From Candidatus Nitrospira nitrosa (GTDB lineage Bacteria > Nitrospirota > Nitrospiria > Nitrospirales > Nitrospiraceae), in assembly GCF_001458735.1 (NCBI RefSeq), contig NZ_CZQA01000010.1:62001-126000 (forward strand): a stretch of DNA of 64,000 nt, in the 5' to 3' direction. Below are positions 1-64,000 of the stretch, piece by piece. The notes beneath the pieces are model-generated. The model saw nothing but the letters and a program-made list of their open reading frames with translations, searched no databases and was not told where the DNA came from. The stretch's first letter is position 1, and each line of letters starts with the position of its first letter. The translations under genes and the position numbers were made by a program.

Positions 1-163
1 GCACAATACAAGATCCGACCTCATAGGCAATTTTCCTGTACCTCAGCCCTGCCATCTCATTTCGCGTGCAGGCACGATTCAAGAGCCAACTCCGTACTAC
101 TTTTCTCGAACGTACAATCTCTATAGCATCACGCAGTCGCCAGCGTCATGGGCTTGTTAGGCA

Positions 164-1015
164 TCACCACGCCTTTGCGTAGTATCGCTTGAGCCACGCG
201 CAAAGCCCAGGCAACCCTGGAAAGAGTGTCCGTTCAGAGATGTTGTTCTGATCCAGCATCGCACGTATCTCTGGCTTGACGGCTGCAGCTATGACGATCC
301 GATGAACCAACGCTGCATGTTGTGCGCTATAGTCCGCGAGGAAACTATTCTGGGACCCGGTCGCGCTGTTCATGATAGTCAGCATCCCCGATTGATTGGC
401 AATCCGATCATCGAGGGACGGAGGTTCCCACAGTAACATGAGCCGTGTGCTAGGTTGCTGAGGTTCGTACGAGGCATCCAAAGCATCGAGGTCTCGAAAC
501 TGCGATTCGAGGAGCCGCGTATCGTAGACCCACGCGACACGATCAAGTGTTCGTGTTGATTGATGGTGTTCTCGGTTAATTGCTCTAAGCGCGCCGGCGT
601 GCAGACACCAAATCACGCCGTCCTCCAACTTTCTGGTTTCATCGCCACAGGCGAAATGCGCCGCCACAAACGGTGAAGCGCACCAGTCCAAGCACCTTGT
701 GGGAAGACCGTTGTGCTGAGCGACAGCCAGTACATACCACTCGGATTTGTCGTCGAACGTCCCGGCCTTCGCATACTTCCTAAAACTTCGAATGAGTGAG
801 CGCTCAACAGTCTTGCTATTGGAAGGAATGAATCCCGGTAATCTAACAATACTGGTTTCAAGAGGCCATTTGGCGCTGTCGGCGCCACGAAAGACGTACG
901 GCGACCGCAAGTGGCCACCTTCATCCTCCCGGACCGGAATGATCTCACGCGAGTGCAATTCGCCTACAAGTTCAGCCCATGAATTGACAATTGTCTCAGT
1001 ACCAGGAAGTCTCAT
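164..1015 (-). CDS. FRG-domain protein
   Basis: A 283-residue protein with an FRG domain: the signature FRGA, a following W-P-L-E-T-S and an arginine lie at about residues 43-57, and the C-D-W-C-A-S-P-F-V-A-A-H-F-A segment about residues 108-122 matches the family core. FRG domains have no settled biochemical function and are frequently found in accessory and defence-linked regions. The start is well supported by AGGAG six bases upstream of the ATG. No partner gene is adjacent within the window; the 163 bases beyond its 3' end hold no gene I can support. I assign the domain only, not a role. Confidence 0.8.
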   Translation of the reverse strand: MRLPGTETIVNSWAELVGELHSREIIPVREDEGGHLRSPYVFRGADSAKWPLETSIVRLPGFIPSNSKTVERSLIRSFRKYAKAGTFDDKSEWYVLAVAQHNGLPTRCLDWCASPFVAAHFACGDETRKLEDGVIWCLHAGALRAINREHHQSTRTLDRVAWVYDTRLLESQFRDLDALDASYEPQQPSTRLMLLWEPPSLDDRIANQSGMLTIMNSATGSQNSFLADYSAQHAALVHRIVIAAAVKPEIRAMLDQNNISERTLFPGLPGLCAWLKRYYAKAW

Positions 1016-1403
1016 CGTATGCTCCTAATAGCTTGCGACGGAAGTCGACAGATGCGATGCTTCCCTGATGCCTAACCGATCAGTATAAGAGCCTGAGCTG
1101 TCACCGTCTATCACACAGTTACGGTTCGTAAACCATATGGCATAATTTCGCCAGGCAGACTGCGTACACTAGACAGCCATCAATGAAGGATCTGCCAACA
1201 GATCATCGTCATTTTGGCTTCACGATACTCTAACAACTCCTAAACTGTTCGAATGTCAGAACTGCTTTCACTCATCATAGCATCATCATCCGTTATACGC
1301 GCTGCTTATTACGAACCAAGAACAAACCGCGCGTAGTCTCCTCCGAGGTGCGCTCACCGTCACCATTGAAGCCACCACCACCCTCGGTATACAGTGGCGC
1401 ACC
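1016..1403. other. Intergenic, FRG gene to mazG
   Basis: This 388-base divergent spacer separates the FRG gene from mazG. Only short shadow reading frames occur in it. It must hold the promoters of both flanking genes, but I see no convincing -35/-10 pair or operator. Confidence 0.5.
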
Positions 1404-2297
1404 ATGTCTGAACGATTTACCAAAGTGGTGGAAGTCATGGCGGCGCTGCGCGCCGTGAACGGCTGTCCGTGGGATCGCAAGCAAACCCACGAGTCATTGA
1501 AACCCTACCTGCTCGAAGAAACGTACGAGGTACTGGAGACAATCGATCAGCGTGATGCTCAGAAGCTCAAGGAAGAATTAGGCGACGTGCTGTTGCAAGT
1601 GCTCTTCCACAGTCAGATTGCGGCAGAGGCCGAGTCCTTTACGGTCGAGGATGTCTTGGAAACCCTGGCCACCAAACTCATCCGCCGGCACCCCCACGTC
1701 TTTGGTACAAGCGATCAAGTGACCGACGTGACGAGCAGCGAGCAGGTCTTGAGCCAATGGGAACAGATCAAGCAAGCCGAGCGTGAGGCGGCAGGAACCA
1801 AGCAGTCGGCGCTCGATGGCGTACCGAAGACCTTACCAGCGTTGTTGCGAGCCTATCAGGTTCAGGCGAGAGCGGCACGGGTGGGATTCGATTGGCCCCA
1901 CAACAGCACGGGCCTCCAGCAGGTCTTTGCCAAGATCACCGAAGAGGTGGAAGAACTACGGGAAGCGCTCGCTCACGCGCAGCAACAGACCAAACCAGAC
2001 GCGGCACTTCGTCACGCCACTGGAACGGACCAGATTGAAGCGGAATTAGGCGATATCCTCTTTTCTTTGGTTAACCTGGCTCGCTTCATCAAGGTTAATC
2101 CAGAAGAGGCCTTGCGTCGCGCGACCAACCGATTTGTCGATCGTTTTCAACTCGTGGAAGCAGGCGCCGCACAACAGGGCCGACCGCTGACAGAGATGAC
2201 ACTTGCAGACATGGACGAACTCTGGGAGGAGGCTAAGCGTCGATTGCATGGTGCCCAACCAGGTTCGCCTCAACAGCACGGAGAGCACAAGCCATGA
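1404..2297 (+). CDS. mazG: Nucleoside triphosphate pyrophosphohydrolase MazG
   Basis: MazG hydrolyses (d)NTPs to NMP and pyrophosphate, cleaning the nucleotide pool and, in some bacteria, modulating the stringent response. The 297-residue protein shows the tandem two-domain form. The N-terminal half has N-G-C-P-W-D, L-L-E-E-T-Y-E and E-E-L-G-D-V-L-L-Q; the second half (about residues 145-280) has E-E-V-E-E-L and E-L-G-D-I-L-F-S-L-V-N. The glutamate/aspartate sets that bind Mg2+ are present in both halves. Its stop overlaps the start of the next gene by four bases (ATGA), so the two are probably translationally coupled. No strong ribosome site precedes the ATG, and no in-frame alternative was found close by. 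Confidence 0.95.
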   Translation: MSERFTKVVEVMAALRAVNGCPWDRKQTHESLKPYLLEETYEVLETIDQRDAQKLKEELGDVLLQVLFHSQIAAEAESFTVEDVLETLATKLIRRHPHVFGTSDQVTDVTSSEQVLSQWEQIKQAEREAAGTKQSALDGVPKTLPALLRAYQVQARAARVGFDWPHNSTGLQQVFAKITEEVEELREALAHAQQQTKPDAALRHATGTDQIEAELGDILFSLVNLARFIKVNPEEALRRATNRFVDRFQLVEAGAAQQGRPLTEMTLADMDELWEEAKRRLHGAQPGSPQQHGEHKP

Positions 2298-2911
2298 CCC
2301 AGGATCAAGGACCCTACGAAGAAGGAAAACGTGCCGGAGCCCACCCGCTGCTCGTAGTGTTTGGAATCTTGATCGGCCTGTGGCTGTTTGTCGCCCTGAT
2401 CGTCCCCAGCTCGAAAAATAAGCAGGCCGCTGGCACCGAAGGGCCGAATGTCTCGGTGATCGAAGATCCGGAAGCGGCTCCCGTCATGTTCAAAGTCCAG
2501 ACGACCATTCTGGAGATGAACACGGTGAGCCTCGTCGTGCCGCCACAGGCCACGGATAGCCAGATCGTCGCGCTGCTGAAACGATTGAAGGACGCACGTC
2601 TTGATGGCTCCCTCACTGCACAACTCCCAGCCACAACGCCTGGCCATAAACTGGGCGACCAAGCCATTGCCGACATCTACATCTTTTCAGAAAAACAATT
2701 TGCAGAGCCAGATACCATTCGCACGTTGGCACGGGGGGCGCATGCGCCTGGCACCCTCTACCCAAACGCGGTCCCGTTCGAGGTGGCGATGGAACAAGTC
2801 CGCGGCTACTACCGGATCGACCTGAACGATACCGCCAGCCCTGACAAAGGATCGCTGGGGTTCGCAGACGAATCCGGCGTGCACTCCAAACAGTACCGCA
2901 GAATTTTTTGA
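2294..2911 (+). CDS. Hypothetical membrane-anchored protein
   Basis: A 205-residue protein of unrecognised family. Residues about 18-37 (HPLLVVFGILIGLWLFVALI) form one N-terminal membrane helix; the rest, which is polar, probably faces the periplasm. It overlaps mazG by four bases and is therefore probably cotranscribed with it, but nothing in the sequence links it to nucleotide metabolism. I see no catalytic motif. Confidence 0.75.
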   Translation: MTQDQGPYEEGKRAGAHPLLVVFGILIGLWLFVALIVPSSKNKQAAGTEGPNVSVIEDPEAAPVMFKVQTTILEMNTVSLVVPPQATDSQIVALLKRLKDARLDGSLTAQLPATTPGHKLGDQAIADIYIFSEKQFAEPDTIRTLARGAHAPGTLYPNAVPFEVAMEQVRGYYRIDLNDTASPDKGSLGFADESGVHSKQYRRIF

Positions 2912-2949
2912 GTTGCGGAGGGACGGAGTCGTCAAGGCATCACGACGGA

Positions 2950-3372
2950 TTACAGTCCGGCGCGTTGCTTCACCTCTTCTCGAATCACGGCTCGTTCGGA
3001 TTGAAACCGCTCTTCGAGTTTTGTAAACAGATGGGCCAAGGGCCCCACAAACGGGGCCAGCATCACATCGCGCCGTTCAAGAAAAAACCCTTCTCCTTCA
3101 GCGATTTGGAGCTTCCACCCGGCAAGGTTCTTCGCCACGAGGTTCGTGATCATCAATTGCTGGCCAGGTGAGCCGGTCACCACCCCAAGGAGCCTGCTCT
3201 TGAACACCTCCAGCTCATGCGGGAGAGAAATCTTGACCCGCACGCCATGCGGCGTCGGCCAGGTCGATCGTTGGACAGCGTAATCGTACGAAAACACCTG
3301 CTCTCTCGGCTCGCGAAATGGGCCGCTCACACTGATGATGGTGAGGCTACTTTCACTGGACGGCATCGGCAC
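2950..3372 (-). CDS. Hypothetical protein
   Basis: A 140-residue soluble protein with no signal peptide and no motif I recognise. AGGAG about ten bases before the ATG supports this start. It converges on the preceding gene with only 38 bases between the stops. The C-terminal third (about residues 95-140) is rich in charged residues and probably helical. Function unknown. Confidence 0.65.
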   Translation of the reverse strand: MPMPSSESSLTIISVSGPFREPREQVFSYDYAVQRSTWPTPHGVRVKISLPHELEVFKSRLLGVVTGSPGQQLMITNLVAKNLAGWKLQIAEGEGFFLERRDVMLAPFVGPLAHLFTKLEERFQSERAVIREEVKQRAGL

Positions 3373-3563
3373 AGCACTCCTGGGACAAAAAGTGTCTGAA
3401 AGGCAGACAGCCTACTATAAGAGCTTGCACTTCGCCTGGACAAGAGGCTATTTTATTATTTTATAGAAGTAATTCAATCTCCCTCTCTGGGGCACTGCGG
3501 CTTGGGCACACTCTCCGAGGGTGGGTACTCGCCACGACCAGCAGGGGCATGGAGATCGAAGGC

Positions 3564-4469
3564 ATGTTTCAGTTTTCTGATCAGCAAGACGACGGCGGGA
3601 AACACCCTCCATCGAATCCGAGCGTAGTCAGTAAAGCCTACCCCGGGCTGGTCTTAGTCCCACCCAGTGATCGGACGATTTTACGACGTCGGATTGTGCG
3701 AGGCGCACTTGTTCTTGTCGCCGTTATCTGGACCATCTGGACTTTTACAGCCCAGCCCCCGGCCTCCGACAACACCACACCCTGCCAATCCGAAGCCGGT
3801 CAATCAGGCCCGGGAAGTTCCGCGAACGACTGTAGCACAGCGGCATCAACCACGGACGTCGAAACGCATCCAAGCGAGTTGAGCCTGACACAATCCTCAT
3901 CGGTTGCAGCCCTGGTCGAAGCGTCACCGCTGCCAACTAGCTCTCAATCGGATCGGGAACCGTCTCGGACTCCGCCCATGGTGGAGCATCCGGCACCGGC
4001 GCATACTGCCCCGACCGAACCTCACATAGAACCACAGGTTAAAAACTCAGACCAGGAGAAATCAGCGGTCGCTCGTCCGCAGGAAAAGCCGGTCGTGAAT
4101 CAGGAGAGTGACACACACCTTGCCGAACAAGGCGACCCCTTTGCGCAGTATCGCCTCGGACGCCATTTTGCGAAGCAGGAGGGCCGACAGGCGCCAGAAT
4201 CCGTCAGTTGGTATAAGAAAGCGTTCGTCGGACTACATCGTCTCGCGGAGGCCGGAAATGGCCAAGCCATGTATGTTCTCGGCGTCATGTACGCCTATGG
4301 CCGTGGAGTCGAACGAGATATCAGCCAAGCACGACGTTGGTTGGCCCAGGCAGTGGAACACAAGATCGCCGCAGCCCAGCCGGTGCTTGCCAATCTACCG
4401 ATATCGCCGCGTGCCAATTCCCATCTTCACGCAGCCGAACAAGCAAAAGCCAGAAAACAGCAGAACTAA
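3564..4469 (+). CDS. Sel1-repeat membrane protein
   Basis: The open frame begins at 3549, but the ATG at 3564 follows GGAG at good spacing and is preferred. The protein has a cytoplasmic N-terminus, one membrane helix (V-L-V-A-V-I-W-T-I-W region, about residues 48-65), a long Ser/Thr/Pro-rich linker, then two Sel1-like repeats near the C-terminus (A-Q-Y-R-L-G-R-H-F-A and A-M-Y-V-L-G-V-M-Y-A-Y-G-R-G-V). Sel1 repeats mediate protein-protein contacts, so this is likely an envelope scaffold or adaptor. The last 319 bases recur at 6788-7106 as a damaged copy. Confidence 0.8.
   Translation: MFQFSDQQDDGGKHPPSNPSVVSKAYPGLVLVPPSDRTILRRRIVRGALVLVAVIWTIWTFTAQPPASDNTTPCQSEAGQSGPGSSANDCSTAASTTDVETHPSELSLTQSSSVAALVEASPLPTSSQSDREPSRTPPMVEHPAPAHTAPTEPHIEPQVKNSDQEKSAVARPQEKPVVNQESDTHLAEQGDPFAQYRLGRHFAKQEGRQAPESVSWYKKAFVGLHRLAEAGNGQAMYVLGVMYAYGRGVERDISQARRWLAQAVEHKIAAAQPVLANLPISPRANSHLHAAEQAKARKQQN
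4151..4469 (+). repeat. Direct repeat, copy A (3' end of the Sel1 gene)
   Basis: The final 319 bases of the Sel1 gene align without gaps to 6788-7106. About 23 differences were counted by hand, roughly 93% identity. The haem peroxidase gene lies between the two copies. Confidence 0.9.
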
Positions 4470-4792
4470 GCGCCGTTGCTCTCTCAACATCGGAACAATT
4501 TCTCACGGTAATGGCAGAGAACCATTACGCCTGGGCCTGCACACACATCAATGACCATCTCCATGCCAGATGTTGCACACGCAACGCCAGTCTGAATATC
4601 TTGCAACCCTCGGTCGTGAGGCACTGATCATGTTACTGGTAATTATTGGAGGATTCAGACTGCTGGTTGAACGGTGAGACTTCCGGTCGAACTACTGAGA
4701 CAGTGCTATTCTGAACCGAGCACACGAACAATAGCGGACAGAGGACATTGCCTATCACAGCGCAATGTCCTCTGCCACTACTATCCGTGAGC
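4470..4792. other. Intergenic, Sel1 gene to peroxidase
   Basis: A 323-base convergent spacer without a credible gene. Its only clear structure is the perfect 12-base inverted repeat at 4739-4774 just beyond the peroxidase stop. Confidence 0.6.
4739..4774 (-). terminator. Hairpin downstream of the haem peroxidase
   Basis: CAGAGGACATTG and CAATGTCCTCTG form a perfect 12-base stem around a 12-base loop, about 19 bases past the peroxidase stop. There is no U-tract on either side, so intrinsic termination is uncertain; it may instead protect the mRNA 3' end. Confidence 0.5.
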
Positions 4793-6391
4793 TTAGTTCA
4801 ACGGAGGCACTACCCCCGCAAATGTGAGCAAGTCGGTCATACGAAACTCACCCGGGGTCGCGGAAGGCAACACCGGCATCCAATTAGGACTCGACGCCAG
4901 ATAGGATGTTTCATCGGCTTTCAATAATCCGATAAACACCTCACCAACTATCTGACCTCCAACCGGTCCGAGGCGAAGACCATTTTCCATCACCTCCGCT
5001 TCTTTCATGATGTACAGCCACAGGGGCGTGTTCCGCTCCAACCCAAATGACGACAGCGAATCGAGCTGAGCCGGAGTCAACACAGGCAGGCCCATTCGTC
5101 TGGCGATTGCTTGCCCGGACGGAATACTGAAATTCACGTGGCGCATCAAGTTCCGAGATGCCAAGGATTGGACACCATCCCCAGGTAGGCCTGGAGCAGG
5201 CCCACGGAAGCCCGGCAGCAACATCACGACGCTTGAGAGCTTGCTATCGATCTTCTTGTTCGGCCTGAAGTTCCCATCACCGAAGTTGAAGAACGTCTGC
5301 CAATCGACAAAGCGTCGCGGTGCTCGCTTGCCACCTCGGAGGTCGTTGGGGTCGGGATCATTTGGGTCTTGGGCATCATCGAAGATAAAAGCAAAGAACG
5401 GACTATGCCCTTGGTCTGGCCGACCAAAATTCAACCGATAGCTTGGTCGAATCTGGGAATGGCCGAATCGATAGGCACCGACGGAAAACTCAATCGGGAT
5501 CTGTGGCCGATCATCATCGACATCATAGAATCGGACGCCACGCCGGAGAATATCATCAACGCGTGCCTGTCCTATCGTCAGCGGTAGAAATTCATGAACA
5601 ATGATCCACTGATAGTGCCAACGGACTTGCCGCCTAGCCTTCTTGAAAATCTCCTGAGCGGAATCCCCGGCATGAGCGGGATCAGTTTGCAGACGATCAG
5701 TTACCGCATTATGAAACTTGAGCATCGCCACATGCAGCTGTGACAAGATCACATTCTCGTCATTGCGTCGATCCCCCAACAGAGCGGTCATCGTCCCATG
5801 ATCGCGCGGGAGATCGAAGCGAACGGCTCCGTTTCGTGAGAACTCCTCTGAACCAGGAATTGCCTCGACTCGAAGCTTGATGAATCCGGAGCTCAGATCA
5901 TACAGCTCGGGAGATTGCTCCGGTCCACCTCCATACACACTATCCAGGTCAAATTTCGGGGTGCGAAAGTTGGTCGTTTTCTTGGGATTCGTCTTTTCGA
6001 GCAACGGAGAATTCGGATCAAACGTGAGATCATGATCTAGAAACTGCCCCACAAACGTCATGCCTGCAGTCATACTTGGGTTGTCCGGATTGTTCGGACT
6101 GAACACCGCCGGATTCGTAATCGACAGCACGGGATCGGTGAGGATATCTTGTGCATCGATAAGCCCATCTTTGGCCCCCAACCGCTTGACCAAATCACGA
6201 GCCTCGTCCGTCGGAGGCAAGCCAGGAGGGAGATCATGAAACATCCTGGTGAAAGACGTATCCTTTTTCTTTTCGTGATCATTCCCATGACCTCTTCCAT
6301 CATTATCAGCAAATGCGAGATGACTAACACTCACCCCACAGAAAAGTACTCCTGCCACGACGGCACGAAGCCGGTTCCGATACCTCAGCAT
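4793..6391 (-). CDS. Secreted animal-type haem peroxidase
   Basis: A protein of the animal haem peroxidase (peroxinectin/cyclooxygenase-like) family, about 532 residues. After a signal peptide (A-V-V-A-G-V-L-F-C-G-V ending A-F-A) the mature part carries F-V-G-Q-F-L-D-H-D-L-T-F-D, where the His of D-H-D fits the distal haem position. Further on come H-V-A-M-L-K-F-H-N-A-V-T-D and a W-I-I-V-H-E-F-L-P-L segment typical of the proximal region. The open frame runs 97 codons further upstream, but GGGAGGAAG directly before the double ATG at 6394/6391 fixes the start here. Likely periplasmic or exported, oxidising substrates with H2O2; the substrate is unknown. It sits between two copies of a Sel1 gene end. 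Confidence 0.85.
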   Translation of the reverse strand: MLRYRNRLRAVVAGVLFCGVSVSHLAFADNDGRGHGNDHEKKKDTSFTRMFHDLPPGLPPTDEARDLVKRLGAKDGLIDAQDILTDPVLSITNPAVFSPNNPDNPSMTAGMTFVGQFLDHDLTFDPNSPLLEKTNPKKTTNFRTPKFDLDSVYGGGPEQSPELYDLSSGFIKLRVEAIPGSEEFSRNGAVRFDLPRDHGTMTALLGDRRNDENVILSQLHVAMLKFHNAVTDRLQTDPAHAGDSAQEIFKKARRQVRWHYQWIIVHEFLPLTIGQARVDDILRRGVRFYDVDDDRPQIPIEFSVGAYRFGHSQIRPSYRLNFGRPDQGHSPFFAFIFDDAQDPNDPDPNDLRGGKRAPRRFVDWQTFFNFGDGNFRPNKKIDSKLSSVVMLLPGFRGPAPGLPGDGVQSLASRNLMRHVNFSIPSGQAIARRMGLPVLTPAQLDSLSSFGLERNTPLWLYIMKEAEVMENGLRLGPVGGQIVGEVFIGLLKADETSYLASSPNWMPVLPSATPGEFRMTDLLTFAGVVPPLN

Positions 6392-6787
6392 CATCTTCCT
6401 CCCGAAAATGTTGTGGGACCGCCCAAAAAGTCGAGCTGACCTGATCCCCACGGTCCGCCCGATGTCGAAGCCGGCTAAAGCAATACTCGTACCAGCTTGA
6501 ATTGCTGGCGTTTCACGCATTACTTTATAAATATATGGTATACGAATGAACAGAGCTGTATCCAATTTGTTCAAAGTTGTATCTGAATCGATACGCCTAT
6601 ACCCGTAAATCGTTGGCGAAGATACAGTAGTCGCGATGAAAATGGATAGCTGCCTAAAGATATTAGCCAGAATTACGCGCATTAAACGCGAATAAGTACG
6701 GGGCAGGAACGAACCATATTAAGGATTCATCGAGGAGTGATCGACACACCGATCTACTAACCGAATGGGGAAATACATCAAGCGGGA
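6392..6787. other. Region upstream of the peroxidase
   Basis: A 396-base, comparatively AT-rich stretch. The peroxidase frame stays open through most of it but shows no family-like sequence, so I treat it as non-coding leader. No other gene is supported. Confidence 0.5.
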
Positions 6788-7106
6788 TCACCTCGGACGG
6801 TATTTTGCGCAGCAGGAGGGCTGACAGACGCCAGAATCCATCAGTTGGTATAAGAAAGCGTTTGTCGGATTACATCTTCTCGCGGAGACCGGAAATGGCC
6901 AAGCCATGTATGTTCTCGGCGTCATGTACGCCTATGGACGTGGGGTCGAACAAGATATCAGCCAAGCACGACGCTGGTTGGCCCAGGCTGTGGAACACAA
7001 GATCGCCGCAGCCCAGCCGGTGCTTGCCAATCTACCGATATCGCCGCGTGCCAATTCCCATCTTCACGCAGCTGAACAAGCAAAACCTCGTAAGCAGCAG
7101 AACTGA
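6788..7106 (+). pseudogene. Broken copy of the Sel1 gene 3' end
   Basis: This matches 4151-4469 base for base in length. A CGA-to-TGA change shortly after the homology begins puts a stop in the frame, and there is no 5' part, promoter region or membrane segment. The frame after the stop is intact and still encodes the G-V-M-Y-A-Y-G-R-G-V Sel1 repeat and a closely related tail, so the copy is not very old. It is a gene relic rather than an expressed protein. Confidence 0.85.
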
Positions 7107-7200
7107 AGAAAATTGACGGTTGGAACTGGCACCCGCTTCTCTCGTTCCGCCCACGCGCCACCCTGAACCGAAGGCTTCGTAGATGACACCCGTTCTGCAC

Positions 7201-10200
7201 TTACGATCTCCTAGGAGGCAGGACCAATTCGAACACATAGATCCCCCGCACACCAACTGCGACAAACTGATTGATATGGGGAACCCAAGCAACTCCCCAT
7301 ATTCCACCATCAACCCGTAGCAGACTCATCAATCTGCCTGTTGCCAAATCCCAAACACGAATTCCGCGATCAGCCGAGCCTGAGACGAGCCACTGGCCCA
7401 TTGGATCGATCGCACAGCTCCAGACTCCATCACTGTGACCTTCCAACCTGCGCAGGCACTCCCCCGTACGCCAATCCCAAACCTTGAGCGTCCCATCGCC
7501 AAGCCCTGAGACGAGCCACTGGCCCGTCGGATCGATCGCACAGCTCCTGACCCCATCATCATGTCCCTCCAACCTGCGCAGGCACTCCCCCGTGCGTCGA
7601 TCCCAAATCCTGAGCGTCTGATCACTCGAACCCGAGACAATCCACTGGCCCGTCGGGTCGATCGCACAGCTCCTGACCCCGCCATCATGGCCCTCCAATT
7701 TACGCAGACACTCCCCCGTGCGTCGATCCCAAATCCTGAGCGTCTGATCACCCGAGCCCGAGACAATCCACTGGCCCGTCGGATCGATCGCACAGCTCCT
7801 GACCCCATCATCATGTCCCTCCAACCTGCGCAGGCACTCCCCCATGCGTCGATCCCAAACCCTGAGCGTCTGATCACCCGAGCCCGAGACAATCCACTGG
7901 CCTGTCGGATCGATCACACAGCTCGTAACCGGACCGCTGTGCCCCTCCAACGTGCGCAGACACTCCCCCGTGCGTCGATCCCAAATCCTGAGCGTCTGAT
8001 CACCCGAGCCCGAGACAATCCACTGGCCCGTCGGATCGATCGCACAGCTCGTAACCCAATCACCATGGCTTTCCAATGTGCGGGGGTACTCCCCCGTGCG
8101 TCGATCCCAAATCCTGAGCGTCTGATCACCCGAGCCCGAGACAATCCACTGGCCTGTCGGATCGATCACACAGCTCGTGACCGGACCGCTGTGCCCCTCC
8201 AACGTGCGCTGGCACTCCCCCGTACGCCGATCCCAAACCTTGACCGTCTGATCATCCGCTCCTGACACGATCCAGTGGCCCGTTAGATCGATCACACAGT
8301 TCCTGACCCAATCACTGTGGCCCTTCAATGTACGCAGGCACTCACCCGTATGCCGATCCCAAACCTTGACCGTCCCATCGCTCGAGCCCGACACAATCCA
8401 CTGGCCAGTCGGATCAATTGCGCAACTCGTGATCCAGGTACCACGACCTTCCAATGTGCGAAGACATTCCCCGGTTCGCCGATCCCAAATCCTGAGCGTC
8501 TGATCACCCGAGCCCGACACAATCCACTGGCCTGTCGGATCAATTGCGCAACTCGTGACCTCGTCGCTGTGGCCCTCCAACCTACGCAGACACCTCCCCG
8601 TACGGTGATCCCAAATCTTGACCGTCCCATCGCTCGAGCCCGACACAATCCACTGGCCTGTCGGATCAATTGCGCAACTCGTGACCTCAGCACTGTGGCC
8701 CTTCAATGTACGCAGGCAGTCCCCTGTATGGAGATCCCAAATCTTGACCATCCCATCGCTCGAGCCCGAGACAATCCACTGACCGGTCGGATCGATCGCG
8801 CAGCTCCTGACCTCACCACTGTGGCCCTTCAATGTACGCAGGCACTCACCCGTATGCCGATCCCAAACCTTGATCATCTGATCATCCGCTCCCGACACGA
8901 TCCACTGACCCGTCACATTGATCGCACAGCTCCTGACCCAATCACCGTGCCCCCCCAACGTGCGTACCAGTGCCGGATCGGGCTTGTCTGGTATCGGCCA
9001 GACCGCCTTGACGTATGGAAGGTGCATCGAGGACTCCAATTGCTGGGACTCGCCTTGCAGCATCGGCTCACCCTGCACACGGCTTAAGAGTGTCGTCAGT
9101 ACTCCTTCCAAATAAGGCTGATTAGTCACAAGATGAGCCGATTGCGACAACACTCGTTGCAGGCGCTGCAGCGCTTGGTCGTGCTCCGCACCATGCAAGG
9201 CGAATTGAATATCACCTTCCACTGTATTCGACCCCATGAGCCATATTTTCTTCCCCAGGTATCGCAGGTCTTTGGCGGCCATCGTCAATTCACTTCGCCG
9301 GTTCCCCTGGATCAGATGATAGGCCAGATATCTCCAGCCATAGCTGTCGCCTTCCGCAAGGTTCGACCACGACCAGTCCGATGTCTCACGTTGCGCGCAA
9401 GGCCCATAACTCTCCAAGAGTCGGCGATGCACTGACGCAGCATCCGGTGTCAGCAATCTCAAGAAGTCATGCTGCAAATCATGGAAGCTGATCCCAAAAC
9501 GACTACGTTCGTCCTTTCGCAGCAAAAGACTCTTTCTGGCAAACCGCGACAACAGTTTTTGCGACTGTGCAGCCGTGAGGCCTGCGGTCTCGTGCCAGAG
9601 CCGCTCAATGACCACATCCGGCACATGGGCATCTTCCGGAAAGATGACCAGTTCCAGATAACGCCCCCGATCCGCCTCCGAAAGGGCCTGCACGCTCAAT
9701 TTCATGGATTTAAAAATACTGCCATAGGGATGGTCCAGAAATTCCAGATCGCCCTCGGTGAGGGCAAGCAAGAGGGTGGCCCAGTCCATCCCTTCGTGAA
9801 TCTGCGCCCCAGCCAATGCGAGTGCCAACGGCACGCCTTGGCAACTGTCGGCCACCTGTACGGCTTCGGGAGGCAACTTAGTAGGATCAACCCCGCTCCA
9901 TTCGGCCAGTAGCTGCACCGCCGCCTGCTCGCTCAACACTCCGACCGACTCTTCCTTCGCGCCGACGGCGGTCAGAATCGTGGCATCCCTCGTCGTTATC
10001 AGGAGGCGGGATTTTGGACCGATCACGTCCAATGCCACGGCGTGCTCGGTCTGCCACACGTCATCCAGAATCAGTAGACAGGTCTTCTCTGCAAGATACC
10101 GCTGCAATTGTTGCTTACCCTGGCTCGCACTGGAGACCACTGGCGCCTGGTCACCCAGCGCTTTCAACCACTCGACTTGGCAGGCGATGAGATCCGGTTC

Positions 10201-11025
10201 CTGCCCAAGCGTGAACCAGTAGATGCCGTCCGGAAACGCCCGTTGCACCTCTTCATCATTAGTCAAGGCAATGGCCAACACGGTCTTCCCTATCCCGCCC
10301 TGTCCGTGAACCCCGATCTTGGTCGTCTCCCCCGTGAGCCCGATGGCCCCATGGCGTCCCTGTACGAGCGACAACTTCAACCGATTCAACTCCTCCGGCC
10401 GATCCTGAAAATGGGGGCGCTGGGACGGGACGCCATAGATCACAGCGCGCGCGGCCTGTGGCCCCAGGCTCACAGCAACAGGCTGAACGACGCGCTGGGC
10501 TGCCGGAGACGGACTCGGCGGAATGACGACATCACTCTCTGGAGCCGCACAGGACACACCATCAGGCTGGACTCCATGAAACACCTCGACCAACTGTTGG
10601 GCGATGGTCACCAGCGCCGCATGCTGCTGAGGCTCCGGAAGCAGGTCGAGGGCCTCATGCGGCGGGCGAGCCCATTGGTATTTATCCAGCCCCGTGGGAG
10701 CCACCACACTCGAACTGAGTGGCACACAAAAGAGACGGGCATGGCCATTCTCACTGGCCATTTCCAACGGAGGGACCTCCTGGTCCATGATGAAATCCGA
10801 CGCTAAGAAATGAGGACTCACGAGCAGCAAGCCAACTTTGGCTCGCGGTAAAGCCTGGTCGATTTCTCGCCTCCACAGATCTCCGACCTGAATGTAGGGA
10901 TCGGCCCATACCGCCAACCGCCCTTTGCGTTGATAAGGCTTGAGGAAGATAAACAGTTTTTCCAACCAGGCTTTGTCCTGGTGGCTATAGCTGACATAGA
11001 TGAGATCGCGCACGTCAGGGTTCAT
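7201..11025 (-). CDS. TIR / NB-ARC / WD40 NLR-like protein
   Basis: A 1274-residue STAND-type protein. Residues 7-130 form a TIR-like domain (L-I-Y-V-S-Y-S-H-Q-D; W-A-D; the S-D-F-I-M-D-Q-E segment places a candidate catalytic Glu at 83). An NB-ARC ATPase follows, with P-loop GQGGIGKT at 241-248, Walker B LLILDDVW at 317-324, LLITTRD at 341-347 and GVPLALA at 398-404. A winged-helix/helical linker leads to thirteen 42-residue WD40 repeats (689-1234) and a degenerate fourteenth (1235-1274), enough for two seven-bladed propellers. By analogy with TIR-STAND proteins, the WD40 part would sense a ligand, NB-ARC would drive oligomerisation, and TIR might degrade NAD+ or signal. Many relatives are antiviral, but that role is inferred. 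No signal peptide; probably monocistronic. The start lacks a strong ribosome site. Confidence 0.92.
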   Translation of the reverse strand: MNPDVRDLIYVSYSHQDKAWLEKLFIFLKPYQRKGRLAVWADPYIQVGDLWRREIDQALPRAKVGLLLVSPHFLASDFIMDQEVPPLEMASENGHARLFCVPLSSSVVAPTGLDKYQWARPPHEALDLLPEPQQHAALVTIAQQLVEVFHGVQPDGVSCAAPESDVVIPPSPSPAAQRVVQPVAVSLGPQAARAVIYGVPSQRPHFQDRPEELNRLKLSLVQGRHGAIGLTGETTKIGVHGQGGIGKTVLAIALTNDEEVQRAFPDGIYWFTLGQEPDLIACQVEWLKALGDQAPVVSSASQGKQQLQRYLAEKTCLLILDDVWQTEHAVALDVIGPKSRLLITTRDATILTAVGAKEESVGVLSEQAAVQLLAEWSGVDPTKLPPEAVQVADSCQGVPLALALAGAQIHEGMDWATLLLALTEGDLEFLDHPYGSIFKSMKLSVQALSEADRGRYLELVIFPEDAHVPDVVIERLWHETAGLTAAQSQKLLSRFARKSLLLRKDERSRFGISFHDLQHDFLRLLTPDAASVHRRLLESYGPCAQRETSDWSWSNLAEGDSYGWRYLAYHLIQGNRRSELTMAAKDLRYLGKKIWLMGSNTVEGDIQFALHGAEHDQALQRLQRVLSQSAHLVTNQPYLEGVLTTLLSRVQGEPMLQGESQQLESSMHLPYVKAVWPIPDKPDPALVRTLGGHGDWVRSCAINVTGQWIVSGADDQMIKVWDRHTGECLRTLKGHSGEVRSCAIDPTGQWIVSGSSDGMVKIWDLHTGDCLRTLKGHSAEVTSCAIDPTGQWIVSGSSDGTVKIWDHRTGRCLRRLEGHSDEVTSCAIDPTGQWIVSGSGDQTLRIWDRRTGECLRTLEGRGTWITSCAIDPTGQWIVSGSSDGTVKVWDRHTGECLRTLKGHSDWVRNCVIDLTGHWIVSGADDQTVKVWDRRTGECQRTLEGHSGPVTSCVIDPTGQWIVSGSGDQTLRIWDRRTGEYPRTLESHGDWVTSCAIDPTGQWIVSGSGDQTLRIWDRRTGECLRTLEGHSGPVTSCVIDPTGQWIVSGSGDQTLRVWDRRMGECLRRLEGHDDGVRSCAIDPTGQWIVSGSGDQTLRIWDRRTGECLRKLEGHDGGVRSCAIDPTGQWIVSGSSDQTLRIWDRRTGECLRRLEGHDDGVRSCAIDPTGQWLVSGLGDGTLKVWDWRTGECLRRLEGHSDGVWSCAIDPMGQWLVSGSADRGIRVWDLATGRLMSLLRVDGGIWGVAWVPHINQFVAVGVRGIYVFELVLPPRRS
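7324..8961 (-). repeat. Thirteen tandem 126-bp WD40-coding repeats
   Basis: Thirteen head-to-tail units of exactly 126 bases (42 codons) with no length variation. Each encodes a variant of G-H-x6-C-A-I-D-P-T-G-Q-W-I-V-S-G-S, D-Q-T-L-R-I-W-D and R-T-G-E-C-L-R. Long stretches are identical at DNA level between units, so the array is prone to unequal recombination and to assembly error. Confidence 0.9.
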
Positions 11026-11171
11026 AGACCATTTTGTCGGATACCAACACGAATGCGAAGCTGTGCTGGAGAGTACCGCGAGAGCACACGATTATCAAAC
11101 GCGAGATGGGGAACCTTTCGAAAATCTGCATTGCGATCACAAATGCGATATCATAAGATGCTCCCTCTGCC

Positions 11172-11900
11172 ATGAACGCCGCCACCCGCATCAAAACCAA
11201 AACGCCGAGTCCGTATAAGTTGGTTCACATTGAAACGGATACCCACGACACCAAGACATTCCGGTTTGATCTTCCGGACAACGCGACCTTGGACATGTTG
11301 CCCGGTGACTTTCTCTACGTCCACGCAACGATCAACGGCAAGCTCATCAAGCGGGCCTACACACCGTCCTCGCTGCCCGGCACAACGGGATCGTTCGACC
11401 TGACAGTCAAGCGATATGACACCGGTTCCATTTCAAAGTACTTGCACGATCAGAAGATCGGAGAGACCGTGCTGATGAGTGGGCCGAATACCGGTGGGCA
11501 TTGGGTCGATGGAATGGCCACGCGTGTCGGGTTCGTGGCAGGAGGCACCGGGATTACCCCGATGATCTCCATCATTCGTTGGATCCTCATCAACCAGCTT
11601 GATGCGGAACTGTATCTACTTTTCGCGAACAAGACAGAATCAGACATCATTTTCCGACAGGAATGGGATCGAAATATCCGAGAGCATCACAACTTTCATT
11701 GTCATCATGTTCTGGAAGAGCCTCCCCCAGGATGGTTGGATAGCACAGGCCGAATCACCCCTGATCTCCTGCGGCAGCACCTTCCCCCTCCGGGTGCCGA
11801 CAGTTGCGTGTTCGTCTGCGGCCCCCCTGCCATGGTGGACTCAGTGGAAACGACCCTCAAGGAACTGGGTTATCCTGAACAGGCCATCATCCTCCCGTAA
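11172..11900 (+). CDS. FAD/NAD(P)-binding oxidoreductase (ferredoxin reductase-like)
   Basis: A 242-residue single-module flavoprotein of the ferredoxin-NADP+ reductase / cytochrome b5 reductase type. R-A-Y-T-P-S-S (about residues 58-64) is the FAD-binding signature, G-G-T-G-I-T-P (about 119-125) binds the NAD(P) pyrophosphate, and C-G-P-P-A-M near the C-terminus closes the nicotinamide site. There is no 2Fe-2S domain, so it must pass electrons to a separate acceptor. It is transcribed divergently from the TIR/NB-ARC gene with about 146 bases between them. The physiological partner is not apparent from neighbours. Confidence 0.87.
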   Translation: MNAATRIKTKTPSPYKLVHIETDTHDTKTFRFDLPDNATLDMLPGDFLYVHATINGKLIKRAYTPSSLPGTTGSFDLTVKRYDTGSISKYLHDQKIGETVLMSGPNTGGHWVDGMATRVGFVAGGTGITPMISIIRWILINQLDAELYLLFANKTESDIIFRQEWDRNIREHHNFHCHHVLEEPPPGWLDSTGRITPDLLRQHLPPPGADSCVFVCGPPAMVDSVETTLKELGYPEQAIILP

Positions 11901-12059
11901 GAGTTCCGCTCATGAAAGCCCCCTGACACTCGTTTAGCAATTGACTATGGGCAAGATATTGCAGACCTGACGAGCCCCTGAAGCCAATGGCTCCGCTCAG
12001 CGAACACAGCGATGTAACGGGATGCACCGATGCATGACAGGTTGTGACGCTACACGTAT

Positions 12060-13520
12060 TCAGTGCAAACGATCTGGATGGGCCTTGCCCGAGAGGGACT
12101 GTATGACTTGCTCAGCCGCCAACGCGCCATCACGGATACAGTCGGGAATCCCAACTCCACGATAGGCAGCCCCTGTCAGAATGAGTCCAGGGTAACGGCT
12201 CACGGCCGCATCAAGTTGTTCCAATCGACTCAGATGGCCAATGGTATATTGCGGCATGGCCTTCCACCATCGATTCACCTCAGTATAACTTGGCTCCGCG
12301 GTGATCCCGCATATACTGGTTAGCTCTTCTCTGACGGTGGCAAGCAATGCCTGGTCCTCTCGTTGAAGAATATCTTCTCGCCCAACACCACCCAGATAGC
12401 AGCGCGCCAGTAACTGGTCTGACGGCGCACGATGAGGCCACTTGAGCGAGGTCCATGTGGCGGCGATGAGATGCCGCTGCTCAACTCTCGGGATAATAAA
12501 TCCAAATCCCTCGATGGCACTCGCCTGTATCCGTGGGAACGCCATCGCGATCGTGGCGGTCGAGGCATAGGGAATCAGGTCCAGTAATCCACCGGCGATA
12601 GGCGTCAACGGACGCAATAAGTCGGCTGATACATAGGCTGGTGTGGCTAAGACCACGCTTTCGGCGGACAGTCCGGATCCATCCTGCAAAATGAGGTCAT
12701 ACATCCAACGGCCCACTTCGTGCGATCTCACTCGAAGCGCGTCGACTCGAGCACCCACACGAAGCTCAACGCCCTGCTGTATCAACCGCGTTGTGAGCGC
12801 CGTCACCAGCTCACCAAGGCCATTTTTGAGGCTAACGAACATCGTTCGCCGTGGCCGAGCGGATGCCGTAGAGGAGGCTGATTGCTTGGCAGCCATCATG
12901 CCGCGAACAATGCTGCCGTGCTGCTGCTCGAGTTCAAAGAACCGTGGGAACGTCGCCCGGAGACTCATCTGCTCGGCATCTCCGGCATAGATACCTGCCA
13001 TGAGCGGCTCTAGCACCCGCTTATACGCCTGAACTCCAAATCGACGAGAGAGGAAGACGGCCAAGGACTCATCGTCTCTTGAAGAACCGGGAGGCACGGC
13101 GAATTCAAGTCCCATCCTCGCCAACCCCGGCCAGGTGAGTAGTCCACTATGCAAGAACGACCCCAGTTGTTTCGGCACAAACGAGAGGAGTCCCTCGGGT
13201 AAATCGTGCAGCCTCCCGCGGTGAAGGACACAGGCCTTCTTCCCTGTTTCGTTGGTATTGATCAGCTGGTCGGCAAGCCCCAGTTTCATACAGAGGTCGA
13301 GACCTGCCTGTTTTTGGGAAAGGAATGAATCCGGACCAGCTTCGGTCACAAGGTTACCGATCCGATGGGTAACGATCTTCCCTCCCCAGGATGGGTCGGA
13401 TTCAAGCATGATGCAGCGGATGGGGAGACCTGCTTGGGTCGCTTTTTCTTGCAGCGAAAAGGCGGTGGCGAGACCAGAAATGCCGCCTCCCACAATGACG
13501 ACTGTACGCGGTCGAGTCAC
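12060..13520 (-). CDS. hemY: Protoporphyrinogen oxidase (HemY/HemG type)
   Basis: FAD-dependent oxidation of (copro)protoporphyrinogen IX to the porphyrin, a late step of haem synthesis. The 486-residue protein begins with the dinucleotide-binding motif V-I-V-G-G-G-I-S-G-L-A-T-A, followed by a conserved W-G-G-K and E-A-G-P-D-S-F motif near residue 60. The C-terminal F-A-D-binding segment is G-L-I-L-T-G-A-A-Y-R-G-V-G-I-P-D. Its ATG overlaps the hemH stop by four bases, so the two are translationally coupled. Whether the substrate is the coproporphyrinogen or protoporphyrinogen form cannot be read from the sequence; the presence of a HemE-HemH pair fits either route. Confidence 0.93.
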   Translation of the reverse strand: MTRPRTVVIVGGGISGLATAFSLQEKATQAGLPIRCIMLESDPSWGGKIVTHRIGNLVTEAGPDSFLSQKQAGLDLCMKLGLADQLINTNETGKKACVLHRGRLHDLPEGLLSFVPKQLGSFLHSGLLTWPGLARMGLEFAVPPGSSRDDESLAVFLSRRFGVQAYKRVLEPLMAGIYAGDAEQMSLRATFPRFFELEQQHGSIVRGMMAAKQSASSTASARPRRTMFVSLKNGLGELVTALTTRLIQQGVELRVGARVDALRVRSHEVGRWMYDLILQDGSGLSAESVVLATPAYVSADLLRPLTPIAGGLLDLIPYASTATIAMAFPRIQASAIEGFGFIIPRVEQRHLIAATWTSLKWPHRAPSDQLLARCYLGGVGREDILQREDQALLATVREELTSICGITAEPSYTEVNRWWKAMPQYTIGHLSRLEQLDAAVSRYPGLILTGAAYRGVGIPDCIRDGALAAEQVIQSLSGKAHPDRLH

Positions 13521-14467
13521 GACGGAAGACAGGAGGTGGATTCGTGTGCAGCCAGGACGTCGCTCAACGTCTCAAGAATCGCGGAAGAATCATTCAACAT
13601 CGCCATACGCTCCAGATGCAGCCCTTTGCTCACGGCCAACTGTTTGAGCTCAATGTCGATATCAAACAGCGTTTCCACATGGTCACAGATAAAGCCGATG
13701 GGTGCCACCAGCACATGGTGATGCCCGGCCTGCTGGATGGTCTCCAACATGGCTTCGACCGTCGGTCCAAGCCATGGTTCATTGGAGCGTCCCTGACTTT
13801 GATAGGCAAAGTACGTCGGTTGGTTCCCCAGTAATCCGGTGACAGCCTCAACCGTCCCCTTCACTTCATCGGGATAGGGATCCTTCATCGCCACAATCCG
13901 TTCCGGCAAACTATGCGCGGTGAACAACACCGGTACCGTTGCACGCACCTCGGCTGGAAATTTCTGAAGCCCAAGCCGAAGATTCTCTACAATCGCAGCA
14001 ATCAGTCGAGGATGCCGGTTCCAACTCCCGAGGTAGGTAACCGGGGTATGGTCTTCTAGCCCGGCCCGCGCCTCCTCAACTTTTTTTCGGTATGCCCCCG
14101 TACTCAGTGACGATTGTTGCGGAGCCATACAGACCCCAATAACCTGCTCCGGTGAGTCTTGCAGTAACTCGGCATAGGTTTCTTTAATGAAGGGATGCCA
14201 ATGCCGCAGCCCCACATATACTCGGTATCGGGCGTCTCCCGATTTGTTCAGCTGTTGTTCGAGTTTTTTTGCCACAGCTTGGGTGATACCGACAGCCGGA
14301 GATTTCCCCCCTGTTGCTCGGTACCGTTCACGAATCTCTTCAACGAGTTCCGGTGGCGTTGGTCGTCCACCTCGGACATCACGCAAGAACGGCTCCACGT
14401 TCTCCAAAGAATCGGGCCCACCCATCGCCATCAACAAAACAGCCGTGTGACGTCGCGTGTTGTTCAT
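13517..14467 (-). CDS. hemH: Ferrochelatase
   Basis: Inserts Fe2+ into a porphyrin, the last or near-last step of haem synthesis. The 316-residue length is typical. The N-terminal M-A-M-G-G-P-D-S-L segment, the metal-site histidine in T-A-H-S-L-P-E-R (about residue 184) and the C-terminal F-I-C-D-H-V-E-T-L-F-D-I-D segment are all visible. GAGAGG just upstream of the ATG supports the start. It lies between hemE and hemY, all on the minus strand, separated from hemE by about 138 bases and overlapping hemY by four. Confidence 0.95.
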   Translation of the reverse strand: MNNTRRHTAVLLMAMGGPDSLENVEPFLRDVRGGRPTPPELVEEIRERYRATGGKSPAVGITQAVAKKLEQQLNKSGDARYRVYVGLRHWHPFIKETYAELLQDSPEQVIGVCMAPQQSSLSTGAYRKKVEEARAGLEDHTPVTYLGSWNRHPRLIAAIVENLRLGLQKFPAEVRATVPVLFTAHSLPERIVAMKDPYPDEVKGTVEAVTGLLGNQPTYFAYQSQGRSNEPWLGPTVEAMLETIQQAGHHHVLVAPIGFICDHVETLFDIDIELKQLAVSKGLHLERMAMLNDSSAILETLSDVLAAHESTSCLPS

Positions 14468-14605
14468 TGTCCCTCTCGTACAAAGTGCTTCACCCTAATG
14501 ACGCGGGGTTCGGATTTCACGTTGCGGATCGGGAGAAAAACCTGGGGTGAGCGTTGAGCACGAGACTCAAAACCAGAAACGCGTTACCCAACCCTTTCCC
14601 CTTAC

Positions 14606-15631
14606 CTACCGTTGGCTGAGTTTATGGACCATGTCGATCGTCGCGGCTACGTGATCGACCGGCGTCGTCGGAAGGATACCGTGGCCGAGATTGAAGATAT
14701 GCCCGAGACGCCCTCCGGCTCTACGCAAGATATCCTCCACGCGGCGTTCAATTTCATGGAGTGGCGCAAAGAGAGCCAGGGGATCAAGATTGCCTTGCAC
14801 GGCCCGATCATGTCCCACCATGGTCCAGGCTTCATCCAGATGAACCCGCCAATCGATGCCGATGACGTCGCCGCCTGCCTCCCGCATTTGACGCAGGATC
14901 GCCGTCGTGCCGGTGCCGAAATGAATCATCGGCACCCCTTCGTGCTTCAGTCCATCGAAAATCCGCTGGACATGTGGCATCACATATTCGACATAGTCCC
15001 CGGCGGAAAGACACCCGACCCAACTATCGAACAGTTGAATCGCTTGCGCCCCAGCCTTGATCTGTCGACGAAGATACCCGGTGAGCACACGGGCGAACTT
15101 ATCCATCAGCCGATGCCAGGCCGTAGGATCGCTGTACATCATCTGCTTGGTATTTAAATAATTACGCGATCCCCCACCTTCAATGGCATAACTCGCCAAC
15201 GTGAATGGCGCGCCGGCAAATCCAATGAGCGGCACCCGCCCGTTGAGCGCACGCCGCGTCTGCCTGATGGCCTCCGCCACGTAGTCCAGTTCATCGCCGT
15301 CGATCACTTTCAGGTGATCCACCGCCGCCCGGTCGCGTACCGGATTGTGGATCACCGGACCCTCGCCCGCCGCAAACTCGAGATTGAGGCCCATCGGTTC
15401 CAACGGGAGCAAGATATCCGCAAAGATAATGGCCGCATCCAGCGGGAATCGATCGATAGGCTGCAGTGTCACCTGGGCCGCCAGCTCAGGAGTTTTGCAC
15501 ATCTCAAGGATGGAATGTTTTGCCCGTAACGTCCTGTATTCGGACATGTACCGCCCCGCCTGGCGCATGAACCACACAGGGGTACAATCAACTGGCTCGC
15601 GACGGCAGGCTTTCAAAAATCGATCGTTCAT
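14606..15631 (-). CDS. hemE: Uroporphyrinogen decarboxylase
   Basis: Decarboxylates the four acetate side chains of uroporphyrinogen III to give coproporphyrinogen III. The 341-residue protein opens with the family pattern F-L-K-A-C-R-R-E-P, then P-V-W-F-M-R-Q-A-G-R-Y. The substrate aspartate lies in F-A-D-I-L-L-P-L-E-P-M-G, and a conserved H-F-G-T-G-T and C-terminal N-L-G-H-G-I-L-P segment follow. First gene of the hemE-hemH-hemY cluster. Its promoter should lie in the 286-base spacer shared with the divergent desaturase. Confidence 0.96.
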   Translation of the reverse strand: MNDRFLKACRREPVDCTPVWFMRQAGRYMSEYRTLRAKHSILEMCKTPELAAQVTLQPIDRFPLDAAIIFADILLPLEPMGLNLEFAAGEGPVIHNPVRDRAAVDHLKVIDGDELDYVAEAIRQTRRALNGRVPLIGFAGAPFTLASYAIEGGGSRNYLNTKQMMYSDPTAWHRLMDKFARVLTGYLRRQIKAGAQAIQLFDSWVGCLSAGDYVEYVMPHVQRIFDGLKHEGVPMIHFGTGTTAILRQMREAGGDVIGIDWRVHLDEAWTMVGHDRAVQGNLDPLALFAPLHEIERRVEDILRRAGGRLGHIFNLGHGILPTTPVDHVAATIDMVHKLSQR

Positions 15632-15782
15632 CGTGGCGGCATTTTAGTGACGAAGAAGGAGTCCTGTCAAACAGGCCTAGAGGCCCCTTACTCTCCTGCG
15701 TTCGGAAACTTCCGTCACCGGGACAGTCGACTGAAGCTCGTGAAGGACGCGACAACCAGGCATCACTCAGGAAAAAATCAGG

Positions 15783-15811
15783 TTTTACTTTCCTCCGATT
15801 CTCTGTATAAT
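15783..15811 (+). promoter_or_regulatory. Sigma70-type promoter of the desaturase gene
   Basis: A consensus -10 TATAAT occupies 15806-15811, with TTTTAC/TTTACT 16-17 bases upstream as the -35. It reads toward the desaturase ATG at 15918, leaving a leader of about 100 bases. Confidence 0.6.
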
Positions 15812-15836
15812 AAAGGACCAACCTAACCGGGACGCT

Positions 15837-15851
15837 CAATTAGCTTAATTG
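15837..15851. promoter_or_regulatory. Palindrome in the desaturase leader
   Basis: CAATTA-GCT-TAATTG is a perfect six-base inverted repeat with a three-base centre, about 25 bases downstream of the -10 box. Its position just after the expected transcription start suits a repressor operator. The regulator is unknown. Confidence 0.4.
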
Positions 15852-15917
15852 GGACCACGGCTCCCTGTCTCCCACCACAGTGGCTTTGCCGATCCCCCGA
15901 CCTATGAGGAGAATTGT

Positions 15918-16973
15918 ATGTCCGACGTGCAAGCATATCCACCAACCAAGGCTCAGCAGATCTGGTATTCCTTTCTGCGCTGGTTTGACTCTTGGGCTGG
16001 CCTTGAACTGACGAAATCAGACGGCCCGCCGAAGGTCGACTGGATTCGAAGTGTCCCCTTTATTTTCATGCACTTAATGTGTTTTTGCGCCATCTTAGTC
16101 GGCTGGAGCTTCACCGCAGTTGCCGTGGCTATCGCCTTTTATTACATTCGTATGTTTGCGATTACCGGGTGGTACCATCGATACTTCTCACATCGCACAT
16201 TCAAGACGTCTCGTACGGTCCAGTTTCTTTTTGCCCTATTAGGCGGCACCTGCACCCAACGTGGTCCCTTGTGGTGGGCTGGCCATCATCGGCATCACCA
16301 TATTGCCTCCGATACGCCGGAGGATGTGCATTCTCCACGTCAAAAGGGATTTCTTTGGGCACACATGGGCTGGATTATGTCGCAGACCTTTTATGCGCCG
16401 CGATTGAAGAGCATTGCTGATTTTGCCAAGTTCCCAGAGCTACGGTTTCTTGACCGATACGATGTCCTCGTACCCGTCTTGACCGGCTTCGGCATGTTCG
16501 GATTGGGTAGGTTGTTGGAAACCTATGCACCTGAACTTGGCACCAACGGCATCCAGATGCTGATCTGGGGGTATTTCATCTCGACCGTCGCACTGTTTCA
16601 TGGAACCTGTACGATCAATTCGTTGTCGCATGTCTATGGCTCACAACGATACGAGACCGGTGACGATAGCCGAAACAACTTCTTCCTGGCCTTAATCACC
16701 ATGGGAGAAGGCTGGCACAACAACCACCATTATTATCCGGCTTCGACCAGACAAGGATTCTACTGGTGGGAAATCGACATGACCTATTATTGCTTGAAGG
16801 GGCTCGAATGGCTGGGGTTGATCTGGGATATTCGTGACGTTCCAGAGTATGTCCGCGAGGGAAAGACCCGACAAGATTCAGACCGTAGCGTACTCAAGAA
16901 GAAGATCGAAGCTGCCGTCAAGTCGGCGGAACTTCCGGCACCGCCACCACAACTGGAACTCACACCTCCCTAG
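15918..16973 (+). CDS. Membrane acyl-CoA/fatty-acid desaturase
   Basis: Introduces a double bond into a saturated acyl chain at a di-iron centre in the membrane. The three histidine boxes are present: H-R-Y-F-S-H, H-R-H-H-H and H-N-N-H-H. Two hydrophobic pairs flank them, as in delta-9 desaturases. The open frame reaches back to 15849, but AGGAG at 15907-15911 places the start at 15918 (352 residues, beginning M-S-D-V-Q). It has a consensus-like promoter and a palindrome in its leader, which suggests regulation by temperature or acyl status. Its stop overlaps the convergent gene's stop by four bases. Confidence 0.92.
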   Translation: MSDVQAYPPTKAQQIWYSFLRWFDSWAGLELTKSDGPPKVDWIRSVPFIFMHLMCFCAILVGWSFTAVAVAIAFYYIRMFAITGWYHRYFSHRTFKTSRTVQFLFALLGGTCTQRGPLWWAGHHRHHHIASDTPEDVHSPRQKGFLWAHMGWIMSQTFYAPRLKSIADFAKFPELRFLDRYDVLVPVLTGFGMFGLGRLLETYAPELGTNGIQMLIWGYFISTVALFHGTCTINSLSHVYGSQRYETGDDSRNNFFLALITMGEGWHNNHHYYPASTRQGFYWWEIDMTYYCLKGLEWLGLIWDIRDVPEYVREGKTRQDSDRSVLKKKIEAAVKSAELPAPPPQLELTPP

Positions 16974-17440
16974 ACCCAATCGGATTCAGCCTTTGACCTT
17001 GGTCGCTCAGCAACCTGATCGGCCAGGGTCTCCCGAATCCGCTGGCTCTCTCCCTCGATTGTCTTTCGTTCCTCATCGGACAATACCCACGCATCCCCGG
17101 CACTCAATTGAAACCGATAGTGCTCTTCGTGGAGCGTGAACCACTCGACATACGGGTGTGGCTCCAGGTTTGGATGCGGGTCGAGTGAAATAAGATTGAC
17201 GGTGCCGATCTGAGGATTGGCCATATCGCCGATGACTTGCCCCGCCACCTCGTCATCTTCAAAACGGCTGTTTCTGAATCGAATCACCTCACCGGCAATA
17301 TCAGGCTTAAAATTGCCGCGCAAATAAAAATCCACCGGCCCAATGACCGCAAATACGACCTGTCCGACAACCGTCCCCTCCACACGGTTATCAAGAAATC
17401 CTTCGCGCACCCACCGTCCATTGCCGAACTTTTGTGCCAT
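16970..17440 (-). CDS. Hypothetical protein
   Basis: A 156-residue protein of a family I do not recognise. No signal peptide or membrane helix. The first half is rich in beta-forming residues; the C-terminal third is highly charged and probably helical (about residues 118-150). A GGAGAGG site before the ATG supports the start. It converges tail to tail with the desaturase, overlapping by four bases, and follows the EamA gene by 26 bases on the same strand, so it may be cotranscribed with that transporter. Confidence 0.65.
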   Translation of the reverse strand: MAQKFGNGRWVREGFLDNRVEGTVVGQVVFAVIGPVDFYLRGNFKPDIAGEVIRFRNSRFEDDEVAGQVIGDMANPQIGTVNLISLDPHPNLEPHPYVEWFTLHEEHYRFQLSAGDAWVLSDEERKTIEGESQRIRETLADQVAERPRSKAESDWV

Positions 17441-17466
17441 ATACCTCTCCGCTCTTTAAGGAACGA

Positions 17467-18291
17467 TCAGCCGCCGACCGCTCCAATGATAACCGCCAAG
17501 ATGATCAGTGCGCTGCCGATCCAGCCTTGTACATCTAACGTCTCTCCAAGAACATACCATGAAAGCCAAGCCGCGTAGACTGGCTCGGATGCAAAGAGAA
17601 GCGCTACCTGCTGGGCCGGAACCAGTCGCTGAGCCCACATCTGCACGGCGAATGCGAGCGTCGCCAGCACACCCGTCACGACAAGACCCGTGAGGAGAAC
17701 GGGTGTAGGGGAAAACGCGCTCCCCGGAACATCTTCCCACCACGGAGCTGGAAGAAACAACACCGTCATCGCCGCCATCTGCCACACAAGAAGCGACGGG
17801 GCATCGACCTGACGGGTAAATCGCTCAAGACAAATGATATGTCCCGCAAACGCCACGGCACACCCCAGTGTCATGAGATCGCCTCGATTCATGGAGGCAT
17901 TGGGTTTGACGAGGAGCCACAACCCGACCACCGCAATCACCGTCGCCAAGACCACACGCCGGTCAACCCGCAGAAGAATCAACGGCACGAAGATCACATA
18001 GAGGGCGGTGAGAAAGGCTGAATTGGACGCCGTGGTGTACGCAAGCCCAACGGTTTGGAGCAGATACCCGAGAAAAAGAAACAGGGTCGAGAATGCAGCA
18101 GCGATTAACACCGCACGATCATGATGTAATCGACGGCGACCGATGACAAGCCACACAAGGATAAGCAGGGTGCCGAGGAAAAACCTGAGGAGCAAGAACG
18201 AGAGCGGGGGAATCTGCTCCAGTGCCGCTTTCGTGGCAGGAAAAGTCGCACCCCAGATGAGGGAGGTCAGTAGGAGGGCAAGTCTCGGCAT
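17467..18291 (-). CDS. EamA/DMT-family transporter
   Basis: A 274-residue inner-membrane protein with about ten hydrophobic helices in two EamA repeats, the standard architecture of the drug/metabolite transporter superfamily. The opening L-I-W-G-A-T-F-P-A-T-K segment is the first EamA signature; the second repeat begins near residue 140. Members export amino acids, metabolites or drugs, but substrate cannot be inferred here. A strong inverted repeat lies immediately upstream (18302-18358). Confidence 0.88.
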   Translation of the reverse strand: MPRLALLLTSLIWGATFPATKAALEQIPPLSFLLLRFFLGTLLILVWLVIGRRRLHHDRAVLIAAAFSTLFLFLGYLLQTVGLAYTTASNSAFLTALYVIFVPLILLRVDRRVVLATVIAVVGLWLLVKPNASMNRGDLMTLGCAVAFAGHIICLERFTRQVDAPSLLVWQMAAMTVLFLPAPWWEDVPGSAFSPTPVLLTGLVVTGVLATLAFAVQMWAQRLVPAQQVALLFASEPVYAAWLSWYVLGETLDVQGWIGSALIILAVIIGAVGG

Positions 18292-18301
18292 GAATGAGAA
18301 A

Positions 18302-18358
18302 GTGCTGAGTCTTGAGTGCTCAGCCTAGGGGCCCTCTCGTTCACTCAACACTCAGCAC
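18302..18358. terminator. Long inverted repeat between small ORF and EamA gene
   Basis: A 17-base arm at 18302-18318 (GTGCTGAGTCTTGAGTG) pairs with 18342-18358 with one mismatch. On the plus strand it is followed by a T-rich stretch; on the minus strand it would sit between the 18374-18577 gene and the EamA start. It may be a terminator or an intergenic repeat element. Confidence 0.45.
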
Positions 18359-18373
18359 GTAACACTTATTTTT

Positions 18374-18577
18374 CTAGGGTTTGCAGAGTGGACACAGCCG
18401 TTGCCGGTTCACTCCAGCCTGTTCCATCGCCCGGATCGCCCGTTCCTTATCCGGATAATCGAACCACCCGCCTTCCCAGAAATCGCTGGAAGTAGCAGTT
18501 GATGGTACCTCCGAACATCGGTCTCGGTGGAGCGTCACACGGTCGATCGCGCGAGCAATATGCAACCAGTAGATCAT
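18374..18577 (-). CDS. Small Cys-containing hypothetical protein
   Basis: A 67-residue protein ending in C-P-L-C-K-P, a half zinc-binding or redox CxxC knuckle, with one further cysteine near residue 21. The middle (F-W-E-G-G-W-F-D-Y-P-D-K-E-R-A) is acidic and aromatic. No family recognised. It may be a small metal- or RNA-binding protein. Support comes from the intact frame and the motif rather than from a ribosome site. Confidence 0.45.
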   Translation of the reverse strand: MIYWLHIARAIDRVTLHRDRCSEVPSTATSSDFWEGGWFDYPDKERAIRAMEQAGVNRQRLCPLCKP

Positions 18578-18655
18578 GCTAGCCGGTGAGGGTTAAAGGG
18601 TGAGCGGGTACGGAGCATTCACGATCGCGCCATACCCCTTTCCCCCCTGACCGGT

Positions 18656-18832
18656 TCACGGGAGGAGCTGCCATTCATCCTTCTCGATGAAGCACTTCAC
18701 GCCGGTCTGCAGCTTTTTAACATCATCCTTCTCGAAGAGCCTCATATAGCGCTCAATTCGATCATCTTCATCGATTCGTTCTTCCTGCATCACACCGTTG
18801 TTCCCCTTGTACCGTCGAATCAGCACTGGCAT
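18656..18832 (-). CDS. 58-residue hypothetical protein
   Basis: A short frame with an excellent ribosome site (AGGAGGG about six bases before the ATG). The product is M-P-V-L-I-R-R-Y-K-G at the N-terminus, then a strongly acidic helical middle (E-E-R-I-D-E-D-D-R-I-E), and ends K-D-E-W-Q-L-L-P. It has one cysteine and no membrane segment. Function unknown. Spacing to the neighbouring 67-residue gene on the same strand (about 78 bases) allows cotranscription. Confidence 0.6.
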   Translation of the reverse strand: MPVLIRRYKGNNGVMQEERIDEDDRIERYMRLFEKDDVKKLQTGVKCFIEKDEWQLLP

Positions 18833-19113
18833 CGAAACCCTCCTCTGGAGCTGGCAGTTGAGCCGCGTAAGTTGTTAGAATGAGCAGAATATCGTAAGCT
18901 GATCAGCATCGCTTGCACAAGGGTTGTTTGTCAAGATCTGAACGGCTCCATGCGGTGGAATGAGGCCCTCGGCAAGCTGTACCATGCTCGTACGTGAGAG
19001 GCATTACCGGAGACGGTACCACCACCCTCCCACAAATGCATCATTCAGGGCATGTCCTTGGCAAATGGATGCGAAAGGAAACGCACGCGAGCCAAGAGAA
19101 AGGATAAGATCCT

Positions 19114-19434
19114 GTGCCACTCTATGAATACCGTTGTGGACGGTGTGAGAAGCAGTTTGAAGTCACTCAGTCAGTCTATGCCAGGGTAGAAGACACTGAG
19201 TGTCCTGATTGCCATGCAAAAGAGGCGACGCGCCTTCTGTCTGCGTTTTCATCCAACGTGGTCGGATCTCGGAAACCTGGATTTACCGAGATCAAAGCTA
19301 AGGCCATGAACGAGGAACGGATGGAGCGATTCGTCAAATTGCCGCCGTTGAACGCAAAACGCAATGTCCCACCACCGAATATGTCATCCGAATCCGAGTC
19401 CTCGTCGGCAGACCGAACCACGTCTGAGTCGTAA
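19114..19434 (+). CDS. FmdB-type zinc-ribbon protein
   Basis: A 106-residue protein starting at GTG. It begins with P-L-Y-E-Y-R-C-G-R-C, and a second C-P-D-C pair follows at about residues 30-33, giving the four-cysteine zinc ribbon of the FmdB/CxxC_CxxC_SSSS family. The tail is Ser-rich and disordered. Such proteins are proposed regulators but their target is generally unknown. Confidence 0.85.
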   Translation: MPLYEYRCGRCEKQFEVTQSVYARVEDTECPDCHAKEATRLLSAFSSNVVGSRKPGFTEIKAKAMNEERMERFVKLPPLNAKRNVPPPNMSSESESSSADRTTSES

Positions 19435-19507
19435 CCATGGTACACCGTTCTCCTCGGGCCTGGCTACGCCGCAAGAGTCATCGGATCTCTAGTCGTGGAG
19501 AGCATCT

Positions 19508-20329
19508 ATGATGGGACGATTGCTCATCACTCAACTCTGTATGGGCCTGATTCTCTTTTTCTCCCCTCTCCAGGCATCAGCTCAAGTTAGGGGAAACCTG
19601 ATCATCGCCGGCAACGGTCCTGAACAAGCGACCATCGAAGCGCTGGCACGCGCCTTTGAAAAAGCCAATCCCCGTGCCTATGTTGATATTCTATGGAACG
19701 AAGACTCAACACCAGCCCAATTAGTGACGTCCGACCAGGCGCAAATTGCCGTCACTGGTGTGGGAGACGCGACACTGGTGGCTTCACAAATCGGCTGGGA
19801 CGGTATCGGGATTCTTGTGCATCTCGCGAACTTCACCAAAGAAGTGACGACGCAGCAGGTCGCCGACATGTTTTCAGGAAAGATCAGGGAGTGGTCGGAA
19901 CTGGGTGGCCCCGAGACAAGAATCCTGCTGATTGACAGACTCCGCACCCAAACCATTCGTGAGACGTTTGAGTCTCACCTCGGGATCACCGGAAAGATTC
20001 CCGGAACCGCAAAGGTCATCGGACCGGACGACACGGTCATCAAAACCCTCGTGGGCACCCTTCCGCCGCTCTCTGCTGTGGCCTATGTGTCGCTGAGTAC
20101 CGGGCTCTCCGCCGTCTCCAATGGAGTGGCCGTCCGTCTGCTGCCGGTCGACAAGATCGAACCGGAGGTTCCAACGGTCCGAGACGGCCGATACAGTCTG
20201 CGACGTCCACTGCTCCTGCTATCGAAACGGGAGGCGAATCCTCTTGTTGAAAGCTTTATCACGTTTGCGCTATCTCCTCCTGGTCAGGCCATTGTCGGAG
20301 AACTCTATGTGGCCATGTCGAACAAATGA
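19508..20329 (+). CDS. Periplasmic PstS-like substrate-binding protein
   Basis: A 273-residue exported protein. A signal peptide (residues 1-25, ending Q-A-S-A) is followed by a phosphate-binding-protein-like fold: G-N-G-P-E-Q-A-T, then A-F-E-K-A-N-P, V-A-D-M-F-S-G-K-I-R-E-W-S-E-L-G-G, a hallmark of PstS-type proteins, and a C-terminal S-P-P-G-Q-A-I-V. No permease or ATPase is adjacent, so it is probably a stand-alone binding or sensory protein rather than part of a complete ABC importer here. GGAGAG upstream supports the start. Confidence 0.8.
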   Translation: MMGRLLITQLCMGLILFFSPLQASAQVRGNLIIAGNGPEQATIEALARAFEKANPRAYVDILWNEDSTPAQLVTSDQAQIAVTGVGDATLVASQIGWDGIGILVHLANFTKEVTTQQVADMFSGKIREWSELGGPETRILLIDRLRTQTIRETFESHLGITGKIPGTAKVIGPDDTVIKTLVGTLPPLSAVAYVSLSTGLSAVSNGVAVRLLPVDKIEPEVPTVRDGRYSLRRPLLLLSKREANPLVESFITFALSPPGQAIVGELYVAMSNK

Positions 20330-20359
20330 TCCCCTCACGCTGCACGTAGGGAGGTTCTG

Positions 20360-20812
20360 ATGACAATCCCGTTCCACTTCTTCTTGTTCCTCTCGTGGTT
20401 GGTGCTGAGCCATGCTGGATTGCAGGTTACCCTCGCCGAAGAGGGAGTGATCGTCGATGGCGCCGGGTATACACTGCACGACGCGGAATCCATCAAAGGA
20501 CATGACGAACAACAACTGGAAAAAGACCCCGTCTGCGATAGCAGCCGAAAGCCAAAAATCCTGCGCGTGGAGCCGGATGAGGCTAAGCCCGGGCAAACCA
20601 TTACGCTGAAGGGGGAGAACTTCGGGACGAGAGATTGTTTTCGGGGTGTCGCGTTCAGTGCGGCTGGTCCCACCAAGATCGATTACAAGTTTGTGAATGA
20701 GACGACGTTAGAAGTCACCGTGCCCGATATCCAGCCCGGCATGTCATTCATCGATGTTGTGGCTGGCGGCGGCAATGCCCGTTCAAAAGCCTTTTTGGTA
20801 CAACCCAAGTAG
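20360..20812 (+). CDS. Secreted IPT/TIG-domain protein
   Basis: A 150-residue protein with a signal peptide (cleavage near residue 25) and one immunoglobulin-like IPT/TIG fold in the C-terminal half: K-I-L-R-V-E-P-D-E-A-K-P-G-Q-T-I-T-L-K-G-E-N-F-G. GGGAGG five bases before the ATG supports the start. It lies 30 bases after the binding-protein gene and is probably cotranscribed with it. Two cysteines flank the fold start and could form a disulfide. Confidence 0.8.
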   Translation: MTIPFHFFLFLSWLVLSHAGLQVTLAEEGVIVDGAGYTLHDAESIKGHDEQQLEKDPVCDSSRKPKILRVEPDEAKPGQTITLKGENFGTRDCFRGVAFSAAGPTKIDYKFVNETTLEVTVPDIQPGMSFIDVVAGGGNARSKAFLVQPK

Positions 20813-20872
20813 GCCGATTGCTCCTCGACGATTGCAGCGTGTCACAGCATCTGCATAAGGGGAGGGAACCGA

Positions 20873-21712
20873 TCACTCAGCAGTCTGCTGCCGGACGGCT
20901 TTGACAAGATTATCTGGGGTCCCAATGTCCAGATAGCGATCATGCGGAAACTTCACACTCTGTATCCGAAGACCTAGCTTGAGAGCCTCTTGGAAAACTA
21001 CCCCGACGGCTAAATCTCCTCCAGGATCATTGGAGGTGTTTGCCAGGACACCCATGCTCTGCTTCGTCTCATCCGCATGCAGAAATCGATGGAGAAACTC
21101 GGAAAAGACCGGGGTCCAGACAGCAAAACACCAGCCGAACGTGAGCGTCGTCGAAGCAGGTTTCATCTCAATCCCACGAACCCATCCCTCGTTATCACAA
21201 TCCACCATGTCCCAGATACGAGGATCTTCAATCCGATGCAGACCAAGCACGACATCCGCAGCCGTTCGTTCCTGTTGTTCGATGAGGTACCGGTAGGCAT
21301 CCGGCGGCCCAAACAAAATATCGGGAAACCCGAAGGCAACCCGGTACTTGGAAACAAAGGAGTAGGCTCGATCAAGCGTGTCAGGAGGCCCCAGCGAGCC
21401 GGGAATCACGAGATAGGCAAGCGACATCCCTACCCCTATGCCCTCCTGAAAATAGTTTGGAATATCCCATTTCCCCTCACGGATCACGATGAACGTCTTG
21501 GACACCCCCGCCGCCTTGAATTTTTCCAGCAGATACTGCGACGCCACTTTGGGTCGTGGCATCCCGCTCTTCGGATCTTTCGTGAAACCGACAGGGAACA
21601 ACTCCTTGCTACAAGGAAACGGTTGGAGGCGCTTGGCCTGTCCAGCAGCCGGAATGAGCCCGACGACTTCAGGCCAGGAACGAGGCGGCGGATCGGCAAG
21701 AGGAGCAGTCAT
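20873..21712 (-). CDS. Sugar-phosphate nucleotidyltransferase
   Basis: Transfers a nucleotidyl group to a sugar phosphate, as in glucose-1-phosphate thymidylyl- or uridylyltransferases. G-L-I-P-A-A-G-Q-A-K-R-L starts the catalytic domain, followed by C-S-K-E-L-F-P-V-G-F with the conserved lysine. The usual G-x-G-x-R is G-Q-A-K-R here. F-P-D-I-L-F-G-P-P-D lies about mid-protein. The frame opens at 21829, but the first 39 residues look unrelated to the family, so the ATG at 21712 is preferred (279 residues); neither start has a strong ribosome site. Sugar and nucleotide specificity cannot be read. Confidence 0.8.
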   Translation of the reverse strand: MTAPLADPPPRSWPEVVGLIPAAGQAKRLQPFPCSKELFPVGFTKDPKSGMPRPKVASQYLLEKFKAAGVSKTFIVIREGKWDIPNYFQEGIGVGMSLAYLVIPGSLGPPDTLDRAYSFVSKYRVAFGFPDILFGPPDAYRYLIEQQERTAADVVLGLHRIEDPRIWDMVDCDNEGWVRGIEMKPASTTLTFGWCFAVWTPVFSEFLHRFLHADETKQSMGVLANTSNDPGGDLAVGVVFQEALKLGLRIQSVKFPHDRYLDIGTPDNLVKAVRQQTAE

Positions 21713-21958
21713 GAGAGCGGTATTATCGCTGGATTCATGCGATGAGTCCAGACATGTTGGTACGGCGCTATGAGGATTTCCCTTCCCATACCTAGCAACA
21801 CCCACGGGTAGGCAGATGTGAGGAACCATCTTGGTGAGGCCATGACCAATTCCGTTTCCGGATGCCTCGACAAGGGAAGGCAGGATCGTGTAGCCTATAT
21901 ATGATACCGATAGATGCCTGTTCTACACGTAAGCACTTCACAAAAGAGAGTTCGCTAG

Positions 21959-22333
21959 ATGCCATACTCTTCGTCTCAACAAGCTCTATCCACCGTATTC
22001 CTTGCTGTCGGCCTATTTACCTCACTACCAGCTTTGGCAACCCCACCGGTCAAAGAACGCCTTCCCTTAACGATGAGCGGAGCCGGTTGCAGCGGGAAAG
22101 AGGCGGAGATTAACAAGATTTTGCAAGCCATTCCTGGTGTCCTTAGTGTCGATTTCAACCGTATCCCCGACCATGTGCTTGTCGACATTACGCCCAGCAG
22201 CGTGAAGCCGGAAGATGTGTTGAAACGGGTCAACGAAGCCGCATCCTCCTGGCAATGCAAGGTTGAGATCATTGAGGGATGTATCTCGGCCAAAATGCCG
22301 ACCGCCTCAGCCGCCCCGCACCAGCATGAGTAA
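21959..22333 (+). CDS. Exported HMA-like protein with a single metal-loop cysteine
   Basis: A 124-residue protein with a signal peptide (residues 1-27) and a ferredoxin-like heavy-metal-associated fold: M-S-G-A-G-C-S-G-K-E-A-E-I-N-K-I-L, P-G-V-L-S-V-D-F-N, then P-E-D-V-L-K-R-V-N. The canonical CxxC is reduced to one cysteine in the loop, with others further on (C in W-Q-C-K, E-G-C-I), and the tail ends H-Q-H-E. It may be a periplasmic copper or mercury chaperone with altered ligands, or a structural relative that no longer binds metal. Confidence 0.65.
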   Translation: MPYSSSQQALSTVFLAVGLFTSLPALATPPVKERLPLTMSGAGCSGKEAEINKILQAIPGVLSVDFNRIPDHVLVDITPSSVKPEDVLKRVNEAASSWQCKVEIIEGCISAKMPTASAAPHQHE

Positions 22334-22897
22334 CAGTGGGTAGATGAAGATCTCCCCTTATGCTTCATCCATACTCCCGCAACTCGGCCAGCGGCTGTTG
22401 ACAAACCCAGCCCGTCGCGTCTCTCATCGATCAAAAGCTCAACAGAATATGCTTCGCCTCTTCGCTTGCCGTGGCCTTTCTGGACAACCTTTCTAAACAG
22501 CGGTGGACTATTCAACGACCATCGACAATCTCACCCTCAGCGTCATGTCGGATGTTGTCTTCTCGTTTGTCAATAGATCCTAGGCAACGCAGACTGACAG
22601 CCTGTCATTTCATAGTGCTGTTTGCACCTAGACTGATTGGCCGCTCGTCCCTACCTCAAAAGGACGTAGTGGAAGCATTCCTAAGATGCTATTAATACCC
22701 ACATCTTCTCGATAAGGCCTGTACTGAAACCACGGTCGTTGTGAGTGGTGATGCAGGAACAGATGTTTCGGCGTAAATAAGGAGAAGTTCAACATTTTCT
22801 CAAGGGTGCTGCTCCATATCCTTGGTTAGAACAATCCAAACAATATATCTGAGATTAGGAAGCTTGGCGGCTCAGTCAATCACAAGGAGGTAGCCCA
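22334..22897. other. Intergenic, 564 bases
   Basis: No gene is supported: the frames present are short and lack ribosome sites and recognisable motifs. It should contain the promoter of the PEP-CTERM gene. I see no clear hairpin terminator for the upstream gene. Confidence 0.5.
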
Positions 22898-23575
22898 ATG
22901 AAGAAAGCGTTAGCCATAGCCTTTGGTCTCGCAACCGCCGTATCTGTGCTTGTGCTGGCCACCAGCGCCGTCTCTCTGGCTACCCCACTGACCTTCGTAT
23001 TCCAAGGGCAGGTGTCCGGCGTCCTGGACGATGATTCAGGGACGTTTGGGTCCAACTTTGCCGTTGGCGATCCCGTCACCGGCTTCTGGAGCTTTGATAC
23101 TACGGCAACGCAAAACACAACGGGGCTACCCTATCTGAGCTACTACCATGCCACCTTCAGCGCCACTATCAGCGGGAAGACCTTCGCAGGCGCTGCGGAA
23201 TACCGTATTTTTGACGATGGACCTGGTGGCGATGGATTTTCAGTCATTAATGAAACTGGTACCTATTCCACACCTGCGTTAGGTTCTCTCACACCAAGCA
23301 CGTTTTTTGTTCAGTTTCTTGGTATGCCGACGACGACCTTGTCAAACCAAAGTATCGTGACGAATCCAGCCGGGTTGTTCCCACTTTATGATCCTACCTA
23401 TGCCCCTCACGGGTTGCGGCTTGACGGCGTTGATGGGTCGTTCGGTCTCTTGAATTTCACCGTTGCCTCCGTAAATCCAGTTCCTGAGCCTACTACGGCA
23501 TTGTTGTTGCTTACAGGCTTGGGAATCATCATGTGGACGACACGCAGGAAGGCCGCAGAATCGCTCAACTCGTAG
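22898..23575 (+). CDS. PEP-CTERM sorting-domain protein
   Basis: A 225-residue exported protein with an N-terminal signal peptide and a C-terminal V-P-E-P-T-T, hydrophobic helix (A-L-L-L-L-T-G-L-G-I-I-M-W) and T-R-R-K. This is the PEP-CTERM tripartite signal processed by an exosortase, implying display on the surface or in extracellular matrix. AGGAGG with ideal spacing fixes the start. The body is beta-rich and not assigned to a family. No exosortase is encoded in this window. Confidence 0.9.
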   Translation: MKKALAIAFGLATAVSVLVLATSAVSLATPLTFVFQGQVSGVLDDDSGTFGSNFAVGDPVTGFWSFDTTATQNTTGLPYLSYYHATFSATISGKTFAGAAEYRIFDDGPGGDGFSVINETGTYSTPALGSLTPSTFFVQFLGMPTTTLSNQSIVTNPAGLFPLYDPTYAPHGLRLDGVDGSFGLLNFTVASVNPVPEPTTALLLLTGLGIIMWTTRRKAAESLNS

Positions 23576-23603
23576 TCACTGGCCTGATCAATCTCATCAA
23601 TCT

Positions 23604-23648
23604 CCCAAGGAGGCTCTTGCTGAGGAGTCAGTCAGAGTCTTCCTTGGG
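23604..23648 (+). terminator. Hairpin downstream of the PEP-CTERM gene
   Basis: CCCAAGGA (23604-23611) pairs with TCCTTGGG (23641-23648), extended inward by further pairs (GCTCT with AGAGT-like bases). It lies about 30 bases past the stop and no strong T-tract follows. Confidence 0.5.
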
Positions 23649-23798
23649 CGATTTCAATAGACGACTCTCATCCATTCGCCAAACGGAGCCGAATAATTGA
23701 TGCAGGTCCAAGGTCAGGCCAAACCTGCTTGCGCCGCTATGGTTGTGACGAGGAGTTGTGAGGATATTGAGGCTGGCGACTCAAACCCGGACCAATCC

Positions 23799-24830
23799 TT
23801 ATGACGACGCCGACTGGTCCGTGGTAGGCATCACTCGAAACTCTTGGATGATGTTCCAGACTCGCAACACATCAACGGTCAGCGCTGCACCATAGGAGGG
23901 GCCATAGTCACGCTCAGAAAGATGCCCCATGCTGTCATTCCAAGTTTCGAAGCGCACGGGCCCAGCGGAGGCTGCCAGTGACCAAGCAAACTGTTTTTGG
24001 CTCTGCCCCATGGTATTCACGAAGATCCCGGAATCCCACATCAGCGCCAATTCGATTTCCCAGGTTGGAATCGTTTCACCAGTGGCCGTTGTCCGATACT
24101 GGCCGATGGCAATCGCCGGCTGTACTAGCGCCGCCGTGCTTCTGACGGAATGGAGTGCCGCTCCGTTGCTCTGATAACTGATCCGCCCCATGGCGGAGGC
24201 CCGGACGTTGATATCACCCCATTTCTCCGAATGCCAGACCGACGGAGTAATCTGTAGCCGACGAATGCCGCCTCGCAGAAACCCTTGTTGGTAAATGGTT
24301 CCAACGGAAAACCCTCCACCGGCAAAAAGGACCTTCCGATCACACAGGGATATCCACCGAGTGATCGACCCATCGATCGTCACATCGGTTTCCTTCCGAG
24401 GGGCCACTGTAGGCACAGACGGCAGTTGGCGAAGCTGATGGACAACCTTATTCTGAAAATACTGGCTCGGTTCGTCACTCGTGGGACTGACGCCGGCAGT
24501 CAGATTGGTGCTCCATCCCTCCAGCATTCCGGTCCAATGCTGAGTCCAGCTGAGCGTCATGAGATTGAAGCCGAGCGTATTGCCCACCGTGGAGTCATAT
24601 TTATTGCCTACGCCATCTACTGGTGTGAATCGATTGAGCGTCAGTCCGGAGGTGACCATCGTATATTGATCCGGGAATGCCACGCTCCCCCAATGCACCG
24701 ACGGGGCAGGATTTTCACTCCAGGCTGGAGTAGATATCCCGCCTGCAAGTAGTAGCAGAGCCCCACCGATCAGGGTCACTCTTCGTTGCTTTGGCCTTGA
24801 TGCTCTGTCAAACGCAATCTTCCGCTTCAT
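23799..24830 (-). CDS. Probable outer-membrane or exported beta-rich protein
   Basis: An exported protein of about 343 residues. The preferred start is the ATG at 24830, which gives a basic n-region and signal peptide (V-T-L-I-G-G-A-L-L-L-L ending P-A-W-S); GGAGGGG precedes it at 12 bases. The mature part alternates polar and hydrophobic residues and is rich in aromatic and glycine residues, with many short beta-like stretches (for example F-N-L-M-T-L-S-W-T and I-A-I-G-Q-Y-R-T), consistent with an outer-membrane barrel. I do not recognise the family. Confidence 0.6.
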   Translation of the reverse strand: MKRKIAFDRASRPKQRRVTLIGGALLLLAGGISTPAWSENPAPSVHWGSVAFPDQYTMVTSGLTLNRFTPVDGVGNKYDSTVGNTLGFNLMTLSWTQHWTGMLEGWSTNLTAGVSPTSDEPSQYFQNKVVHQLRQLPSVPTVAPRKETDVTIDGSITRWISLCDRKVLFAGGGFSVGTIYQQGFLRGGIRRLQITPSVWHSEKWGDINVRASAMGRISYQSNGAALHSVRSTAALVQPAIAIGQYRTTATGETIPTWEIELALMWDSGIFVNTMGQSQKQFAWSLAASAGPVRFETWNDSMGHLSERDYGPSYGAALTVDVLRVWNIIQEFRVMPTTDQSASS

Positions 24831-24860
24831 CGTGAACAACCGCCCCTCCATTAGGAACAT

Positions 24861-25130
24861 CGTGCCTGGCTACAGCACGCGTATCAAGGAACAGACCCGG
24901 AAAGTAGAAATGCCGAATAGCGAACGAATTCTACATGACTCGCACAAAGGTCTCGACTAAATTTGACTGAAAATTCATTGATAACCCACACCGATTAATC
25001 CTTCTTCTGCACAACTCGCACCAACTGATTTATCCCTGCATCTCTCGACAGGCCTCTCGATCCTATGCTAGCTTACGCGCTTGCTTTTCTATACGCACTC
25101 CTTTCGATACGAGAGTTCACAGGCGCAAAC
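24861..25130. other. Divergent spacer upstream of pycA
   Basis: About 270 bases between divergent genes. The pycA reading frame is open back to 25065, but the carboxylase homology starts at 25131. Promoters for both flanking genes are expected here; none is obvious. Confidence 0.4.
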
Positions 25131-26549
25131 ATGTTCAGGAAAATCTTAGTCGCCAATCGCGGTGAAATCGCCATGCGGATCATCCGCGCCTGCCGCGAAT
25201 TGAACATTGCGACCGCCGCCATTTACTCCGAAGCGGATTCAACCGGCATCTACGTTAAGAAGGCCGACGAGTCGTATCTGGTCGGACCAGGGCCGGTGAA
25301 AGGCTTCCTCGATAGCAAACAGATCGTGGACCTTGCCACGCGCATCGGTGCGGATGCAATCCATCCAGGCTACGGATTTCTCTCGGAGAACGCAGAGTTT
25401 GCCGAACTCTGCGAAGCATCCAATATTACATTCATCGGCCCGTCTACCCACGCCATTACTCTGATGGGCAGCAAGGTCAAGGCCCGCGAACTTGCCGAAT
25501 CAGCAGGCGTGCCGATCGTGCCAGGTACGGACGGCGCCATTACCAATGTCAAAGAAGCGCTGGCCTTCGCCCACAAAGCTGGCTATCCGGTGATGATCAA
25601 GGCGAGCGCCGGTGGGGGCGGGCGCGGGTTACGTGTGGTCCGGTCCGATGAGGAGCTTCGCGAAAACATGGAAGTCGCGGCACGCGAGGCCCAAGCATCT
25701 TTTGGCGACGGCAGCGTGTTTATCGAGAAATACATCGAGCGACCGCATCATATTGAGTTTCAGATCCTGGGAGACCGGCACGGCAACATTATCCATCTCG
25801 GAGAACGGGACTGTTCGATCCAGCGGCGACATCAGAAATTGATCGAGATCGCGCCATCCTTGATCTTGACGCAGGAGCTCCGTGAAGAGATGGGCAACGC
25901 CGCCATCGCCATCGCCCGCGCGGTCAACTATGACAACGCGGGAACCGTGGAGTTTCTCCTCGACCAAGAGGGTAAGTTCTACTTTATCGAAATGAATCCA
26001 CGACTCCAAGTCGAACATACCGTCACCGAGCAGATTACGGCCATTGATATCGTACGGAATCAAATTAAGATCGCGGCAGGCCTCCCGCTCAGCATCCAAC
26101 AGAAAGACGTGATTTTGCAAGGTCACGCGATTCAATGTCGGATCAACGCGGAGGACCCCAAAAACAATTTTCTGCCTTGTACAGGAACCGTCACAGCCTA
26201 TCTCTCTCCCGGTGGGATCGGTGTTCGCATCGACGGAGCGGTCTATAAGGATTATACCGTTCCGCCCTACTATGACGCCCTGCTGGCCAAGCTGACAGTC
26301 CGAGGCCGTACGTGGGAAGAAACCGTCAGCCGCATGAGGCGCTCACTCGAAGAGTATGTCATTCGAGGGCTCAAGACGACGATTCCCTTTATGGAAGCGA
26401 TCATGCAGGAACCCGACTTTATCGCAGGGCGGTTCGACACCTCCTATCTGGATACTCACCAGGAGCTGTACGGATACCACGAATTTGAACCACCGGAAGA
26501 CTTGGTCCTGGCGCTCTCTGCAGCGATCGCCGCCTACGAAGGACTCTAA
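25131..26549 (+). CDS. pycA: Biotin carboxylase subunit of pyruvate carboxylase
   Basis: ATP-dependent carboxylation of biotin on the partner subunit. The 472-residue protein starts at M-F-R-K-I-L-V-A-N-R-G-E-I-A and has the ATP-grasp glycine loop K-A-S-A-G-G-G-G-R-G, catalytic E-M-N-P-R-L-Q-V-E-H-T-V-T-E and R-I-N-A-E-D-P. The frame extends upstream to 25065 but that part lacks homology. Immediately downstream, 42 bases away, is the carboxyltransferase/biotin carrier subunit, so together they form the two-subunit enzyme making oxaloacetate from pyruvate, an anaplerotic step that would also feed a reductive TCA cycle. The acetyl-CoA carboxylase AccC has the same fold; the neighbour decides the call. 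Confidence 0.9.
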   Translation: MFRKILVANRGEIAMRIIRACRELNIATAAIYSEADSTGIYVKKADESYLVGPGPVKGFLDSKQIVDLATRIGADAIHPGYGFLSENAEFAELCEASNITFIGPSTHAITLMGSKVKARELAESAGVPIVPGTDGAITNVKEALAFAHKAGYPVMIKASAGGGGRGLRVVRSDEELRENMEVAAREAQASFGDGSVFIEKYIERPHHIEFQILGDRHGNIIHLGERDCSIQRRHQKLIEIAPSLILTQELREEMGNAAIAIARAVNYDNAGTVEFLLDQEGKFYFIEMNPRLQVEHTVTEQITAIDIVRNQIKIAAGLPLSIQQKDVILQGHAIQCRINAEDPKNNFLPCTGTVTAYLSPGGIGVRIDGAVYKDYTVPPYYDALLAKLTVRGRTWEETVSRMRRSLEEYVIRGLKTTIPFMEAIMQEPDFIAGRFDTSYLDTHQELYGYHEFEPPEDLVLALSAAIAAYEGL

Positions 26550-26591
26550 TTCGAATAAACCCTCTGTTCCTAAAGAGACGCATTAACCATC

Positions 26592-28547
26592 ATGGCAAAA
26601 AGACGACCCCCAACAAAGAAACCTCAAAAAAAGACCAGACCGTCGATCTCAGCGAGCAAGACGTCAAAGACGCTCGGCTCTCGACCCGGTGAATTAAGCA
26701 TCACGCCGGCCATCGGTAAGCCGGTCTTCATCACCGATGTGGGATTGCGGGACGGGCACCAATCCCTGCTCGCCACGCGAATGCGAACCGAGGATATGTT
26801 GCCGATTGCCCAAAAGCTGGACGCGGTCGGCTATTGGTCCCTGGAAGTCTGGGGGGGAGCGACTTTCGATACCTGCCTCCGTTTTTTGAAGGAAGATCCC
26901 TGGGAGCGCCTCAGAGCGTTACGGGCAGCCATGCCCAATACCAAGCTACAGATGTTGCTACGGGGCCAGAATCTCGTCGGCTATCGCCATTATGCCGACG
27001 ATGTGGTGGAACGGTTCATCGAGCGGTCAGCAACTAACGGTATCGATGTCTTCCGCATCTTTGATGCGCTGAATGACGTCCGAAACCTTGACCGGGCCGT
27101 GAGCGAAGTGAAGGCCTGTGGCAAACACGCGGAAGCCACGATCTGCTACACCGTCAGTCCGGTCCATAGCATCGATCGGTTTGTAGATTTGGCCAAGAAA
27201 CTCGAAGATCTCGGAACCGACACGATTTGCATCAAAGATATGGCCGGATTGCTGGCTCCGCTTGATGCCTATCACCTGGTACGTCGACTGAAGGCCGCCG
27301 TGAAGGTTCCGCTTCATCTCCATTCGCATTACACCTCCGGAATGGCTTCCATGGCCTCCTTGATGGCCATTCTTGGAGGGCTCGACATGCTCGACACCTC
27401 CATTTCCCCACTGGCAGGTGGAACATCCCATCCGGCGACGGAAACATTGGTAGCCTCACTCCAAAACACCCCCTACGACACGAGGCTGGATCTTACGAAT
27501 TTCCAGCCGATCACCGAGCATTTCCGAACGGTTCGCCGTAAATATCGCCAATTCGAGAGCGACTTTACCGGTGTCGATGCAGAAATTCTCACGTCGCAGA
27601 TTCCCGGCGGCATGCTGTCGAACTTAGCTGCTCAGCTGACCGAGCAAAATGCCCTCGACCGGATGAAAGAAGTGCTCGACGAGGTTCCCCGTGTACGAAA
27701 AGAAATGGGCTACCCTCCGCTCGTCACCCCGACCAGCCAGATCGTTGGCACGCAGGCAACACTCAATGTGCTGACCGGAGAACGGTACAAAGTCATCACC
27801 ACCGAGACCAAGAACTATTTCTTGGGGCTCTATGGCCGCGCGCCGGGACAGGTCGATCTCGATGTCATGGCACGTGCAACCGGTGACGAAACCCCGATCA
27901 AGAGCAGGCCGGCTGATCGGCTGGAACCGGAGTTGGATGAGGCCAAGAAAGAGCTGCCGGCTTCGGCCCAGAGCATCGAGGATCAGCTGTCGTTCGTGCT
28001 GTTCCCCGCCATCGCATCTGACTTTTTTGAGGCGCGTGAGAAGGGGGATTTGACTCCAGACCCGCTGGACGTTGGATCAGCCAAAGGCCCGTCGACTGCA
28101 CATGAATTGCATTTGGCTCCGGTCGAGTTCAATGTCACTGTCCATGGTGAAACCTATCATGTGAAGGTCTCGGGCTCAGGCCGTAAGGTCGACGGTCGCA
28201 AGCCCTACTACATCCGTGTCAACGATAAGCTGGAGGAAGTCTCGCTCGAACCGATTCAGGAAGTACTCGCTGGTGTGCCTGAATCCCAAGAGATTGGGAC
28301 GGGAGGAAAACCCAAACGTCCAAAGCCTACCAAACCAGGTGATGTGGCGCCGCCCATGCCTGGGCGCGTGGTGAAGGTTCTTGTTGCCGTGAATGACTCC
28401 GTGAAGGTGGGTGATCCGCTGTTGATCATCGAAGCGATGAAGATGGAAAGCCGGGTTCCGGCACCGATTGACGGGAAAGTCTCGGCGATCTTGGTCAACG
28501 ACGGTGACAACGTCAAGACGGATGAAACGGTCATCCAACTGGAGTAG
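26592..28547 (+). CDS. pycB: Pyruvate carboxylase subunit B (OadA-like)
   Basis: Transfers the carboxyl group from biotin to pyruvate. The 651-residue protein has a basic, probably disordered N-terminus, then the carboxyltransferase barrel beginning D-V-G-L-R-D-G-H-Q-S with the metal-binding aspartate, and H-L-H-S-H-Y-T-S-G-M with metal histidines. A PYC/OadA domain follows, and a C-terminal biotinyl domain carries E-A-M-K-M-E-S with the biotinylated lysine at about residue 617. Oxaloacetate decarboxylase alpha has the same architecture, but the adjacent biotin carboxylase and the absence of beta/gamma membrane subunits favour pyruvate carboxylase. Confidence 0.9.
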   Translation: MAKRRPPTKKPQKKTRPSISASKTSKTLGSRPGELSITPAIGKPVFITDVGLRDGHQSLLATRMRTEDMLPIAQKLDAVGYWSLEVWGGATFDTCLRFLKEDPWERLRALRAAMPNTKLQMLLRGQNLVGYRHYADDVVERFIERSATNGIDVFRIFDALNDVRNLDRAVSEVKACGKHAEATICYTVSPVHSIDRFVDLAKKLEDLGTDTICIKDMAGLLAPLDAYHLVRRLKAAVKVPLHLHSHYTSGMASMASLMAILGGLDMLDTSISPLAGGTSHPATETLVASLQNTPYDTRLDLTNFQPITEHFRTVRRKYRQFESDFTGVDAEILTSQIPGGMLSNLAAQLTEQNALDRMKEVLDEVPRVRKEMGYPPLVTPTSQIVGTQATLNVLTGERYKVITTETKNYFLGLYGRAPGQVDLDVMARATGDETPIKSRPADRLEPELDEAKKELPASAQSIEDQLSFVLFPAIASDFFEAREKGDLTPDPLDVGSAKGPSTAHELHLAPVEFNVTVHGETYHVKVSGSGRKVDGRKPYYIRVNDKLEEVSLEPIQEVLAGVPESQEIGTGGKPKRPKPTKPGDVAPPMPGRVVKVLVAVNDSVKVGDPLLIIEAMKMESRVPAPIDGKVSAILVNDGDNVKTDETVIQLE

Positions 28548-29532
28548 TCCCTACGTTCCTCTCCCGCCCACCCCATGCACGCCATGGAAACGGGGGCTGC
28601 TCCTTCCCTGTCTCCTCACTTTGCTCATGACGGCCTGTGCGTCTCCCACACATATTCCCCCCTACTTCGAGCCACTCGCACGCACTCCGGTTGAACCGCT
28701 CCCGATCAAAACGGTTCTCGTCCATGGTCAACGGATTGCCTATCTTAATGTGGGGACCGGCCCACCGGTGATCTTGATCCATGGGTTCGGCGGATCCATG
28801 TGGCAATGGGAACATCAGCAACAGATCTTGTCTCAACATTTCCGCATACTGACGCTTGACCTCCCTGGTTCTGGACTGTCTGATAAACCCGATATCGACT
28901 ACCGACCGTCTCAGATGGTGGACTTCTGTCTTGGATTCATGGACGCATTGGAAATCCCCCAGGCCACACTCGTCGGAAATTCTCTGGGAGCCGGCTTGGC
29001 TATCAGCATGGCATTGACACATCCAACCCGTGTCGACAAACTCGTCCTCATCGATGGATTGCCATCGGATATTCTGAACAATCTCACGAGCCGATCGTTC
29101 CGTCGATCGCTGGAATCAAAAGCCCCGTGGTGGCTCGTGTCATTCGGGAATCGGCTGTTTGGTGGGCTGGTCACCAGCTCCGTTCTGAAGGAAGTGATCC
29201 ACGACCATCGCCTCTTGACGCCGGCAGTCCTTGAACGCTCCAATCGTAATCGCCGGCGCCCCGGTATCATCAAGCCTCTCATGGCCATGAAAGATACCCT
29301 CCCCTTCTGGGAAACCGACTTCGCCCCTCGCATCAAGGACATCCCACACCCCACCCTGATCATCTGGGGCGAGCATGACCGAGTATTTCCAATGGCGGTG
29401 GGAGAAGAGCTTCACCAGAAAATTCGAGGATCAATGTTCGTCACAATCCCCCAGGCAGGACATATGCCGCAATGGGAACGGCCGGAGCTGGTGAACCGCT
29501 CGCTGATCGAGTATATTCACTCGTTACCCTGA
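28522..29532 (+). CDS. Alpha/beta hydrolase, probable lipoprotein
   Basis: A serine hydrolase of the alpha/beta fold. H-G-F-G-G-S-M-W forms the oxyanion loop, G-N-S-L-G-A-G holds the nucleophile, G-E-H-D-R-V-F the acid, and G-H-M-P-Q-W-E-R-P-E the histidine. Upstream of the fold is a hydrophobic stretch ending L-M-T-A-C, a lipobox. The start is uncertain: the ATG at 28522 overlaps pycB by 26 bases and gives a long n-region, while the ATG at 28627 leaves almost no signal peptide. The overlap implies cotranscription with pycAB, but no functional link is evident. Confidence 0.8.
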   Translation: MKRSSNWSSPYVPLPPTPCTPWKRGLLLPCLLTLLMTACASPTHIPPYFEPLARTPVEPLPIKTVLVHGQRIAYLNVGTGPPVILIHGFGGSMWQWEHQQQILSQHFRILTLDLPGSGLSDKPDIDYRPSQMVDFCLGFMDALEIPQATLVGNSLGAGLAISMALTHPTRVDKLVLIDGLPSDILNNLTSRSFRRSLESKAPWWLVSFGNRLFGGLVTSSVLKEVIHDHRLLTPAVLERSNRNRRRPGIIKPLMAMKDTLPFWETDFAPRIKDIPHPTLIIWGEHDRVFPMAVGEELHQKIRGSMFVTIPQAGHMPQWERPELVNRSLIEYIHSLP

Positions 29533-29586
29533 ACACAGTACGGGAAGTGGGATCTCCCCACTCACAGCATCAGAAAGGAGTTCACT

Positions 29587-30243
29587 ATGCGCACGGGATC
29601 TTCGGCTGTCATGGTTACGGTGATTTGTTTCTCTCTTGGACTCGTCGGTTGTCAGACAACAGCAAGCAACACGTTCTTGTACAAAAACATGCCCGTATCC
29701 GACGGCACGGCAGTCGCGGGCGAAGGCAATAAGGTCCTCTTTAAGGGCAACCCGCTGACACTCACCGGTAGCGGGGTCAAAATCGGCGACGTGCTCCGTG
29801 ATGTCAAAGTGACACAGAACGACTTGTCCCTCGTGAAGATTGCAGAGACCAAAGGCTCCGGTAAGGTCCGCATCATCAGCGTGGTGCCGTCGCTCGACAC
29901 CCCGGTCTGCGAACAGCAGACCCATATTCTGAGTGAGCGCAATAAAGGCCTTGATAAGATGGTGGAACTGATCACCGTCAGCGTCGATACGCCCTTCGCT
30001 CAAAAGCGATTCGCAGGAGAAGCCAAGATTGCCAATGTGACTTTCCTGTCCGACTATCGTGGAGGTGAATTTGGGAAAACCCATGGCCTCTTTTTGGAAG
30101 GCCCCCACATCTTGACGAGAGCGGTCATGGTCGTCGACAAGACAAACACCATCCGCTATCTTCAAATCACCCCCGAGATTGCTCAACTCCCTGACATGGA
30201 AGAAGCATTCCAATTCGCCCGTCGCTTGGTAACCGAAAGTTAG
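29587..30243 (+). CDS. tpx: Lipoprotein thiol peroxidase (Tpx type)
   Basis: A peroxiredoxin of the Tpx subfamily that reduces H2O2 and alkyl hydroperoxides. P-S-L-D-T-P-V-C places the peroxidatic cysteine at 108. The usual Tpx resolving cysteine occurs in a segment like L-P-F-A-Q-x-R-F-C; here it reads T-P-F-A-Q-K-R-F-A (Ala at 143), so the enzyme would work as a one-Cys type with an external thiol. The N-terminus (L-V-G-C at 19-22) is a lipobox, unlike the cytoplasmic enzyme of most bacteria, so this copy is probably membrane-anchored in the periplasm. AAGGAG precedes the ATG. It sits just before sthA. Confidence 0.9.
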   Translation: MRTGSSAVMVTVICFSLGLVGCQTTASNTFLYKNMPVSDGTAVAGEGNKVLFKGNPLTLTGSGVKIGDVLRDVKVTQNDLSLVKIAETKGSGKVRIISVVPSLDTPVCEQQTHILSERNKGLDKMVELITVSVDTPFAQKRFAGEAKIANVTFLSDYRGGEFGKTHGLFLEGPHILTRAVMVVDKTNTIRYLQITPEIAQLPDMEEAFQFARRLVTES

Positions 30244-30253
30244 GAGGAAATGC

Positions 30254-30319
30254 GGTTAAGGTTGAGGCCTCAGCTCGCCCCTGAGGTGTATGAGAATGTG
30301 GTCCCCCTCAACCTTAACC
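30254..30319 (+). other. Long stem-loop between tpx and sthA
   Basis: GGTTAAGGTTGAGG (30254-30267) and CCTCAACCTTAACC (30306-30319) are perfect 14-base complements, flanked by further partial pairing with AGGAGG and TCCTCC. Inside, CCTCAG (30268-30273) pairs with CTGAGG (30281-30286), giving a two-level structure. The outer stem ends about 19 bases before the sthA start. Confidence 0.6.
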
Positions 30320-30338
30320 TCCTCCGTTCAAGAATCCC

Positions 30339-31742
30339 ATGTCTCACTATGATTTACTCGTCATCGGTACGGGACCGGCAGGGCAGAAAGCTGCCATCCA
30401 GGCGGCTAAACTCGGCAAGAAAGTCGGGATCATCGAACGCAAGATGGTCCTCGGCGGCGTCTGCATCAATACGGGAACGATTCCCAGTAAATCACTCCGT
30501 GAAGCCGTCCTGTACCTGTCCGGATTTCGACAGCGCAACATCTACGGCGGCGAGTACCGGCTGAAAAAGACGATCACGATCGAAGACCTGGCCTTCCGTG
30601 CCGATCACATCATCAAACATGAAATTCAGATCGTCCAGCAGCAGATGGCCCGCAACCAAGTGGATATGTATTTCGGAACGGCCAGCTTTCTCGACCCACA
30701 TCGGCTTCAAATACGCACCTCCCATCGGACATTCGAACTCACGTCTGACTTCTTCATCATTGCCGTCGGAACCGAGCCCGCTCGTCCACCTGAGGTTCCC
30801 TTTGATGACCAGGCGATTATCGATACGGACGGACTGCTGTCCCTACGACATATTCCAAAATCGCTCGTCATTGTCGGTGGAGGCGTGATCGGAACCGAGT
30901 ATGCGTCCATGCTTGCCGCCTTGGGGGTACCCGTCACGCTCATCGATAAACGTCCCCGGCTGTTGGAGTTCGTCGACACAGAAATCATCGAGACGCTCCA
31001 GCAGCAGATGGGGAAATTGGGCATCACCCTCTATCACGACGAGGAAGTGGTCGCGATCACACGACAGGGAAACCAGGCGGTCCAGGTGTCCTTACGAAAG
31101 CATCCGCCGCTTCACACCACGACACTCCTATATGCCATCGGCCGCGTCGGAGCAACCGCAGCCCTGCATCTGGAATCGATCGGTCTCCAACCAGATGCCC
31201 GTGGACGGTTGATCGTAAATGAACATTTCCAAACCACGCTGTCTCACGTCTATGCAGCCGGCGATGTCATCGGATTCCCGGCTCTAGCCTCGACATCCAT
31301 GCAACAGGGTCGGCACGCTGCCAGCCATGCTTTTGGTCATCCCGATCGCATGGATACCGCACTCCTCCCCTACGGCATCTATGCCATTCCTGAAATCTCC
31401 ATGGTCGGTAGAAACGAAGAAGAGCTGAAACAAGCCGACGTGCCCTACGGCGTTGGCATTGCGCATTACAACGAAATCGCCCGCGGGCTGCTGATGGGCG
31501 ACGAAACCGGCATGCTGAAGCTCCTATTTCACAGACACACTCGACATCTGTTGGGCGTGCATGCCATCGGAGAAGGCGCCACGGAACTGATCCACATTGG
31601 TCAAGCCGTGATCGCCTTTCATGGTAAGATCGATTACTTTATCGATACAGTCTTCAATTATCCGACCTTGGCGGAATGCTACAAAGTCGCGGCATTGGAC
31701 GGAATGAATCGACTCTCCAGACCTTGGATTCCATTTCTGTAA
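30339..31742 (+). CDS. sthA: Soluble pyridine nucleotide transhydrogenase
   Basis: Interconverts NADH/NADP+ and NAD+/NADPH; family members are FAD flavoproteins. The 467-residue protein has the Rossmann start L-V-I-G-T-G-P-A-G-Q-K-A-A and G-G-V-C-I-N-T-G-T-I-P-S-K-S-L. The single cysteine there, instead of a CxxxxC disulfide, is typical of SthA rather than lipoamide dehydrogenase. A second nucleotide motif, V-I-V-G-G-G-V-I-G-T-E-Y-A, binds NAD(P). The C-terminal half has G-A-T-E-L-I-H-I-G-Q. Downstream of tpx, beyond a stem-loop that could affect its translation. Confidence 0.93.
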   Translation: MSHYDLLVIGTGPAGQKAAIQAAKLGKKVGIIERKMVLGGVCINTGTIPSKSLREAVLYLSGFRQRNIYGGEYRLKKTITIEDLAFRADHIIKHEIQIVQQQMARNQVDMYFGTASFLDPHRLQIRTSHRTFELTSDFFIIAVGTEPARPPEVPFDDQAIIDTDGLLSLRHIPKSLVIVGGGVIGTEYASMLAALGVPVTLIDKRPRLLEFVDTEIIETLQQQMGKLGITLYHDEEVVAITRQGNQAVQVSLRKHPPLHTTTLLYAIGRVGATAALHLESIGLQPDARGRLIVNEHFQTTLSHVYAAGDVIGFPALASTSMQQGRHAASHAFGHPDRMDTALLPYGIYAIPEISMVGRNEEELKQADVPYGVGIAHYNEIARGLLMGDETGMLKLLFHRHTRHLLGVHAIGEGATELIHIGQAVIAFHGKIDYFIDTVFNYPTLAECYKVAALDGMNRLSRPWIPFL

Positions 31743-31846
31743 TGTGGGAACATAGAACGGCACGTGCTTAGTTGTGACTGTTGAATCGTACGTTTCAACT
31801 TAACACGAACTGCTCAAAACCAACGACGTCTCGAACCGGAGCACCC

Positions 31847-32515
31847 ATGTCATTCTCAAACCACCTCCGCAAACTCGCCAGCTCGATCTGGGATTCCCAA
31901 TTGACTCATCCCTTCGTCGTCGCACTCGGCGATGGAACGTTGTCTGAACAGAAGTTCAAATACTACATCCTGCAGGATGCACGGTTTCTCGGCGATCTTG
32001 CTCGTGTGTTGTCCTCAGGAGCCGTCAAAGCGCCGGACTCAGAAAGCGCCCTCCGCTTCAACAAGCTGGCAGAGGAGACGATCGTCGTCGAGCGCAGCCT
32101 GCATGAGAATTACGGCAAGCGCTGGAACATGACCGCAAAACAGATGACATCCGTTCCCATGGCACCGACAAATTATGCGTACACCAGGCACATGTTAGCC
32201 GTAGCCGCTACGGGAACCGCGACGGAAATTACTGTCGTGGCTCTCCCCTGCGCATGGGTCTATTGCGTGGTAGGACAACACTTACTACAAAAAGGCCCAC
32301 CGGCCAAGCACCATCCCTACCGTGATTGGCTCATGCTTTATGCATCTCCTGAGTTTGCGGAAGTTCAGGTATGGATGCGGAAGAAAGTGGATCAGTGGGC
32401 CAAGACAGCCGGAAAAGACGAATTACGGCGAATGGAAGACTCCTTCATCATCAGTTCGCGGTACGAATGGATGTTCTGGGACATGGCCTGGCGTGAAGAA
32501 AAGTGGCCGGTGTAA
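31847..32515 (+). CDS. tenA: TenA-family thiaminase II
   Basis: TenA enzymes hydrolyse aminopyrimidine forms of thiamine for salvage, or act on related substrates. The 223-residue protein starts at the ATG at 31847 (GGAG upstream), not at the earlier in-frame ATG. The fold is all-helical; W-D-S-Q-L-T-H-P-F, Y-Y-I-L-Q-D and the L-P-C-A-W-V-Y segment hold conserved residues, with the cysteine the expected nucleophile. The remaining thiamine genes are not in the window. Confidence 0.85.
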   Translation: MSFSNHLRKLASSIWDSQLTHPFVVALGDGTLSEQKFKYYILQDARFLGDLARVLSSGAVKAPDSESALRFNKLAEETIVVERSLHENYGKRWNMTAKQMTSVPMAPTNYAYTRHMLAVAATGTATEITVVALPCAWVYCVVGQHLLQKGPPAKHHPYRDWLMLYASPEFAEVQVWMRKKVDQWAKTAGKDELRRMEDSFIISSRYEWMFWDMAWREEKWPV

Positions 32516-32518
32516 GAA

Positions 32519-32773
32519 GTGGACGGAGTCACGACGCTGGGGCTGATAGCCGGAACACTGACCACCATCGCATTCATTCCCCAGATCGCAAAGGCCTGGC
32601 GGTCAAAATCAACCGGGGATCTGTCCTGGGGGATGGTGACGACCTTTAGCACAGGGGTGCTGCTGTGGCTCATCTACGGCATCTGGATTGATTCGTTGCC
32701 CGTCATTCTCGCGAACGCCGTGACTCTGCTCCTCCAAGCTGGAATCATCGCGCTAAAAATCAGGTATGGATAG
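32519..32773 (+). CDS. SemiSWEET-type transporter
   Basis: A three-helix PQ-loop (MtN3/saliva) protein of 84 residues starting at GTG. T-T-I-A-F-I-P-Q-I-A-K contains the P-Q motif of helix 1; two more helices follow. SemiSWEETs form dimers that move small sugars passively. The start follows the tenA stop by three bases, so it is probably cotranslated with it. Confidence 0.88.
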   Translation: MDGVTTLGLIAGTLTTIAFIPQIAKAWRSKSTGDLSWGMVTTFSTGVLLWLIYGIWIDSLPVILANAVTLLLQAGIIALKIRYG

Positions 32774-32906
32774 TGGGAAAGTTGCCTCTCTCAACTTGAG
32801 CACAAAAGCGCCAAAGAAATTTCTAACGGTCTGCAACCGCCGCGCAGCTGCTAGTCATAAATCATCGTATCGAGTCAGTCAGATCCAGCGGGAAAACAGA
32901 CCTGCG

Positions 32907-35315
32907 CTACGACTTCTGTCTCGCCTTGGCCAGCGCCATGGCCATGGCGCTGAGCGGCTGAGACGGTTGTGCTGCCTGGTTCGCACCAGATGGTCTTCGC
33001 GCAGGCTGACCACCAGCTGTGTTATTTCCAGGCTGTGTCGACAGGGTCTGGCGGCTCGCAGCATCCTCAAGCCGCATCGTCAGCGCGATGCGTTGGCGCT
33101 TCAGATCGACGTCGATCACCTTCACCTTGACCACCTGCCCGGGCTTGACCACTTCGTGTGGATCCTTGATGAATCGATTGGCCAGCGCGGAGACATGCAC
33201 CAACCCGTCCTGATGCACCCCGATGTCGACGAATGCTCCGAATGCCGCGACATTCGTGACCACCCCCTCGAGCACCATGCCTGGCTGCAGATCGCTAACA
33301 GACTCGACTCCTTCACGGAACGTCGCCGTCTTGAATTCAGGTCTGGGATCGCGGCCAGGCTTTTCCAGTTCGCTAAAAATATCTCGCACCGTCGGCAGGC
33401 CAAATTTCTCATCGATAAAGTTCTCCGCCGATACCCCCTTCAAAACGGCGGGCTTTCCCATCACCTCAGCGATCCCTGTTCCCAACCGAGTCAGAATCCG
33501 TTCAACGACCGGATAGGCCTCCGGGTGGACGGCAGAACAGTCCAACGGATTGTCACCGTCTGGAATGCGCAGGAAGCCTGCCGCTTGCTCGAATGTCTTA
33601 TCACCAAGACGAGGGACTTTACGGATCGCGGTCCGGTTGGAGAACGGTCCATTTGTATTGCGATAGTCCACAATGTTTCGAGCCAAAGCTTTATTGAGAC
33701 CTGACACCCGTTCGAGTAGCGGAACCGACGCCGTATTCACATTGACGCCGACGGCGTTGACGCAATCTTCGACCGTGGCATCGAGCGATCTCGCCAATGC
33801 CTTCTGATCCACGTCATGCTGATATTGACCGACCCCGATCGCCTTTGGCTCGATCTTCACCAACTCGGCGAGCGGATCCTGGAGTCGTCGCGCGATCGAC
33901 ACGGCCCCTCGTAAACTGACATCCAGCTCAGGGAACTCGGCTGCGGCGAAGGCCGACGCAGAGTAGACCGATGCCCCCGCCTCACTCACCACGATCTTCG
34001 CCAATTTGTGTTCGGGCATTTTGGCCGCGACGAGTTTGGTGACCTCGCCTGCCAGCTTGTCCGTCTCCCGGCTCGCAGTGCCGTTACCGATCGCCACTAA
34101 CTCGACGCCATGACGAACTATCAGACGTACCAGAGTCTCTAATGCTCCGTTCCAATCGTTACGCGGTTGATGTGGATAGATCGTCTCAGTGTCCAACAGT
34201 TTCCCTGTCGCATCAACAACAGCCACTTTACACCCTGTGCGGATACCGGGATCCAAACCCAGAATGGCCTTGGGTCCAGCCGGCGCCGCTAACAACAGTT
34301 CATGCAGGTTCCTTGCAAAGATTCTGATGGCCTCGGCCTCGGCCGCTTCTCGCAATTGCACGAGCAACTCGGCACCGATGGTCAGATGCATCTTCACTCG
34401 CCACGTCCAGTCACAGACACTCGCCAACCACTTATCCGCCGGTCGCCCTCGATCAGCAATACCAGCATGGGCGGCAATCATGGCAACACAGGGATGCGGC
34501 ACCATGGCATCGAGCACCTCTCCCAAGCCCAGCTCAAGTTTCAAGACCCCGAGCGTGCGACCTCGGAACAGCGCCAGAGCCCGATGTGAGGGAATGACTT
34601 TGATTGGTTCCGAATAGGCGTAGTAGTCGCGAAACTTTTCTTCCTCAGCCGTTTCCTTGTCCTTCATCACCGTCGACGTCAAGACGCCTTCGTTCCACAA
34701 GCGTGTCCGGATCGCAGCCAGCAGATCAGCAGTTTCCGCGAATCGTTCCATCAGAATATCTCGTGCCCCTTCGAGTGCAGCTTTGGCATCCGGCACATTG
34801 ACGGCCTCCATGCCTTCAGCAGCCGCCACGGCACGCACATACTTGAGTGCTTCCTGTTCCGGATTTACTAAGGGATCGGTCAAGAGCCCATCCGCCAACG
34901 GCTCCAGCCCTGCTTCGCGCGCAATCTGGGCCCGCGTGCGGCGTTTCGGCTTGAAGGGAAGATACAGATCTTCGACGACTTGTTTGGTCGTGGCCGCTTC
35001 GATCGTCGTGCGCAATGCATCCGTGAGCTTCCCTTGTTCCTCGATGGAAGCCAGCACGGCGGCACGCCGCTCCTCCAGCTCACGTAAATAGCGCAGACGG
35101 TCTTCCAAAGTCCGTAGTTGTGTATCGTCAAGGTTTCCCGTCGCCTCTTTCCGATACCGTGCAATAAAAGGAACCGTCGCTCCTTCATCGAGTAATGCCA
35201 CCGCAGCAGCTACTTGCGCCCCCCCAACACCAAGCTCTTTGGCGATGATCGGAACGATCTTGCGCTGCCGCGCATTGGTGTCGACTTGAATTGTTTCGGT
35301 CGTCTCAGTTGTCAT
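32907..35315 (-). CDS. tex: Tex-family RNA-binding protein
   Basis: A transcription accessory protein of 802 residues. The frame opens with TTG at 35324; the ATG at 35315 follows AGGCGG and is preferred. An N-terminal helical region, a YqgF-like domain ([17 protein letters not shown]), tandem HhH ([10 protein letters not shown] and [11 protein letters not shown]) and an S1 RNA-binding domain ([14 protein letters not shown]) near residues 640-710 are in the standard order. The C-terminal tail is Ala/Gln-rich. Confidence 0.95.
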
Positions 35316-35445
35316 CGGTATCAACCGCCTATCCTTCCGAACGCGTGAGCAGTCCGCGCTCTCTGAGAAATGGAAAAAGAAACGTCATACCGGGAATACG
35401 GTAGTCCGAGCTAAAGGAGAACATCACTGGACATTCGTACATGAG

Positions 35446-36156
35446 TTAACGGGCGAGAGTGCCAAAAGCGGCGAATAATCGTCCCGTCAGATAGTAGGTG
35501 CCTGGAGAGTCGCCCCAATGCCTGCGCCGTAAAAAATCGTTCAGAACCCTTCCATCCGCGGCTTTGTGTGTGTCCGGATTCTGAAGGTTCATCCGATACC
35601 GTTGAATCCCACGTGACAGTGAACTCACGAAGAGCACCGTCCCATCGGGCTCTACCGTCTCAACCACTCCAATATGCGTGAGCGGGTCGTTGGGTAAGCC
35701 ATCTCCATTGAAATCCCAGGTGTTATGGAAAAATACGAGATCACCGGGATGGACGGTCGGCCCATAATGAATCCGCCCATGTTCCATCACATGGGTGTAG
35801 ATGCGCCCGACCCCGTTTCCTCCATCCAGTTTTCCCAATCCACTATACAAATCGACACGCTGTGAGGCATAGACCCCTTGAACAAAACCAGAACAATCCG
35901 GATTATAATTTCGGCCACCAATCTGAACCCGAGACTGTCCGACAAATCGCACCGCCGTTTTGGCTAGTGCCGTCTGCCGTGGCATCCCCTTCGCCATGGC
36001 ACAGCACGACGTTCCGCGCGTTCCCATCGTAGGAACCACCATCCGATCAGGAGAGCCTGACTGACGTGCGCTGGCGACACAGCCGGCAAGTGTTGCGGCA
36101 AGCAAGAAGGCAAGAAGCCCTGCGGTGCAACAAAAACGGGACGAGGCTGGATTCAT
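35446..36156 (-). CDS. NlpC/P60-like lipoprotein peptidase
   Basis: A 236-residue lipoprotein with lipobox T-L-A-G-C (Cys 26). P-D-C-S-G-F-V carries the catalytic cysteine at 88; P-G-D-L-V-F-F-H (137-144) and L-T-H-I-G-V-V with His 161 complete the cysteine-peptidase core. These enzymes usually cut peptide cross-bridges in murein. A double cysteine follows the lipobox region at residues 51-52. AAGGAC just before the ATG supports the start. Confidence 0.88.
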   Translation of the reverse strand: MNPASSRFCCTAGLLAFLLAATLAGCVASARQSGSPDRMVVPTMGTRGTSCCAMAKGMPRQTALAKTAVRFVGQSRVQIGGRNYNPDCSGFVQGVYASQRVDLYSGLGKLDGGNGVGRIYTHVMEHGRIHYGPTVHPGDLVFFHNTWDFNGDGLPNDPLTHIGVVETVEPDGTVLFVSSLSRGIQRYRMNLQNPDTHKAADGRVLNDFLRRRHWGDSPGTYYLTGRLFAAFGTLAR

Positions 36157-36212
36157 TGTCCTTCAGTATACAGATACGCTCCTGGAAGACAATACCTGCT
36201 TGCTCATTCCAC

Positions 36213-36325
36213 TATTCCATTCCCGCGCCCCCCACCGACCGGTCCGGTTCCGTCATGCGCCGCAGATCAAGCAGTTCCGCACAACGCTTCCCTGCTCACA
36301 TCCTCTGCGCTTTCCCAACCTGCGA
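36213..36325 (-). pseudogene. Degenerate copy of the fumC C-terminus
   Basis: Bases 36231-36312 repeat 36342-36423 at a constant offset of 111 bases. Translated in fumC's frame the relic reads A-G-K-R-C-A-E-L-L-D-L-R-R-M-T-E-P-D, against A-E-K-R-L-V-E-L-L-D-P-W-R-M-T-E-P-G in fumC, with a stop just before it. It lies directly beyond the fumC stop, so it is either an old partial tandem duplication or the relic of a second fumarase end. Confidence 0.75.
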
Positions 36326-37756
36326 TTACCCTCCCGCACTGCCTACCGGCCCACCTGGTTCAGTCATACGCCAGGGATCGAGCAGTTCCACTAGACGCTT
36401 CTCGGCGAGGACCTTCTGTTCTTTCGCCGCCTGCCGCACGGTCTTCCCGGACTTATATGCGTCCTTCGCCAGTTTGGCCGCCGCTTCGTACCCGATCTCC
36501 GGCGCCAAGGCCGTGCACATGGCCAGACTTTCCTCAATGAGACTCTTACAGCGTTCTTCGTTGGCTTTGATGCCTTCGATACATTTTACAGCAAAGTTGT
36601 CCGACGCTGTGGCGAGCAGTTCGATAGACTGGAGCAGGTTATAGGCCATCACCGGCATCATCACGATCAGTTCAAAATTTGCCGCCTGCCCGCCGACCGT
36701 CACCGTGACATCATTGCCGATCACCTGGGCGCAGACCATGGTCACAGACTCGGCAATGACGGGATTGACCTTCCCCGGCATGATGGAAGAGCCCGGTTGC
36801 GTCTCCGGTAGATTGATTTCACCAAGTCCGCAACGAGGACCGGAACCAAGCCAGCGAATGTCGTTGGCGATCTTCATCAGACTCACAGCAATAATCCGTA
36901 GCTGCCCACTCGCCTCGACCAACGAGTCTTGAGCCGACTGAGCTTCAAAATGATTCTTGGCTTCCTTGAACGAACAGCCCGTCTCTCTCGAAATAATCGA
37001 CATCACCTTCGAGGAAAACTTGGGATGGCAGTTCAGCCCCGTACCCACGGCAGTTCCTCCCAGCGCCACCTCACTCAAGGCGGCCTGGGCTTGCTTGACT
37101 CGCTGAATACCCAGCTCGATCTGACGAGCATAGCCACCGAATTCTTGTCCCAGGCGAACCGGCGTGGCATCTTGGAGGTGCGTTCGTCCGATCTTGACGA
37201 TCTTGTCGAACTCCTTCGCTTTGTTCCTTAACGCCTTGTGTAGTCGAGTCAATGCAGGAAGAAGCTGGTGCTGCATCATCTCCGACGCGGCAATGTGAAT
37301 GGCCGTAGGAATCACGTCATTGCTCGATTGGCCGAGGTTGACATGGTCATTCGGATGCACCAGCTTGCTGCCGCGCGCACCACCGAGCAATTCCGTGGCA
37401 CGGTTGGAGATCACCTCGTTGGTGTTCATGTTGGTAGACGTACCGGAGCCGGTCTGAAAAATATCGACAGGAAACTCGGCATCCAGCCGGCCATCCACAA
37501 CTTCGGTCGCCGCCCGTTTAATCGCCGCAGCCGGCTTTTTGTCCAACAACCCCAAGGAGTGGTTCACCGCCGCAGCCGCTCGTTTGAGCATTCCCATCGC
37601 TCGGATGACGGATCGCGGCATCCGGAGTGAACTGATCGGAAAGTTTTCAATCGCCCTGGCCGTCTGCACTCCAAAGTAGGCCTCAGTCGGCACGGCGAGT
37701 TCCCCCATGGTATCTCGCTCAATTCTGGTCGGTACGGATGATTGCCCCTGTTTCAT
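36326..37756 (-). CDS. fumC: Class II fumarate hydratase
   Basis: Reversible hydration of fumarate to malate. The 476-residue homotetramer-type enzyme has the lyase signature G-S-S-I-M-P-G-K-V-N-P and catalytic H-P-N-D-H-V-N-L-G-Q-S-S-N-D-V-I. The N-terminal M-G-E-L-A-V-P-T-E-A-Y-F-G-V-Q-T is typical. The start at 37756 is preferred to the ATG at 37786. The C-terminus reads into a degenerate copy of itself downstream. With citrate synthase, malic enzyme and pyruvate carboxylase also in the window, it belongs to central C4 metabolism. Confidence 0.95.
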   Translation of the reverse strand: MKQGQSSVPTRIERDTMGELAVPTEAYFGVQTARAIENFPISSLRMPRSVIRAMGMLKRAAAAVNHSLGLLDKKPAAAIKRAATEVVDGRLDAEFPVDIFQTGSGTSTNMNTNEVISNRATELLGGARGSKLVHPNDHVNLGQSSNDVIPTAIHIAASEMMQHQLLPALTRLHKALRNKAKEFDKIVKIGRTHLQDATPVRLGQEFGGYARQIELGIQRVKQAQAALSEVALGGTAVGTGLNCHPKFSSKVMSIISRETGCSFKEAKNHFEAQSAQDSLVEASGQLRIIAVSLMKIANDIRWLGSGPRCGLGEINLPETQPGSSIMPGKVNPVIAESVTMVCAQVIGNDVTVTVGGQAANFELIVMMPVMAYNLLQSIELLATASDNFAVKCIEGIKANEERCKSLIEESLAMCTALAPEIGYEAAAKLAKDAYKSGKTVRQAAKEQKVLAEKRLVELLDPWRMTEPGGPVGSAGG

Positions 37757-38166
37757 GCGTCGCACTCCATCGTTAAGTGGTTCCACTCCGTTTCAGTCGT
37801 CATGATAAACGTTGGCCGCCAACTTTCACAAGAGCATGGGCAGCAAACTGACCGCCGACGCGTCACCAGACCTTTAGCGTTCATCCCCGAAAAACTCGCT
37901 CTCATCCAGTCAGACCATCGACAGAGTGATCGTGATAGCCAATCGTTAGTGGGGAATCCCTCCAGTAGGATGATCTCCATCGAAACCGACAATCGGAAGA
38001 CTGACCTATCCGATGGAGGGACACAGCTGAAGAATGCGTATGGCAGAAGAGACAGGCACTACACACTGGGATACCGGATTCATGGCCCAGGATCTCGTGA
38101 GAATTTTGGACATGAGCAGCCTGTTGTCAAACCTTGTACTACGCGTATGGTGCTGTTTTGTGACTC
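37757..38166. other. Intergenic, fumC to small membrane gene
   Basis: About 410 bases. The longest frame is on the plus strand and reads as a shadow with no motif. I see no RNA gene or clear hairpin. Confidence 0.45.
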
Positions 38167-38430
38167 TCACACCCGAGTGCCCTCTTGCTCAGCCCGGTTG
38201 CCGCTCTCAACCTCCGGCTGAAACGTGTATGCGGCCTTCGGTGTCACCACCTGGAATAAATGCAGGATGTCGATACCCATCCCGATCAAGGCAAGAGACC
38301 ATCCACCGACGATCATCCACCACACCCATGAAAACATGTCCGAAGGTTGGTCGAAACTGAAGACCGCCACGACCCCTCCAAGCGCCAGGACCATGCCAAC
38401 CGTCATCAGCACGTAGCAGAGTGTTTTCAT
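38167..38430 (-). CDS. Small two-helix membrane protein
   Basis: An 87-residue protein with two membrane helices (about residues 5-25 and 34-56) and a polar C-terminus. GAGGAGG seven bases before the ATG is strong evidence for translation. No family recognised; the short loop between helices holds F-S-F-D-Q-P-S-D. Confidence 0.7.
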   Translation of the reverse strand: MKTLCYVLMTVGMVLALGGVVAVFSFDQPSDMFSWVWWMIVGGWSLALIGMGIDILHLFQVVTPKAAYTFQPEVESGNRAEQEGTRV

Positions 38431-39233
38431 CCTTGCCTCCTCAACCGGTCAGGTATATGAACCAGTTTAATAGTCGAACGGAAACCCTACTTCCTTAATC
38501 CCAACGCCTGCATCGCGCCCTACACACCACACTTATAATGTAGCTCACAGGACCACAACGGATGGAATCCCAAGGGCACTCTACTCGATTTCACCACCAG
38601 TGCAATCCAGCAGAATGTCTCTGGCGTATAGATCTGATTGGACCGGTACAACCTCAGCATCGAATAGCCGGGCCCTGAAGTCTTCAGCAAACTAAGACGA
38701 GGTTTGGCGAAGGATGATGAATGGCGAGAAACTCGGTGGGCTAGTGACAGCGGCCCTTCCCCTTATCGACGAAGGTTTTCCCTGCCTCAGGCAGAAACTC
38801 CCATTCGTAGCCGGTCGGATGGAGGATCAGTTTGAGGATGCCGAATATATCGCTGTTTCGTACCCTGCTCTCACTCGGAATAGTACAGAACCCAGCATCA
38901 CCATGTGTGTAAGAACTTGAGTAGATCAAGAGCATAACTCATGAATGATTAACCTCAACCAGTGTATGCATTTTGAGGCCCCTCTCAATTGTTGGTAAAC
39001 CACGGCCCAATAGGGCGGTCACCCTTTTGAGCGGGGAAGTTGTCCCTCTTGACGATGAGCGATGTTCGTCGGCGTCAAGGCATGGTCGGCCATACTGTTA
39101 TAAGGGGAACCAGTTTCGGCTATGTCGTAATGCACAGAACAAGCGCTATGCTCCAGGAATCTGCGGGACGGAAGGCGCCTGAGATCTGTACTTGATAGGC
39201 TTGGCCTTACTCGTCGGAGGGAACTGGAGCAAA
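38431..39233. other. Relic-rich intergenic region
   Basis: About 800 bases without an intact gene. It contains the metallophosphoesterase fragment at 38682-38875 and a 69-codon plus-strand frame at 38973-39182 that has several cysteines but no ribosome site or recognisable motif; I do not call it. Gene debris and repeat insertion are the likely history. Confidence 0.55.
38682..38875 (-). pseudogene. 3' fragment of a metallophosphoesterase gene
   Basis: The minus-strand frame ends F-G-I-L-K-L-I-L-H-P-T-G-Y-E-W and V-D-K-G-K-G-R-C-H, matching the C-terminus of the intact gene at 52277-53218. The bases 38741-38850 differ at very few positions from 52277-52386. Homology extends downstream past the stop to a shared CTTCAGCAAACT motif (about 38685 and 52213). 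Only about the last 44 codons are present. Confidence 0.8.
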
Positions 39234-40649
39234 TTAATGGCGTAGATCTTCAATACGCCCCTGCCCTCTGGCCAGATTCACCCGCGAGGCGTGCACGCGA
39301 AAGAGAGCATCGATCATGTTGTCTTTCGCCCGCACGAGGGAGAACAAGGCATTCGACAATTCCAATGTGTTCGAGCTCAAGGTTCGGATACGCTCGCGAG
39401 CCAGACTCACTTCAGTCATGGAAGCTTTAAGACCATCTTTCGCGATCCGCTGCTGTTCGAGTGAGGCCTTCAGAGTCACCAGCGCGTCCCGCACTTCCAT
39501 GCCGATCTGATTCTTCACCAGATCCAGTTTGTACGCCTCTTGATTATATTCGCTCACACTCTGCCCGATGCGGCCTTCCCGTTGACCTCCATCAAAAATC
39601 GGAATCGATAGCTGAACGCCGACGTTGTAGGTCCCGGCATTATTCTCGAATCGGTTTCCGATCAATCCGTAATTCCCTTCCGCAGACAGCGAGGGAAGGC
39701 GCTCCCCTTTGATCGAACGTATACCCAATTCCGCTGTCCTGATCCGTTGCACCTGAGCTTTGAGCTCCGGCCGCTCGGTTCCGGCAACCTCCAATGCACT
39801 GTGTAGTGTGGGAAGCGCTCCTTCATAGGCCTTCAGTGAATCCGTGAGTTGAAGCGCTAGATCGTATCCGATCCCGATGGCGTTCAGGAGCATGAACTTG
39901 GCCCGTTCGACTTCGCCCTTGGCCAATTCAAGGCGCTGCCGTTCATTCTCGAGTTGTGATTCCAACCGCGCCGCATCGAGGCCAGTGGCCATCCCCCCCA
40001 CTTGCCGGTTTTTCACGAATGCCACGAGATCTTCATAGAGAGCCACATTGGCCGTTCGCGCGTCGACCGTTTCCTGGTTGCGCAGCACCTCGAAGTAGGA
40101 CAGGGCCACCTTGGCCACAGTGTCGTTCTCCGTAGTGGCCGAATCCAGTTCGGCGACCTGTAAGGCGGACCGCGAGGCACGCCACCGTTCGATCAAACTC
40201 AGACTGAACAGGGACTGAGTAAAGGAGGCGCGGCCGTCGATGATATCGAACGGATCGGTCCTCACCGGTCTTCCGCCGATGGTCCCGAGGAAAAATGTTT
40301 GGTGGTTGTACTTACCAAAGGCGGCAACGTTCGGAAGAAGCGCACCCAACTGTGTCCGGGTTACCGCACGTGCGGCCTCAATTTTCTCTCGATATACACG
40401 AACGTTCGGACTCTTGCCGATGGCCAAATCAACGGCCTCCGCCAAGGACATCTTCAAAACAGGCGGGTTCTCCGACGGCATCGGAAGTGCTGCAACCTCT
40501 TGCGCGCATACAACCACACTGGCCGAGCATAGCCAAGCCAGGACGACAACACCGAGAAGAGCTCGACTAGGAATGATAAGCCCCCATGGTTGTCGACTCA
40601 ACGACTCCACCCCTCGGCCACTCACCCGAGATGGCGATCTGCCTCTCAT
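39234..40649 (-). CDS. TolC-family outer-membrane channel
   Basis: A 471-residue outer-membrane efflux protein. A signal peptide (A-L-L-G-V-V-V-L-A-W-L-C ending V-C-A-Q) precedes two OEP repeats rich in coiled coil: M-S-L-A-E-A-V-D-L-A-I near residue 70 and S-I-P-I-F-D-G-G-Q-R-E-G near 330 are typical. TolC trimers span the outer membrane and periplasm. It is the last gene of a six-gene minus-strand cluster: 13 bases after the adaptor stop, downstream of an ATPase and two HlyD-type proteins, so it probably forms the exit duct of that machine. Confidence 0.92.
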   Translation of the reverse strand: MRGRSPSRVSGRGVESLSRQPWGLIIPSRALLGVVVLAWLCSASVVVCAQEVAALPMPSENPPVLKMSLAEAVDLAIGKSPNVRVYREKIEAARAVTRTQLGALLPNVAAFGKYNHQTFFLGTIGGRPVRTDPFDIIDGRASFTQSLFSLSLIERWRASRSALQVAELDSATTENDTVAKVALSYFEVLRNQETVDARTANVALYEDLVAFVKNRQVGGMATGLDAARLESQLENERQRLELAKGEVERAKFMLLNAIGIGYDLALQLTDSLKAYEGALPTLHSALEVAGTERPELKAQVQRIRTAELGIRSIKGERLPSLSAEGNYGLIGNRFENNAGTYNVGVQLSIPIFDGGQREGRIGQSVSEYNQEAYKLDLVKNQIGMEVRDALVTLKASLEQQRIAKDGLKASMTEVSLARERIRTLSSNTLELSNALFSLVRAKDNMIDALFRVHASRVNLARGQGRIEDLRH

Positions 40650-40661
40650 CGAGTCACCCTT

Positions 40662-41534
40662 CTATTTCGCCGTCTGAAACTTCACCGTGCAGGCTAGCCC
40701 CGCCGGCAAAGCGTTATTGGGATTCGGCATTTCCAGGCGGACCCCGAACGTGCCGCTCGCGCTATCAACTACCCGGTTGACCACCGTCACATGTGCCTGA
40801 TAGGTGGTTGAGCCGCCGCCTTCCGGATGCACATCCGCCTTCATGCCGAGTGTGATTTTTCCCAGCAGGCTCAATGGCGCGAAGACTTCGATGCGCAGCG
40901 GATTGATCTGCGCCAACTTCAAAATTGGCATCTTGCCAGCCAACTCACCGGGAGACAATAGCCGGTCGACGACGACACCCGTCAGCGGGCTCGAGATGGT
41001 GCGGAGATTGAGCGCCGCCGTGGCCCGATGCCACTCTAGTTCGTCGATCCGTTTCTTTTCGGTGGCCTCCAGATACGCCGTTTCTACGAGTACCTTTTCC
41101 GTCTGGGCCTCATCGAATTCATGCTTGGCGATCGAGTTAGATTTGTACAAGTCCGTCGCCCGTTCAAGCTTCCTGGCACTGAAGGCCATTTTCGCCTGGA
41201 TGCTCTTGAGCGTGGCCTCGGCCTCGGCCTTTGCCTTAGCCAGCTCGACCGTGGCTCTTTCCACACTGGCCTCTAGTGTAACCACGGCCTGCCCTTTGGT
41301 CACCCAATCGCCCCGTTCGACATGCACCGTCTGGATGATGCCTTCGACCGGCGATCCAATGGACACTTCCGTATAGGGTTTCATGATGCAGGCCAGATTG
41401 TCGGAGGCGTCACTCGCTATAGGCCACCCACACCAACTGACGGCAAGACAAATTGATACCCATCTCACACATCGACAAAAACGCAACCCATTCCTGATAT
41501 ATCTGAGGAACGACTCTGAATCCATCCTCACCAT
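40662..41534 (-). CDS. Periplasmic adaptor (membrane-fusion) subunit
   Basis: A HlyD/AcrA-like adaptor of about 290 residues. G-S-P-V-E-G-I-I-Q-T-V-H-V-E-R-G-D-W-V is the first half of the biotinyl-lipoyl domain; a coiled-coil hairpin (about residues 80-165) and the second half S-S-P-L-T-G-V-V-V follow, then a beta-barrel. The frame opens at 41630 inside the SecA-like gene; I choose the ATG at 41534 (or 41525), which keeps a signal peptide. It links the inner-membrane components to the TolC-like channel. Confidence 0.87.
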   Translation of the reverse strand: MVRMDSESFLRYIRNGLRFCRCVRWVSICLAVSWCGWPIASDASDNLACIMKPYTEVSIGSPVEGIIQTVHVERGDWVTKGQAVVTLEASVERATVELAKAKAEAEATLKSIQAKMAFSARKLERATDLYKSNSIAKHEFDEAQTEKVLVETAYLEATEKKRIDELEWHRATAALNLRTISSPLTGVVVDRLLSPGELAGKMPILKLAQINPLRIEVFAPLSLLGKITLGMKADVHPEGGGSTTYQAHVTVVNRVVDSASGTFGVRLEMPNPNNALPAGLACTVKFQTAK

Positions 41535-41550
41535 CGTACATTCGCCCCCA

Positions 41551-43542
41551 TCATTCCACCCGTCCAGAAAACGCCAGCGCGGATTCGAGTTGATCTTCAT
41601 GCTGGAGCAAATCCCGGCGCATGCGGGCATGCAGCCGTTCCGCCGACCGCTGGGCCAGACGCACGAGCCATTGCGTTGGGCATCCTTGCAGGGGGGTCCC
41701 CGGTTTCAGGAGCAGTGAGGCAACCCACCGGATGACCCTTCCCCGAGAAGCGACCAACAGTTCATCATCCAGAGACATCACGGTTTCGTAACTGCCGGGA
41801 TCTCCTTGCCGACCAGTCCTCCCATAGAGCTGCCGATCGATACGTGTGGCTTCGTGCCGTTCGGTTGCGATCACATGCAACCCGCCGGCCTGAGCCACGG
41901 AACGAAGCACTTTGATATCGGTACCGCGCCCCGCCATGTTCGTCGCCACCGTGACTCGTCCGGACTCACCGGCTGCGGCAACGACCGCGGCCTCTTCCTG
42001 ATCTTGCCTCGCATTGAGCACTACATGCTCGATTTGTGCATTTGTGAGTTGCTGACTCAGGATCTCAGAGGCTTCCACGGACCTGGTTCCGACGAGAACA
42101 GGACGTCCTTGTTCCCGCAACGCTCGGATCCGCTCCACGACCGCCTCCCACTTCTGATCCGCCGTGGCGAACAGGCGCTCACCCATCCACCGGCGCTGAA
42201 GCGGGCGATTCGTCGGAACCGTGACGGTCGCAAGTCGATAGACGTTCCATAGTTCACCGGCTACCTCCTGCGCAGTCCCGGTCATTCCGGAAAGCCAGAG
42301 ATAGCGTCGAAACAATCGCTGATAGGTGATGCGCGCCAGCGGCCGGTTCATCGGCGTCACGGGGCACCCTTCCTTCAACTCGATCATTTGATGCAACCCA
42401 TGTTCCCATGACCGATCTCCCATGACACGTCCCGTATATTCATCGATGATCTGCACCTTTTCACCGCGCACAAGGTAGTGCACATCGCGCTGAAACAAAT
42501 GGAGCGCCGTCAACGCCTGCCGAACCAGCTCTTCCCTCCGCCTCGGTCCAGACCAGAGGCCTGTGAACCCTACCACCCGATTGGTGAGCGTGGTTCGACC
42601 ACTTGAAGTGAGCCTGATGGTTCGCTCCCGTCCGTCCAACGAGAAATCTTGCCCGCGCACCAGACCGCGAGCGAAATCCAGAGCCATCTGATAGATAATC
42701 TTCTCCGGCACCTCGCCTCCGGCCCCGGAAATGATCAAGGGCACCCGCGCTTCATCCACCAATACACTGTCGGCTTCATCGACGATGCCGAAACACAAGC
42801 CCCGTAAGACCAACTGCCGCACCCTCGCCTCATCACCGTAGAGCCGCTCCAGTTGAAGTTGGATGCGATTCGGCTGCCGCCCGACCACCAACCGGTCCCG
42901 GAGATAGTCGAACGCCAGTTCCTTATTGCAGCAGTACGTCACGTCACAACCGTACGCACTCCGTCGCGCAACCGGATCAAGCTCATGGATCACAGCACCG
43001 ACGCTGAGCCCGAGCCTCTCATAGAGAGGGGCCATCTCACGGGCGTCCCGTCCCGTCAGATAGTCGTTGACCGTGATCACATGGACCGGCACCCCTGCCA
43101 TCGCAATGGTTGCTGCGGCCAAGGTCGCGGTGAGCGTCTTGCCTTCTCCCGTCGCCATTTCCGCGATGCAGCCGTTCAGCAAGACCCAGCCACCGAGAAT
43201 TTGTACGTCGTAGTGCCGTTGACCAAGCGTCCGCTGCGCCACCTCCCGGATCAGGGCAAAGGACCGGCACACCCGCTCCTCCGAAAGACCATCCCGACGC
43301 AAGCTCTGACGCACCTGCATCGCTCGTTCAGTGAGTTGCTCGTCCGACAACCTTGAGAGCTCGTGGCCCTGCGCTGCCACCTGTTCGACAATCGTCGTGT
43401 TTCGGCACAATCGCACTCGGTGCCGACGCCGCAGTGAGCTGAACAGGCGAGCCCCTTGCCGGTCGAACCAACCCTCCTGAGAGACAGATCGTTCCGGATA
43501 GGCACTGTGTAATGCTCTGCGTTCGCGCGCCGGATCAAACAT
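41551..43542 (-). CDS. Shortened SecA-like ATPase
   Basis: A 663-residue SecA relative. NBD1 has D-V-Q-I-L-G-G and Walker A ATGEGKT (130-136), then DEAD at 255-258 with V-D-E-A-R-V-P-L-I-I-S-G. A preprotein cross-linking domain follows (D-F-S-L-D ... D-E-Y-T-G-R). NBD2 has T-N-M-A-G-R-G-T-D-I-K (534-544) and G-R-T-G-R-Q-G-D (574-581). After that only about 80 residues remain; canonical SecA has about 250-300 more, including most of the helical scaffold, the two-helix finger, the helical wing and the zinc C-tail. So the motor is intact but the parts that push substrate through SecY and bind SecB are missing. Its ATG overlaps the metalloprotease gene by eight bases; probable dedicated motor of the cluster. 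Confidence 0.9.
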   Translation of the reverse strand: MFDPARERRALHSAYPERSVSQEGWFDRQGARLFSSLRRRHRVRLCRNTTIVEQVAAQGHELSRLSDEQLTERAMQVRQSLRRDGLSEERVCRSFALIREVAQRTLGQRHYDVQILGGWVLLNGCIAEMATGEGKTLTATLAAATIAMAGVPVHVITVNDYLTGRDAREMAPLYERLGLSVGAVIHELDPVARRSAYGCDVTYCCNKELAFDYLRDRLVVGRQPNRIQLQLERLYGDEARVRQLVLRGLCFGIVDEADSVLVDEARVPLIISGAGGEVPEKIIYQMALDFARGLVRGQDFSLDGRERTIRLTSSGRTTLTNRVVGFTGLWSGPRRREELVRQALTALHLFQRDVHYLVRGEKVQIIDEYTGRVMGDRSWEHGLHQMIELKEGCPVTPMNRPLARITYQRLFRRYLWLSGMTGTAQEVAGELWNVYRLATVTVPTNRPLQRRWMGERLFATADQKWEAVVERIRALREQGRPVLVGTRSVEASEILSQQLTNAQIEHVVLNARQDQEEAAVVAAAGESGRVTVATNMAGRGTDIKVLRSVAQAGGLHVIATERHEATRIDRQLYGRTGRQGDPGSYETVMSLDDELLVASRGRVIRWVASLLLKPGTPLQGCPTQWLVRLAQRSAERLHARMRRDLLQHEDQLESALAFSGRVE

Positions 43543-45682
43543 TGAAACGCGCCAGGAACACCTGACGCCCCTGCCGATACCATTGAATCGCTAACGATTC
43601 GCGTCCGTGATCGAATCGGACGTAGACCCTCCCGCCGACGTTGAGAAGACCCTTCTGAAGCGGCAGCGCCAAATCGATCTGGAAGAGCTTTTTGAGCGCC
43701 GTGTGTCCTTTCGCATCGTGTGGATCGAGTGGCACCTGTCCTCCCCCCTCGCTGCCCAAGGCCGGACTCGGCAGCTCGTCGCTGGCTGCCGGTACCAGAC
43801 GTGAGATTGTCGCCCGCATCGGGTCAGCCAACCGCTCCGACAGTCGCACTTCCACGGCCTGGGTCTGATGCCGAATCAAGTCGATATCACCTTGATCAAC
43901 AATCGTGCGGACGGTCATCATCTTGAGGTCCACGATATGAGCTAGCACATCACCCCGCTTCACAAAGTGCCCGGGCAGATCCTCGGCCTTTGGAAGGATA
44001 AATGTCCCTGCCACCCGACTTCTGAGTTCAAGCTCCGACTGTCGCTCCTTCGCTCGAGCCAAACGCTCTTCGATGTACCGCTGCTCCTCTTCCAACATTT
44101 TTGCCTTCACCAGGTTGTCGACGAGTTGCTCTCGCACCCGCGATTTGATCTCGTGCAGCTGCCCCTCGATCATCTTCACATCTGCATGGACCGCAGGGTC
44201 TGAACAGACCACGAGCAGATCGCCAGGGCGAACCGTTGAACCAGGCACCGCTACCACCTGTTCAACAAACCCATCAATCTGCACCCGCACAAACGCCTCA
44301 TCCGGAATCCAGACGACGCCCTCCGCCCTGGTCCGGAACGGCACCGGAAGAAGCGTCAGCAGGACTATCACCCCGGCAACCAGCGCCAGACTGACGGCCA
44401 CGGCTCGCCCGCGCACCCGTCTGATCCTGGGACTGGTGAAGAGATAATGGATACCTTTCCCGAGGGGCAGCACAAACCAGGTGCCGGCCGTCAAGATCGC
44501 AAAGATGACACCCAGGACAAATAACTGATCCGTGAGATAGAGAAGAATGGCGACGACGACCACCACCCGATAGATGAAGGATGATACGGCATACGTGATG
44601 AACCAAGCCCGCTCGCCTTCGGTCGCATGAGGCACCGACGCATCGTCCCGCCCAAACAGGTATCGCTCACAGAGATATCCGAGATAGGTATGGGCACGCT
44701 GACGGAGATTCGGAATTTCCAGAAAGTCCGCCAGGATGTAATACCCATCAAATTTCAGTAAGGGATTGGCATTGAAGAGGACCGTGGAGATCCCGGCGAT
44801 AAAGATGGTGTTGTAGGCAAGGGTTCGAACGAGACCTGGTTCGACGCTGACCCACACATACACGGCCATCGCGGCCAGCACCAATTCCACGATCATCCCC
44901 GCGGCCCCGACGACGACACGCTGCCATTTATCGGCGAACGCAGACGAGGCGGAAGCCTCCACATAGGGCACCGGCGAGAGAACCAGGAGCATGAGCCCCA
45001 TGTCATGCACCTCGCCGCCGAACACCTTGACGGCAAAGGCATGGCCGAATTCATGCAGGGCTTTGATCACGGGAAAGAGCAGCCACAACAGCACGAGATT
45101 CTGCGGCGCGGTCACACGATCAATCAGATTCGCGCTGAGATCGGACCAGTGCGCGGCACCAAGTACAACAGCCGGGGCGACGATCAGACCCCAGAGGATA
45201 GCACCCCACCAGGAGAAGAAGGGGCGAACAAGCGGGGCGAATTGTTGCAGAAACCGTTCAGGATCAACGAGGGGAAACTGCCAGGCGAAGACACTCATCA
45301 ATCGCTTCTGCCACTTCCGCTGCCGCTGCTTGTCATGGCGAGCCAAGAGCTCAGCAGTGTCCGGAGGAATGTCGCACTGCAACAGGTCCGCAGCATGGAG
45401 CTGACTCAGCAGTTGGACCACATCCGGTTGAGTCGGCGCCTGGTCTCCAAGCTTGGTCGAGCAATGCTCCCATATGGCCTGGACTGAGCGCGTGCCGTCC
45501 ATCAAGCCGATGAAGGAGAACGCGGTCGGAGAAAACCGGTGGAATCGCTCGTTCGCCAGGTCCTGCACGACATACCAAATCTGTCCGCGATAGCGATGCC
45601 GATGCAGTTGGGCATGACCGCGAAGCCGCGGGGTCAGGGACGCCACACGGTACCAGGAGGGACTAAATAACGCTTCAGACAT
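43535..45682 (-). CDS. PqqD-like / M50 metalloprotease / HlyD fusion
   Basis: A 715-residue polytopic protein. Residues about 12-105 resemble a PqqD-like peptide-binding domain. A membrane peptidase of the M50/site-2 type follows: H-E-F-G-H (210-214) supplies zinc ligands and the glutamate, and N-P-L-L-K-F-D-G-Y-Y (306-315) the third ligand. More helices lead to a C-terminal adaptor (from about residue 455) with a coiled coil and biotinyl-lipoyl-like halves. The architecture matches the putative peptide zinc metalloprotease family linked to export and bacteriocin systems. Because motifs are intact it may cut or hold the cargo leader. It lies between a GAF-HlyD gene and the SecA-like gene. Confidence 0.88.
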   Translation of the reverse strand: MSEALFSPSWYRVASLTPRLRGHAQLHRHRYRGQIWYVVQDLANERFHRFSPTAFSFIGLMDGTRSVQAIWEHCSTKLGDQAPTQPDVVQLLSQLHAADLLQCDIPPDTAELLARHDKQRQRKWQKRLMSVFAWQFPLVDPERFLQQFAPLVRPFFSWWGAILWGLIVAPAVVLGAAHWSDLSANLIDRVTAPQNLVLLWLLFPVIKALHEFGHAFAVKVFGGEVHDMGLMLLVLSPVPYVEASASSAFADKWQRVVVGAAGMIVELVLAAMAVYVWVSVEPGLVRTLAYNTIFIAGISTVLFNANPLLKFDGYYILADFLEIPNLRQRAHTYLGYLCERYLFGRDDASVPHATEGERAWFITYAVSSFIYRVVVVVAILLYLTDQLFVLGVIFAILTAGTWFVLPLGKGIHYLFTSPRIRRVRGRAVAVSLALVAGVIVLLTLLPVPFRTRAEGVVWIPDEAFVRVQIDGFVEQVVAVPGSTVRPGDLLVVCSDPAVHADVKMIEGQLHEIKSRVREQLVDNLVKAKMLEEEQRYIEERLARAKERQSELELRSRVAGTFILPKAEDLPGHFVKRGDVLAHIVDLKMMTVRTIVDQGDIDLIRHQTQAVEVRLSERLADPMRATISRLVPAASDELPSPALGSEGGGQVPLDPHDAKGHTALKKLFQIDLALPLQKGLLNVGGRVYVRFDHGRESLAIQWYRQGRQVFLARFNV

Positions 45683-45780
45683 ACAGTTTCACATTTCCAG
45701 TTTCATGTCTCAAGTGACCGGCACGTTCCCCAACCTGAAACCAGAAACATGAAACACGAAACTCCTCCGTACCATGCGCG
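45683..45780. repeat. Imperfect inverted repeat between two export genes
   Basis: A 98-base spacer. AGTTTCACATTTCCAGTTTC-like bases on one side are partly complementary to GAAACATGAAACACGAAACT on the other. Related GTTTCATG-type bases occur near 51230, so it may be a dispersed intergenic repeat. Confidence 0.35.
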
Positions 45781-47688
45781 TTACGGCAACCATGTCCAGA
45801 CAGTCAGTCGGACCCAATCCACAACCTGATGCGTCCAGATCCAGATCAACGAACGCCGATCGATCTCGATCTTCCCTGCGCCTTCCATCGCCGGACGCAG
45901 CCGGTCATGCGGCTGATCGAGCGCCGCTTCCACACGGAAGAAGTTGCGCCCATCCTTTGCCGTCGACAGGGGCGTCATCTTGGCAACCGTAACCCCCACC
46001 GGGTCAGACGGAAAGGCCGCGAGCAACAGCTGTCCGTGCTGGCCAACCCGCACGTCCGCGATGTCACGCTCGTCGACTTCCAGCACCACCCGGTAGCTGT
46101 CGAGCGGGGCGATCTCGAACAGCACCTTGCCCTTTTCAACCGGTGAACCCAGTGACTGGCTCAGGTCGCCGCTGACGACGATCCCATCGAACGGCGCCAT
46201 CACGCGCGTGTGTGCAAGTTGATCATCGACGAGGGCCAGTTCCGACTCCACCTGATGCATCTGCGCGGTGGCAATCTCAACCTTGGCGGCCTCCCGCTCG
46301 GCCATCGCCTTGTGATACTCCTTGCGATACTCTTCAAGTTTGCTGAAAGACTTCACTCGTTCGAGCCGCAATTCTCGGTCATCCAGCGTACACAGAACAT
46401 CGCCGGAACGCACCACATCACCGGCGCGAAGAGGGGCCTCTCGAATATAACCGTTGAACGGCGCTGCAGCCGTCCGTTGAACGACCGGCTCCAAGACCGT
46501 CTTGGTCGAGACGCGATAGTCGCCCTCCGCCAGGAGACAGAAGAGCACGAGGCCCGCGAGAGTCGCGGTCGTCACCTTCACCGCCACATGACTGAGGCCC
46601 AGCAGGTCACAAACATAGCGAGTGAGCGCATCCCAAACTTTGGCCCCGATCCAACGATCGTCGCGACGATGGATCTCCAGCACCGGACCGATCAGTGCCG
46701 CGACCGACCGGCAGAGCACCACACTCTGGTCGTCGAACAGTCGGTCCGCCGGCCGTTCCAGCAAGAGGGCACCGACAACCTGCCCGTTCGCTTCCAGCGG
46801 CACGCACAGCAACGCTCCACTCCCATGGTCTTTGGCAAACGCCGCATGGGCCTGCATCACAACTCCGGCCCCTTCCGCCGGCGGGGGAAAAACGATCGCT
46901 TCGCGTTGATCAATCGCTTCATCCATGGCCTCGGCCAACCCACGAATCACATTGGTCTGTGCTTTGAATTCCGCACTGTGGGATACCGCAGCCACGCAAG
47001 CATGGCCGCGCTTCACGAAACCCAGCGTGACGCGATCACACGAGAGCGTGGTCGCCAGCGCATTCACCAAGGCCATGGCCGACGCGTAAAACCGGTCATG
47101 TCCAACAGCGGTAGCGACCAAATCCAGAGCAGCTTGGATCCGTTTACACGTGCCTTTTTCAAGAGCCACCGTTTCCCGCGCAAACAGCAGTTCGAGCCAG
47201 GCAGCCCCCCACTGCAGCCGCCGCATCAGCCCTTGCAGCTCCGACCCGGATCTCGATGCGACTTCCAGCACGACGGCGCCATGCAATGAACCGCCGACTT
47301 CGATGGGATAGCCGATTTCGCAGGAGCCGTTCAGTGTCCCATCCTCAGCCGACGCACCACACACAACAAGACGCCGCCGTTCTGCCAACGTCCGTTCAGC
47401 GGTATGGGTGAGCTGGGTGAGATGCTGGAGCCCCTCGGGCCAGATCGCGACGGGAGAGAAGGGACCACGATCAGCCGGACCGAAGAGCACCATGCCCGCC
47501 CGCACACTCTCGATCATGCGACATTGCAGCGCCAGCCAGCTCCGGCAAAAGGCGTCGACGGTTGTCGCTTTGGCAAAGGCGGTCCAGAGTGCATCATCCT
47601 GGGTTGCATCAGCCTGCGTCAGCGTCGAAACCAATGTCTCTGCTTCTTCATTGAACCGCGCACGCTGTGAGCTGACCTGTTCGTTCAT
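45781..47688 (-). CDS. GAF-GAF / HlyD fusion protein
   Basis: A 635-residue protein. The first 340 residues are two GAF-like sensor domains (about 40-170 and 185-335) with no signal peptide. A membrane helix follows at about 371-387. Then comes a HlyD-type adaptor: F-N-G-Y-I-R-E-A-P-L-R-A-G-D-V-V, a coiled coil of about 50 residues, M-A-P-F-D-G-I-V-V and a beta-barrel. The topology therefore puts the GAF domains in the cytoplasm and the adaptor in the periplasm. It lies directly downstream of the secreted repeat protein and upstream of the metalloprotease. GAF ligands are not identifiable; the fusion suggests ligand-gated or redox-gated export. Confidence 0.85.
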   Translation of the reverse strand: MNEQVSSQRARFNEEAETLVSTLTQADATQDDALWTAFAKATTVDAFCRSWLALQCRMIESVRAGMVLFGPADRGPFSPVAIWPEGLQHLTQLTHTAERTLAERRRLVVCGASAEDGTLNGSCEIGYPIEVGGSLHGAVVLEVASRSGSELQGLMRRLQWGAAWLELLFARETVALEKGTCKRIQAALDLVATAVGHDRFYASAMALVNALATTLSCDRVTLGFVKRGHACVAAVSHSAEFKAQTNVIRGLAEAMDEAIDQREAIVFPPPAEGAGVVMQAHAAFAKDHGSGALLCVPLEANGQVVGALLLERPADRLFDDQSVVLCRSVAALIGPVLEIHRRDDRWIGAKVWDALTRYVCDLLGLSHVAVKVTTATLAGLVLFCLLAEGDYRVSTKTVLEPVVQRTAAAPFNGYIREAPLRAGDVVRSGDVLCTLDDRELRLERVKSFSKLEEYRKEYHKAMAEREAAKVEIATAQMHQVESELALVDDQLAHTRVMAPFDGIVVSGDLSQSLGSPVEKGKVLFEIAPLDSYRVVLEVDERDIADVRVGQHGQLLLAAFPSDPVGVTVAKMTPLSTAKDGRNFFRVEAALDQPHDRLRPAMEGAGKIEIDRRSLIWIWTHQVVDWVRLTVWTWLP

Positions 47689-47770
47689 GAGGGCTGGTGT
47701 TTCTGGGAGAAGACCGACTACTTCTTGGCGGGTCTGTCCAAAGCTACGTATCGAATACCTAACTGGAAGA

Positions 47771-47800
47771 CGAGCACGAGTGATAGACCCCTCGTGCTCG
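47771..47800 (-). terminator. Hairpin between the secreted-protein gene and the export genes
   Basis: CGAGCACGAG (47771-47780) and CTCGTGCTCG (47791-47800) form a perfect 10-base stem around TGATAGACCC. It lies about 80 bases past the secreted-protein stop, without a U-tract. It could set a higher level of cargo transcript than machinery transcript. Confidence 0.5.
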
Positions 47801-47879
47801 CCTCACATTTATCACGTCACCCTCTCATGCCATATCCTTCACGAATGGCGAACCACGCTTCACACTTCATACCTTCCAA

Positions 47880-50663
47880 TTACGCCGTTACCGTGATCGT
47901 CACCGTCGCTAGGTTTGAAGTAGCCGTGCCATCGCTGGCTCGGTAGGTAAAGCTGTCCGTGCCAACGAAGCCGGTATTGGGCCGATAGGTGAACGTGCCA
48001 TTGCTGTTCAGTGTGAGTGTGCCATTGGTCGGACCACTCACGCGCACGGCAGTAAGGGGCTTGCCCTCTGGATCTCGGTCGTTGGTCAGAACATTGCTTT
48101 TAGTAAGTTTGACGAGTTCGAGATTGTCGTCTAAGCCGAGCCATCCATCCACGAAAAACAGTGTCCCGTTCACGTTGGTGAGACTACCCATGTATGGTCC
48201 ACTATCCATGACCTGCACGGTCCCGGCCACCGTTCCATCACTTTTCCACAGGTCGTTAGCAGCGGATCTGAAGTACGCTACCCCGTTGACATCCGTAATC
48301 AACGGGCTCCCGTTAGCCAATCCAGGCAACACTGCACCCAGCGCAAGAGTCCCTGCCGCAGTCCCGTTACTCTTCCACAGCTGCATGTTTCCGCCAGGCA
48401 CAAAACTACGGAAGAAGAGCTGGCTACCGATCTGTGTGAGATCTGTAAAAGTGGTGTTCCCTGCACCCGGCGTGATGTCTTTGATCAGGGCGGTTCCCGC
48501 TGTCGTCCCATCGCTTTTCCAGAGCTCCAGGCCGTTCGCCCATGTGAAGGCCGTAAAGTACAAGGTGCCGTTGACATTTGTGAGCTCACTGGGCGCGGAA
48601 CTGATGCCTTCCTGGGTGAACTCCTTCACCATTATCGTCCCGACAGTCGTACCGTCTGTCTTCCACAGCTTATTGTGATTACTGAAACCATTATCAGCGG
48701 TGAAGAAGAGGGTACTGTTGACCGCTTCGAGGTTACTGACATCAATCCAGCTATTTGGCGCGAATCCTCCGACGCGTTGAGTCCCTGTTGCATCGCTTTT
48801 CCAGAGGTTGGGTCCTGTCACCCCATCATTCGCGACAAAGAAAAGCGTGCCGTTGACGGCTGTCAACTCATCGATTCTCGAGTCAAGTGAACCAGCCCAG
48901 ATGTCTTTAACCATGACCGTTCCGGTCGCTGTCCCGTTGCTCTTCCAGAGCTCCCGTCCATTCACCCCATTATCGGCAGTGAAGAAGAGGGTGCCATTGA
49001 CATTGACAAGAAGATCATTGAGCAAAAACGAGATTCCATACCCAGTCCCCGGCTTGATGTCCTTGACCAGCACCGTGCCTGCCGCTGTCCCGTCACTCTT
49101 CCACAGCTCCCGACCAGTGGCTGCAGTTTCAGCCGTGAAGAACAACTTCCCATTCACATTCGTGAGTTGCTCAGGATTCGAACTGCCGGATCCAGCGACG
49201 ATGTCCTTGACCAGTACCGTACCTGTAGCAGTTCCGTCACTCCTCCAGAGCTCCCAGCCATTACTGCCGTTGTTGGCTGTGAAGTAGAGGATGCCATTGA
49301 CATTGACTAGTTCATTTCCGCCACGTGGGAAAGCACCGCTAGCCCCCGGCCGAATGTCCTTGACGAGGGTAGTAATCTCGGACAGGACGCCATTCTTCTT
49401 TACCGTGAACGCATCGTTGACCGCGACGGGGGGTTGATTGGTCAAGTTGGTGAGGAAGTGCACATCGCCGGTGGTGGTCCGTGTCTGCCCCGCAAGCAAA
49501 TAGGTGGTCGGAATCGTCGGCGTGATAAACCGGCTGTCGGCACTCAGTGTGCCCTGTATCTTGATGCTGCCGATCCCAGTGGGCGTGCCGGTGACAAACC
49601 GGTCATTCCCGTTCCCAAAGATCCCATCCACAGGATTGACGCTGACCCGCACGGTACTGTTCGTCATCGATCCAGTCAGGACAAACGTCTGCAGACGCCC
49701 TAAGCCATAGGTGTCGAGATTGGTACTCGTTCCTCCCAGTTTGCCGTCTGCGCCCAGCATGGTCCCGATGTATAGATTTGCTCCTGTCAGATTGCGAGCG
49801 GTGAAGGTGGTGATGGATTTGGCCGCGAGGCTCCCGCCGAGTTTATCGCCGATGGTCAGCGTGGTGATTGCACCATCGATCGCCAGCGCGCCGTTGACAT
49901 CCGTGGTCGCGCCCGTCAACGATGCGAGCGGCCCAAAGGCATGCACGTCATTCAACAACACCCGACCGTTGCCACCACTGGTCGTGATGGTCACAGCGGA
50001 GGTAGTGGTCGTGCCGGTCAATCGCAGATCCCAATTGGTCCCGTCCTTGAGGACGGTCCCCACTCCGGGCCCAGTCAATTTGAAGGTGACGGCAGTCCCA
50101 TCGGCATCACGCAGCGTGAGCACGGTGTTGCCTGCACGCCCCGGTACCGCGCCGAATTGCCACGCGACCGTAAACGAGGGACCCACCCCGGTATTGTTGG
50201 CTTCGCCGGTCGTGCCTTCCGCCACAACGTTAGTTGCATCCACCCGCGAGAGTAACTTATAGGTCCCGGCCGCCAAGGTATTTGGCATCGTCAGATTGAC
50301 CAACACGCTACGAGACTGCCCGGCACTAAGAGCTGCCGTGGTCGTCGTCCCGAGTAAGACATCCGACGTACTGAACGTACTATCGGTCGAGGCATAGACG
50401 CGGACTTGCGTGGACACGGTAGCCGCTGTGGTCCCTTGATTCTTCACTTGAACCGTCGCCGTTTCGACGTTGGTCGGCACGCTGGGATCCGCCAAGGTAT
50501 GGGCCGTCACCAGACCGGTCAGATCAGCTGCCAGTAAGAGGCGCGGCTCGAGTGGTTCCAGCATAAACTCAGAAGCTGGTCGTGATGACTCGGCTGGACG
50601 CGTCGCCCGCTTTAAGCCCGCTACCCACTTCCGGATTGTCGACCCCCTCATCACATCATGCAT
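47880..50663 (-). CDS. Large secreted repeat protein with LEPR-type N-terminus
   Basis: A 927-residue, Thr/Gly/Asn-rich extracellular protein. It has no classical signal peptide; instead L-E-P-L-E-P-R-L-L-L-A-A-D (35-47) follows a basic stretch, as in LEPR-XLL proteins. A CARDB-like domain follows (about 55-150), then a beta-helix-like region. P-P-V-A-V-N-D-A-F opens a cadherin-like Ig domain near 418. About eight E-L-W-K-S-D-G-T / G-T-V-L-V-K-D-I repeats (about 435-830) come next, and the same Ig domain then closes (N-V-L-T-N-D-R-D-P-E-G-K-P-L and D-S-F-T-Y-R-A-S-D-G). GGAG six bases before the ATG sets the start. It is the likely cargo of the downstream export genes. Confidence 0.88.
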   Translation of the reverse strand: MHDVMRGSTIRKWVAGLKRATRPAESSRPASEFMLEPLEPRLLLAADLTGLVTAHTLADPSVPTNVETATVQVKNQGTTAATVSTQVRVYASTDSTFSTSDVLLGTTTTAALSAGQSRSVLVNLTMPNTLAAGTYKLLSRVDATNVVAEGTTGEANNTGVGPSFTVAWQFGAVPGRAGNTVLTLRDADGTAVTFKLTGPGVGTVLKDGTNWDLRLTGTTTTSAVTITTSGGNGRVLLNDVHAFGPLASLTGATTDVNGALAIDGAITTLTIGDKLGGSLAAKSITTFTARNLTGANLYIGTMLGADGKLGGTSTNLDTYGLGRLQTFVLTGSMTNSTVRVSVNPVDGIFGNGNDRFVTGTPTGIGSIKIQGTLSADSRFITPTIPTTYLLAGQTRTTTGDVHFLTNLTNQPPVAVNDAFTVKKNGVLSEITTLVKDIRPGASGAFPRGGNELVNVNGILYFTANNGSNGWELWRSDGTATGTVLVKDIVAGSGSSNPEQLTNVNGKLFFTAETAATGRELWKSDGTAAGTVLVKDIKPGTGYGISFLLNDLLVNVNGTLFFTADNGVNGRELWKSNGTATGTVMVKDIWAGSLDSRIDELTAVNGTLFFVANDGVTGPNLWKSDATGTQRVGGFAPNSWIDVSNLEAVNSTLFFTADNGFSNHNKLWKTDGTTVGTIMVKEFTQEGISSAPSELTNVNGTLYFTAFTWANGLELWKSDGTTAGTALIKDITPGAGNTTFTDLTQIGSQLFFRSFVPGGNMQLWKSNGTAAGTLALGAVLPGLANGSPLITDVNGVAYFRSAANDLWKSDGTVAGTVQVMDSGPYMGSLTNVNGTLFFVDGWLGLDDNLELVKLTKSNVLTNDRDPEGKPLTAVRVSGPTNGTLTLNSNGTFTYRPNTGFVGTDSFTYRASDGTATSNLATVTITVTA

Positions 50664-51294
50664 CGGTCACTCCTTTTTTTGATCATTCAAACAAGAATCA
50701 TGTCTTCGAAGGAATCCTTGGGCGTACGAATTTCAACACTGCTCAGCAGCACGGCCGATGCACAGGTCCCCCTACGGCACCTCGCTCTCCGAGGTTTTTT
50801 TGACCAATCATCTCCGATGAGGGATCTGGTTCTACAACAGTCTCGTTCGCTATGGAAAGAGAAATGATGGGGAAATTTCATTTCTGATAACATTTCCGTC
50901 CAAAAAACTTTATGGAGACAACCAGCACGCATCTTGCTTCATTCACCGCGTGAATGCCGGCGCTTATCGCAGCAAATAGCATTCCGGGCATCGCTACATA
51001 GCTGAGACGTCGCCACCAGCATCTTGTCGTGACAACTCATCATTCTGCGAAATGACAGAATCACCTGATTGGTAGCGACATGTGACAGGATTTCATTTCT
51101 CGTTGAGATGAGGTTGATCATGACACCTTACCAGATCTCACCCTCGGGTCGCAGAAACTTGTATCTAATTAGATGCAGTATCTTTTTTGATTCACCTTTC
51201 GACGATTGTTCCTGCGATTACAAATTTCAGGTTTCATGTTCAACGTCTCTAAGGTGGGCAGCCCAGAAAGTGAAAATTGGAAATCTAAACGTTG
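50664..51294. other. Upstream region of the export cluster
   Basis: About 630 bases between the cargo gene and the IS element; no supported gene. It should hold the cluster promoter. A plus-strand terminator-like hairpin lies at 50779-50801. Confidence 0.5.
50779..50801 (+). terminator. Intrinsic terminator-like hairpin
   Basis: ACCTCG (50779-50784) and CGAGGT (50790-50795) flank a five-base loop, followed by a run of seven Ts (50795-50801). This is a textbook plus-strand terminator, yet no plus-strand gene ends here. Confidence 0.55.
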
Positions 51295-52145
51295 GGTAAT
51301 TAGGGCGTTTCGTAACCATCTGGTAGGCTGGAGGCCGCATGGTTACCGGATCTCAGCGTGCTTTTGGGTGTACGGCCAACTTTTTGCGTGGTCGCAAATG
51401 TGTGTTCTGCGGTTCGTTTAAGACCAACCGGACGCAACGCGGCTATGTGAAGTGCCGGAAATGTAGCAAGCAGAAGAGCCTTGCAAAGCTTCGGCGAGAG
51501 ATTGCGATCCTGCAGGGGTTCTATCAGCAGGTGCCAGCCTATCGGTTGGCGCATGATCTGGGAGTCGACCCCAAAGTTATTAGTCGGGTCTACCAGAAGT
51601 TGCGGGTGGCATTATTTCATGTCGCCGAATTAGAAAGTATGGCCAGTAAACTCTCCGGCGAAATCGAGCTGGGCGAAGCCTATTTTGACGGACGATGCAA
51701 GGGCCGTCGCGGAAGAGGGGCAGCAGGTAAAAGCGTCGTCTTCGGGCTGCTGGAGCGTGATGGGCGGGTCTATACCAAGGTAGTCGAGCACGTGTCGGCG
51801 GACACCCTCATGGCCCACATTCAGACCACGACCCGCAAAGGTTCCGTCTACTACACGGATGCCTTTCGGGGCTATCAATCGTTGCGACGTTATGGCAAAC
51901 ATCACACCGTCAACCACAGCAAGAGTCTCGTGGATCGTCGAACCAAGAACCCTATCAACGGGATCGCAGGCTTCTGGTCGTTTGCGAAACATATTCTCTA
52001 CAATTATCGAGGCGTGTCCAAATATCATTTCCCGATGTATCTGGATGTATCTAAAGGAAATCGAGTATCGGTTTAACCACCGCAAAGAGAACCTCTTCAA
52101 GCTCTTCGTACGGTGCTTCTTTGGTTACGTTTCGCCCTAATTACC
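51295..52145 (+). mobile_element. IS1595-family insertion sequence
   Basis: An 851-base element. Its left end GGTAATTAGGGCG (51295-51307) is the exact complement of the right end CGCCCTAATTACC (52133-52145), with similarity continuing inward. It encodes one transposase that is now frameshifted. Flanked by near-identical eight-base duplications. Confidence 0.88.
51339..52140 (+). pseudogene. IS1595-family transposase, frameshifted
   Basis: A zinc-ribbon (C-V-F-C ... C-R-K-C) and a DDE-type core: I-E-L-G-E-A-Y-F, V-Y-Y-T-D-A-F-R and N-H-S-K-S-L-V-D, then N-P-I-N-G-I. Two lesions are seen. GATGTATCTG/GATGTATCTA at 52034-52053 is a 10-base tandem duplication; removing one copy restores Y-L-K-E-I-E-Y-R-F-N-H-R and a natural stop at 52138-52140. 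In addition, relatives usually have E-L-D-E-S-Y where this has E-L-G-E-A-Y, so the first catalytic Asp appears lost. With both changes it is almost surely inactive. Confidence 0.88.
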
Positions 52146-52276
52146 AAACGTTTTGACTAAACCAATTCACACAATCCGCCGAAGCTGAACGCTCGACGAG
52201 GCTTGGGGCTACGAGATCTTCAGCAAACTGAGAGGAGATTGAGCCTGGGTTGGTGAATGGCCTTAATCAGTGCAGG

Positions 52277-53218
52277 CTAGTGACAGCGGCCCTTCCCCTT
52301 ATCGACGAAGGTTTTCCCAGCCTCAGGCAGAAACTCCCATTCGTAGCCGGTCGGATGGAGGATCAGTTTGAGGATGCCGAATGTATCGTTATTTCGCACG
52401 TTGCTCCCGGTCTGGATGGTGCTGAACTCAGCATGGTGTGCACCACCCGTCCCCACAATGAACGAGCGGATCCCGCGGGTCTCGTCGACTCGACCATCGG
52501 CATCCAGCGGTGCGAACCGCTCATAGTCATGATCATGGCCGGACAGCACGACATCGACTCCCGAGACATATAGTTCTTCCCAGATTGCGTTCATCACTTT
52601 GTTGTTCTGGTGCCGACCGGACGAAAATCTTGGATGATGCCAGTAGGCCAGCGTACAGCGTGAGTGATGTGCGGCCAAATCTTCATGAAGCCACGCGAAC
52701 TGGGCCGATGTCGAATCACATGCCACGATCCGACATTCGCTGTTACTGTTCAAGGCAATCACGTGCCATGCTCCGATATCGAAGCTGTAATACCCTTGCT
52801 CCCGAGGTCCTGCCGCAGCTCCAAAGTACATATAATAGCCCGCTCCAAGTCCTTCATGGTTCCCGATGCTGGGATGGGTCATCGACTTCAATCGACCCCA
52901 TGAGCGATCGTATGAACGCTGAAAATCTGAAAGGGCACCAGTGGGATATTGATTGTCTCCTAATGTGAAGACCGCAGCCAAACCATCGACCTGCAGCGCC
53001 AAATCAGAAGTCTCCATCTGTCGACAGACCTCGACCAGGGCGGGCCCCCGCTTGTCCCCTGTGCCCGAGGACGAACAGGCGATGTCTCCGACCGCCACAA
53101 CAATAGGGTCCGCCGAATCCAAAACCTGGGCGTTTGCCCACAGAGGCATGAAGCCTAGGGCACCCAAGCAAAGCAGCATCCACCGGGGGATCCCAGCGAT
53201 CATCGTGACTTGTCGCAT
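52277..53218 (-). CDS. Exported metallophosphoesterase
   Basis: A calcineurin/purple-acid-phosphatase-like hydrolase of about 313 residues. Dinuclear metal ligands lie in V-G-D-I-A-C, L-G-D-N-Q-Y, I-G-N-H-E, H-H-P-R-F and G-H-D-H-D-Y-E-R-F. A signal peptide (M-L-L-C-L-G-A-L-G-F ending A-N-A-Q) targets it to the periplasm. The frame opens with TTG at 53239; the ATG at 53218 (or 53203) is preferred. Its last 44 codons are duplicated at 38741 as a fragment. Confidence 0.88.
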   Translation of the reverse strand: MRQVTMIAGIPRWMLLCLGALGFMPLWANAQVLDSADPIVVAVGDIACSSSGTGDKRGPALVEVCRQMETSDLALQVDGLAAVFTLGDNQYPTGALSDFQRSYDRSWGRLKSMTHPSIGNHEGLGAGYYMYFGAAAGPREQGYYSFDIGAWHVIALNSNSECRIVACDSTSAQFAWLHEDLAAHHSRCTLAYWHHPRFSSGRHQNNKVMNAIWEELYVSGVDVVLSGHDHDYERFAPLDADGRVDETRGIRSFIVGTGGAHHAEFSTIQTGSNVRNNDTFGILKLILHPTGYEWEFLPEAGKTFVDKGKGRCH

Positions 53219-53257
53219 GAAAGAATTGAAACAGAACAAGATAGGAGATGCAAATAC

Positions 53258-53287
53258 AAAGGCCCGCCTTACCAGGCGGGCCTTTGG
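53258..53287. terminator. Bidirectional terminator after hsp20
   Basis: CAAAGGCCCGCCT (53258-53270) pairs perfectly with AGGCGGGCCTTTG (53275-53287) around a four-base loop. GC-rich with A/T ends, it would terminate the Hsp20 transcript (minus strand), 25 bases beyond its stop. Confidence 0.8.
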
Positions 53288-53311
53288 TTCAGGAGACCTC
53301 TTTCGACCAAC

Positions 53312-53761
53312 TTATACCACCTTCACGTCGATGGCCTTTGGTTTCGCCTTCTCCGACTTCGGCAGATAGAGATTCAACACTCCATCCTTGAACTCGGCTT
53401 TCACCTTCTCCTCATCGATCACATCGGGCAGCGAGAAGGTCCGGACAAAGCTCCCATAGGAGCGCTCAATCCGATGATATTTCTTCGCCTTCTCTTCCTT
53501 TTCATGCTTCCGCTCACCCTGGATCGTGAGCACGCCGTCTTCCAGCGTCACCTTCACATCCTCTTTCTTCACATCGGGAATCTCAGCCTTGATCTGATAC
53601 TCCCCCTCTGTCTCGCTGATATCGACCGACGGCGTCCAGTCGGCCACGATCATTGTTTCCTTACCACTCGTGCGCGGCGCAGCCGGACGAGCAAACATGC
53701 GATTCAACCGATCTGACACTTCTTCTAATTCTCGGAATGGATCCCATCGTACGAGCGTCAT
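53312..53761 (-). CDS. Hsp20-family small heat-shock chaperone
   Basis: A 149-residue alpha-crystallin-type holdase. W-D-P-F-R-E-L-E-E-V opens the N-terminal arm; the crystallin domain runs from P-S-V-D-I-S-E-T to the G-V-L-N-L-Y-L-P-K segment, with R-S-Y-G-S-F-V-R-T-F-S-L-P inside. Binds unfolding proteins and keeps them soluble under stress. It ends at a strong terminator and is probably a single-gene unit. Confidence 0.95.
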   Translation of the reverse strand: MTLVRWDPFRELEEVSDRLNRMFARPAAPRTSGKETMIVADWTPSVDISETEGEYQIKAEIPDVKKEDVKVTLEDGVLTIQGERKHEKEEKAKKYHRIERSYGSFVRTFSLPDVIDEEKVKAEFKDGVLNLYLPKSEKAKPKAIDVKVV

Positions 53762-53887
53762 AACACCCTCCTTGATTTAGGATTTCTTGTTATTTGCGCT
53801 GGCGCTGCGCCGATTCACCTGCTTATCCAAGAGATAAATCGGCCCGGTGGGAAGTCAAGAGTCTGAAGCGCCTTGGAAATACGCGGA

Positions 53888-55021
53888 TTACCGCTGGCTC
53901 AAGGGGATGTAGGGCCGGTTATGCTCGCCGGCATAGATCTGATCCGGTCGAAAGAGTTTATTTTCTCGCAACTGCTCCAACCAATGGGCTAACCAGCCCG
54001 ATACCCGTGCCATGGCAAAGAGAGGCGTAAAGAGATCGACCTCAATCCCCATTTTGTCGTAGATGATGCCGGAATAGAAATCGACGTTCGGATAGATCCC
54101 CTTGCGATTCAGCGATTCGCCCGCCGCCTGTTCAATCTCGAGCGCCACCTCATACAAAGGAGAGCTCCCGCATTCCTTGAACAATCGCCGACAAAGTTCC
54201 TGCAGCACCGTGGCCCGAGGATCTTTGACCTTGTAGACACGGTGGCCGAATCCCATCAGCTTTTTCTTGTTCTGCAGCGCGCCCTCAACATAGGCCCGTG
54301 CGTTCTCGGTCGTGCCGATCTCCTTCAGCATCATCACGACTTCTTCGTTCGCTCCTCCGTGCAGAGGCCCCTTCAGCGCGCCGATCGACGAGGCCACGAC
54401 GGTATACGGATCGGCAAGCGTGGACGCCGTAACGAGCCCTGTAAACGTAGAGGCATTCATGGTGTGTTCGGCATGGAGAATCAGGCAGTCATCAAACACT
54501 TCCGCCCACACGGGTGGTGTGACCGACTCAGTCAGCATGTACAAGAAGTTTTCGCTGAACCCGAGATCATCACGAGGAGAAATGGGATCGTCACCATGAC
54601 GCAGTCGCGCCCAGGCCGCCACGATCGTCGGCAGCTTGGCGACAAGCCGGACCGCACTCCAGTAGTTATTCTCGACATCCTTGACGTTACGGCCAGGATA
54701 GAACATCCCGAGTGCCGCCACAGCCGCCTGCAGCGCATCCATGGGATGCCCCGATTCCGGCAAGCATTTCAGCAAATCGATGATCCGGAACTTGATGCGT
54801 CGATGCTGGGTGACGTCCGTCGTCCATTGTAGCAATTCACTCTTCGATGGCAAATGGCCGAAGAGAAGGAGATACGCCGTTTCCAAGTAGGAGGAATCCA
54901 CGCAAAGCGTCTCCACTCGGATCCCACGATATTCGAGAATTCCACGCTGCCCGTCGACATCGCTGATCGATGAGGTTGCAGCCGGCACTCCGGCAAGACC
55001 TGGCATGAAATCATGTGGCAT
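53888..55021 (-). CDS. gltA: Citrate synthase
   Basis: Condenses oxaloacetate with acetyl-CoA. The 377-residue protein has the catalytic L-H-A-E-H (His), G-F-G-H-R-V-Y-K (His) and N-V-D-F-Y-S-G (Asp) in order, plus P-L-H-G-G-A-N-E-E. A GAGGGGGG run before the ATG supports the start. In a reductive-TCA autotroph it could run in reverse, but direction cannot be read from sequence. With malic enzyme, fumarase and pyruvate carboxylase it makes the C4/C6 node well represented in this window. Confidence 0.95.
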   Translation of the reverse strand: MPHDFMPGLAGVPAATSSISDVDGQRGILEYRGIRVETLCVDSSYLETAYLLLFGHLPSKSELLQWTTDVTQHRRIKFRIIDLLKCLPESGHPMDALQAAVAALGMFYPGRNVKDVENNYWSAVRLVAKLPTIVAAWARLRHGDDPISPRDDLGFSENFLYMLTESVTPPVWAEVFDDCLILHAEHTMNASTFTGLVTASTLADPYTVVASSIGALKGPLHGGANEEVVMMLKEIGTTENARAYVEGALQNKKKLMGFGHRVYKVKDPRATVLQELCRRLFKECGSSPLYEVALEIEQAAGESLNRKGIYPNVDFYSGIIYDKMGIEVDLFTPLFAMARVSGWLAHWLEQLRENKLFRPDQIYAGEHNRPYIPLSQR

Positions 55022-55158
55022 GGCCCCCCCCTCAAACGTACCAAGAACGTATGAGTCTCAACGCTCCTCTCACTATCATACCCCAATCATAGCTGTGCGT
55101 CATTCTTGCAATAGGCCATCCTGCTTGGCATACTTCATTTGCATAAGCATACTGACCA

Positions 55159-55584
55159 ATGGCCATGCCAGACAGGGAACTGCGGACGGAGATGAGACTG
55201 ATCGCCTTCCTCATTGGAAGCCTTCTTGTTCTCTGTGCGAGCGTCGTGCAAGCATTCTCCGCCTTAGCAGAAGAAAGTGTCCTCGCCTTTGCCGTCGTCA
55301 ATGAGATTCCGAAGGACAGGACTCGGGTTTCCGCCAAAGTGGCCGTTGAGGGAACAGTCGCCGACATGACGCTGCTGGCTTCCGATCAAATCCTGTCGAA
55401 TTTGGCGTGGAAGCAGCTGGAACTCTGTCATGCGTTGAAGCTGGAGGGATATAAAACCTCTGAAGGATTTCTTGTCCAAACGGTGCGCGCCATTGATGGT
55501 GCCATGTTACCGATGGTATTGCAGGGCTTTGAAGGAGATTGCCTGTTGAAAAAAGCATTGGAAGTGGCTCCCTTTGTCGATTAA
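55159..55584 (+). CDS. Hypothetical exported protein
   Basis: A 141-residue protein with a signal peptide (residues about 12-38: I-A-F-L-I-G-S-L-L-V-L ending A-L-A). The ATG at residue 12 is an alternative start. The mature part has two cysteines (in E-L-C-H-A and G-D-C-L-L) that may pair. Family not recognised. It is transcribed divergently from citrate synthase. Confidence 0.65.
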   Translation: MAMPDRELRTEMRLIAFLIGSLLVLCASVVQAFSALAEESVLAFAVVNEIPKDRTRVSAKVAVEGTVADMTLLASDQILSNLAWKQLELCHALKLEGYKTSEGFLVQTVRAIDGAMLPMVLQGFEGDCLLKKALEVAPFVD

Positions 55585-55800
55585 CATCTATCAGGATGCT
55601 GCAGGAGACTTCCTGCTTCGTTCCTACACGATTGTGAAGACTGGTGAAGCATCTTTCGTGAGGCGTGATTGCAGGGTAGAACAGCGGAAGAAGCTGTAGG
55701 GAACTGCGGCCTTGTTCGGTGATAGGCACGCCGGGGACTTAGGCGAGCTGAGTCGCGCCGCGAGCCAAGGTTGGGTAGGTGAAACCAAATGTCTGTTTCA

Positions 55801-56190
55801 CTATCCTGTGTGTTCAGTTGATGATGAGGTACAGTCGGGGCACTGCTCAGGTTCCGGATCGGACTCCAGCTCTTCAATCGTCAGAGGAAAGAGCAGCTCA
55901 CAGGAGCGGCAGGAACGGATCTCGAAGTACGGAACTGCCTGTTCGTCGATTTCGGTCGGAAGAAGAAGCTCTCTCGGCTCATACCCTACAAGCGCCTCAT
56001 CGCTGAACCGTACCACAGCGAGTCGGTCGTTGAAGGCTTCAAAGGTCGCCTCCTGAGCTTTGCGACTCAGTACATGCCCCAAGACAAAGACCGGCTGGCC
56101 CTTACGTTTGATGCGAAGATCCTTTAACGTTCGTTGAGAGGCCGTGGCACAGGCAAATTGACCGGCGGAACTCGTTCCAACCCAAGGCAT
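55801..56190 (-). CDS. Hypothetical protein with zinc-ribbon tail
   Basis: A protein of about 129 residues; GGAG upstream favours the second of two adjacent ATGs. The first 85 residues are unassigned; the C-terminal part has C-R-S-C and C-P-D-C pairs about 28 residues apart, a plausible zinc knuckle separated by acidic residues. Function unknown. Confidence 0.6.
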   Translation of the reverse strand: MPWVGTSSAGQFACATASQRTLKDLRIKRKGQPVFVLGHVLSRKAQEATFEAFNDRLAVVRFSDEALVGYEPRELLLPTEIDEQAVPYFEIRSCRSCELLFPLTIEELESDPEPEQCPDCTSSSTEHTG

Positions 56191-56283
56191 CATTCACTCC
56201 AATTCTCAAGCAAGATGGTTGCGAGGGAGTACCATAGACTAAAAAAAGCCGTCAAGACAGGTCTTTTTCACCAAGGAGTCACT

Positions 56284-56634
56284 ATGGCAAATGTTACGAT
56301 CTATCAGAAACCAACATGCACCACATGCCGACAGGCCGTCCAGCTGCTCAAAGACAGCGGGAAACCATACACATCGATCAACTATTATGAACAACCTTTT
56401 ACAAAAGATCAGTTACAGCGCTTATTGAAAAAGGCCCACCTTTCTCCTCGGGATGTGCTTCGCAGCAAAGAAGAGATTTATCAGGAGCTTGGCCTGGCCA
56501 AGAAACAGCTTTCTGATGATGAGCTGCTCGACCTCATGGTCAAACACCCGGATCTGATTCAGCGGCCGATCGTGGAGAAAGGCGACCAGGCCCTGCTGGC
56601 AAGGCCGGCAGACTCCATCAAGAAACTGCTATAG
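56284..56634 (+). CDS. ArsC/Spx-family thioredoxin-fold protein
   Basis: A 116-residue protein of the ArsC family. I-Y-Q-K-P-T-C-T-T-C-R supplies the CxxC, and a conserved R-P-I-V (with the arginine and cis-proline) lies near residue 97. AAGGAG before the ATG at 56284 fixes the start; the longer frame upstream is not coding. It may be a glutaredoxin-dependent arsenate reductase or an Spx-like regulator; the CxxC in place of C-x5-R does not settle the matter. No ars genes adjoin. Confidence 0.82.
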   Translation: MANVTIYQKPTCTTCRQAVQLLKDSGKPYTSINYYEQPFTKDQLQRLLKKAHLSPRDVLRSKEEIYQELGLAKKQLSDDELLDLMVKHPDLIQRPIVEKGDQALLARPADSIKKLL

Positions 56635-56663
56635 CCTGTAGACTTTTTACCAGCTTGGAAAAC

Positions 56664-57872
56664 TCAGCGATCGGTGGTCGGCTCGGAGGGCGACCACCGG
56701 ATCGCGCGTGTGGTTGGGTCGACGGTAAAAACCAGCTTCCCATCTAACGCCCCGAGTAATAGATCCCCGACCAAGATTCGTCGCCATCCCTTGAGGAGGG
56801 GAAGATCCAACGTCGACCGGTCGACTTTAGCATCAACCAACTCTTGAAGATCAGACGTCGTGGCCAACAAGGTTGGGGCGATCTCTTCTTGAAACGCTCG
56901 CGCCTTCACGATCGCCTGCAACAACTCCACCAATCCATTGAACTCCGGTTCGGGTTTGCGCTCTTTGTTGAGCACCGGCCAGGCGGTCGACGGAAGCGCG
57001 AGCGCAGCCTGAATCGTCGCGAAAATCGATTCTCCATTACGGTCAATCTCGGAACCGTGAAGCCCCCTCACCTGACGTAACTCATCCTGGTGCCGTGGCG
57101 GATGCCGCGCCAATTGGAGCAAGACTTCGTCCCGCACGACCCGGCTGCGAGGCACATTGCGCCGCTTCGCTTCGCCTTCGCGCCACGCCGCGAGCTCGCG
57201 AAGAACGGCCGCCGCTTTCGGCTTTAGCTGATCCCATCCCCGTATCCGTTGATAGCGTTCTTGCGGCTCCCGTCGAGACTCGCCGACCGCTCCTTCCAGA
57301 CGCGCAAACTCCTCATGGACCCACGGCAACCGACCGAGTTTGGACAACTTGGTCTGCAGATGATCATGGATCGCCAGGAGAAACGTCACGTCTTCCAATG
57401 CATAGGCCAGTTGATCGTGAGAGAGCGGGCGAGCACTCCAATTGGTAAACGTATGGGCCTTGTCCAGTCGTCTCCCATGCACCCGCTGAACAAGATTGGC
57501 ATAGGCAACCTGCGGGCCAAAGCCCACCATGGCTGCCGCGATCTGAGTATCGAAAAACGGTTTGGGTATCTGGCCGGCATGGACCGCAAAAAGATCCAGA
57601 TCTTGTCGCCCGGCATGCACGACCTTCTGAACCCGCTCATCGCAGACGACTTCCCAGAATTTATCGAGGCCACCCTCCGACGACACTGCTGGAAAATCGA
57701 TAATCGCCGCTGTCTGTTCGGTCGCGACTTGGATAAGCTCCAGCTTGGGAACGAAACTGTCTTCCCCGACAAATTCGGTATCCAATGCCAAGCGGGAACT
57801 CTCACGAAGTTGCTCGCACAACTCACTAAGCTCACTGGCACTCGTAATATACTGTGGTGAAGTGGACATCAT
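56664..57872 (-). CDS. rnd: Ribonuclease D
   Basis: A 3'-5' exoribonuclease that trims tRNA precursors. The 402-residue protein has the DEDD motifs L-D-T-E-F-V-G (Exo I), H-A-G-R-Q-D-L-D-L-F (Exo II) and Y-A-L-E-D-V-T-F-L-L (Exo III), then HRDC-type helical domains. Start at 57872 or the adjacent ATG 57869. It starts ten bases beyond the stop of the J-domain gene, so they are probably cotranscribed. Confidence 0.93.
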   Translation of the reverse strand: MMSTSPQYITSASELSELCEQLRESSRLALDTEFVGEDSFVPKLELIQVATEQTAAIIDFPAVSSEGGLDKFWEVVCDERVQKVVHAGRQDLDLFAVHAGQIPKPFFDTQIAAAMVGFGPQVAYANLVQRVHGRRLDKAHTFTNWSARPLSHDQLAYALEDVTFLLAIHDHLQTKLSKLGRLPWVHEEFARLEGAVGESRREPQERYQRIRGWDQLKPKAAAVLRELAAWREGEAKRRNVPRSRVVRDEVLLQLARHPPRHQDELRQVRGLHGSEIDRNGESIFATIQAALALPSTAWPVLNKERKPEPEFNGLVELLQAIVKARAFQEEIAPTLLATTSDLQELVDAKVDRSTLDLPLLKGWRRILVGDLLLGALDGKLVFTVDPTTRAIRWSPSEPTTDR

Positions 57873-57882
57873 TACCGATGCA

Positions 57883-58512
57883 TCATTCCGAAGGGTTATA
57901 AGGGCGATCCGGCGGTCGCATCGGTTCTGTATTGCTCAGACTGAGGTATTCCTTGAGGAATTGATAGGCTTCCAGCATCCGACGGAGTTCAGGTTCAGAA
58001 CTCCGATCACCGTTATTGGCATCCGGATGGAGTTGCTTGGCCTTCACTCGGAATGACGCCGTCACATCGGCTAACGAGCTCCCGAACTCAACTCCCATGA
58101 TGGCATAGGCATCCACCGCGTTATTCACACCGGTCGGATTCTCCGACAAGGCCCCTGCTCCACTGGCCGCTTTCAACATGTCGGCCAGACTGACCCGCTT
58201 ACGCCGCCGACGTGGACGTTCCCGAATTTCACTATCGAACTCATCCCATCGATCTTCGACAAATTCCAACCGAGACTCTAGCCGCATGGCGCCGCTCAAA
58301 TCCCGAATCACCTCGAGCTCTTCCTCAATTTCGATCAGCGATTTGATGACTTCCTCCAGGCCATGTTCCACTTGAAAAAACCCATCCACCCGCTCTTCCA
58401 TCATGCTCTCGACCGCCATGTCCAGGCTCTCTTCGGTTTTCGCGCGCAATGAACCGATCCGCTTCTGCATGCCTGTTCGAAACTTCAAAAATTTGGCGGT
58501 GGAAAACGGCAT
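57883..58512 (-). CDS. J-domain protein
   Basis: A 209-residue protein whose C-terminal part (about residues 130-195) is a DnaJ domain: A-Y-A-I-M-G-V-E, then L-H-P-D-A-N with the HPD motif that stimulates DnaK. The N-terminal 100 residues are highly charged and probably coiled coil. There is no zinc finger, so it is a class III co-chaperone. GGGGAG four bases from the ATG supports the start. Upstream of rnd. Confidence 0.85.
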   Translation of the reverse strand: MPFSTAKFLKFRTGMQKRIGSLRAKTEESLDMAVESMMEERVDGFFQVEHGLEEVIKSLIEIEEELEVIRDLSGAMRLESRLEFVEDRWDEFDSEIRERPRRRRKRVSLADMLKAASGAGALSENPTGVNNAVDAYAIMGVEFGSSLADVTASFRVKAKQLHPDANNGDRSSEPELRRMLEAYQFLKEYLSLSNTEPMRPPDRPYNPSE

Positions 58513-58613
58513 CGTACTCCCCTGACTTCCAAGGGGCGCATTCTACCACAGGGGCTACGTCGGTCTGAAGGCTCAAGAAACCTCGCAAAACCAGCTGAAT
58601 GAAGGGAAAGGAC

Positions 58614-60056
58614 CTACTCAGGCGGGGGGAAATCGTCCACTTTAGCCCGTCTTCTGGCCACGCCGCTGGCGCGGGCGGCGGCCGCCACGGCCCGCGCCAC
58701 ACGGGGGACGACTTCCTTATCGAAGACACTGGGAATAATGTAATCCTCGCTTAACGTATTCTCCGGGATCACATGGGCGATGGCCTGGGCCGCCGCAAGC
58801 TTCATCGCCTCGTTGATCTCACTCGCCTGTGCGTCGAGCGCCCCTCGAAAGATCCCAGGAAATGCCAATGCATTGTTGATTTGATTCGGATAATCCGAGC
58901 GCCCCGTCGCGAAGATCGTGCTATGGGCGCTACCGACTTCAGGAGGAACCTCCGGATCCGGGTTCGCCAAGGCAAACACAATTCGAGCGGGAGCCATCAA
59001 CTCAAGATCATCCGCCGTCACCACATTGCCGACGGAAAGACCGATAAAAACATCGGCACCTTTCAACGCATCGCGCAACGTGCCTTTGGGATTGTCTCTG
59101 GTCAAACAGGCACGGAGGTCGGTTCGGCAGGCCCGGAGTTGCTCGGCTTCCCCATAGAGAATGATGCCCTCCTTGTCGCATCCCAATACATGCGTGGCAC
59201 CGGCCGCCAGTAACATACGACAACAGGCCGTACCGGCGGCACCCAGCCCATTGACCACGATCCTGGCCTGATCCAGTTGCTTCCCTGTGACCCGGAGCGC
59301 GTTCGTCAACGCAGCAAGTAACACCACCGCCGTGCCATGCTGATCATCATGCATCACAGGGATATCCAGAGCTTGTTTCAGTTTCTGTTCAATTTCAAAA
59401 CAACGCGGCGCACTGATGTCTTCCAAATTAATGCCGCCGAACCCTGGCGCGATTCCCTGAACGATTTGGACAATGGCATCCGGATCTTGCGTACCGAGAC
59501 AAATGGGCCACGCATCGATTCCTGCCAGCTCTTTGAAGAGCATCACCTTGCCTTCCATGACCGGAAGCGCCGCCTCCGGACCAAGATTCCCCAACCCCAG
59601 CACGGCCGAGCCGTCCGAGACGACCGCGACACTATTACTCTTACTCGTAAAGGTATAGACCTTGGACTTCTCCTTTGCGATGGCCTGGGACACCCGTCCC
59701 ACTCCCGGCGTATACACCATCGAGAGCACGTTCCTAGTGCTGATCGGTACTTTACTACCCACCCGAATCTTACCGCCAAGATGCAGAAGGAAAATACGGT
59801 CGGAAGCCGACAGCACGGTGACATCGGGCATTGCACTTAACCGTAGCAGAACCTTTTCACCATGTTCCTCGCTCTGGACGTCGAAGGTAATGTCCCGAAC
59901 CATACGCGTCTTGGTCGCCGACACCAGGTCGACTGCCCCAAGATTCGCCTGCTCCTCCGCCAATAGCGCCGCAACCTGCGCAAAAATGCCTGGTTTATTC
60001 GCCAGTTCCAGTCTGACCGTCAATCGATAATTGGAGTAGGGACCGATGTCTCTCAT
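58614..60056 (-). CDS. NAD(P)-dependent malic enzyme with ACT domain
   Basis: Oxidative decarboxylation of malate to pyruvate, or the reverse. Residues about 10-85 form an ACT-type regulatory domain (L-T-V-R-L-E-L-A-N-K-P-G-I-F-A-Q-V). The malic core follows: V-Y-T-P-G-V-G-R-V, the catalytic K in E-G-K-V-M-L-F-K, metal ligands in D-D-Q-H-G-T-A, and V-V-N-G-L-G-A-A-G-T-A as the cofactor-binding motif. ACT domains usually bind amino acids, so allosteric control is likely. Confidence 0.93.
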   Translation of the reverse strand: MRDIGPYSNYRLTVRLELANKPGIFAQVAALLAEEQANLGAVDLVSATKTRMVRDITFDVQSEEHGEKVLLRLSAMPDVTVLSASDRIFLLHLGGKIRVGSKVPISTRNVLSMVYTPGVGRVSQAIAKEKSKVYTFTSKSNSVAVVSDGSAVLGLGNLGPEAALPVMEGKVMLFKELAGIDAWPICLGTQDPDAIVQIVQGIAPGFGGINLEDISAPRCFEIEQKLKQALDIPVMHDDQHGTAVVLLAALTNALRVTGKQLDQARIVVNGLGAAGTACCRMLLAAGATHVLGCDKEGIILYGEAEQLRACRTDLRACLTRDNPKGTLRDALKGADVFIGLSVGNVVTADDLELMAPARIVFALANPDPEVPPEVGSAHSTIFATGRSDYPNQINNALAFPGIFRGALDAQASEINEAMKLAAAQAIAHVIPENTLSEDYIIPSVFDKEVVPRVARAVAAAARASGVARRRAKVDDFPPPE

Positions 60057-60239
60057 GGGTGTCCTTATTTCCCCCTTCGTCGAATGAAGCCTACCACAAA
60101 CACGTCGTTCGTGAAGCGTAAAGCGCGTGGCGGAAAGAATTCCTATCGCATCTTTTTGTTACGAAAGACGAGATACATCTCACGTGATACGGGCATCGTT
60201 CCGTTGACGCTCTTTGCGTCCTGATGCTAGGTTGAGCCC
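60057..60239. other. Divergent spacer upstream of the DUF255 fusion
   Basis: 183 bases between the malic enzyme and the divergent fusion gene; no gene and no clear promoter recognised. Confidence 0.4.
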
Positions 60240-63200
60240 ATGTCGTCATCTACAACCGGCAAGCCTAATCGGCTTATCCACGAAACCAGCCCCTACCTGC
60301 TGCAACATGCCCATAACCCCGTTAACTGGTATCCCTGGGGACCGGAAGCCCTGAAGGCAGCCAAGGATCAGAACCGTCCCATCCTCTTGTCCATCGGGTA
60401 TTCCGCCTGCCACTGGTGCCATGTCATGGAGCGGGAATCGTTCGAGAACGAGGCCATTGCCGAACTCATGAATCGCTGGTTCGTCTGTATCAAGGTCGAT
60501 CGAGAAGAACGCCCTGACCTGGACGAGATCTACATGGCCGCCACCGTCACGATGAATCATGGTCAGGGGGGGTGGCCGATGACGGTGTTTCTAACGCCGG
60601 AGCAGGAACCCTTCTTTGCCGGAACGTACTTCCCGCCTGAAGACCGCTGGGGCCGGCCAGGTTTCGGCTCCGTCCTCAAGAAGATTGCCGACTATTGGGA
60701 CACACGATCCTCGGACGTCCGCGATCAAGCCAAGGAGCTGACTGCGCAATTACAAGGCACGAAGCAGCCCCCCTCTCCGATCTCCATCAGCGAATCGGTA
60801 CTGACCGAAGCCGTCTCTCAATTCAAGGACGACTTCGACGAAACCCATGGTGGATTCGGTACGGCGCCGAAGTTTCCCCCGGCGATGGGCTTGTCGTTCT
60901 TATTGAGGAGTCACCGGCGATCGGGAGACTCACAGACCCTCACCATGGTGACCAAGACGCTCGACATGATGGCCGCAGGCGGCATCTACGACCATATCGG
61001 CGGCGGATTCGCGCGCTACTCGACGGATGCCCGATGGCTGGTCCCGCATTTCGAAAAGATGCTCTATGACAACGCGCTGCTGGCCCGCGTGTATGTTGAG
61101 GCCTATCAAGTCACCAAGGCACCGCTCTATCGCCATGTCGCAACCGATGTGCTCAACTATATCTGCCGCGAGATGACCGGTCCCGAAGGAGGGTTCTACT
61201 CCTCGACCGATGCCGACTCGGAAGGTGTTGAAGGCAAGTTCTTTGTTTGGACACCGACTCAGGTCCAGGAAGTCCTCCAAAACGACGAAGACACTCGGCG
61301 ATTTTGTGGGCTGTATGACATCACGGAGGCAGGCAATTGGGAACACACGAATATTCCCAATCGGCTGCGACCAATCGACGACATCGCCAGGCAGCTGAAT
61401 CTGACCACCGACGAATTGCTGGACAGCGCATCCCGTGTGAAGCCCCTGCTGTATGAAGCGAGACGAAAGCGTGTCCCCCCTGGACTTGATGACAAGATCA
61501 TCACCGCCTGGAACGGTATGATGCTCTCGGCCATGGCCGAAGCCGCACGCGTCTTTGACGACGCCCGATACCTCCAGCATGCCTCGAGGACGGCCGATTA
61601 CTTGTTGCGATACCATGCCAAACCCGATGGACGCTTATTCCGCACCTCACGGGCCGGTCGCGCGCATCTCGATGCCTATCTGGAAGACTATGCCTACTTG
61701 GCAGAAGGGTTCGTCGATCTCTATGAAGCCGGCGCCGCTGAATCGTATCTCCATGCCGCCGCACGATTGGCCGACCATCTGATCTCAGACTTTGAGGATA
61801 AGGAGCAGGGCGGATTTTTCACTACGGCACAACAACATGAAGCACTTATCTTGCGTCACCGCGAAGGCACTGACGGGGCCACACCGAGCGCCAATGCTGT
61901 AGCCGCGTCAGCCCTTGCTCGGCTGTCCTTCCACTGTGATCGAGATGACTGGCGCCGTGCGGCGACGACTGCGGTACGTGCCTACGGCCGACAGGTCATT
62001 CGCTATCCTCGAGCGTTTGCCAAGAGTCTTGCGGTTGTGGACTTTTTGACCGAAGGCCCGGTGGAGCTGGCACTCATCGGGGATCCCGCGCAGAACACGC
62101 TGGGTTCGCTTCGCCAAGCCGTAGCCCAATGCTATCTGCCCAATCGCATTATCGCGACAGGCTCGCCGTTGACCCCGTCGTCTCTTCCTCTCTTGAAGGA
62201 CAGACCAGCCGTTTCCGGTCTGCCCACCCTTTACATTTGTCGGGATTATACCTGTCGACAGCCGATCACAGATCCTCGCACCGTTGCGCAGGCCTTACAG
62301 ACTGAGCAGTCCAGCTCCTTGGATCTGCAGAGTGAGCCAAGACTGCTGAGCGGCGCGTTGCTGTCTGGACAGGCAACCGCGCAGGGGACGGCGACCTACG
62401 CATCGCGCATGCTGACGCGCAGCGGACAGGCTGGCCTGGCACAGGGATTGACGCTGCTTGGTACGAGCGGGCTCACCACCACACGCATCGGATTCGGCAC
62501 CTATCGCGTCGACACCCAGCATGCCGAACATCGGTCTGCGCTCACACAGGCCATACGAACGTCGTGCAACCTCATCGACACCTCTACGAACTACACGGAC
62601 GGCGACAGTGAACGATTGGTCGGATCCGTACTGCATGAACTTGCAGCGTCCGGTGAGATTCGACGAGATGAACTCATCATCGTGTCTAAAATCGGCTACA
62701 TCCAGGGTCAGAATCTCGCACTCGCCGAGGCCAGAGAACGATCCGGCCGGGCCTATCCTGAACTGGTGAAATACGGTGACGGGATTTGGCATTGCATGCA
62801 TCCCGAATTCTTGGCGGATCAACTGGCGTTGTCATTGGATCGCCTTGGGCTCACGACGCTGGACATCTGTCTGCTTCATAATCCTGAATATTTCCTCTTG
62901 GACGCTCGACATCGCGGCACACCAGATTCGGATGGGCTGCGCACGGATTTCTACGATCGTCTTCAGCGAGCCTTTGCCTATTTTGAAGCACAAGTGGCGG
63001 CTGGACGCCTTCAATATTATGGTGTATCCTCCAACACGGTCGCATCATCTGCCGATGACCCAGAAGGGACATCCCTCTCGCGCATGGTCCATGCAGCTGA
63101 ACAAGCAGCACGATCGGTCGGGGCTTCCACTCATCATTTTCAGGTTCTGCAGTGCCCGATGAATCTCTTTGAATCAGGCCCTGCCACAAGCGCTAATACG

Positions 63201-63917
63201 GGCCCATCAAACGCGCAGACGGTTCTTGACTATGCACGCGAGCACCACATCGCCGTGCTGGTGAATCGGCCGCTCAATGCCATGGTCGCACGCAACACAA
63301 TGATACGGCTCGCGGACCTCCCGGTCGAAGACGCGTCAATCGACATTGAGCGACAGCTCGGTATCGTCGACGTACTTGAACAGGAATACCGAACCGCTCT
63401 TGCCCCGAATATCCAACAGGCAGGCGCCGAGACAAGTCCAAACGACTATTTCGTCTGGTCCGGAGAACTACGTCGCATCCAACCACAGATCCAGGGGCTC
63501 GAGCATTGGGAACAGATTGAGCACCATATGGTTGCGCCGCGCGTCAATCAGGTCCTCCAGCTGCTGTCTCGCCAGCTCTCTGGAACAACGGCTGAACAGT
63601 GGGAGCACTGGCGGCAACGATACATTCCTGAACTCCTGGCTCTTCTGCGTGCATTCAGGCACGAGGCCACGCTGCGGAGTCGAGTCCAAACCGAACGGAT
63701 TGCACGCACGATCAGGCCACTCTTGCCCGACACTCACCGTACCGCCGCTCTCTCTCAGCAGATGTGCTGGATCCTCAGCAGCACACCAGGAATTACTTGT
63801 GTCTTAAACGGCATGCGAACACCGAAGTATGTTGAGGATTCATTAGCCGTCTTGAACTGGACGCCGATCAGCGAGACCCGGCCGATCTATGCAGAAGCCC
63901 AGTCACTCCTTCAGTGA
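60240..63917 (+). CDS. DUF255 (YyaL/SPATA20-type) fused to aldo/keto reductase
   Basis: A 1225-residue two-part protein. The N-terminal half (about 1-690) is the DUF255 family: [17 protein letters not shown] with the thioredoxin-like CxxC, D-R-E-E-R-P-D and G-G-W-P-M-T-V-F, then a six-hairpin glycosidase-like part. The C-terminal half from about 740 is an aldo/keto reductase: [15 protein letters not shown], a D-T-S-x-N-Y segment with the catalytic tyrosine, S-K-I-G-Y and H-N-P-E-Y. The linker around 690-740 is Ser/Gln-rich. DUF255 usually stands alone, so the fusion suggests linked redox steps. Start without a strong ribosome site. Confidence 0.88.
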
Positions 63918-63950
63918 CGATCGGCATGCTCTTCACTCAGAGGCACACCT

Positions 63951-64000
63951 ATGACACCGGTACGCAGTGTGACGCTCGTCAGCCTCTTTGGCCTTAGTGT
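63951..64000 (+). CDS. Partial gene start, truncated by the window edge
   Basis: An ATG preceded by AGAGG opens a frame M-T-P-V-R-S-V-T-L-V-S-L-F-G-L-S, which resembles the start of a signal peptide or membrane helix. It starts 33 bases after the fusion gene and runs off the end. Product unknown. Confidence 0.45.
   Translation, partial: MTPVRSVTLVSLFGLS

What the first reader, a model, noticed from the sequence alone, without database searches (positions are those of the whole stretch)
7201..11025. Bacterial NLR-like protein with TIR, NB-ARC and 14 WD40 blades
The protein has the TIR / NB-ARC / repeat-sensor order of plant immune receptors, with a WD40 sensor rather than LRRs. Key residues (P-loop, Walker B, GVPLALA, candidate TIR Glu 83) are intact. 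TIR-STAND proteins include anti-phage effectors that deplete NAD+, so an immune role is plausible.
Basis: partly seen in the sequence, partly recalled or inferred. Interest (0 to 1): 0.7.

Follow-up and report, generated by a model that had tools for sequence, protein, structure and literature searches.

The report
Bacterial Apaf-1-like receptor with TIR head
A nitrite-oxidising-type bacterium carries a one-gene alarm protein built like the human cell-death trigger Apaf-1, with an NAD-destroying type of head and a repeat sensor that varies mainly at the places where such sensors touch their targets, so it looks like a fast-changing immune receptor of a kind already known from other bacteria.

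Summary
Window 7201-11025 (-) is one intact 1274-residue gene: TIR (1-155), NB-ARC plus APAF-1-type helical domain (196-660), then 13 near-regular 42-residue WD40 units and a divergent 14th (687-1274). The genome is a Nitrospira (a 73% orthologue lies in Nitrospira sp. ACE_NIT9). The nearest solved relative of the central part is human Apaf-1 (E 2.7e-31), ahead of plant NLRs; of the propeller, the Nostoc 14-blade double propeller WRAP (2YMU). Glu83 aligns with the glutamate of NADase TIRs and is kept in 62 of 62 aligned TIRs. New here: variation among the blades concentrates at the top-face sites that are under positive selection in the fungal receptors HET-D/HET-E (7 sites, P 2e-5; 4 strongest sites, P 3e-4); the same holds in an independent Nitrospirota relative, but not in a relative with diverged blades. 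The gene is sporadic (3 of 79 genomes of the genus) in a variable locus. Best reading: an Apaf-1-like, ligand-triggered NADase that kills or stalls infected cells, with a diversifying WD40 clamp as sensor. Activity and ligand are untested. Recently amplified WD40 propellers on STAND proteins are already described in bacteria: new member of a known kind.

The parts
7201..11025 (-). whole TIR-NOD-WD40 gene, 1274 aa
10561..11025 (-). TIR domain, residues 1-155
   Evidence: TIR_2 44.5 bits; AlphaFold model pLDDT 89 on 62 sequences; TIR NADase structures
10777..10779 (-). codon of Glu83, candidate catalytic glutamate
   Evidence: invariant in 62 of 62 aligned TIRs; aligned with the Glu of BtpA, PdTIR and AbTir
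9688..10329 (-). NB-ARC, residues 233-446
   Evidence: 95.5 bits
10282..10314 (-). P-loop, residues 238-248
9460..9666 (-). APAF-1-like winged-helix domain, residues 454-522, with FHD in the MHD place
   Evidence: 26.8 bits against a cut-off of 27; alignment to Apaf-1 LHD
9106..9432 (-). APAF-1 helical domain (HD2), residues 532-640
   Evidence: PF17908 36.2 bits, cut-off 22.8
7330..8967 (-). 13 WD40 units of 42 aa, residues 687-1232; hypervariable unit positions 8, 9, 10, 12, 28, 30, 37
7204..7329 (-). divergent 14th (closing) unit, residues 1233-1274
6787..7104 (+). copy of the 3' end of the Sel1-repeat gene beside the receptor gene
   Evidence: 94% to the resident Sel1 gene; 93.7% to Sel1 of G032
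6778..11188 (.). stretch absent from the closest relative G032, whose Sel1-peroxidase-reductase order runs through
   Evidence: collinear at 96% up to 6777 and again from 11189

Best explanation
A single-gene immune receptor that works like Apaf-1 with an NADase head. At rest (inferred) the double WD40 propeller folds back on an ADP-loaded NB-ARC core. A foreign or stress-borne protein is gripped between the two propellers through the variable top-face residues; ADP is exchanged for ATP, the protomers form a ring, and the clustered TIR domains cleave NAD+, stopping or killing the cell before the invader spreads. The sensor diversifies because blades are duplicated and exchanged within the array while the framework is conserved and the contact sites change. 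Shown here: domain order, intact motifs, Apaf-1 colinearity, repeat homogeneity, the position of the variable sites, sporadic occurrence. Inferred: autoinhibition, ring assembly, NAD+ cleavage, invader sensing.
For: Apaf-1 colinearity over NBD-WHD-HD2 and APAF1_C. TIR model matches NADase TIRs; Glu83 invariant in 62 of 62. Propeller: best sequence and structure hit is the 14-blade double propeller 2YMU. Variable sites: entropy 1.52 at the 7 sites used for HET-D/E against 0.49 elsewhere, P 5e-6 to 2e-5; the four positively selected fungal codons (PMC1805685, passages) map to unit positions 10, 12, 28, 30, P 3e-4; three of them are the top-face binding sites R1-2, R1, D-1 (PMC3419727, passages). 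pN/pS 0.87 at the 7 sites against 0.25 elsewhere at equal pS (0.443 and 0.438). The same in the G055 relative, P 3e-4 for four sites, 9 of 9 distinct combinations. Sporadic: 3 of 79 genomes of the genus, absent from the closest relative at the same locus, a decayed remnant in G055.
Against: No defence-system model fits the whole protein; the best TIR hit in PADLOC is a partial ThsB match of 39.5 bits. The neighbours are haem-synthesis, peroxidase and reductase genes, not a clear defence island. pN/pS at the variable sites does not exceed 1, so relaxed constraint is not excluded. In the G004 and G018 orthologues the arrays are short (2 and 4 canonical units) and one is partly out of frame, which would not close two propellers unless the assemblies are collapsed. 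No match in 50,697 phage records says nothing on the trigger.
Confidence: 0.6

Rival explanations
1. A self/non-self or contact receptor, as HET-E is in fungi: the propeller senses a polymorphic protein of related cells rather than a phage, and the TIR kills on mismatch.
For: Same variable sites as HET-D/HET-E, which recognise alleles of HET-C.
Against: The own genome holds only one such array, not a family exchanging repeats; no polymorphic partner gene found nearby.
Confidence: 0.12
2. A STAND regulator or signalling enzyme: the TIR makes a signal or serves as a scaffold, and the protein controls a physiological switch, not cell death.
For: The nearest NCBIfam hits are partial matches to an FxSxx-COOH TPR protein and, for the G055 relative, also to the regulator AfsR.
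Against: Glu83 is kept in all 62 aligned TIRs; sporadic presence and decay are unlike a core regulator.
Confidence: 0.13
3. A recently amplified, short-lived propeller without a settled use; blade turnover is neutral and the gene is on its way to loss.
For: Remnant in G055, frame-shifted blades in G018; authors of PMC9218822 note many disrupted amplified propellers (passages).
Against: In the window copy all 13 units are in frame and the framework is under purifying selection, pN/pS 0.25; the core is kept at 73% with all motifs in G004.
Confidence: 0.12

Closest known systems
Apaf-1 (human apoptosome protein)
   Same: NB-ARC, winged helix and HD2 in the same order, FHD/LHD motif, C-terminal WD40 propellers
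   Different: TIR instead of CARD; bacterial; blades nearly alike; 14 blades, against 15 in Apaf-1 (the 15 is recalled)
WRAP protein Npun_R6612 of Nostoc punctiforme (PDB 2YMU)
   Same: STAND protein with 14 amplified WD40 blades in two 7-blade propellers, proposed role in prokaryotic innate immunity (PMC9218822, PMC6805158, passages); best propeller hit here
   Different: In Nostoc the TIR sits on a separate STAND protein coupled in transcription; its blades carry no synonymous changes, whereas here pS is about 0.44
HET-D/HET-E (HNWD) receptors of Podospora
   Same: 42-aa WD40 units of high internal identity, double-propeller clamp proposed, variation at the same unit positions
   Different: NACHT and HET domains, fungal; mean unit identity 72% here against over 80%; no multi-gene family here
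TIR-NLR system of P4-like satellites
   Same: TIR plus NLR by name, protects E. coli from phages (PMC9122126, passages)
   Different: Not compared in sequence here; relation untested
Swarozyc / TEP1 DUF4062 NADases
   Same: In the human relatives a TIR-like domain stands in the place of the Apaf-1 CARD next to a STAND NTPase and WD40 repeats, and TEP1 is an NADase (PMC13174449, passages)
   Different: DUF4062 and NACHT, not TIR_2 and NB-ARC

Membership tests
Apaf-1-like AP-ATPases (NB-ARC STAND) | NB-ARC with intact P-loop, Walker B, TTR and MHD-type motif | tested here: met
   95.5 bits over cut-off; motifs
Apaf-1-like AP-ATPases (NB-ARC STAND) | APAF-1 helical domain (HD2) | tested here: met
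   PF17908 36.2 bits, cut-off 22.8
Apaf-1-like AP-ATPases (NB-ARC STAND) | APAF-1-like winged helix | tested here: inconclusive
   26.8 bits against a cut-off of 27
Apaf-1 proper | N-terminal CARD | tested here: not met
   TIR_2 occupies the N terminus
TIR NADases | TIR fold | tested here: met
   Z 15.7 (2.2 A over 134) to RUN1 6o0w, 14.2 (2.6 A over 128) to AbTir 7uxu
TIR NADases | catalytic glutamate | tested here: met
   Glu83 in 62 of 62, aligned with a Glu of AbTir; that this Glu is catalytic in AbTir is recalled
TIR NADases | NAD+ hydrolysis | not testable with these tools
   needs protein
Highly-Repetitive WD40 proteins (Hu 2017) | six of eight contiguous repeats all at least 0.7 identical to each other | tested here: met
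   0.81; definition read
Fungal HNWD receptors | variation concentrated at the positively selected unit positions | tested here: met
   P 3e-4 for four sites, 2e-5 for seven
Fungal HNWD receptors | NACHT domain and a gene family sharing repeats | tested here: not met
   NB-ARC instead; one array in the genome
Plant TIR-NB-LRR receptors | C-terminal LRR | tested here: not met
   the C terminus is filled by WD40 units
DGR-diversified sensors | diversity-generating reverse transcriptase with the target | tested here: not met
   two RTs in the genome, on other contigs: Drt5 over cut-off and a Drt4-like one below it
Thoeris ThsB | full-length ThsB match with a ThsA partner | tested here: not met
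   only residues 9-86 match, 39.5 bits; no such partner among the six neighbours scanned

The most novel reading that the evidence does not exclude
A bacterial counterpart of the fungal HET-D/E recognition repertoire: a TIR-armed, Apaf-1-type NADase whose two-propeller clamp is a hypervariable antigen sensor, in which duplication and exchange of blades together with change at four top-face residues per blade creates new specificities, reached independently of fungi and without a diversity-generating retroelement.
Probability: 0.35. Interest if true: 0.75.

Novelty: new member of a known kind. Interest (0 to 1): 0.5.

Why it matters
What the recently amplified WD40 propellers of bacterial STAND proteins recognise is open. 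This gene offers a concrete, testable case: the four contact residues per blade are predicted (the 13 units carry 11 distinct combinations), and the expected effector activity, NAD+ cleavage, is assayable. It would also link the apoptosome, bacterial antiphage NLRs and fungal allorecognition through one sensor design. That highly repetitive WD40 proteins, prokaryotic ones among them, vary at hotspot sites was already noted in general (PMC5587647, passages), which limits the novelty.

Tried and rejected
Diversity-generating retroelement as source of the variation: rejected, the genome's two reverse transcriptases are Drt5 and Drt4-like. Recent import from a distant genome: not supported, GC3 0.66 and codon adaptation 0.75 are in the range of the window's other genes. 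Carriage by phage: no tblastn match in 50,697 phage records. Plasmid relatives: 86 of 72,556 records, all under 60% identical. Blade-number evolution between orthologues (14 against 3 and 5): seen but not used as evidence, since G004 has about 410 contigs and the authors of PMC12222747 report that such 126-bp WD40 arrays are rebuilt correctly from long reads but not from Illumina assemblies (abstract and passages). A genome-contig scan with the core alignment used TIR motifs only, so its 80 loci are TIR relatives: by blastp 1 of 80 (L073, the G004 gene again) had the NB-ARC and WD40 parts; it says little on the spread of the architecture. Nitrospirota sample: 10 of 395 genomes had the NOD; of these 10, six show TIR, NB-ARC and WD40 together (G000, G018, G146, G341, G055, G215), G045 has no TIR_2 match in the first 164 residues of its frame, G012 lacks WD40, G048 lacks TIR, G329 is short (for G055 the Pfam list was cut at 25 rows, so NB-ARC there rests; for G018 the WD40 part rests on my reading). 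The WD40 model was folded from a single sequence (pLDDT 70.6, pTM 0.52): it supports the blade count, not the arrangement of the two propellers. Variable-site test: the unit register to the fungal numbering was first set from recalled HET-E landmarks, then checked against PMC1805685, whose codon pairs 7/9 and 25/27 flank conserved codons 8 and 26; their spacing of 18 equals V11 to D29 here. Of 42 possible registers it ranks first; if one counts all 42 as tried, the 7-site P is at most about 8e-4. Diverged-blade controls: G045 no signal (P 0.68 for seven sites), G215 weak (P 0.03 for seven sites, 0.15 for four); G146, G341 and the genome's own second WD40 protein gave too few ungapped units. 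The literature searches listed no paper on a Nitrospira TIR-NB-ARC-WD40 protein; I did not read all listed papers, and I did not see Dunin-Horkawicz 2014 itself, only its citation in PMC9218822 and PMC6805158.
Full report
The gene. Window 7201-11025 on the minus strand is one open frame of 1274 codons. Pfam over curated cut-offs: TIR_2, NB-ARC, APAF1_C and WD40; the APAF-1-like winged helix scores 26.8 against a cut-off of 27. The window lies in a 4.42-Mb genome of 15 contigs.

What the parts are. The TIR domain, modelled on 62 sequences (pLDDT 89), matches TIR structures that bind or cleave NAD: RUN1 with NADP+ (Z 15.7, 2.2 A over 134 residues), AbTir with 3AD (Z 14.2, 2.6 A over 128), and BtpA and AbTir by Foldseek. 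Glu83 aligns with a glutamate of AbTir, BtpA and PdTIR (that this is the catalytic residue is recalled) and is invariant in all 62 aligned TIRs. The central part matches human Apaf-1 142-565 from NB-ARC to HD2 at E 2.7e-31, then plant NLRs at 3.7e-21 and worse. The propeller region matches best the Nostoc double propeller 2YMU by sequence (E 1.2e-152) and by fold.

The repeats. The 13 regular units are on average 72% identical in protein and 78% in DNA, and meet the published definition of Highly-Repetitive WD40 proteins (0.81 against 0.7). Neighbouring units are more alike than distant ones (0.82 at distance 1, 0.66 at distance 12), as expected from tandem duplication or exchange. Synonymous divergence among units (pS about 0.44) shows that the array is not brand-new, unlike WRAP.

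Where they vary. In the fungal receptors HET-D/HET-E four codons per WD40 unit are under strong positive selection, in pairs around two conserved codons, and lie on the binding face (PMC1805685, passages); a later paper uses seven positions (PMC12222747, passages). Carried over by landmarks, these are unit positions 10, 12, 28, 30 (four) and 8, 9, 10, 12, 28, 30, 37 (seven). In the window array the mean entropy is 1.52 bits at the seven and 0.49 elsewhere (permutation P 5e-6 in 200,000; 2e-5 in 50,000, also when only the 29 variable columns are used), and the register ranks first of 42. The four strongest give P 3e-4. The thirteen units carry 11 distinct combinations at the four sites. pN/pS is 0.87 at the seven sites and 0.25 elsewhere, with equal pS. 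Positions 10, 12 and 28 are R1-2, R1 and D-1, the top-face residues most used for binding by WD40 proteins (PMC3419727, passages). An independent TIR-NB-ARC-WD40 protein of another family of the order (G055, L027) shows the same (four sites P 3e-4, seven sites P 8e-4, 9 of 9 distinct combinations), while G045, whose blades have diverged to 41% identity, shows nothing (P 0.77 and 0.68) and G215 little (0.15 and 0.03). In the near-identical blades of the G018 orthologue the changed columns include codons 9, 10, 28 and 30, along with codons 2, 11, 13, 31 and the last four, and in WRAP the residue that differs between blades in the alignment is the one after the conserved V (W, R or N), position 12 here. 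pN/pS below 1 means that relaxed constraint is not excluded.

The locus. The gene lies between a Sel1-repeat gene with a peroxidase and a reductase gene next to the haem genes. The closest relative by this locus, G032 (reductase 95% identical), has the same order without the receptor gene: the two are collinear up to window 6777 and again from 11189. G034 has Sel1 and reductase side by side; other Nitrospira carry other genes there. G004 has the receptor at this place with a different neighbour; G018 has it elsewhere; G055 has a decayed remnant. In the genus 3 of 79 genomes hold the gene over its whole core. Codon usage is native. This is the pattern of an accessory gene that comes and goes; it is not a classical defence island, though an FRG-domain gene matching a candidate defence family lies 6 kb away.

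How it most likely works. By analogy with Apaf-1, described in PMC13174449 (passages) as propellers folded on the ATPase until a ligand binds, followed by nucleotide exchange and a heptameric ring, I infer ligand-triggered assembly that brings TIR domains together to cleave NAD+. A TIR-NLR system does protect E. coli from phages (PMC9122126, passages). The trigger is unknown. Confidence 0.6 for the immune NADase reading as a whole.

What is known and what is new. STAND proteins with recently amplified WD40 propellers, linked to TIR and to prokaryotic immunity, are published (PMC9218822, passages), as is the general remark that highly repetitive WD40 proteins vary at hotspot sites (PMC5587647, passages). 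This gene is a member of that kind, in Nitrospira, with TIR, NOD and sensor in one chain. The added result is the site-by-site agreement with the fungal receptors under positive selection, seen in two separate bacterial arrays and absent from a diverged control.

Noticed in passing
window 6787-7104 and 4145-4444; L022 5492-5665: A copy of the 3' end of the Sel1 gene (94% identical) sits beside the receptor gene; G004 too has a Sel1-tail copy beside its receptor gene, but with a PD40-like gene (by eye) where the window has a peroxidase.
   Followed up: partly
window 4470-11171 and L064-L069: The stretch between Sel1 and the reductase gene holds different cargo in different Nitrospira (peroxidase, PD40-like gene, an ORF of about 1250 codons, a multi-gene block): an exchange hotspot.
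   Followed up: partly
window 164-1015 (-): FRG-domain gene matching the PADLOC candidate family PDC-S15 (154 bits).
   Followed up: no
G000:C8:295765-296199 and G000:C12:112047-112505 (L165, L166): Antiviral reverse transcriptase Drt5 (over the NCBIfam cut-off) and a Drt4-like one (below it) in the same genome; Drt5 lies about 9 kb from a second WD40 gene.
   Followed up: no
G000:C11:185560-188016 (L002, L168): A second TIR-NTPase protein in a frame of 994 codons, with a weak NB-ARC match and a TPR-like C terminus as read by eye.
   Followed up: no
L025 9318-10082 and L027: G055 holds a decayed remnant of the receptor gene and, 1.2 Mb away, an intact TIR-NB-ARC-WD40 relative with its own amplified array.
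   Followed up: partly
L187 4351-9459: Acaryochloris plasmid with neighbouring genes for a CHAT protein, an NB-ARC protein and a TIR protein, the NB-ARC region 35% identical to the window's.
   Followed up: no

Follow-up and report, generated by a model that had tools for sequence, protein, structure and literature searches.

We analyzed a stretch of 64,000 nucleotides of the Candidatus Nitrospira nitrosa genome (hereafter the window), in which six genes on the minus strand form an operon spanning 39234-50663(-). In order, these encode a LEPR-XLL protein of 927 aa (47880-50663, minus strand), a GAF-domain and HlyD membrane-fusion protein (GAF-HlyD, 635 aa; 45781-47688, minus strand) with one predicted transmembrane segment near residue 368, a fusion of a PqqD/RRE-like, an M50 (site-2-protease-like) and a HlyD part (M50-HlyD, 715 aa; 43535-45682, minus strand), a short SecA-like ATPase (663 aa; 41551-43542, minus strand), a periplasmic adaptor of the RND_mfp/HlyD type (40662-41630, minus strand), and a TolC-family outer-membrane channel (471 aa; 39234-40649, minus strand). 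The adaptor scores 119.7 bits against TIGR01730 (cut-off 94.9), and the channel matches PF02321 (E 1.1e-46) and, under the curated cut-off, TIGR01844 (E 1.6e-43). The M50-HlyD gene overlaps the start of the short SecA gene by 8 bases, and fewer than 200 bases separate the remaining neighbors, provided that the adaptor starts at an ATG near 41534, which its sequence makes likely. An initial annotation of this DNA had noted HlyD and TolC neighbors of the SecA gene, and the surrounding membrane-fusion, M50, and TolC genes confirm this. None of the six operon proteins is an ABC transporter, and the operon encodes no ATPase other than the short SecA.

The core order GAF-HlyD, M50-HlyD, short SecA, adaptor is repeated in stretches from genomes of the same family and in plasmid loci (the one from Thalassospira lacks the short SecA, and one record is unannotated), as well as in most of 80 loci from other genomes, several of which are cut by contig ends. 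Many loci carry a DUF3467 gene of about 110 aa just upstream of GAF-HlyD (as at L063, 11744-12064, and L066, 11863-12144), which is absent from the window genome. Neither an HMM search nor a comparison of profiles (hhalign probability 0.1) supported the idea that its product is a SecB-like chaperone.

The short SecA consists of NBD1, the cross-linking domain, NBD2, and the first scaffold helix only. Pfam searches returned SecA_DEAD (E 2.6e-100), P-loop_SecA (E 3.7e-55, with a best stretch covering only profile positions 1-99 of 205), and the preprotein cross-linking domain (E 2.7e-25), and no match to SecA_SW (wing and scaffold) or SEC-C, both of which are present in the genome's other SecA. 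The GEGKT, DEADS, GRGTDI, and GRxGRQG motifs are (near-)invariant in 55 homologs. The motor motifs and the cross-linking domain are intact, as first described. The protein scores 596.8 against TIGR00963, the SecA equivalog model (cut-off 800), and lies far under every cut-off of the curated SecA2 models TIGR04397, TIGR03714, TIGR04221, and NF012136. Two further features were observed: a family-specific N-terminal YPER motif at residues 15-18 (window 43489-43500; Y in 46, E in 49, and R in 48 of the 55 homologs), and a loop of about 20 residues inserted before the DEAD motif (residues 221-245, about 42808-42882), where model confidence is low.

Comparisons with solved structures locate the truncation. 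In phmmer searches against the PDB, the protein matches SecA and SecA2 chains to about residue 650 of Thermotoga maritima SecA and no further. Its predicted structure (pLDDT 86.4, pTM 0.85, from a 55-sequence alignment) aligns with chain 6itc_A, the Bacillus subtilis SecA of a substrate-engaged SecA-SecY complex, over 595 positions (chain residues 14-612; Z 41.9, rmsd 3.1). The final helix, residues 621-659, aligns as far as residue 612 of B. subtilis SecA and corresponds to the first helix of the scaffold. In E. coli SecA, residues 611-670 and 755-835 make up the scaffold and residues 671-754 the wing (PMC5603524); by these limits, the short SecA lacks the wing, the second scaffold segment with its finger, and the tail. 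The earlier description of a protein that has lost the two-helix finger, wing, and scaffold therefore holds for the finger and the wing, to which the C-terminal tail is to be added, but not for the whole scaffold, the first helix of which is retained.

Two known types of SecA resemble this protein. Like accessory SecA2 of Gram-positive bacteria, which is a paralog serving a subset of substrates, it is a second SecA, and SecA2 crystal structures are among its closest folds (6sxh, Z 43.2). However, solved SecA2 chains are longer (778-786 residues, compared with 663), and the short SecA lies in a HlyD/TolC setting in which no accessory SecY was found, unlike accessory SecA2 systems. SecA-N68, an engineered truncation of E. 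coli SecA (5k9t, Z 41.2), is cut at a similar point, but is a laboratory fragment inactive in translocation, whereas the short SecA is a natural protein that ends on its own conserved motif.

This end is a fixed property of the family. From GRTGRQG to the C-terminus there are 90 residues in the window protein, near the roughly 80 first counted after G-R-T-G-R-Q-G-D, and 81-91 from GRxGRQG in 52 of the 55 homologs, the motif pattern having missed the other three. All 55, drawn from Nitrospirota, Pseudomonadota, Thermodesulfobacteriota, Myxococcota, Rokubacteria, and others, carry a LAFSG-type pattern within their last 14 residues, with the consensus end LAFSGxxE; in the window protein this is LAFSGRVE (residues 656-663; 41554-41577, minus strand). 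Within the window genome's family (147 genomes), about 24 genomes have an ortholog, nearly all of which align to the last residue. In a tree of the 55 short SecAs and 21 housekeeping SecAs, from which the sequences of Kamneva et al (2015) were left out, all short SecAs lie on one side of a single branch (SH-aLRT 100), which fits a single origin followed by spread across phyla.

The shared end, together with the lack of any wing or finger remnant in all frames of the window (tblastn with the absent part taken from the genome's other SecA, best E 0.57), rules out a pseudogene or a sequencing frameshift. A full-length SecA, a 964-aa open frame, is encoded elsewhere in the genome (G000:C1:1593536-1594720). 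The short SecA is thus not the sole SecA, which fits the expectation of the initial annotation that it should not replace the housekeeping protein. The same-family orthologs likewise occur mostly in genomes that also have a full-length SecA, and a canonical SecA is present in 46 of 49 other genomes having the locus. A search of the window genome for a dedicated second SecY found one SecY only. In another genome of the genus (G114), two copies of the short-SecA operon lie on different contigs (L045 and L046), with short SecAs that share 81% and 79% identity with that of the window.

Loci of this type were described by Kamneva, Poudel and Ward (2015; PMC4452313), who reported secondary SecA_DEAD proteins without SecA_SW beside GAF-HlyD, M50, and HlyD genes, sometimes with an OEP gene and with no ABC transporter, in hosts that include Nitrospirae and Methylobacterium extorquens AM1 (genes META1p2399-2402). 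These authors proposed that the SecA is a co-opted ATPase and that the M50 protein may form a pore, and they described the module's biological role as completely unknown (PMC4452313). The window locus shares the SecA_DEAD protein without SecA_SW, the GAF-HlyD, M50, and HlyD neighbors, and the canonical SecA encoded elsewhere, and is a member of this module type. The short SecA itself is therefore not new, and the notion of a re-purposed motor, which also underlay the initial annotation, was published with the locus in 2015. It agrees well with a stable family of single origin in this operon type, and the position among membrane-fusion, M50, and TolC genes fits a motor that does not replace SecA. 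A term search found no mention of LEPR in the main text of the 2015 paper (PMC4452313), and in the open-access literature, where absence is a weak indication, our searches turned up neither subsequent work on the module nor any paper connecting LEPR-XLL with SecA. New relative to the published locus are the pairing with LEPR-XLL proteins, the conserved C-terminal end, the candidate RRE-like domain, and sister loci without a short SecA.

The LEPR-XLL protein, which went unmentioned in the initial annotation, is the most informative neighbor. It is encoded by the first gene of the operon, combines ELWxxDGT repeats with tandem-95 features (TIGR04534, E 2.4e-119), and is a candidate exported substrate. 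The NCBIfam LEPR-XLL model NF012209 scores 25.1 bits (cut-off 17) at its N-terminus, where the motif (..MLEPLEPRLLLAADL..) is encoded at 50508-50567 (minus strand). In the closest relative (G041; L043, 13476-18052), two tandem relatives of this protein, of 600 and 927 aa, are encoded upstream of the operon, and only the 927-aa protein exceeds the LEPR-XLL cut-off.

LEPR-XLL proteins and the operon are linked in many phyla, both at the level of genomes and at that of neighboring genes. In the window's family, a LEPR-XLL match of at least 20 bits, a line chosen after two score classes had appeared, is present in 19 of 24 genomes with the short SecA compared with 8 of 123 without it (Fisher 2e-13, kinship ignored). 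Among 49 genomes of other phyla that were picked solely by M50-HlyD, 44 have a LEPR-XLL protein over the cut-off, compared with one of 14 controls; five have no LEPR match, one of which carries a LEAR variant adjoining the operon. In 34 of these 49 genomes, a LEPR frame lies at most 15 kb from the operon, mostly 1.4-5 kb away, which is about the length of the intervening GAF-HlyD gene, and 32 of 38 LEPR-operon pairs are on the same strand. The remaining LEPR matches are on other contigs, in assemblies many of which are fragmented. Where a genome has more than one operon, each often has its own LEPR gene (e.g. G164, G165, and G184), annotated plasmids carry LEPR-XLL or other very large proteins directly upstream of the operon, and two genomes of the Nitrospira family have the LEPR gene within it (L057, 10849-12996; L059, 6627-8699). 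The LEPR frames near operons have a median length of 7,040 aa and a maximum of 15,161 aa. This cross-phylum pairing with LEPR-tagged giants suggests that the operon, and with it the short SecA, probably helps to secrete them.

Besides protein secretion, HlyD and TolC proteins serve drug and metal efflux, and GAF domains suggest sensing of small ligands. The operon could accordingly export something else, such as small molecules, while LEPR-XLL proteins leave the cell by another route and the two are merely co-inherited. We regard this as very improbable, since the pairing holds in several phyla, for individual operon copies, and in a sample taken without selection: among 150 genomes of the alphaproteobacterial family of a Bradyrhizobium, seven have LEPR, seven have M50-HlyD, and six have both (Fisher 3e-9).

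A candidate for the component that reads the LEPR leader is M50-HlyD. Its residues 9-107 (45362-45658, minus strand) form, according to the predicted model and a weak sequence match, a PqqD-type winged-helix domain that may bind leaders. PF05402 (PqqD) scores 21.2 here, under its cut-off of 23.4, and the model resembles the leader-bound RRE structures 5v1v (Z 10.2, rmsd 3.0, 87 aligned) and 5v1u (Z 10.1); other fold matches tie with these over the domain, so that the fold alone is no proof of leader binding. The M50 part is a helical region in the predicted model, scores 26.7 against PF02163 (just below the cut-off of 27.2), and contains an HExGH zinc-protease motif (residues 210-214; 45041-45055, minus strand) and a second motif, NPLL.FD (about 44747-44767, minus strand). 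Residues H210, E211, H214, N306, P307, and D312 are invariant in 55 homologs. The C-terminal part resembles MacA/MexA-type adaptors (Z about 15 in a fold search of the model). The fold matches listed cover the HlyD and PqqD parts only and include no M50 structure, which makes them uninformative on the membrane part. A daptide protease model matches the fusion protein with E 1.1e-49, below its cut-off, in keeping with the RRE (PqqD-like) domains and M50 proteases of peptide maturation, of which the daptide HExxH protease is an example. Those systems act on small peptides, whereas the version in the window is fused to HlyD and paired with very large proteins.

Loci without a short SecA show which of these associations is the closest. 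In six loci of same-family genomes (L171-L174, L176, and L190), a class of sister loci often seen where the short SecA is absent, genes for proteins starting with LEPRLMFDAAA or LEQRLMFDAAA have HlyD genes and a divergent M50-HlyD (26-28% identity) as neighbors. The stretches read at these loci contain no short SecA, and the genome of L190 has short SecA operons elsewhere; no obvious motor is encoded there, and a histidine kinase, a beta-propeller protein, and a flavoprotein lie downstream. The Thalassospira marina plasmid NZ_CP024200 (L068, 11681-18487) carries genes for LEPR-XLL, DUF3467, HlyD, M50-HlyD, adaptor, and TolC in the usual order with no short SecA at the locus, and the best matches listed for the short SecA do not include this plasmid. 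L149 likewise has M50-HlyD and HlyD genes and no short SecA. The link of LEPR to M50-HlyD is hence tighter than that to SecA: of all operon members, M50-HlyD has the closest tie to LEPR, the two form the constant pair, and the short SecA is limited to one branch, in which it may be the motor or an added aid.

Such loci also lend some weight to a different role for the short SecA, as a regulator or quality-control unfoldase, with the energy for export coming from folding outside the cell, the proton-motive force, or another ATPase. Given that its motor motifs are (near-)invariant in 55 homologs and that the window operon encodes no further ATPase, we consider such a role rather unlikely. The interpretation that we favor, and hold to be reasonably probable, is that the operon is a dedicated exporter of LEPR-XLL-tagged proteins that does without an ABC transporter and has the short SecA as its ATP-driven motor. 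Its membrane-fusion proteins and TolC channel are common to type I secretion systems (HlyB-HlyD-TolC), and a one-step export, as in type I secretion, is the likely outcome. It differs from them in having a SecA-type ATPase and an M50 fusion instead of the HlyB-type ABC transporter, and in a candidate signal that is N-terminal, whereas type I signals are C-terminal.

For leader binding, cleavage, the export route, and the role and direction of the motor, we infer the following course. The PqqD/RRE-like domain of M50-HlyD would recognize the LEPR leader, and the clamp of the short SecA would grip the unfolded chain and feed it forward, while the LAFSGxxE end would dock onto a partner. The M50 part could be the site of passage through the inner membrane, the protease that removes the leader, or both, and the three HlyD/MFP parts and TolC would take the chain across the periplasm and then the outer membrane. 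The strongest form of this proposal, a leader-dependent system distinct from type I secretion in which the short SecA drives LEPR proteins of up to about 15,000 residues via an M50-HlyD complex of the inner membrane, bypassing SecYEG, and out through TolC, is put forward tentatively, with somewhat less than even chances. Against the favored interpretation count the loci that have no short SecA, the five genomes in which LEPR gave no match, and the facts that SecA alone forms no pore and that the genome showed no second SecY.

With one SecY found in the genome, the short SecA may use a SecY-independent route or help at SecYEG. In the latter case, the substrates would cross the inner membrane through the housekeeping SecYEG, the short SecA would hold, unfold, or deliver them, and the HlyD and TolC proteins would serve later steps only. 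SecA-N68, with its similar truncation, does not translocate, yet it still associates with SecYEG and signal peptides and hydrolyzes ATP constitutively (PMC5603524), so that the short SecA may still act at SecYEG; it also keeps the cross-linking domain and first scaffold helix, which lie near SecY contact sites (PMC6599042), and the genome showed a single SecY. The sampled N-termini of LEPR proteins, on the other hand, have no strongly hydrophobic core: their 12-residue Kyte-Doolittle maxima are 0.4-1.8, compared with 2.1-2.7 for three ordinary secreted proteins of the window, a weak argument given that the window's own adaptor reaches only 1.7. We judge this SecYEG-dependent route possible and clearly the less probable one. 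In the working SecA-SecY complex, clamp and finger are thought to cooperate (PMC6599042). A natural SecA with a clamp and no finger would either drive chains differently, via a partner, or hold and deliver them.

In textbooks, SecA is the motor that serves SecY, and the two-helix finger figures in present models of how it works. A natural SecA that is widespread, lacks the finger, and belongs to a particular export operon would test which SecA parts are required for moving a chain. The LEPR-XLL link also offers a substrate for a module that has lacked an assigned role since 2015, and a possible function for LEPR-XLL, an N-terminal tag that has been named without being explained and that occurs on some of the longest proteins of bacteria. 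Should the leader-dependent route apply, the LEPR leader would represent a novel type of export signal, recognized by an RRE-like domain as in peptide-maturation enzymes.

Two other genes of the window deserve mention. An IS1595-type transposase gene lies directly upstream of the LEPR-XLL gene (51339-52076, plus strand), and a 1225-aa frame at 60240-63917 (plus strand) joins a DsbH/DUF255 thioredoxin-like protein to an aldo/keto reductase in a putative fusion.
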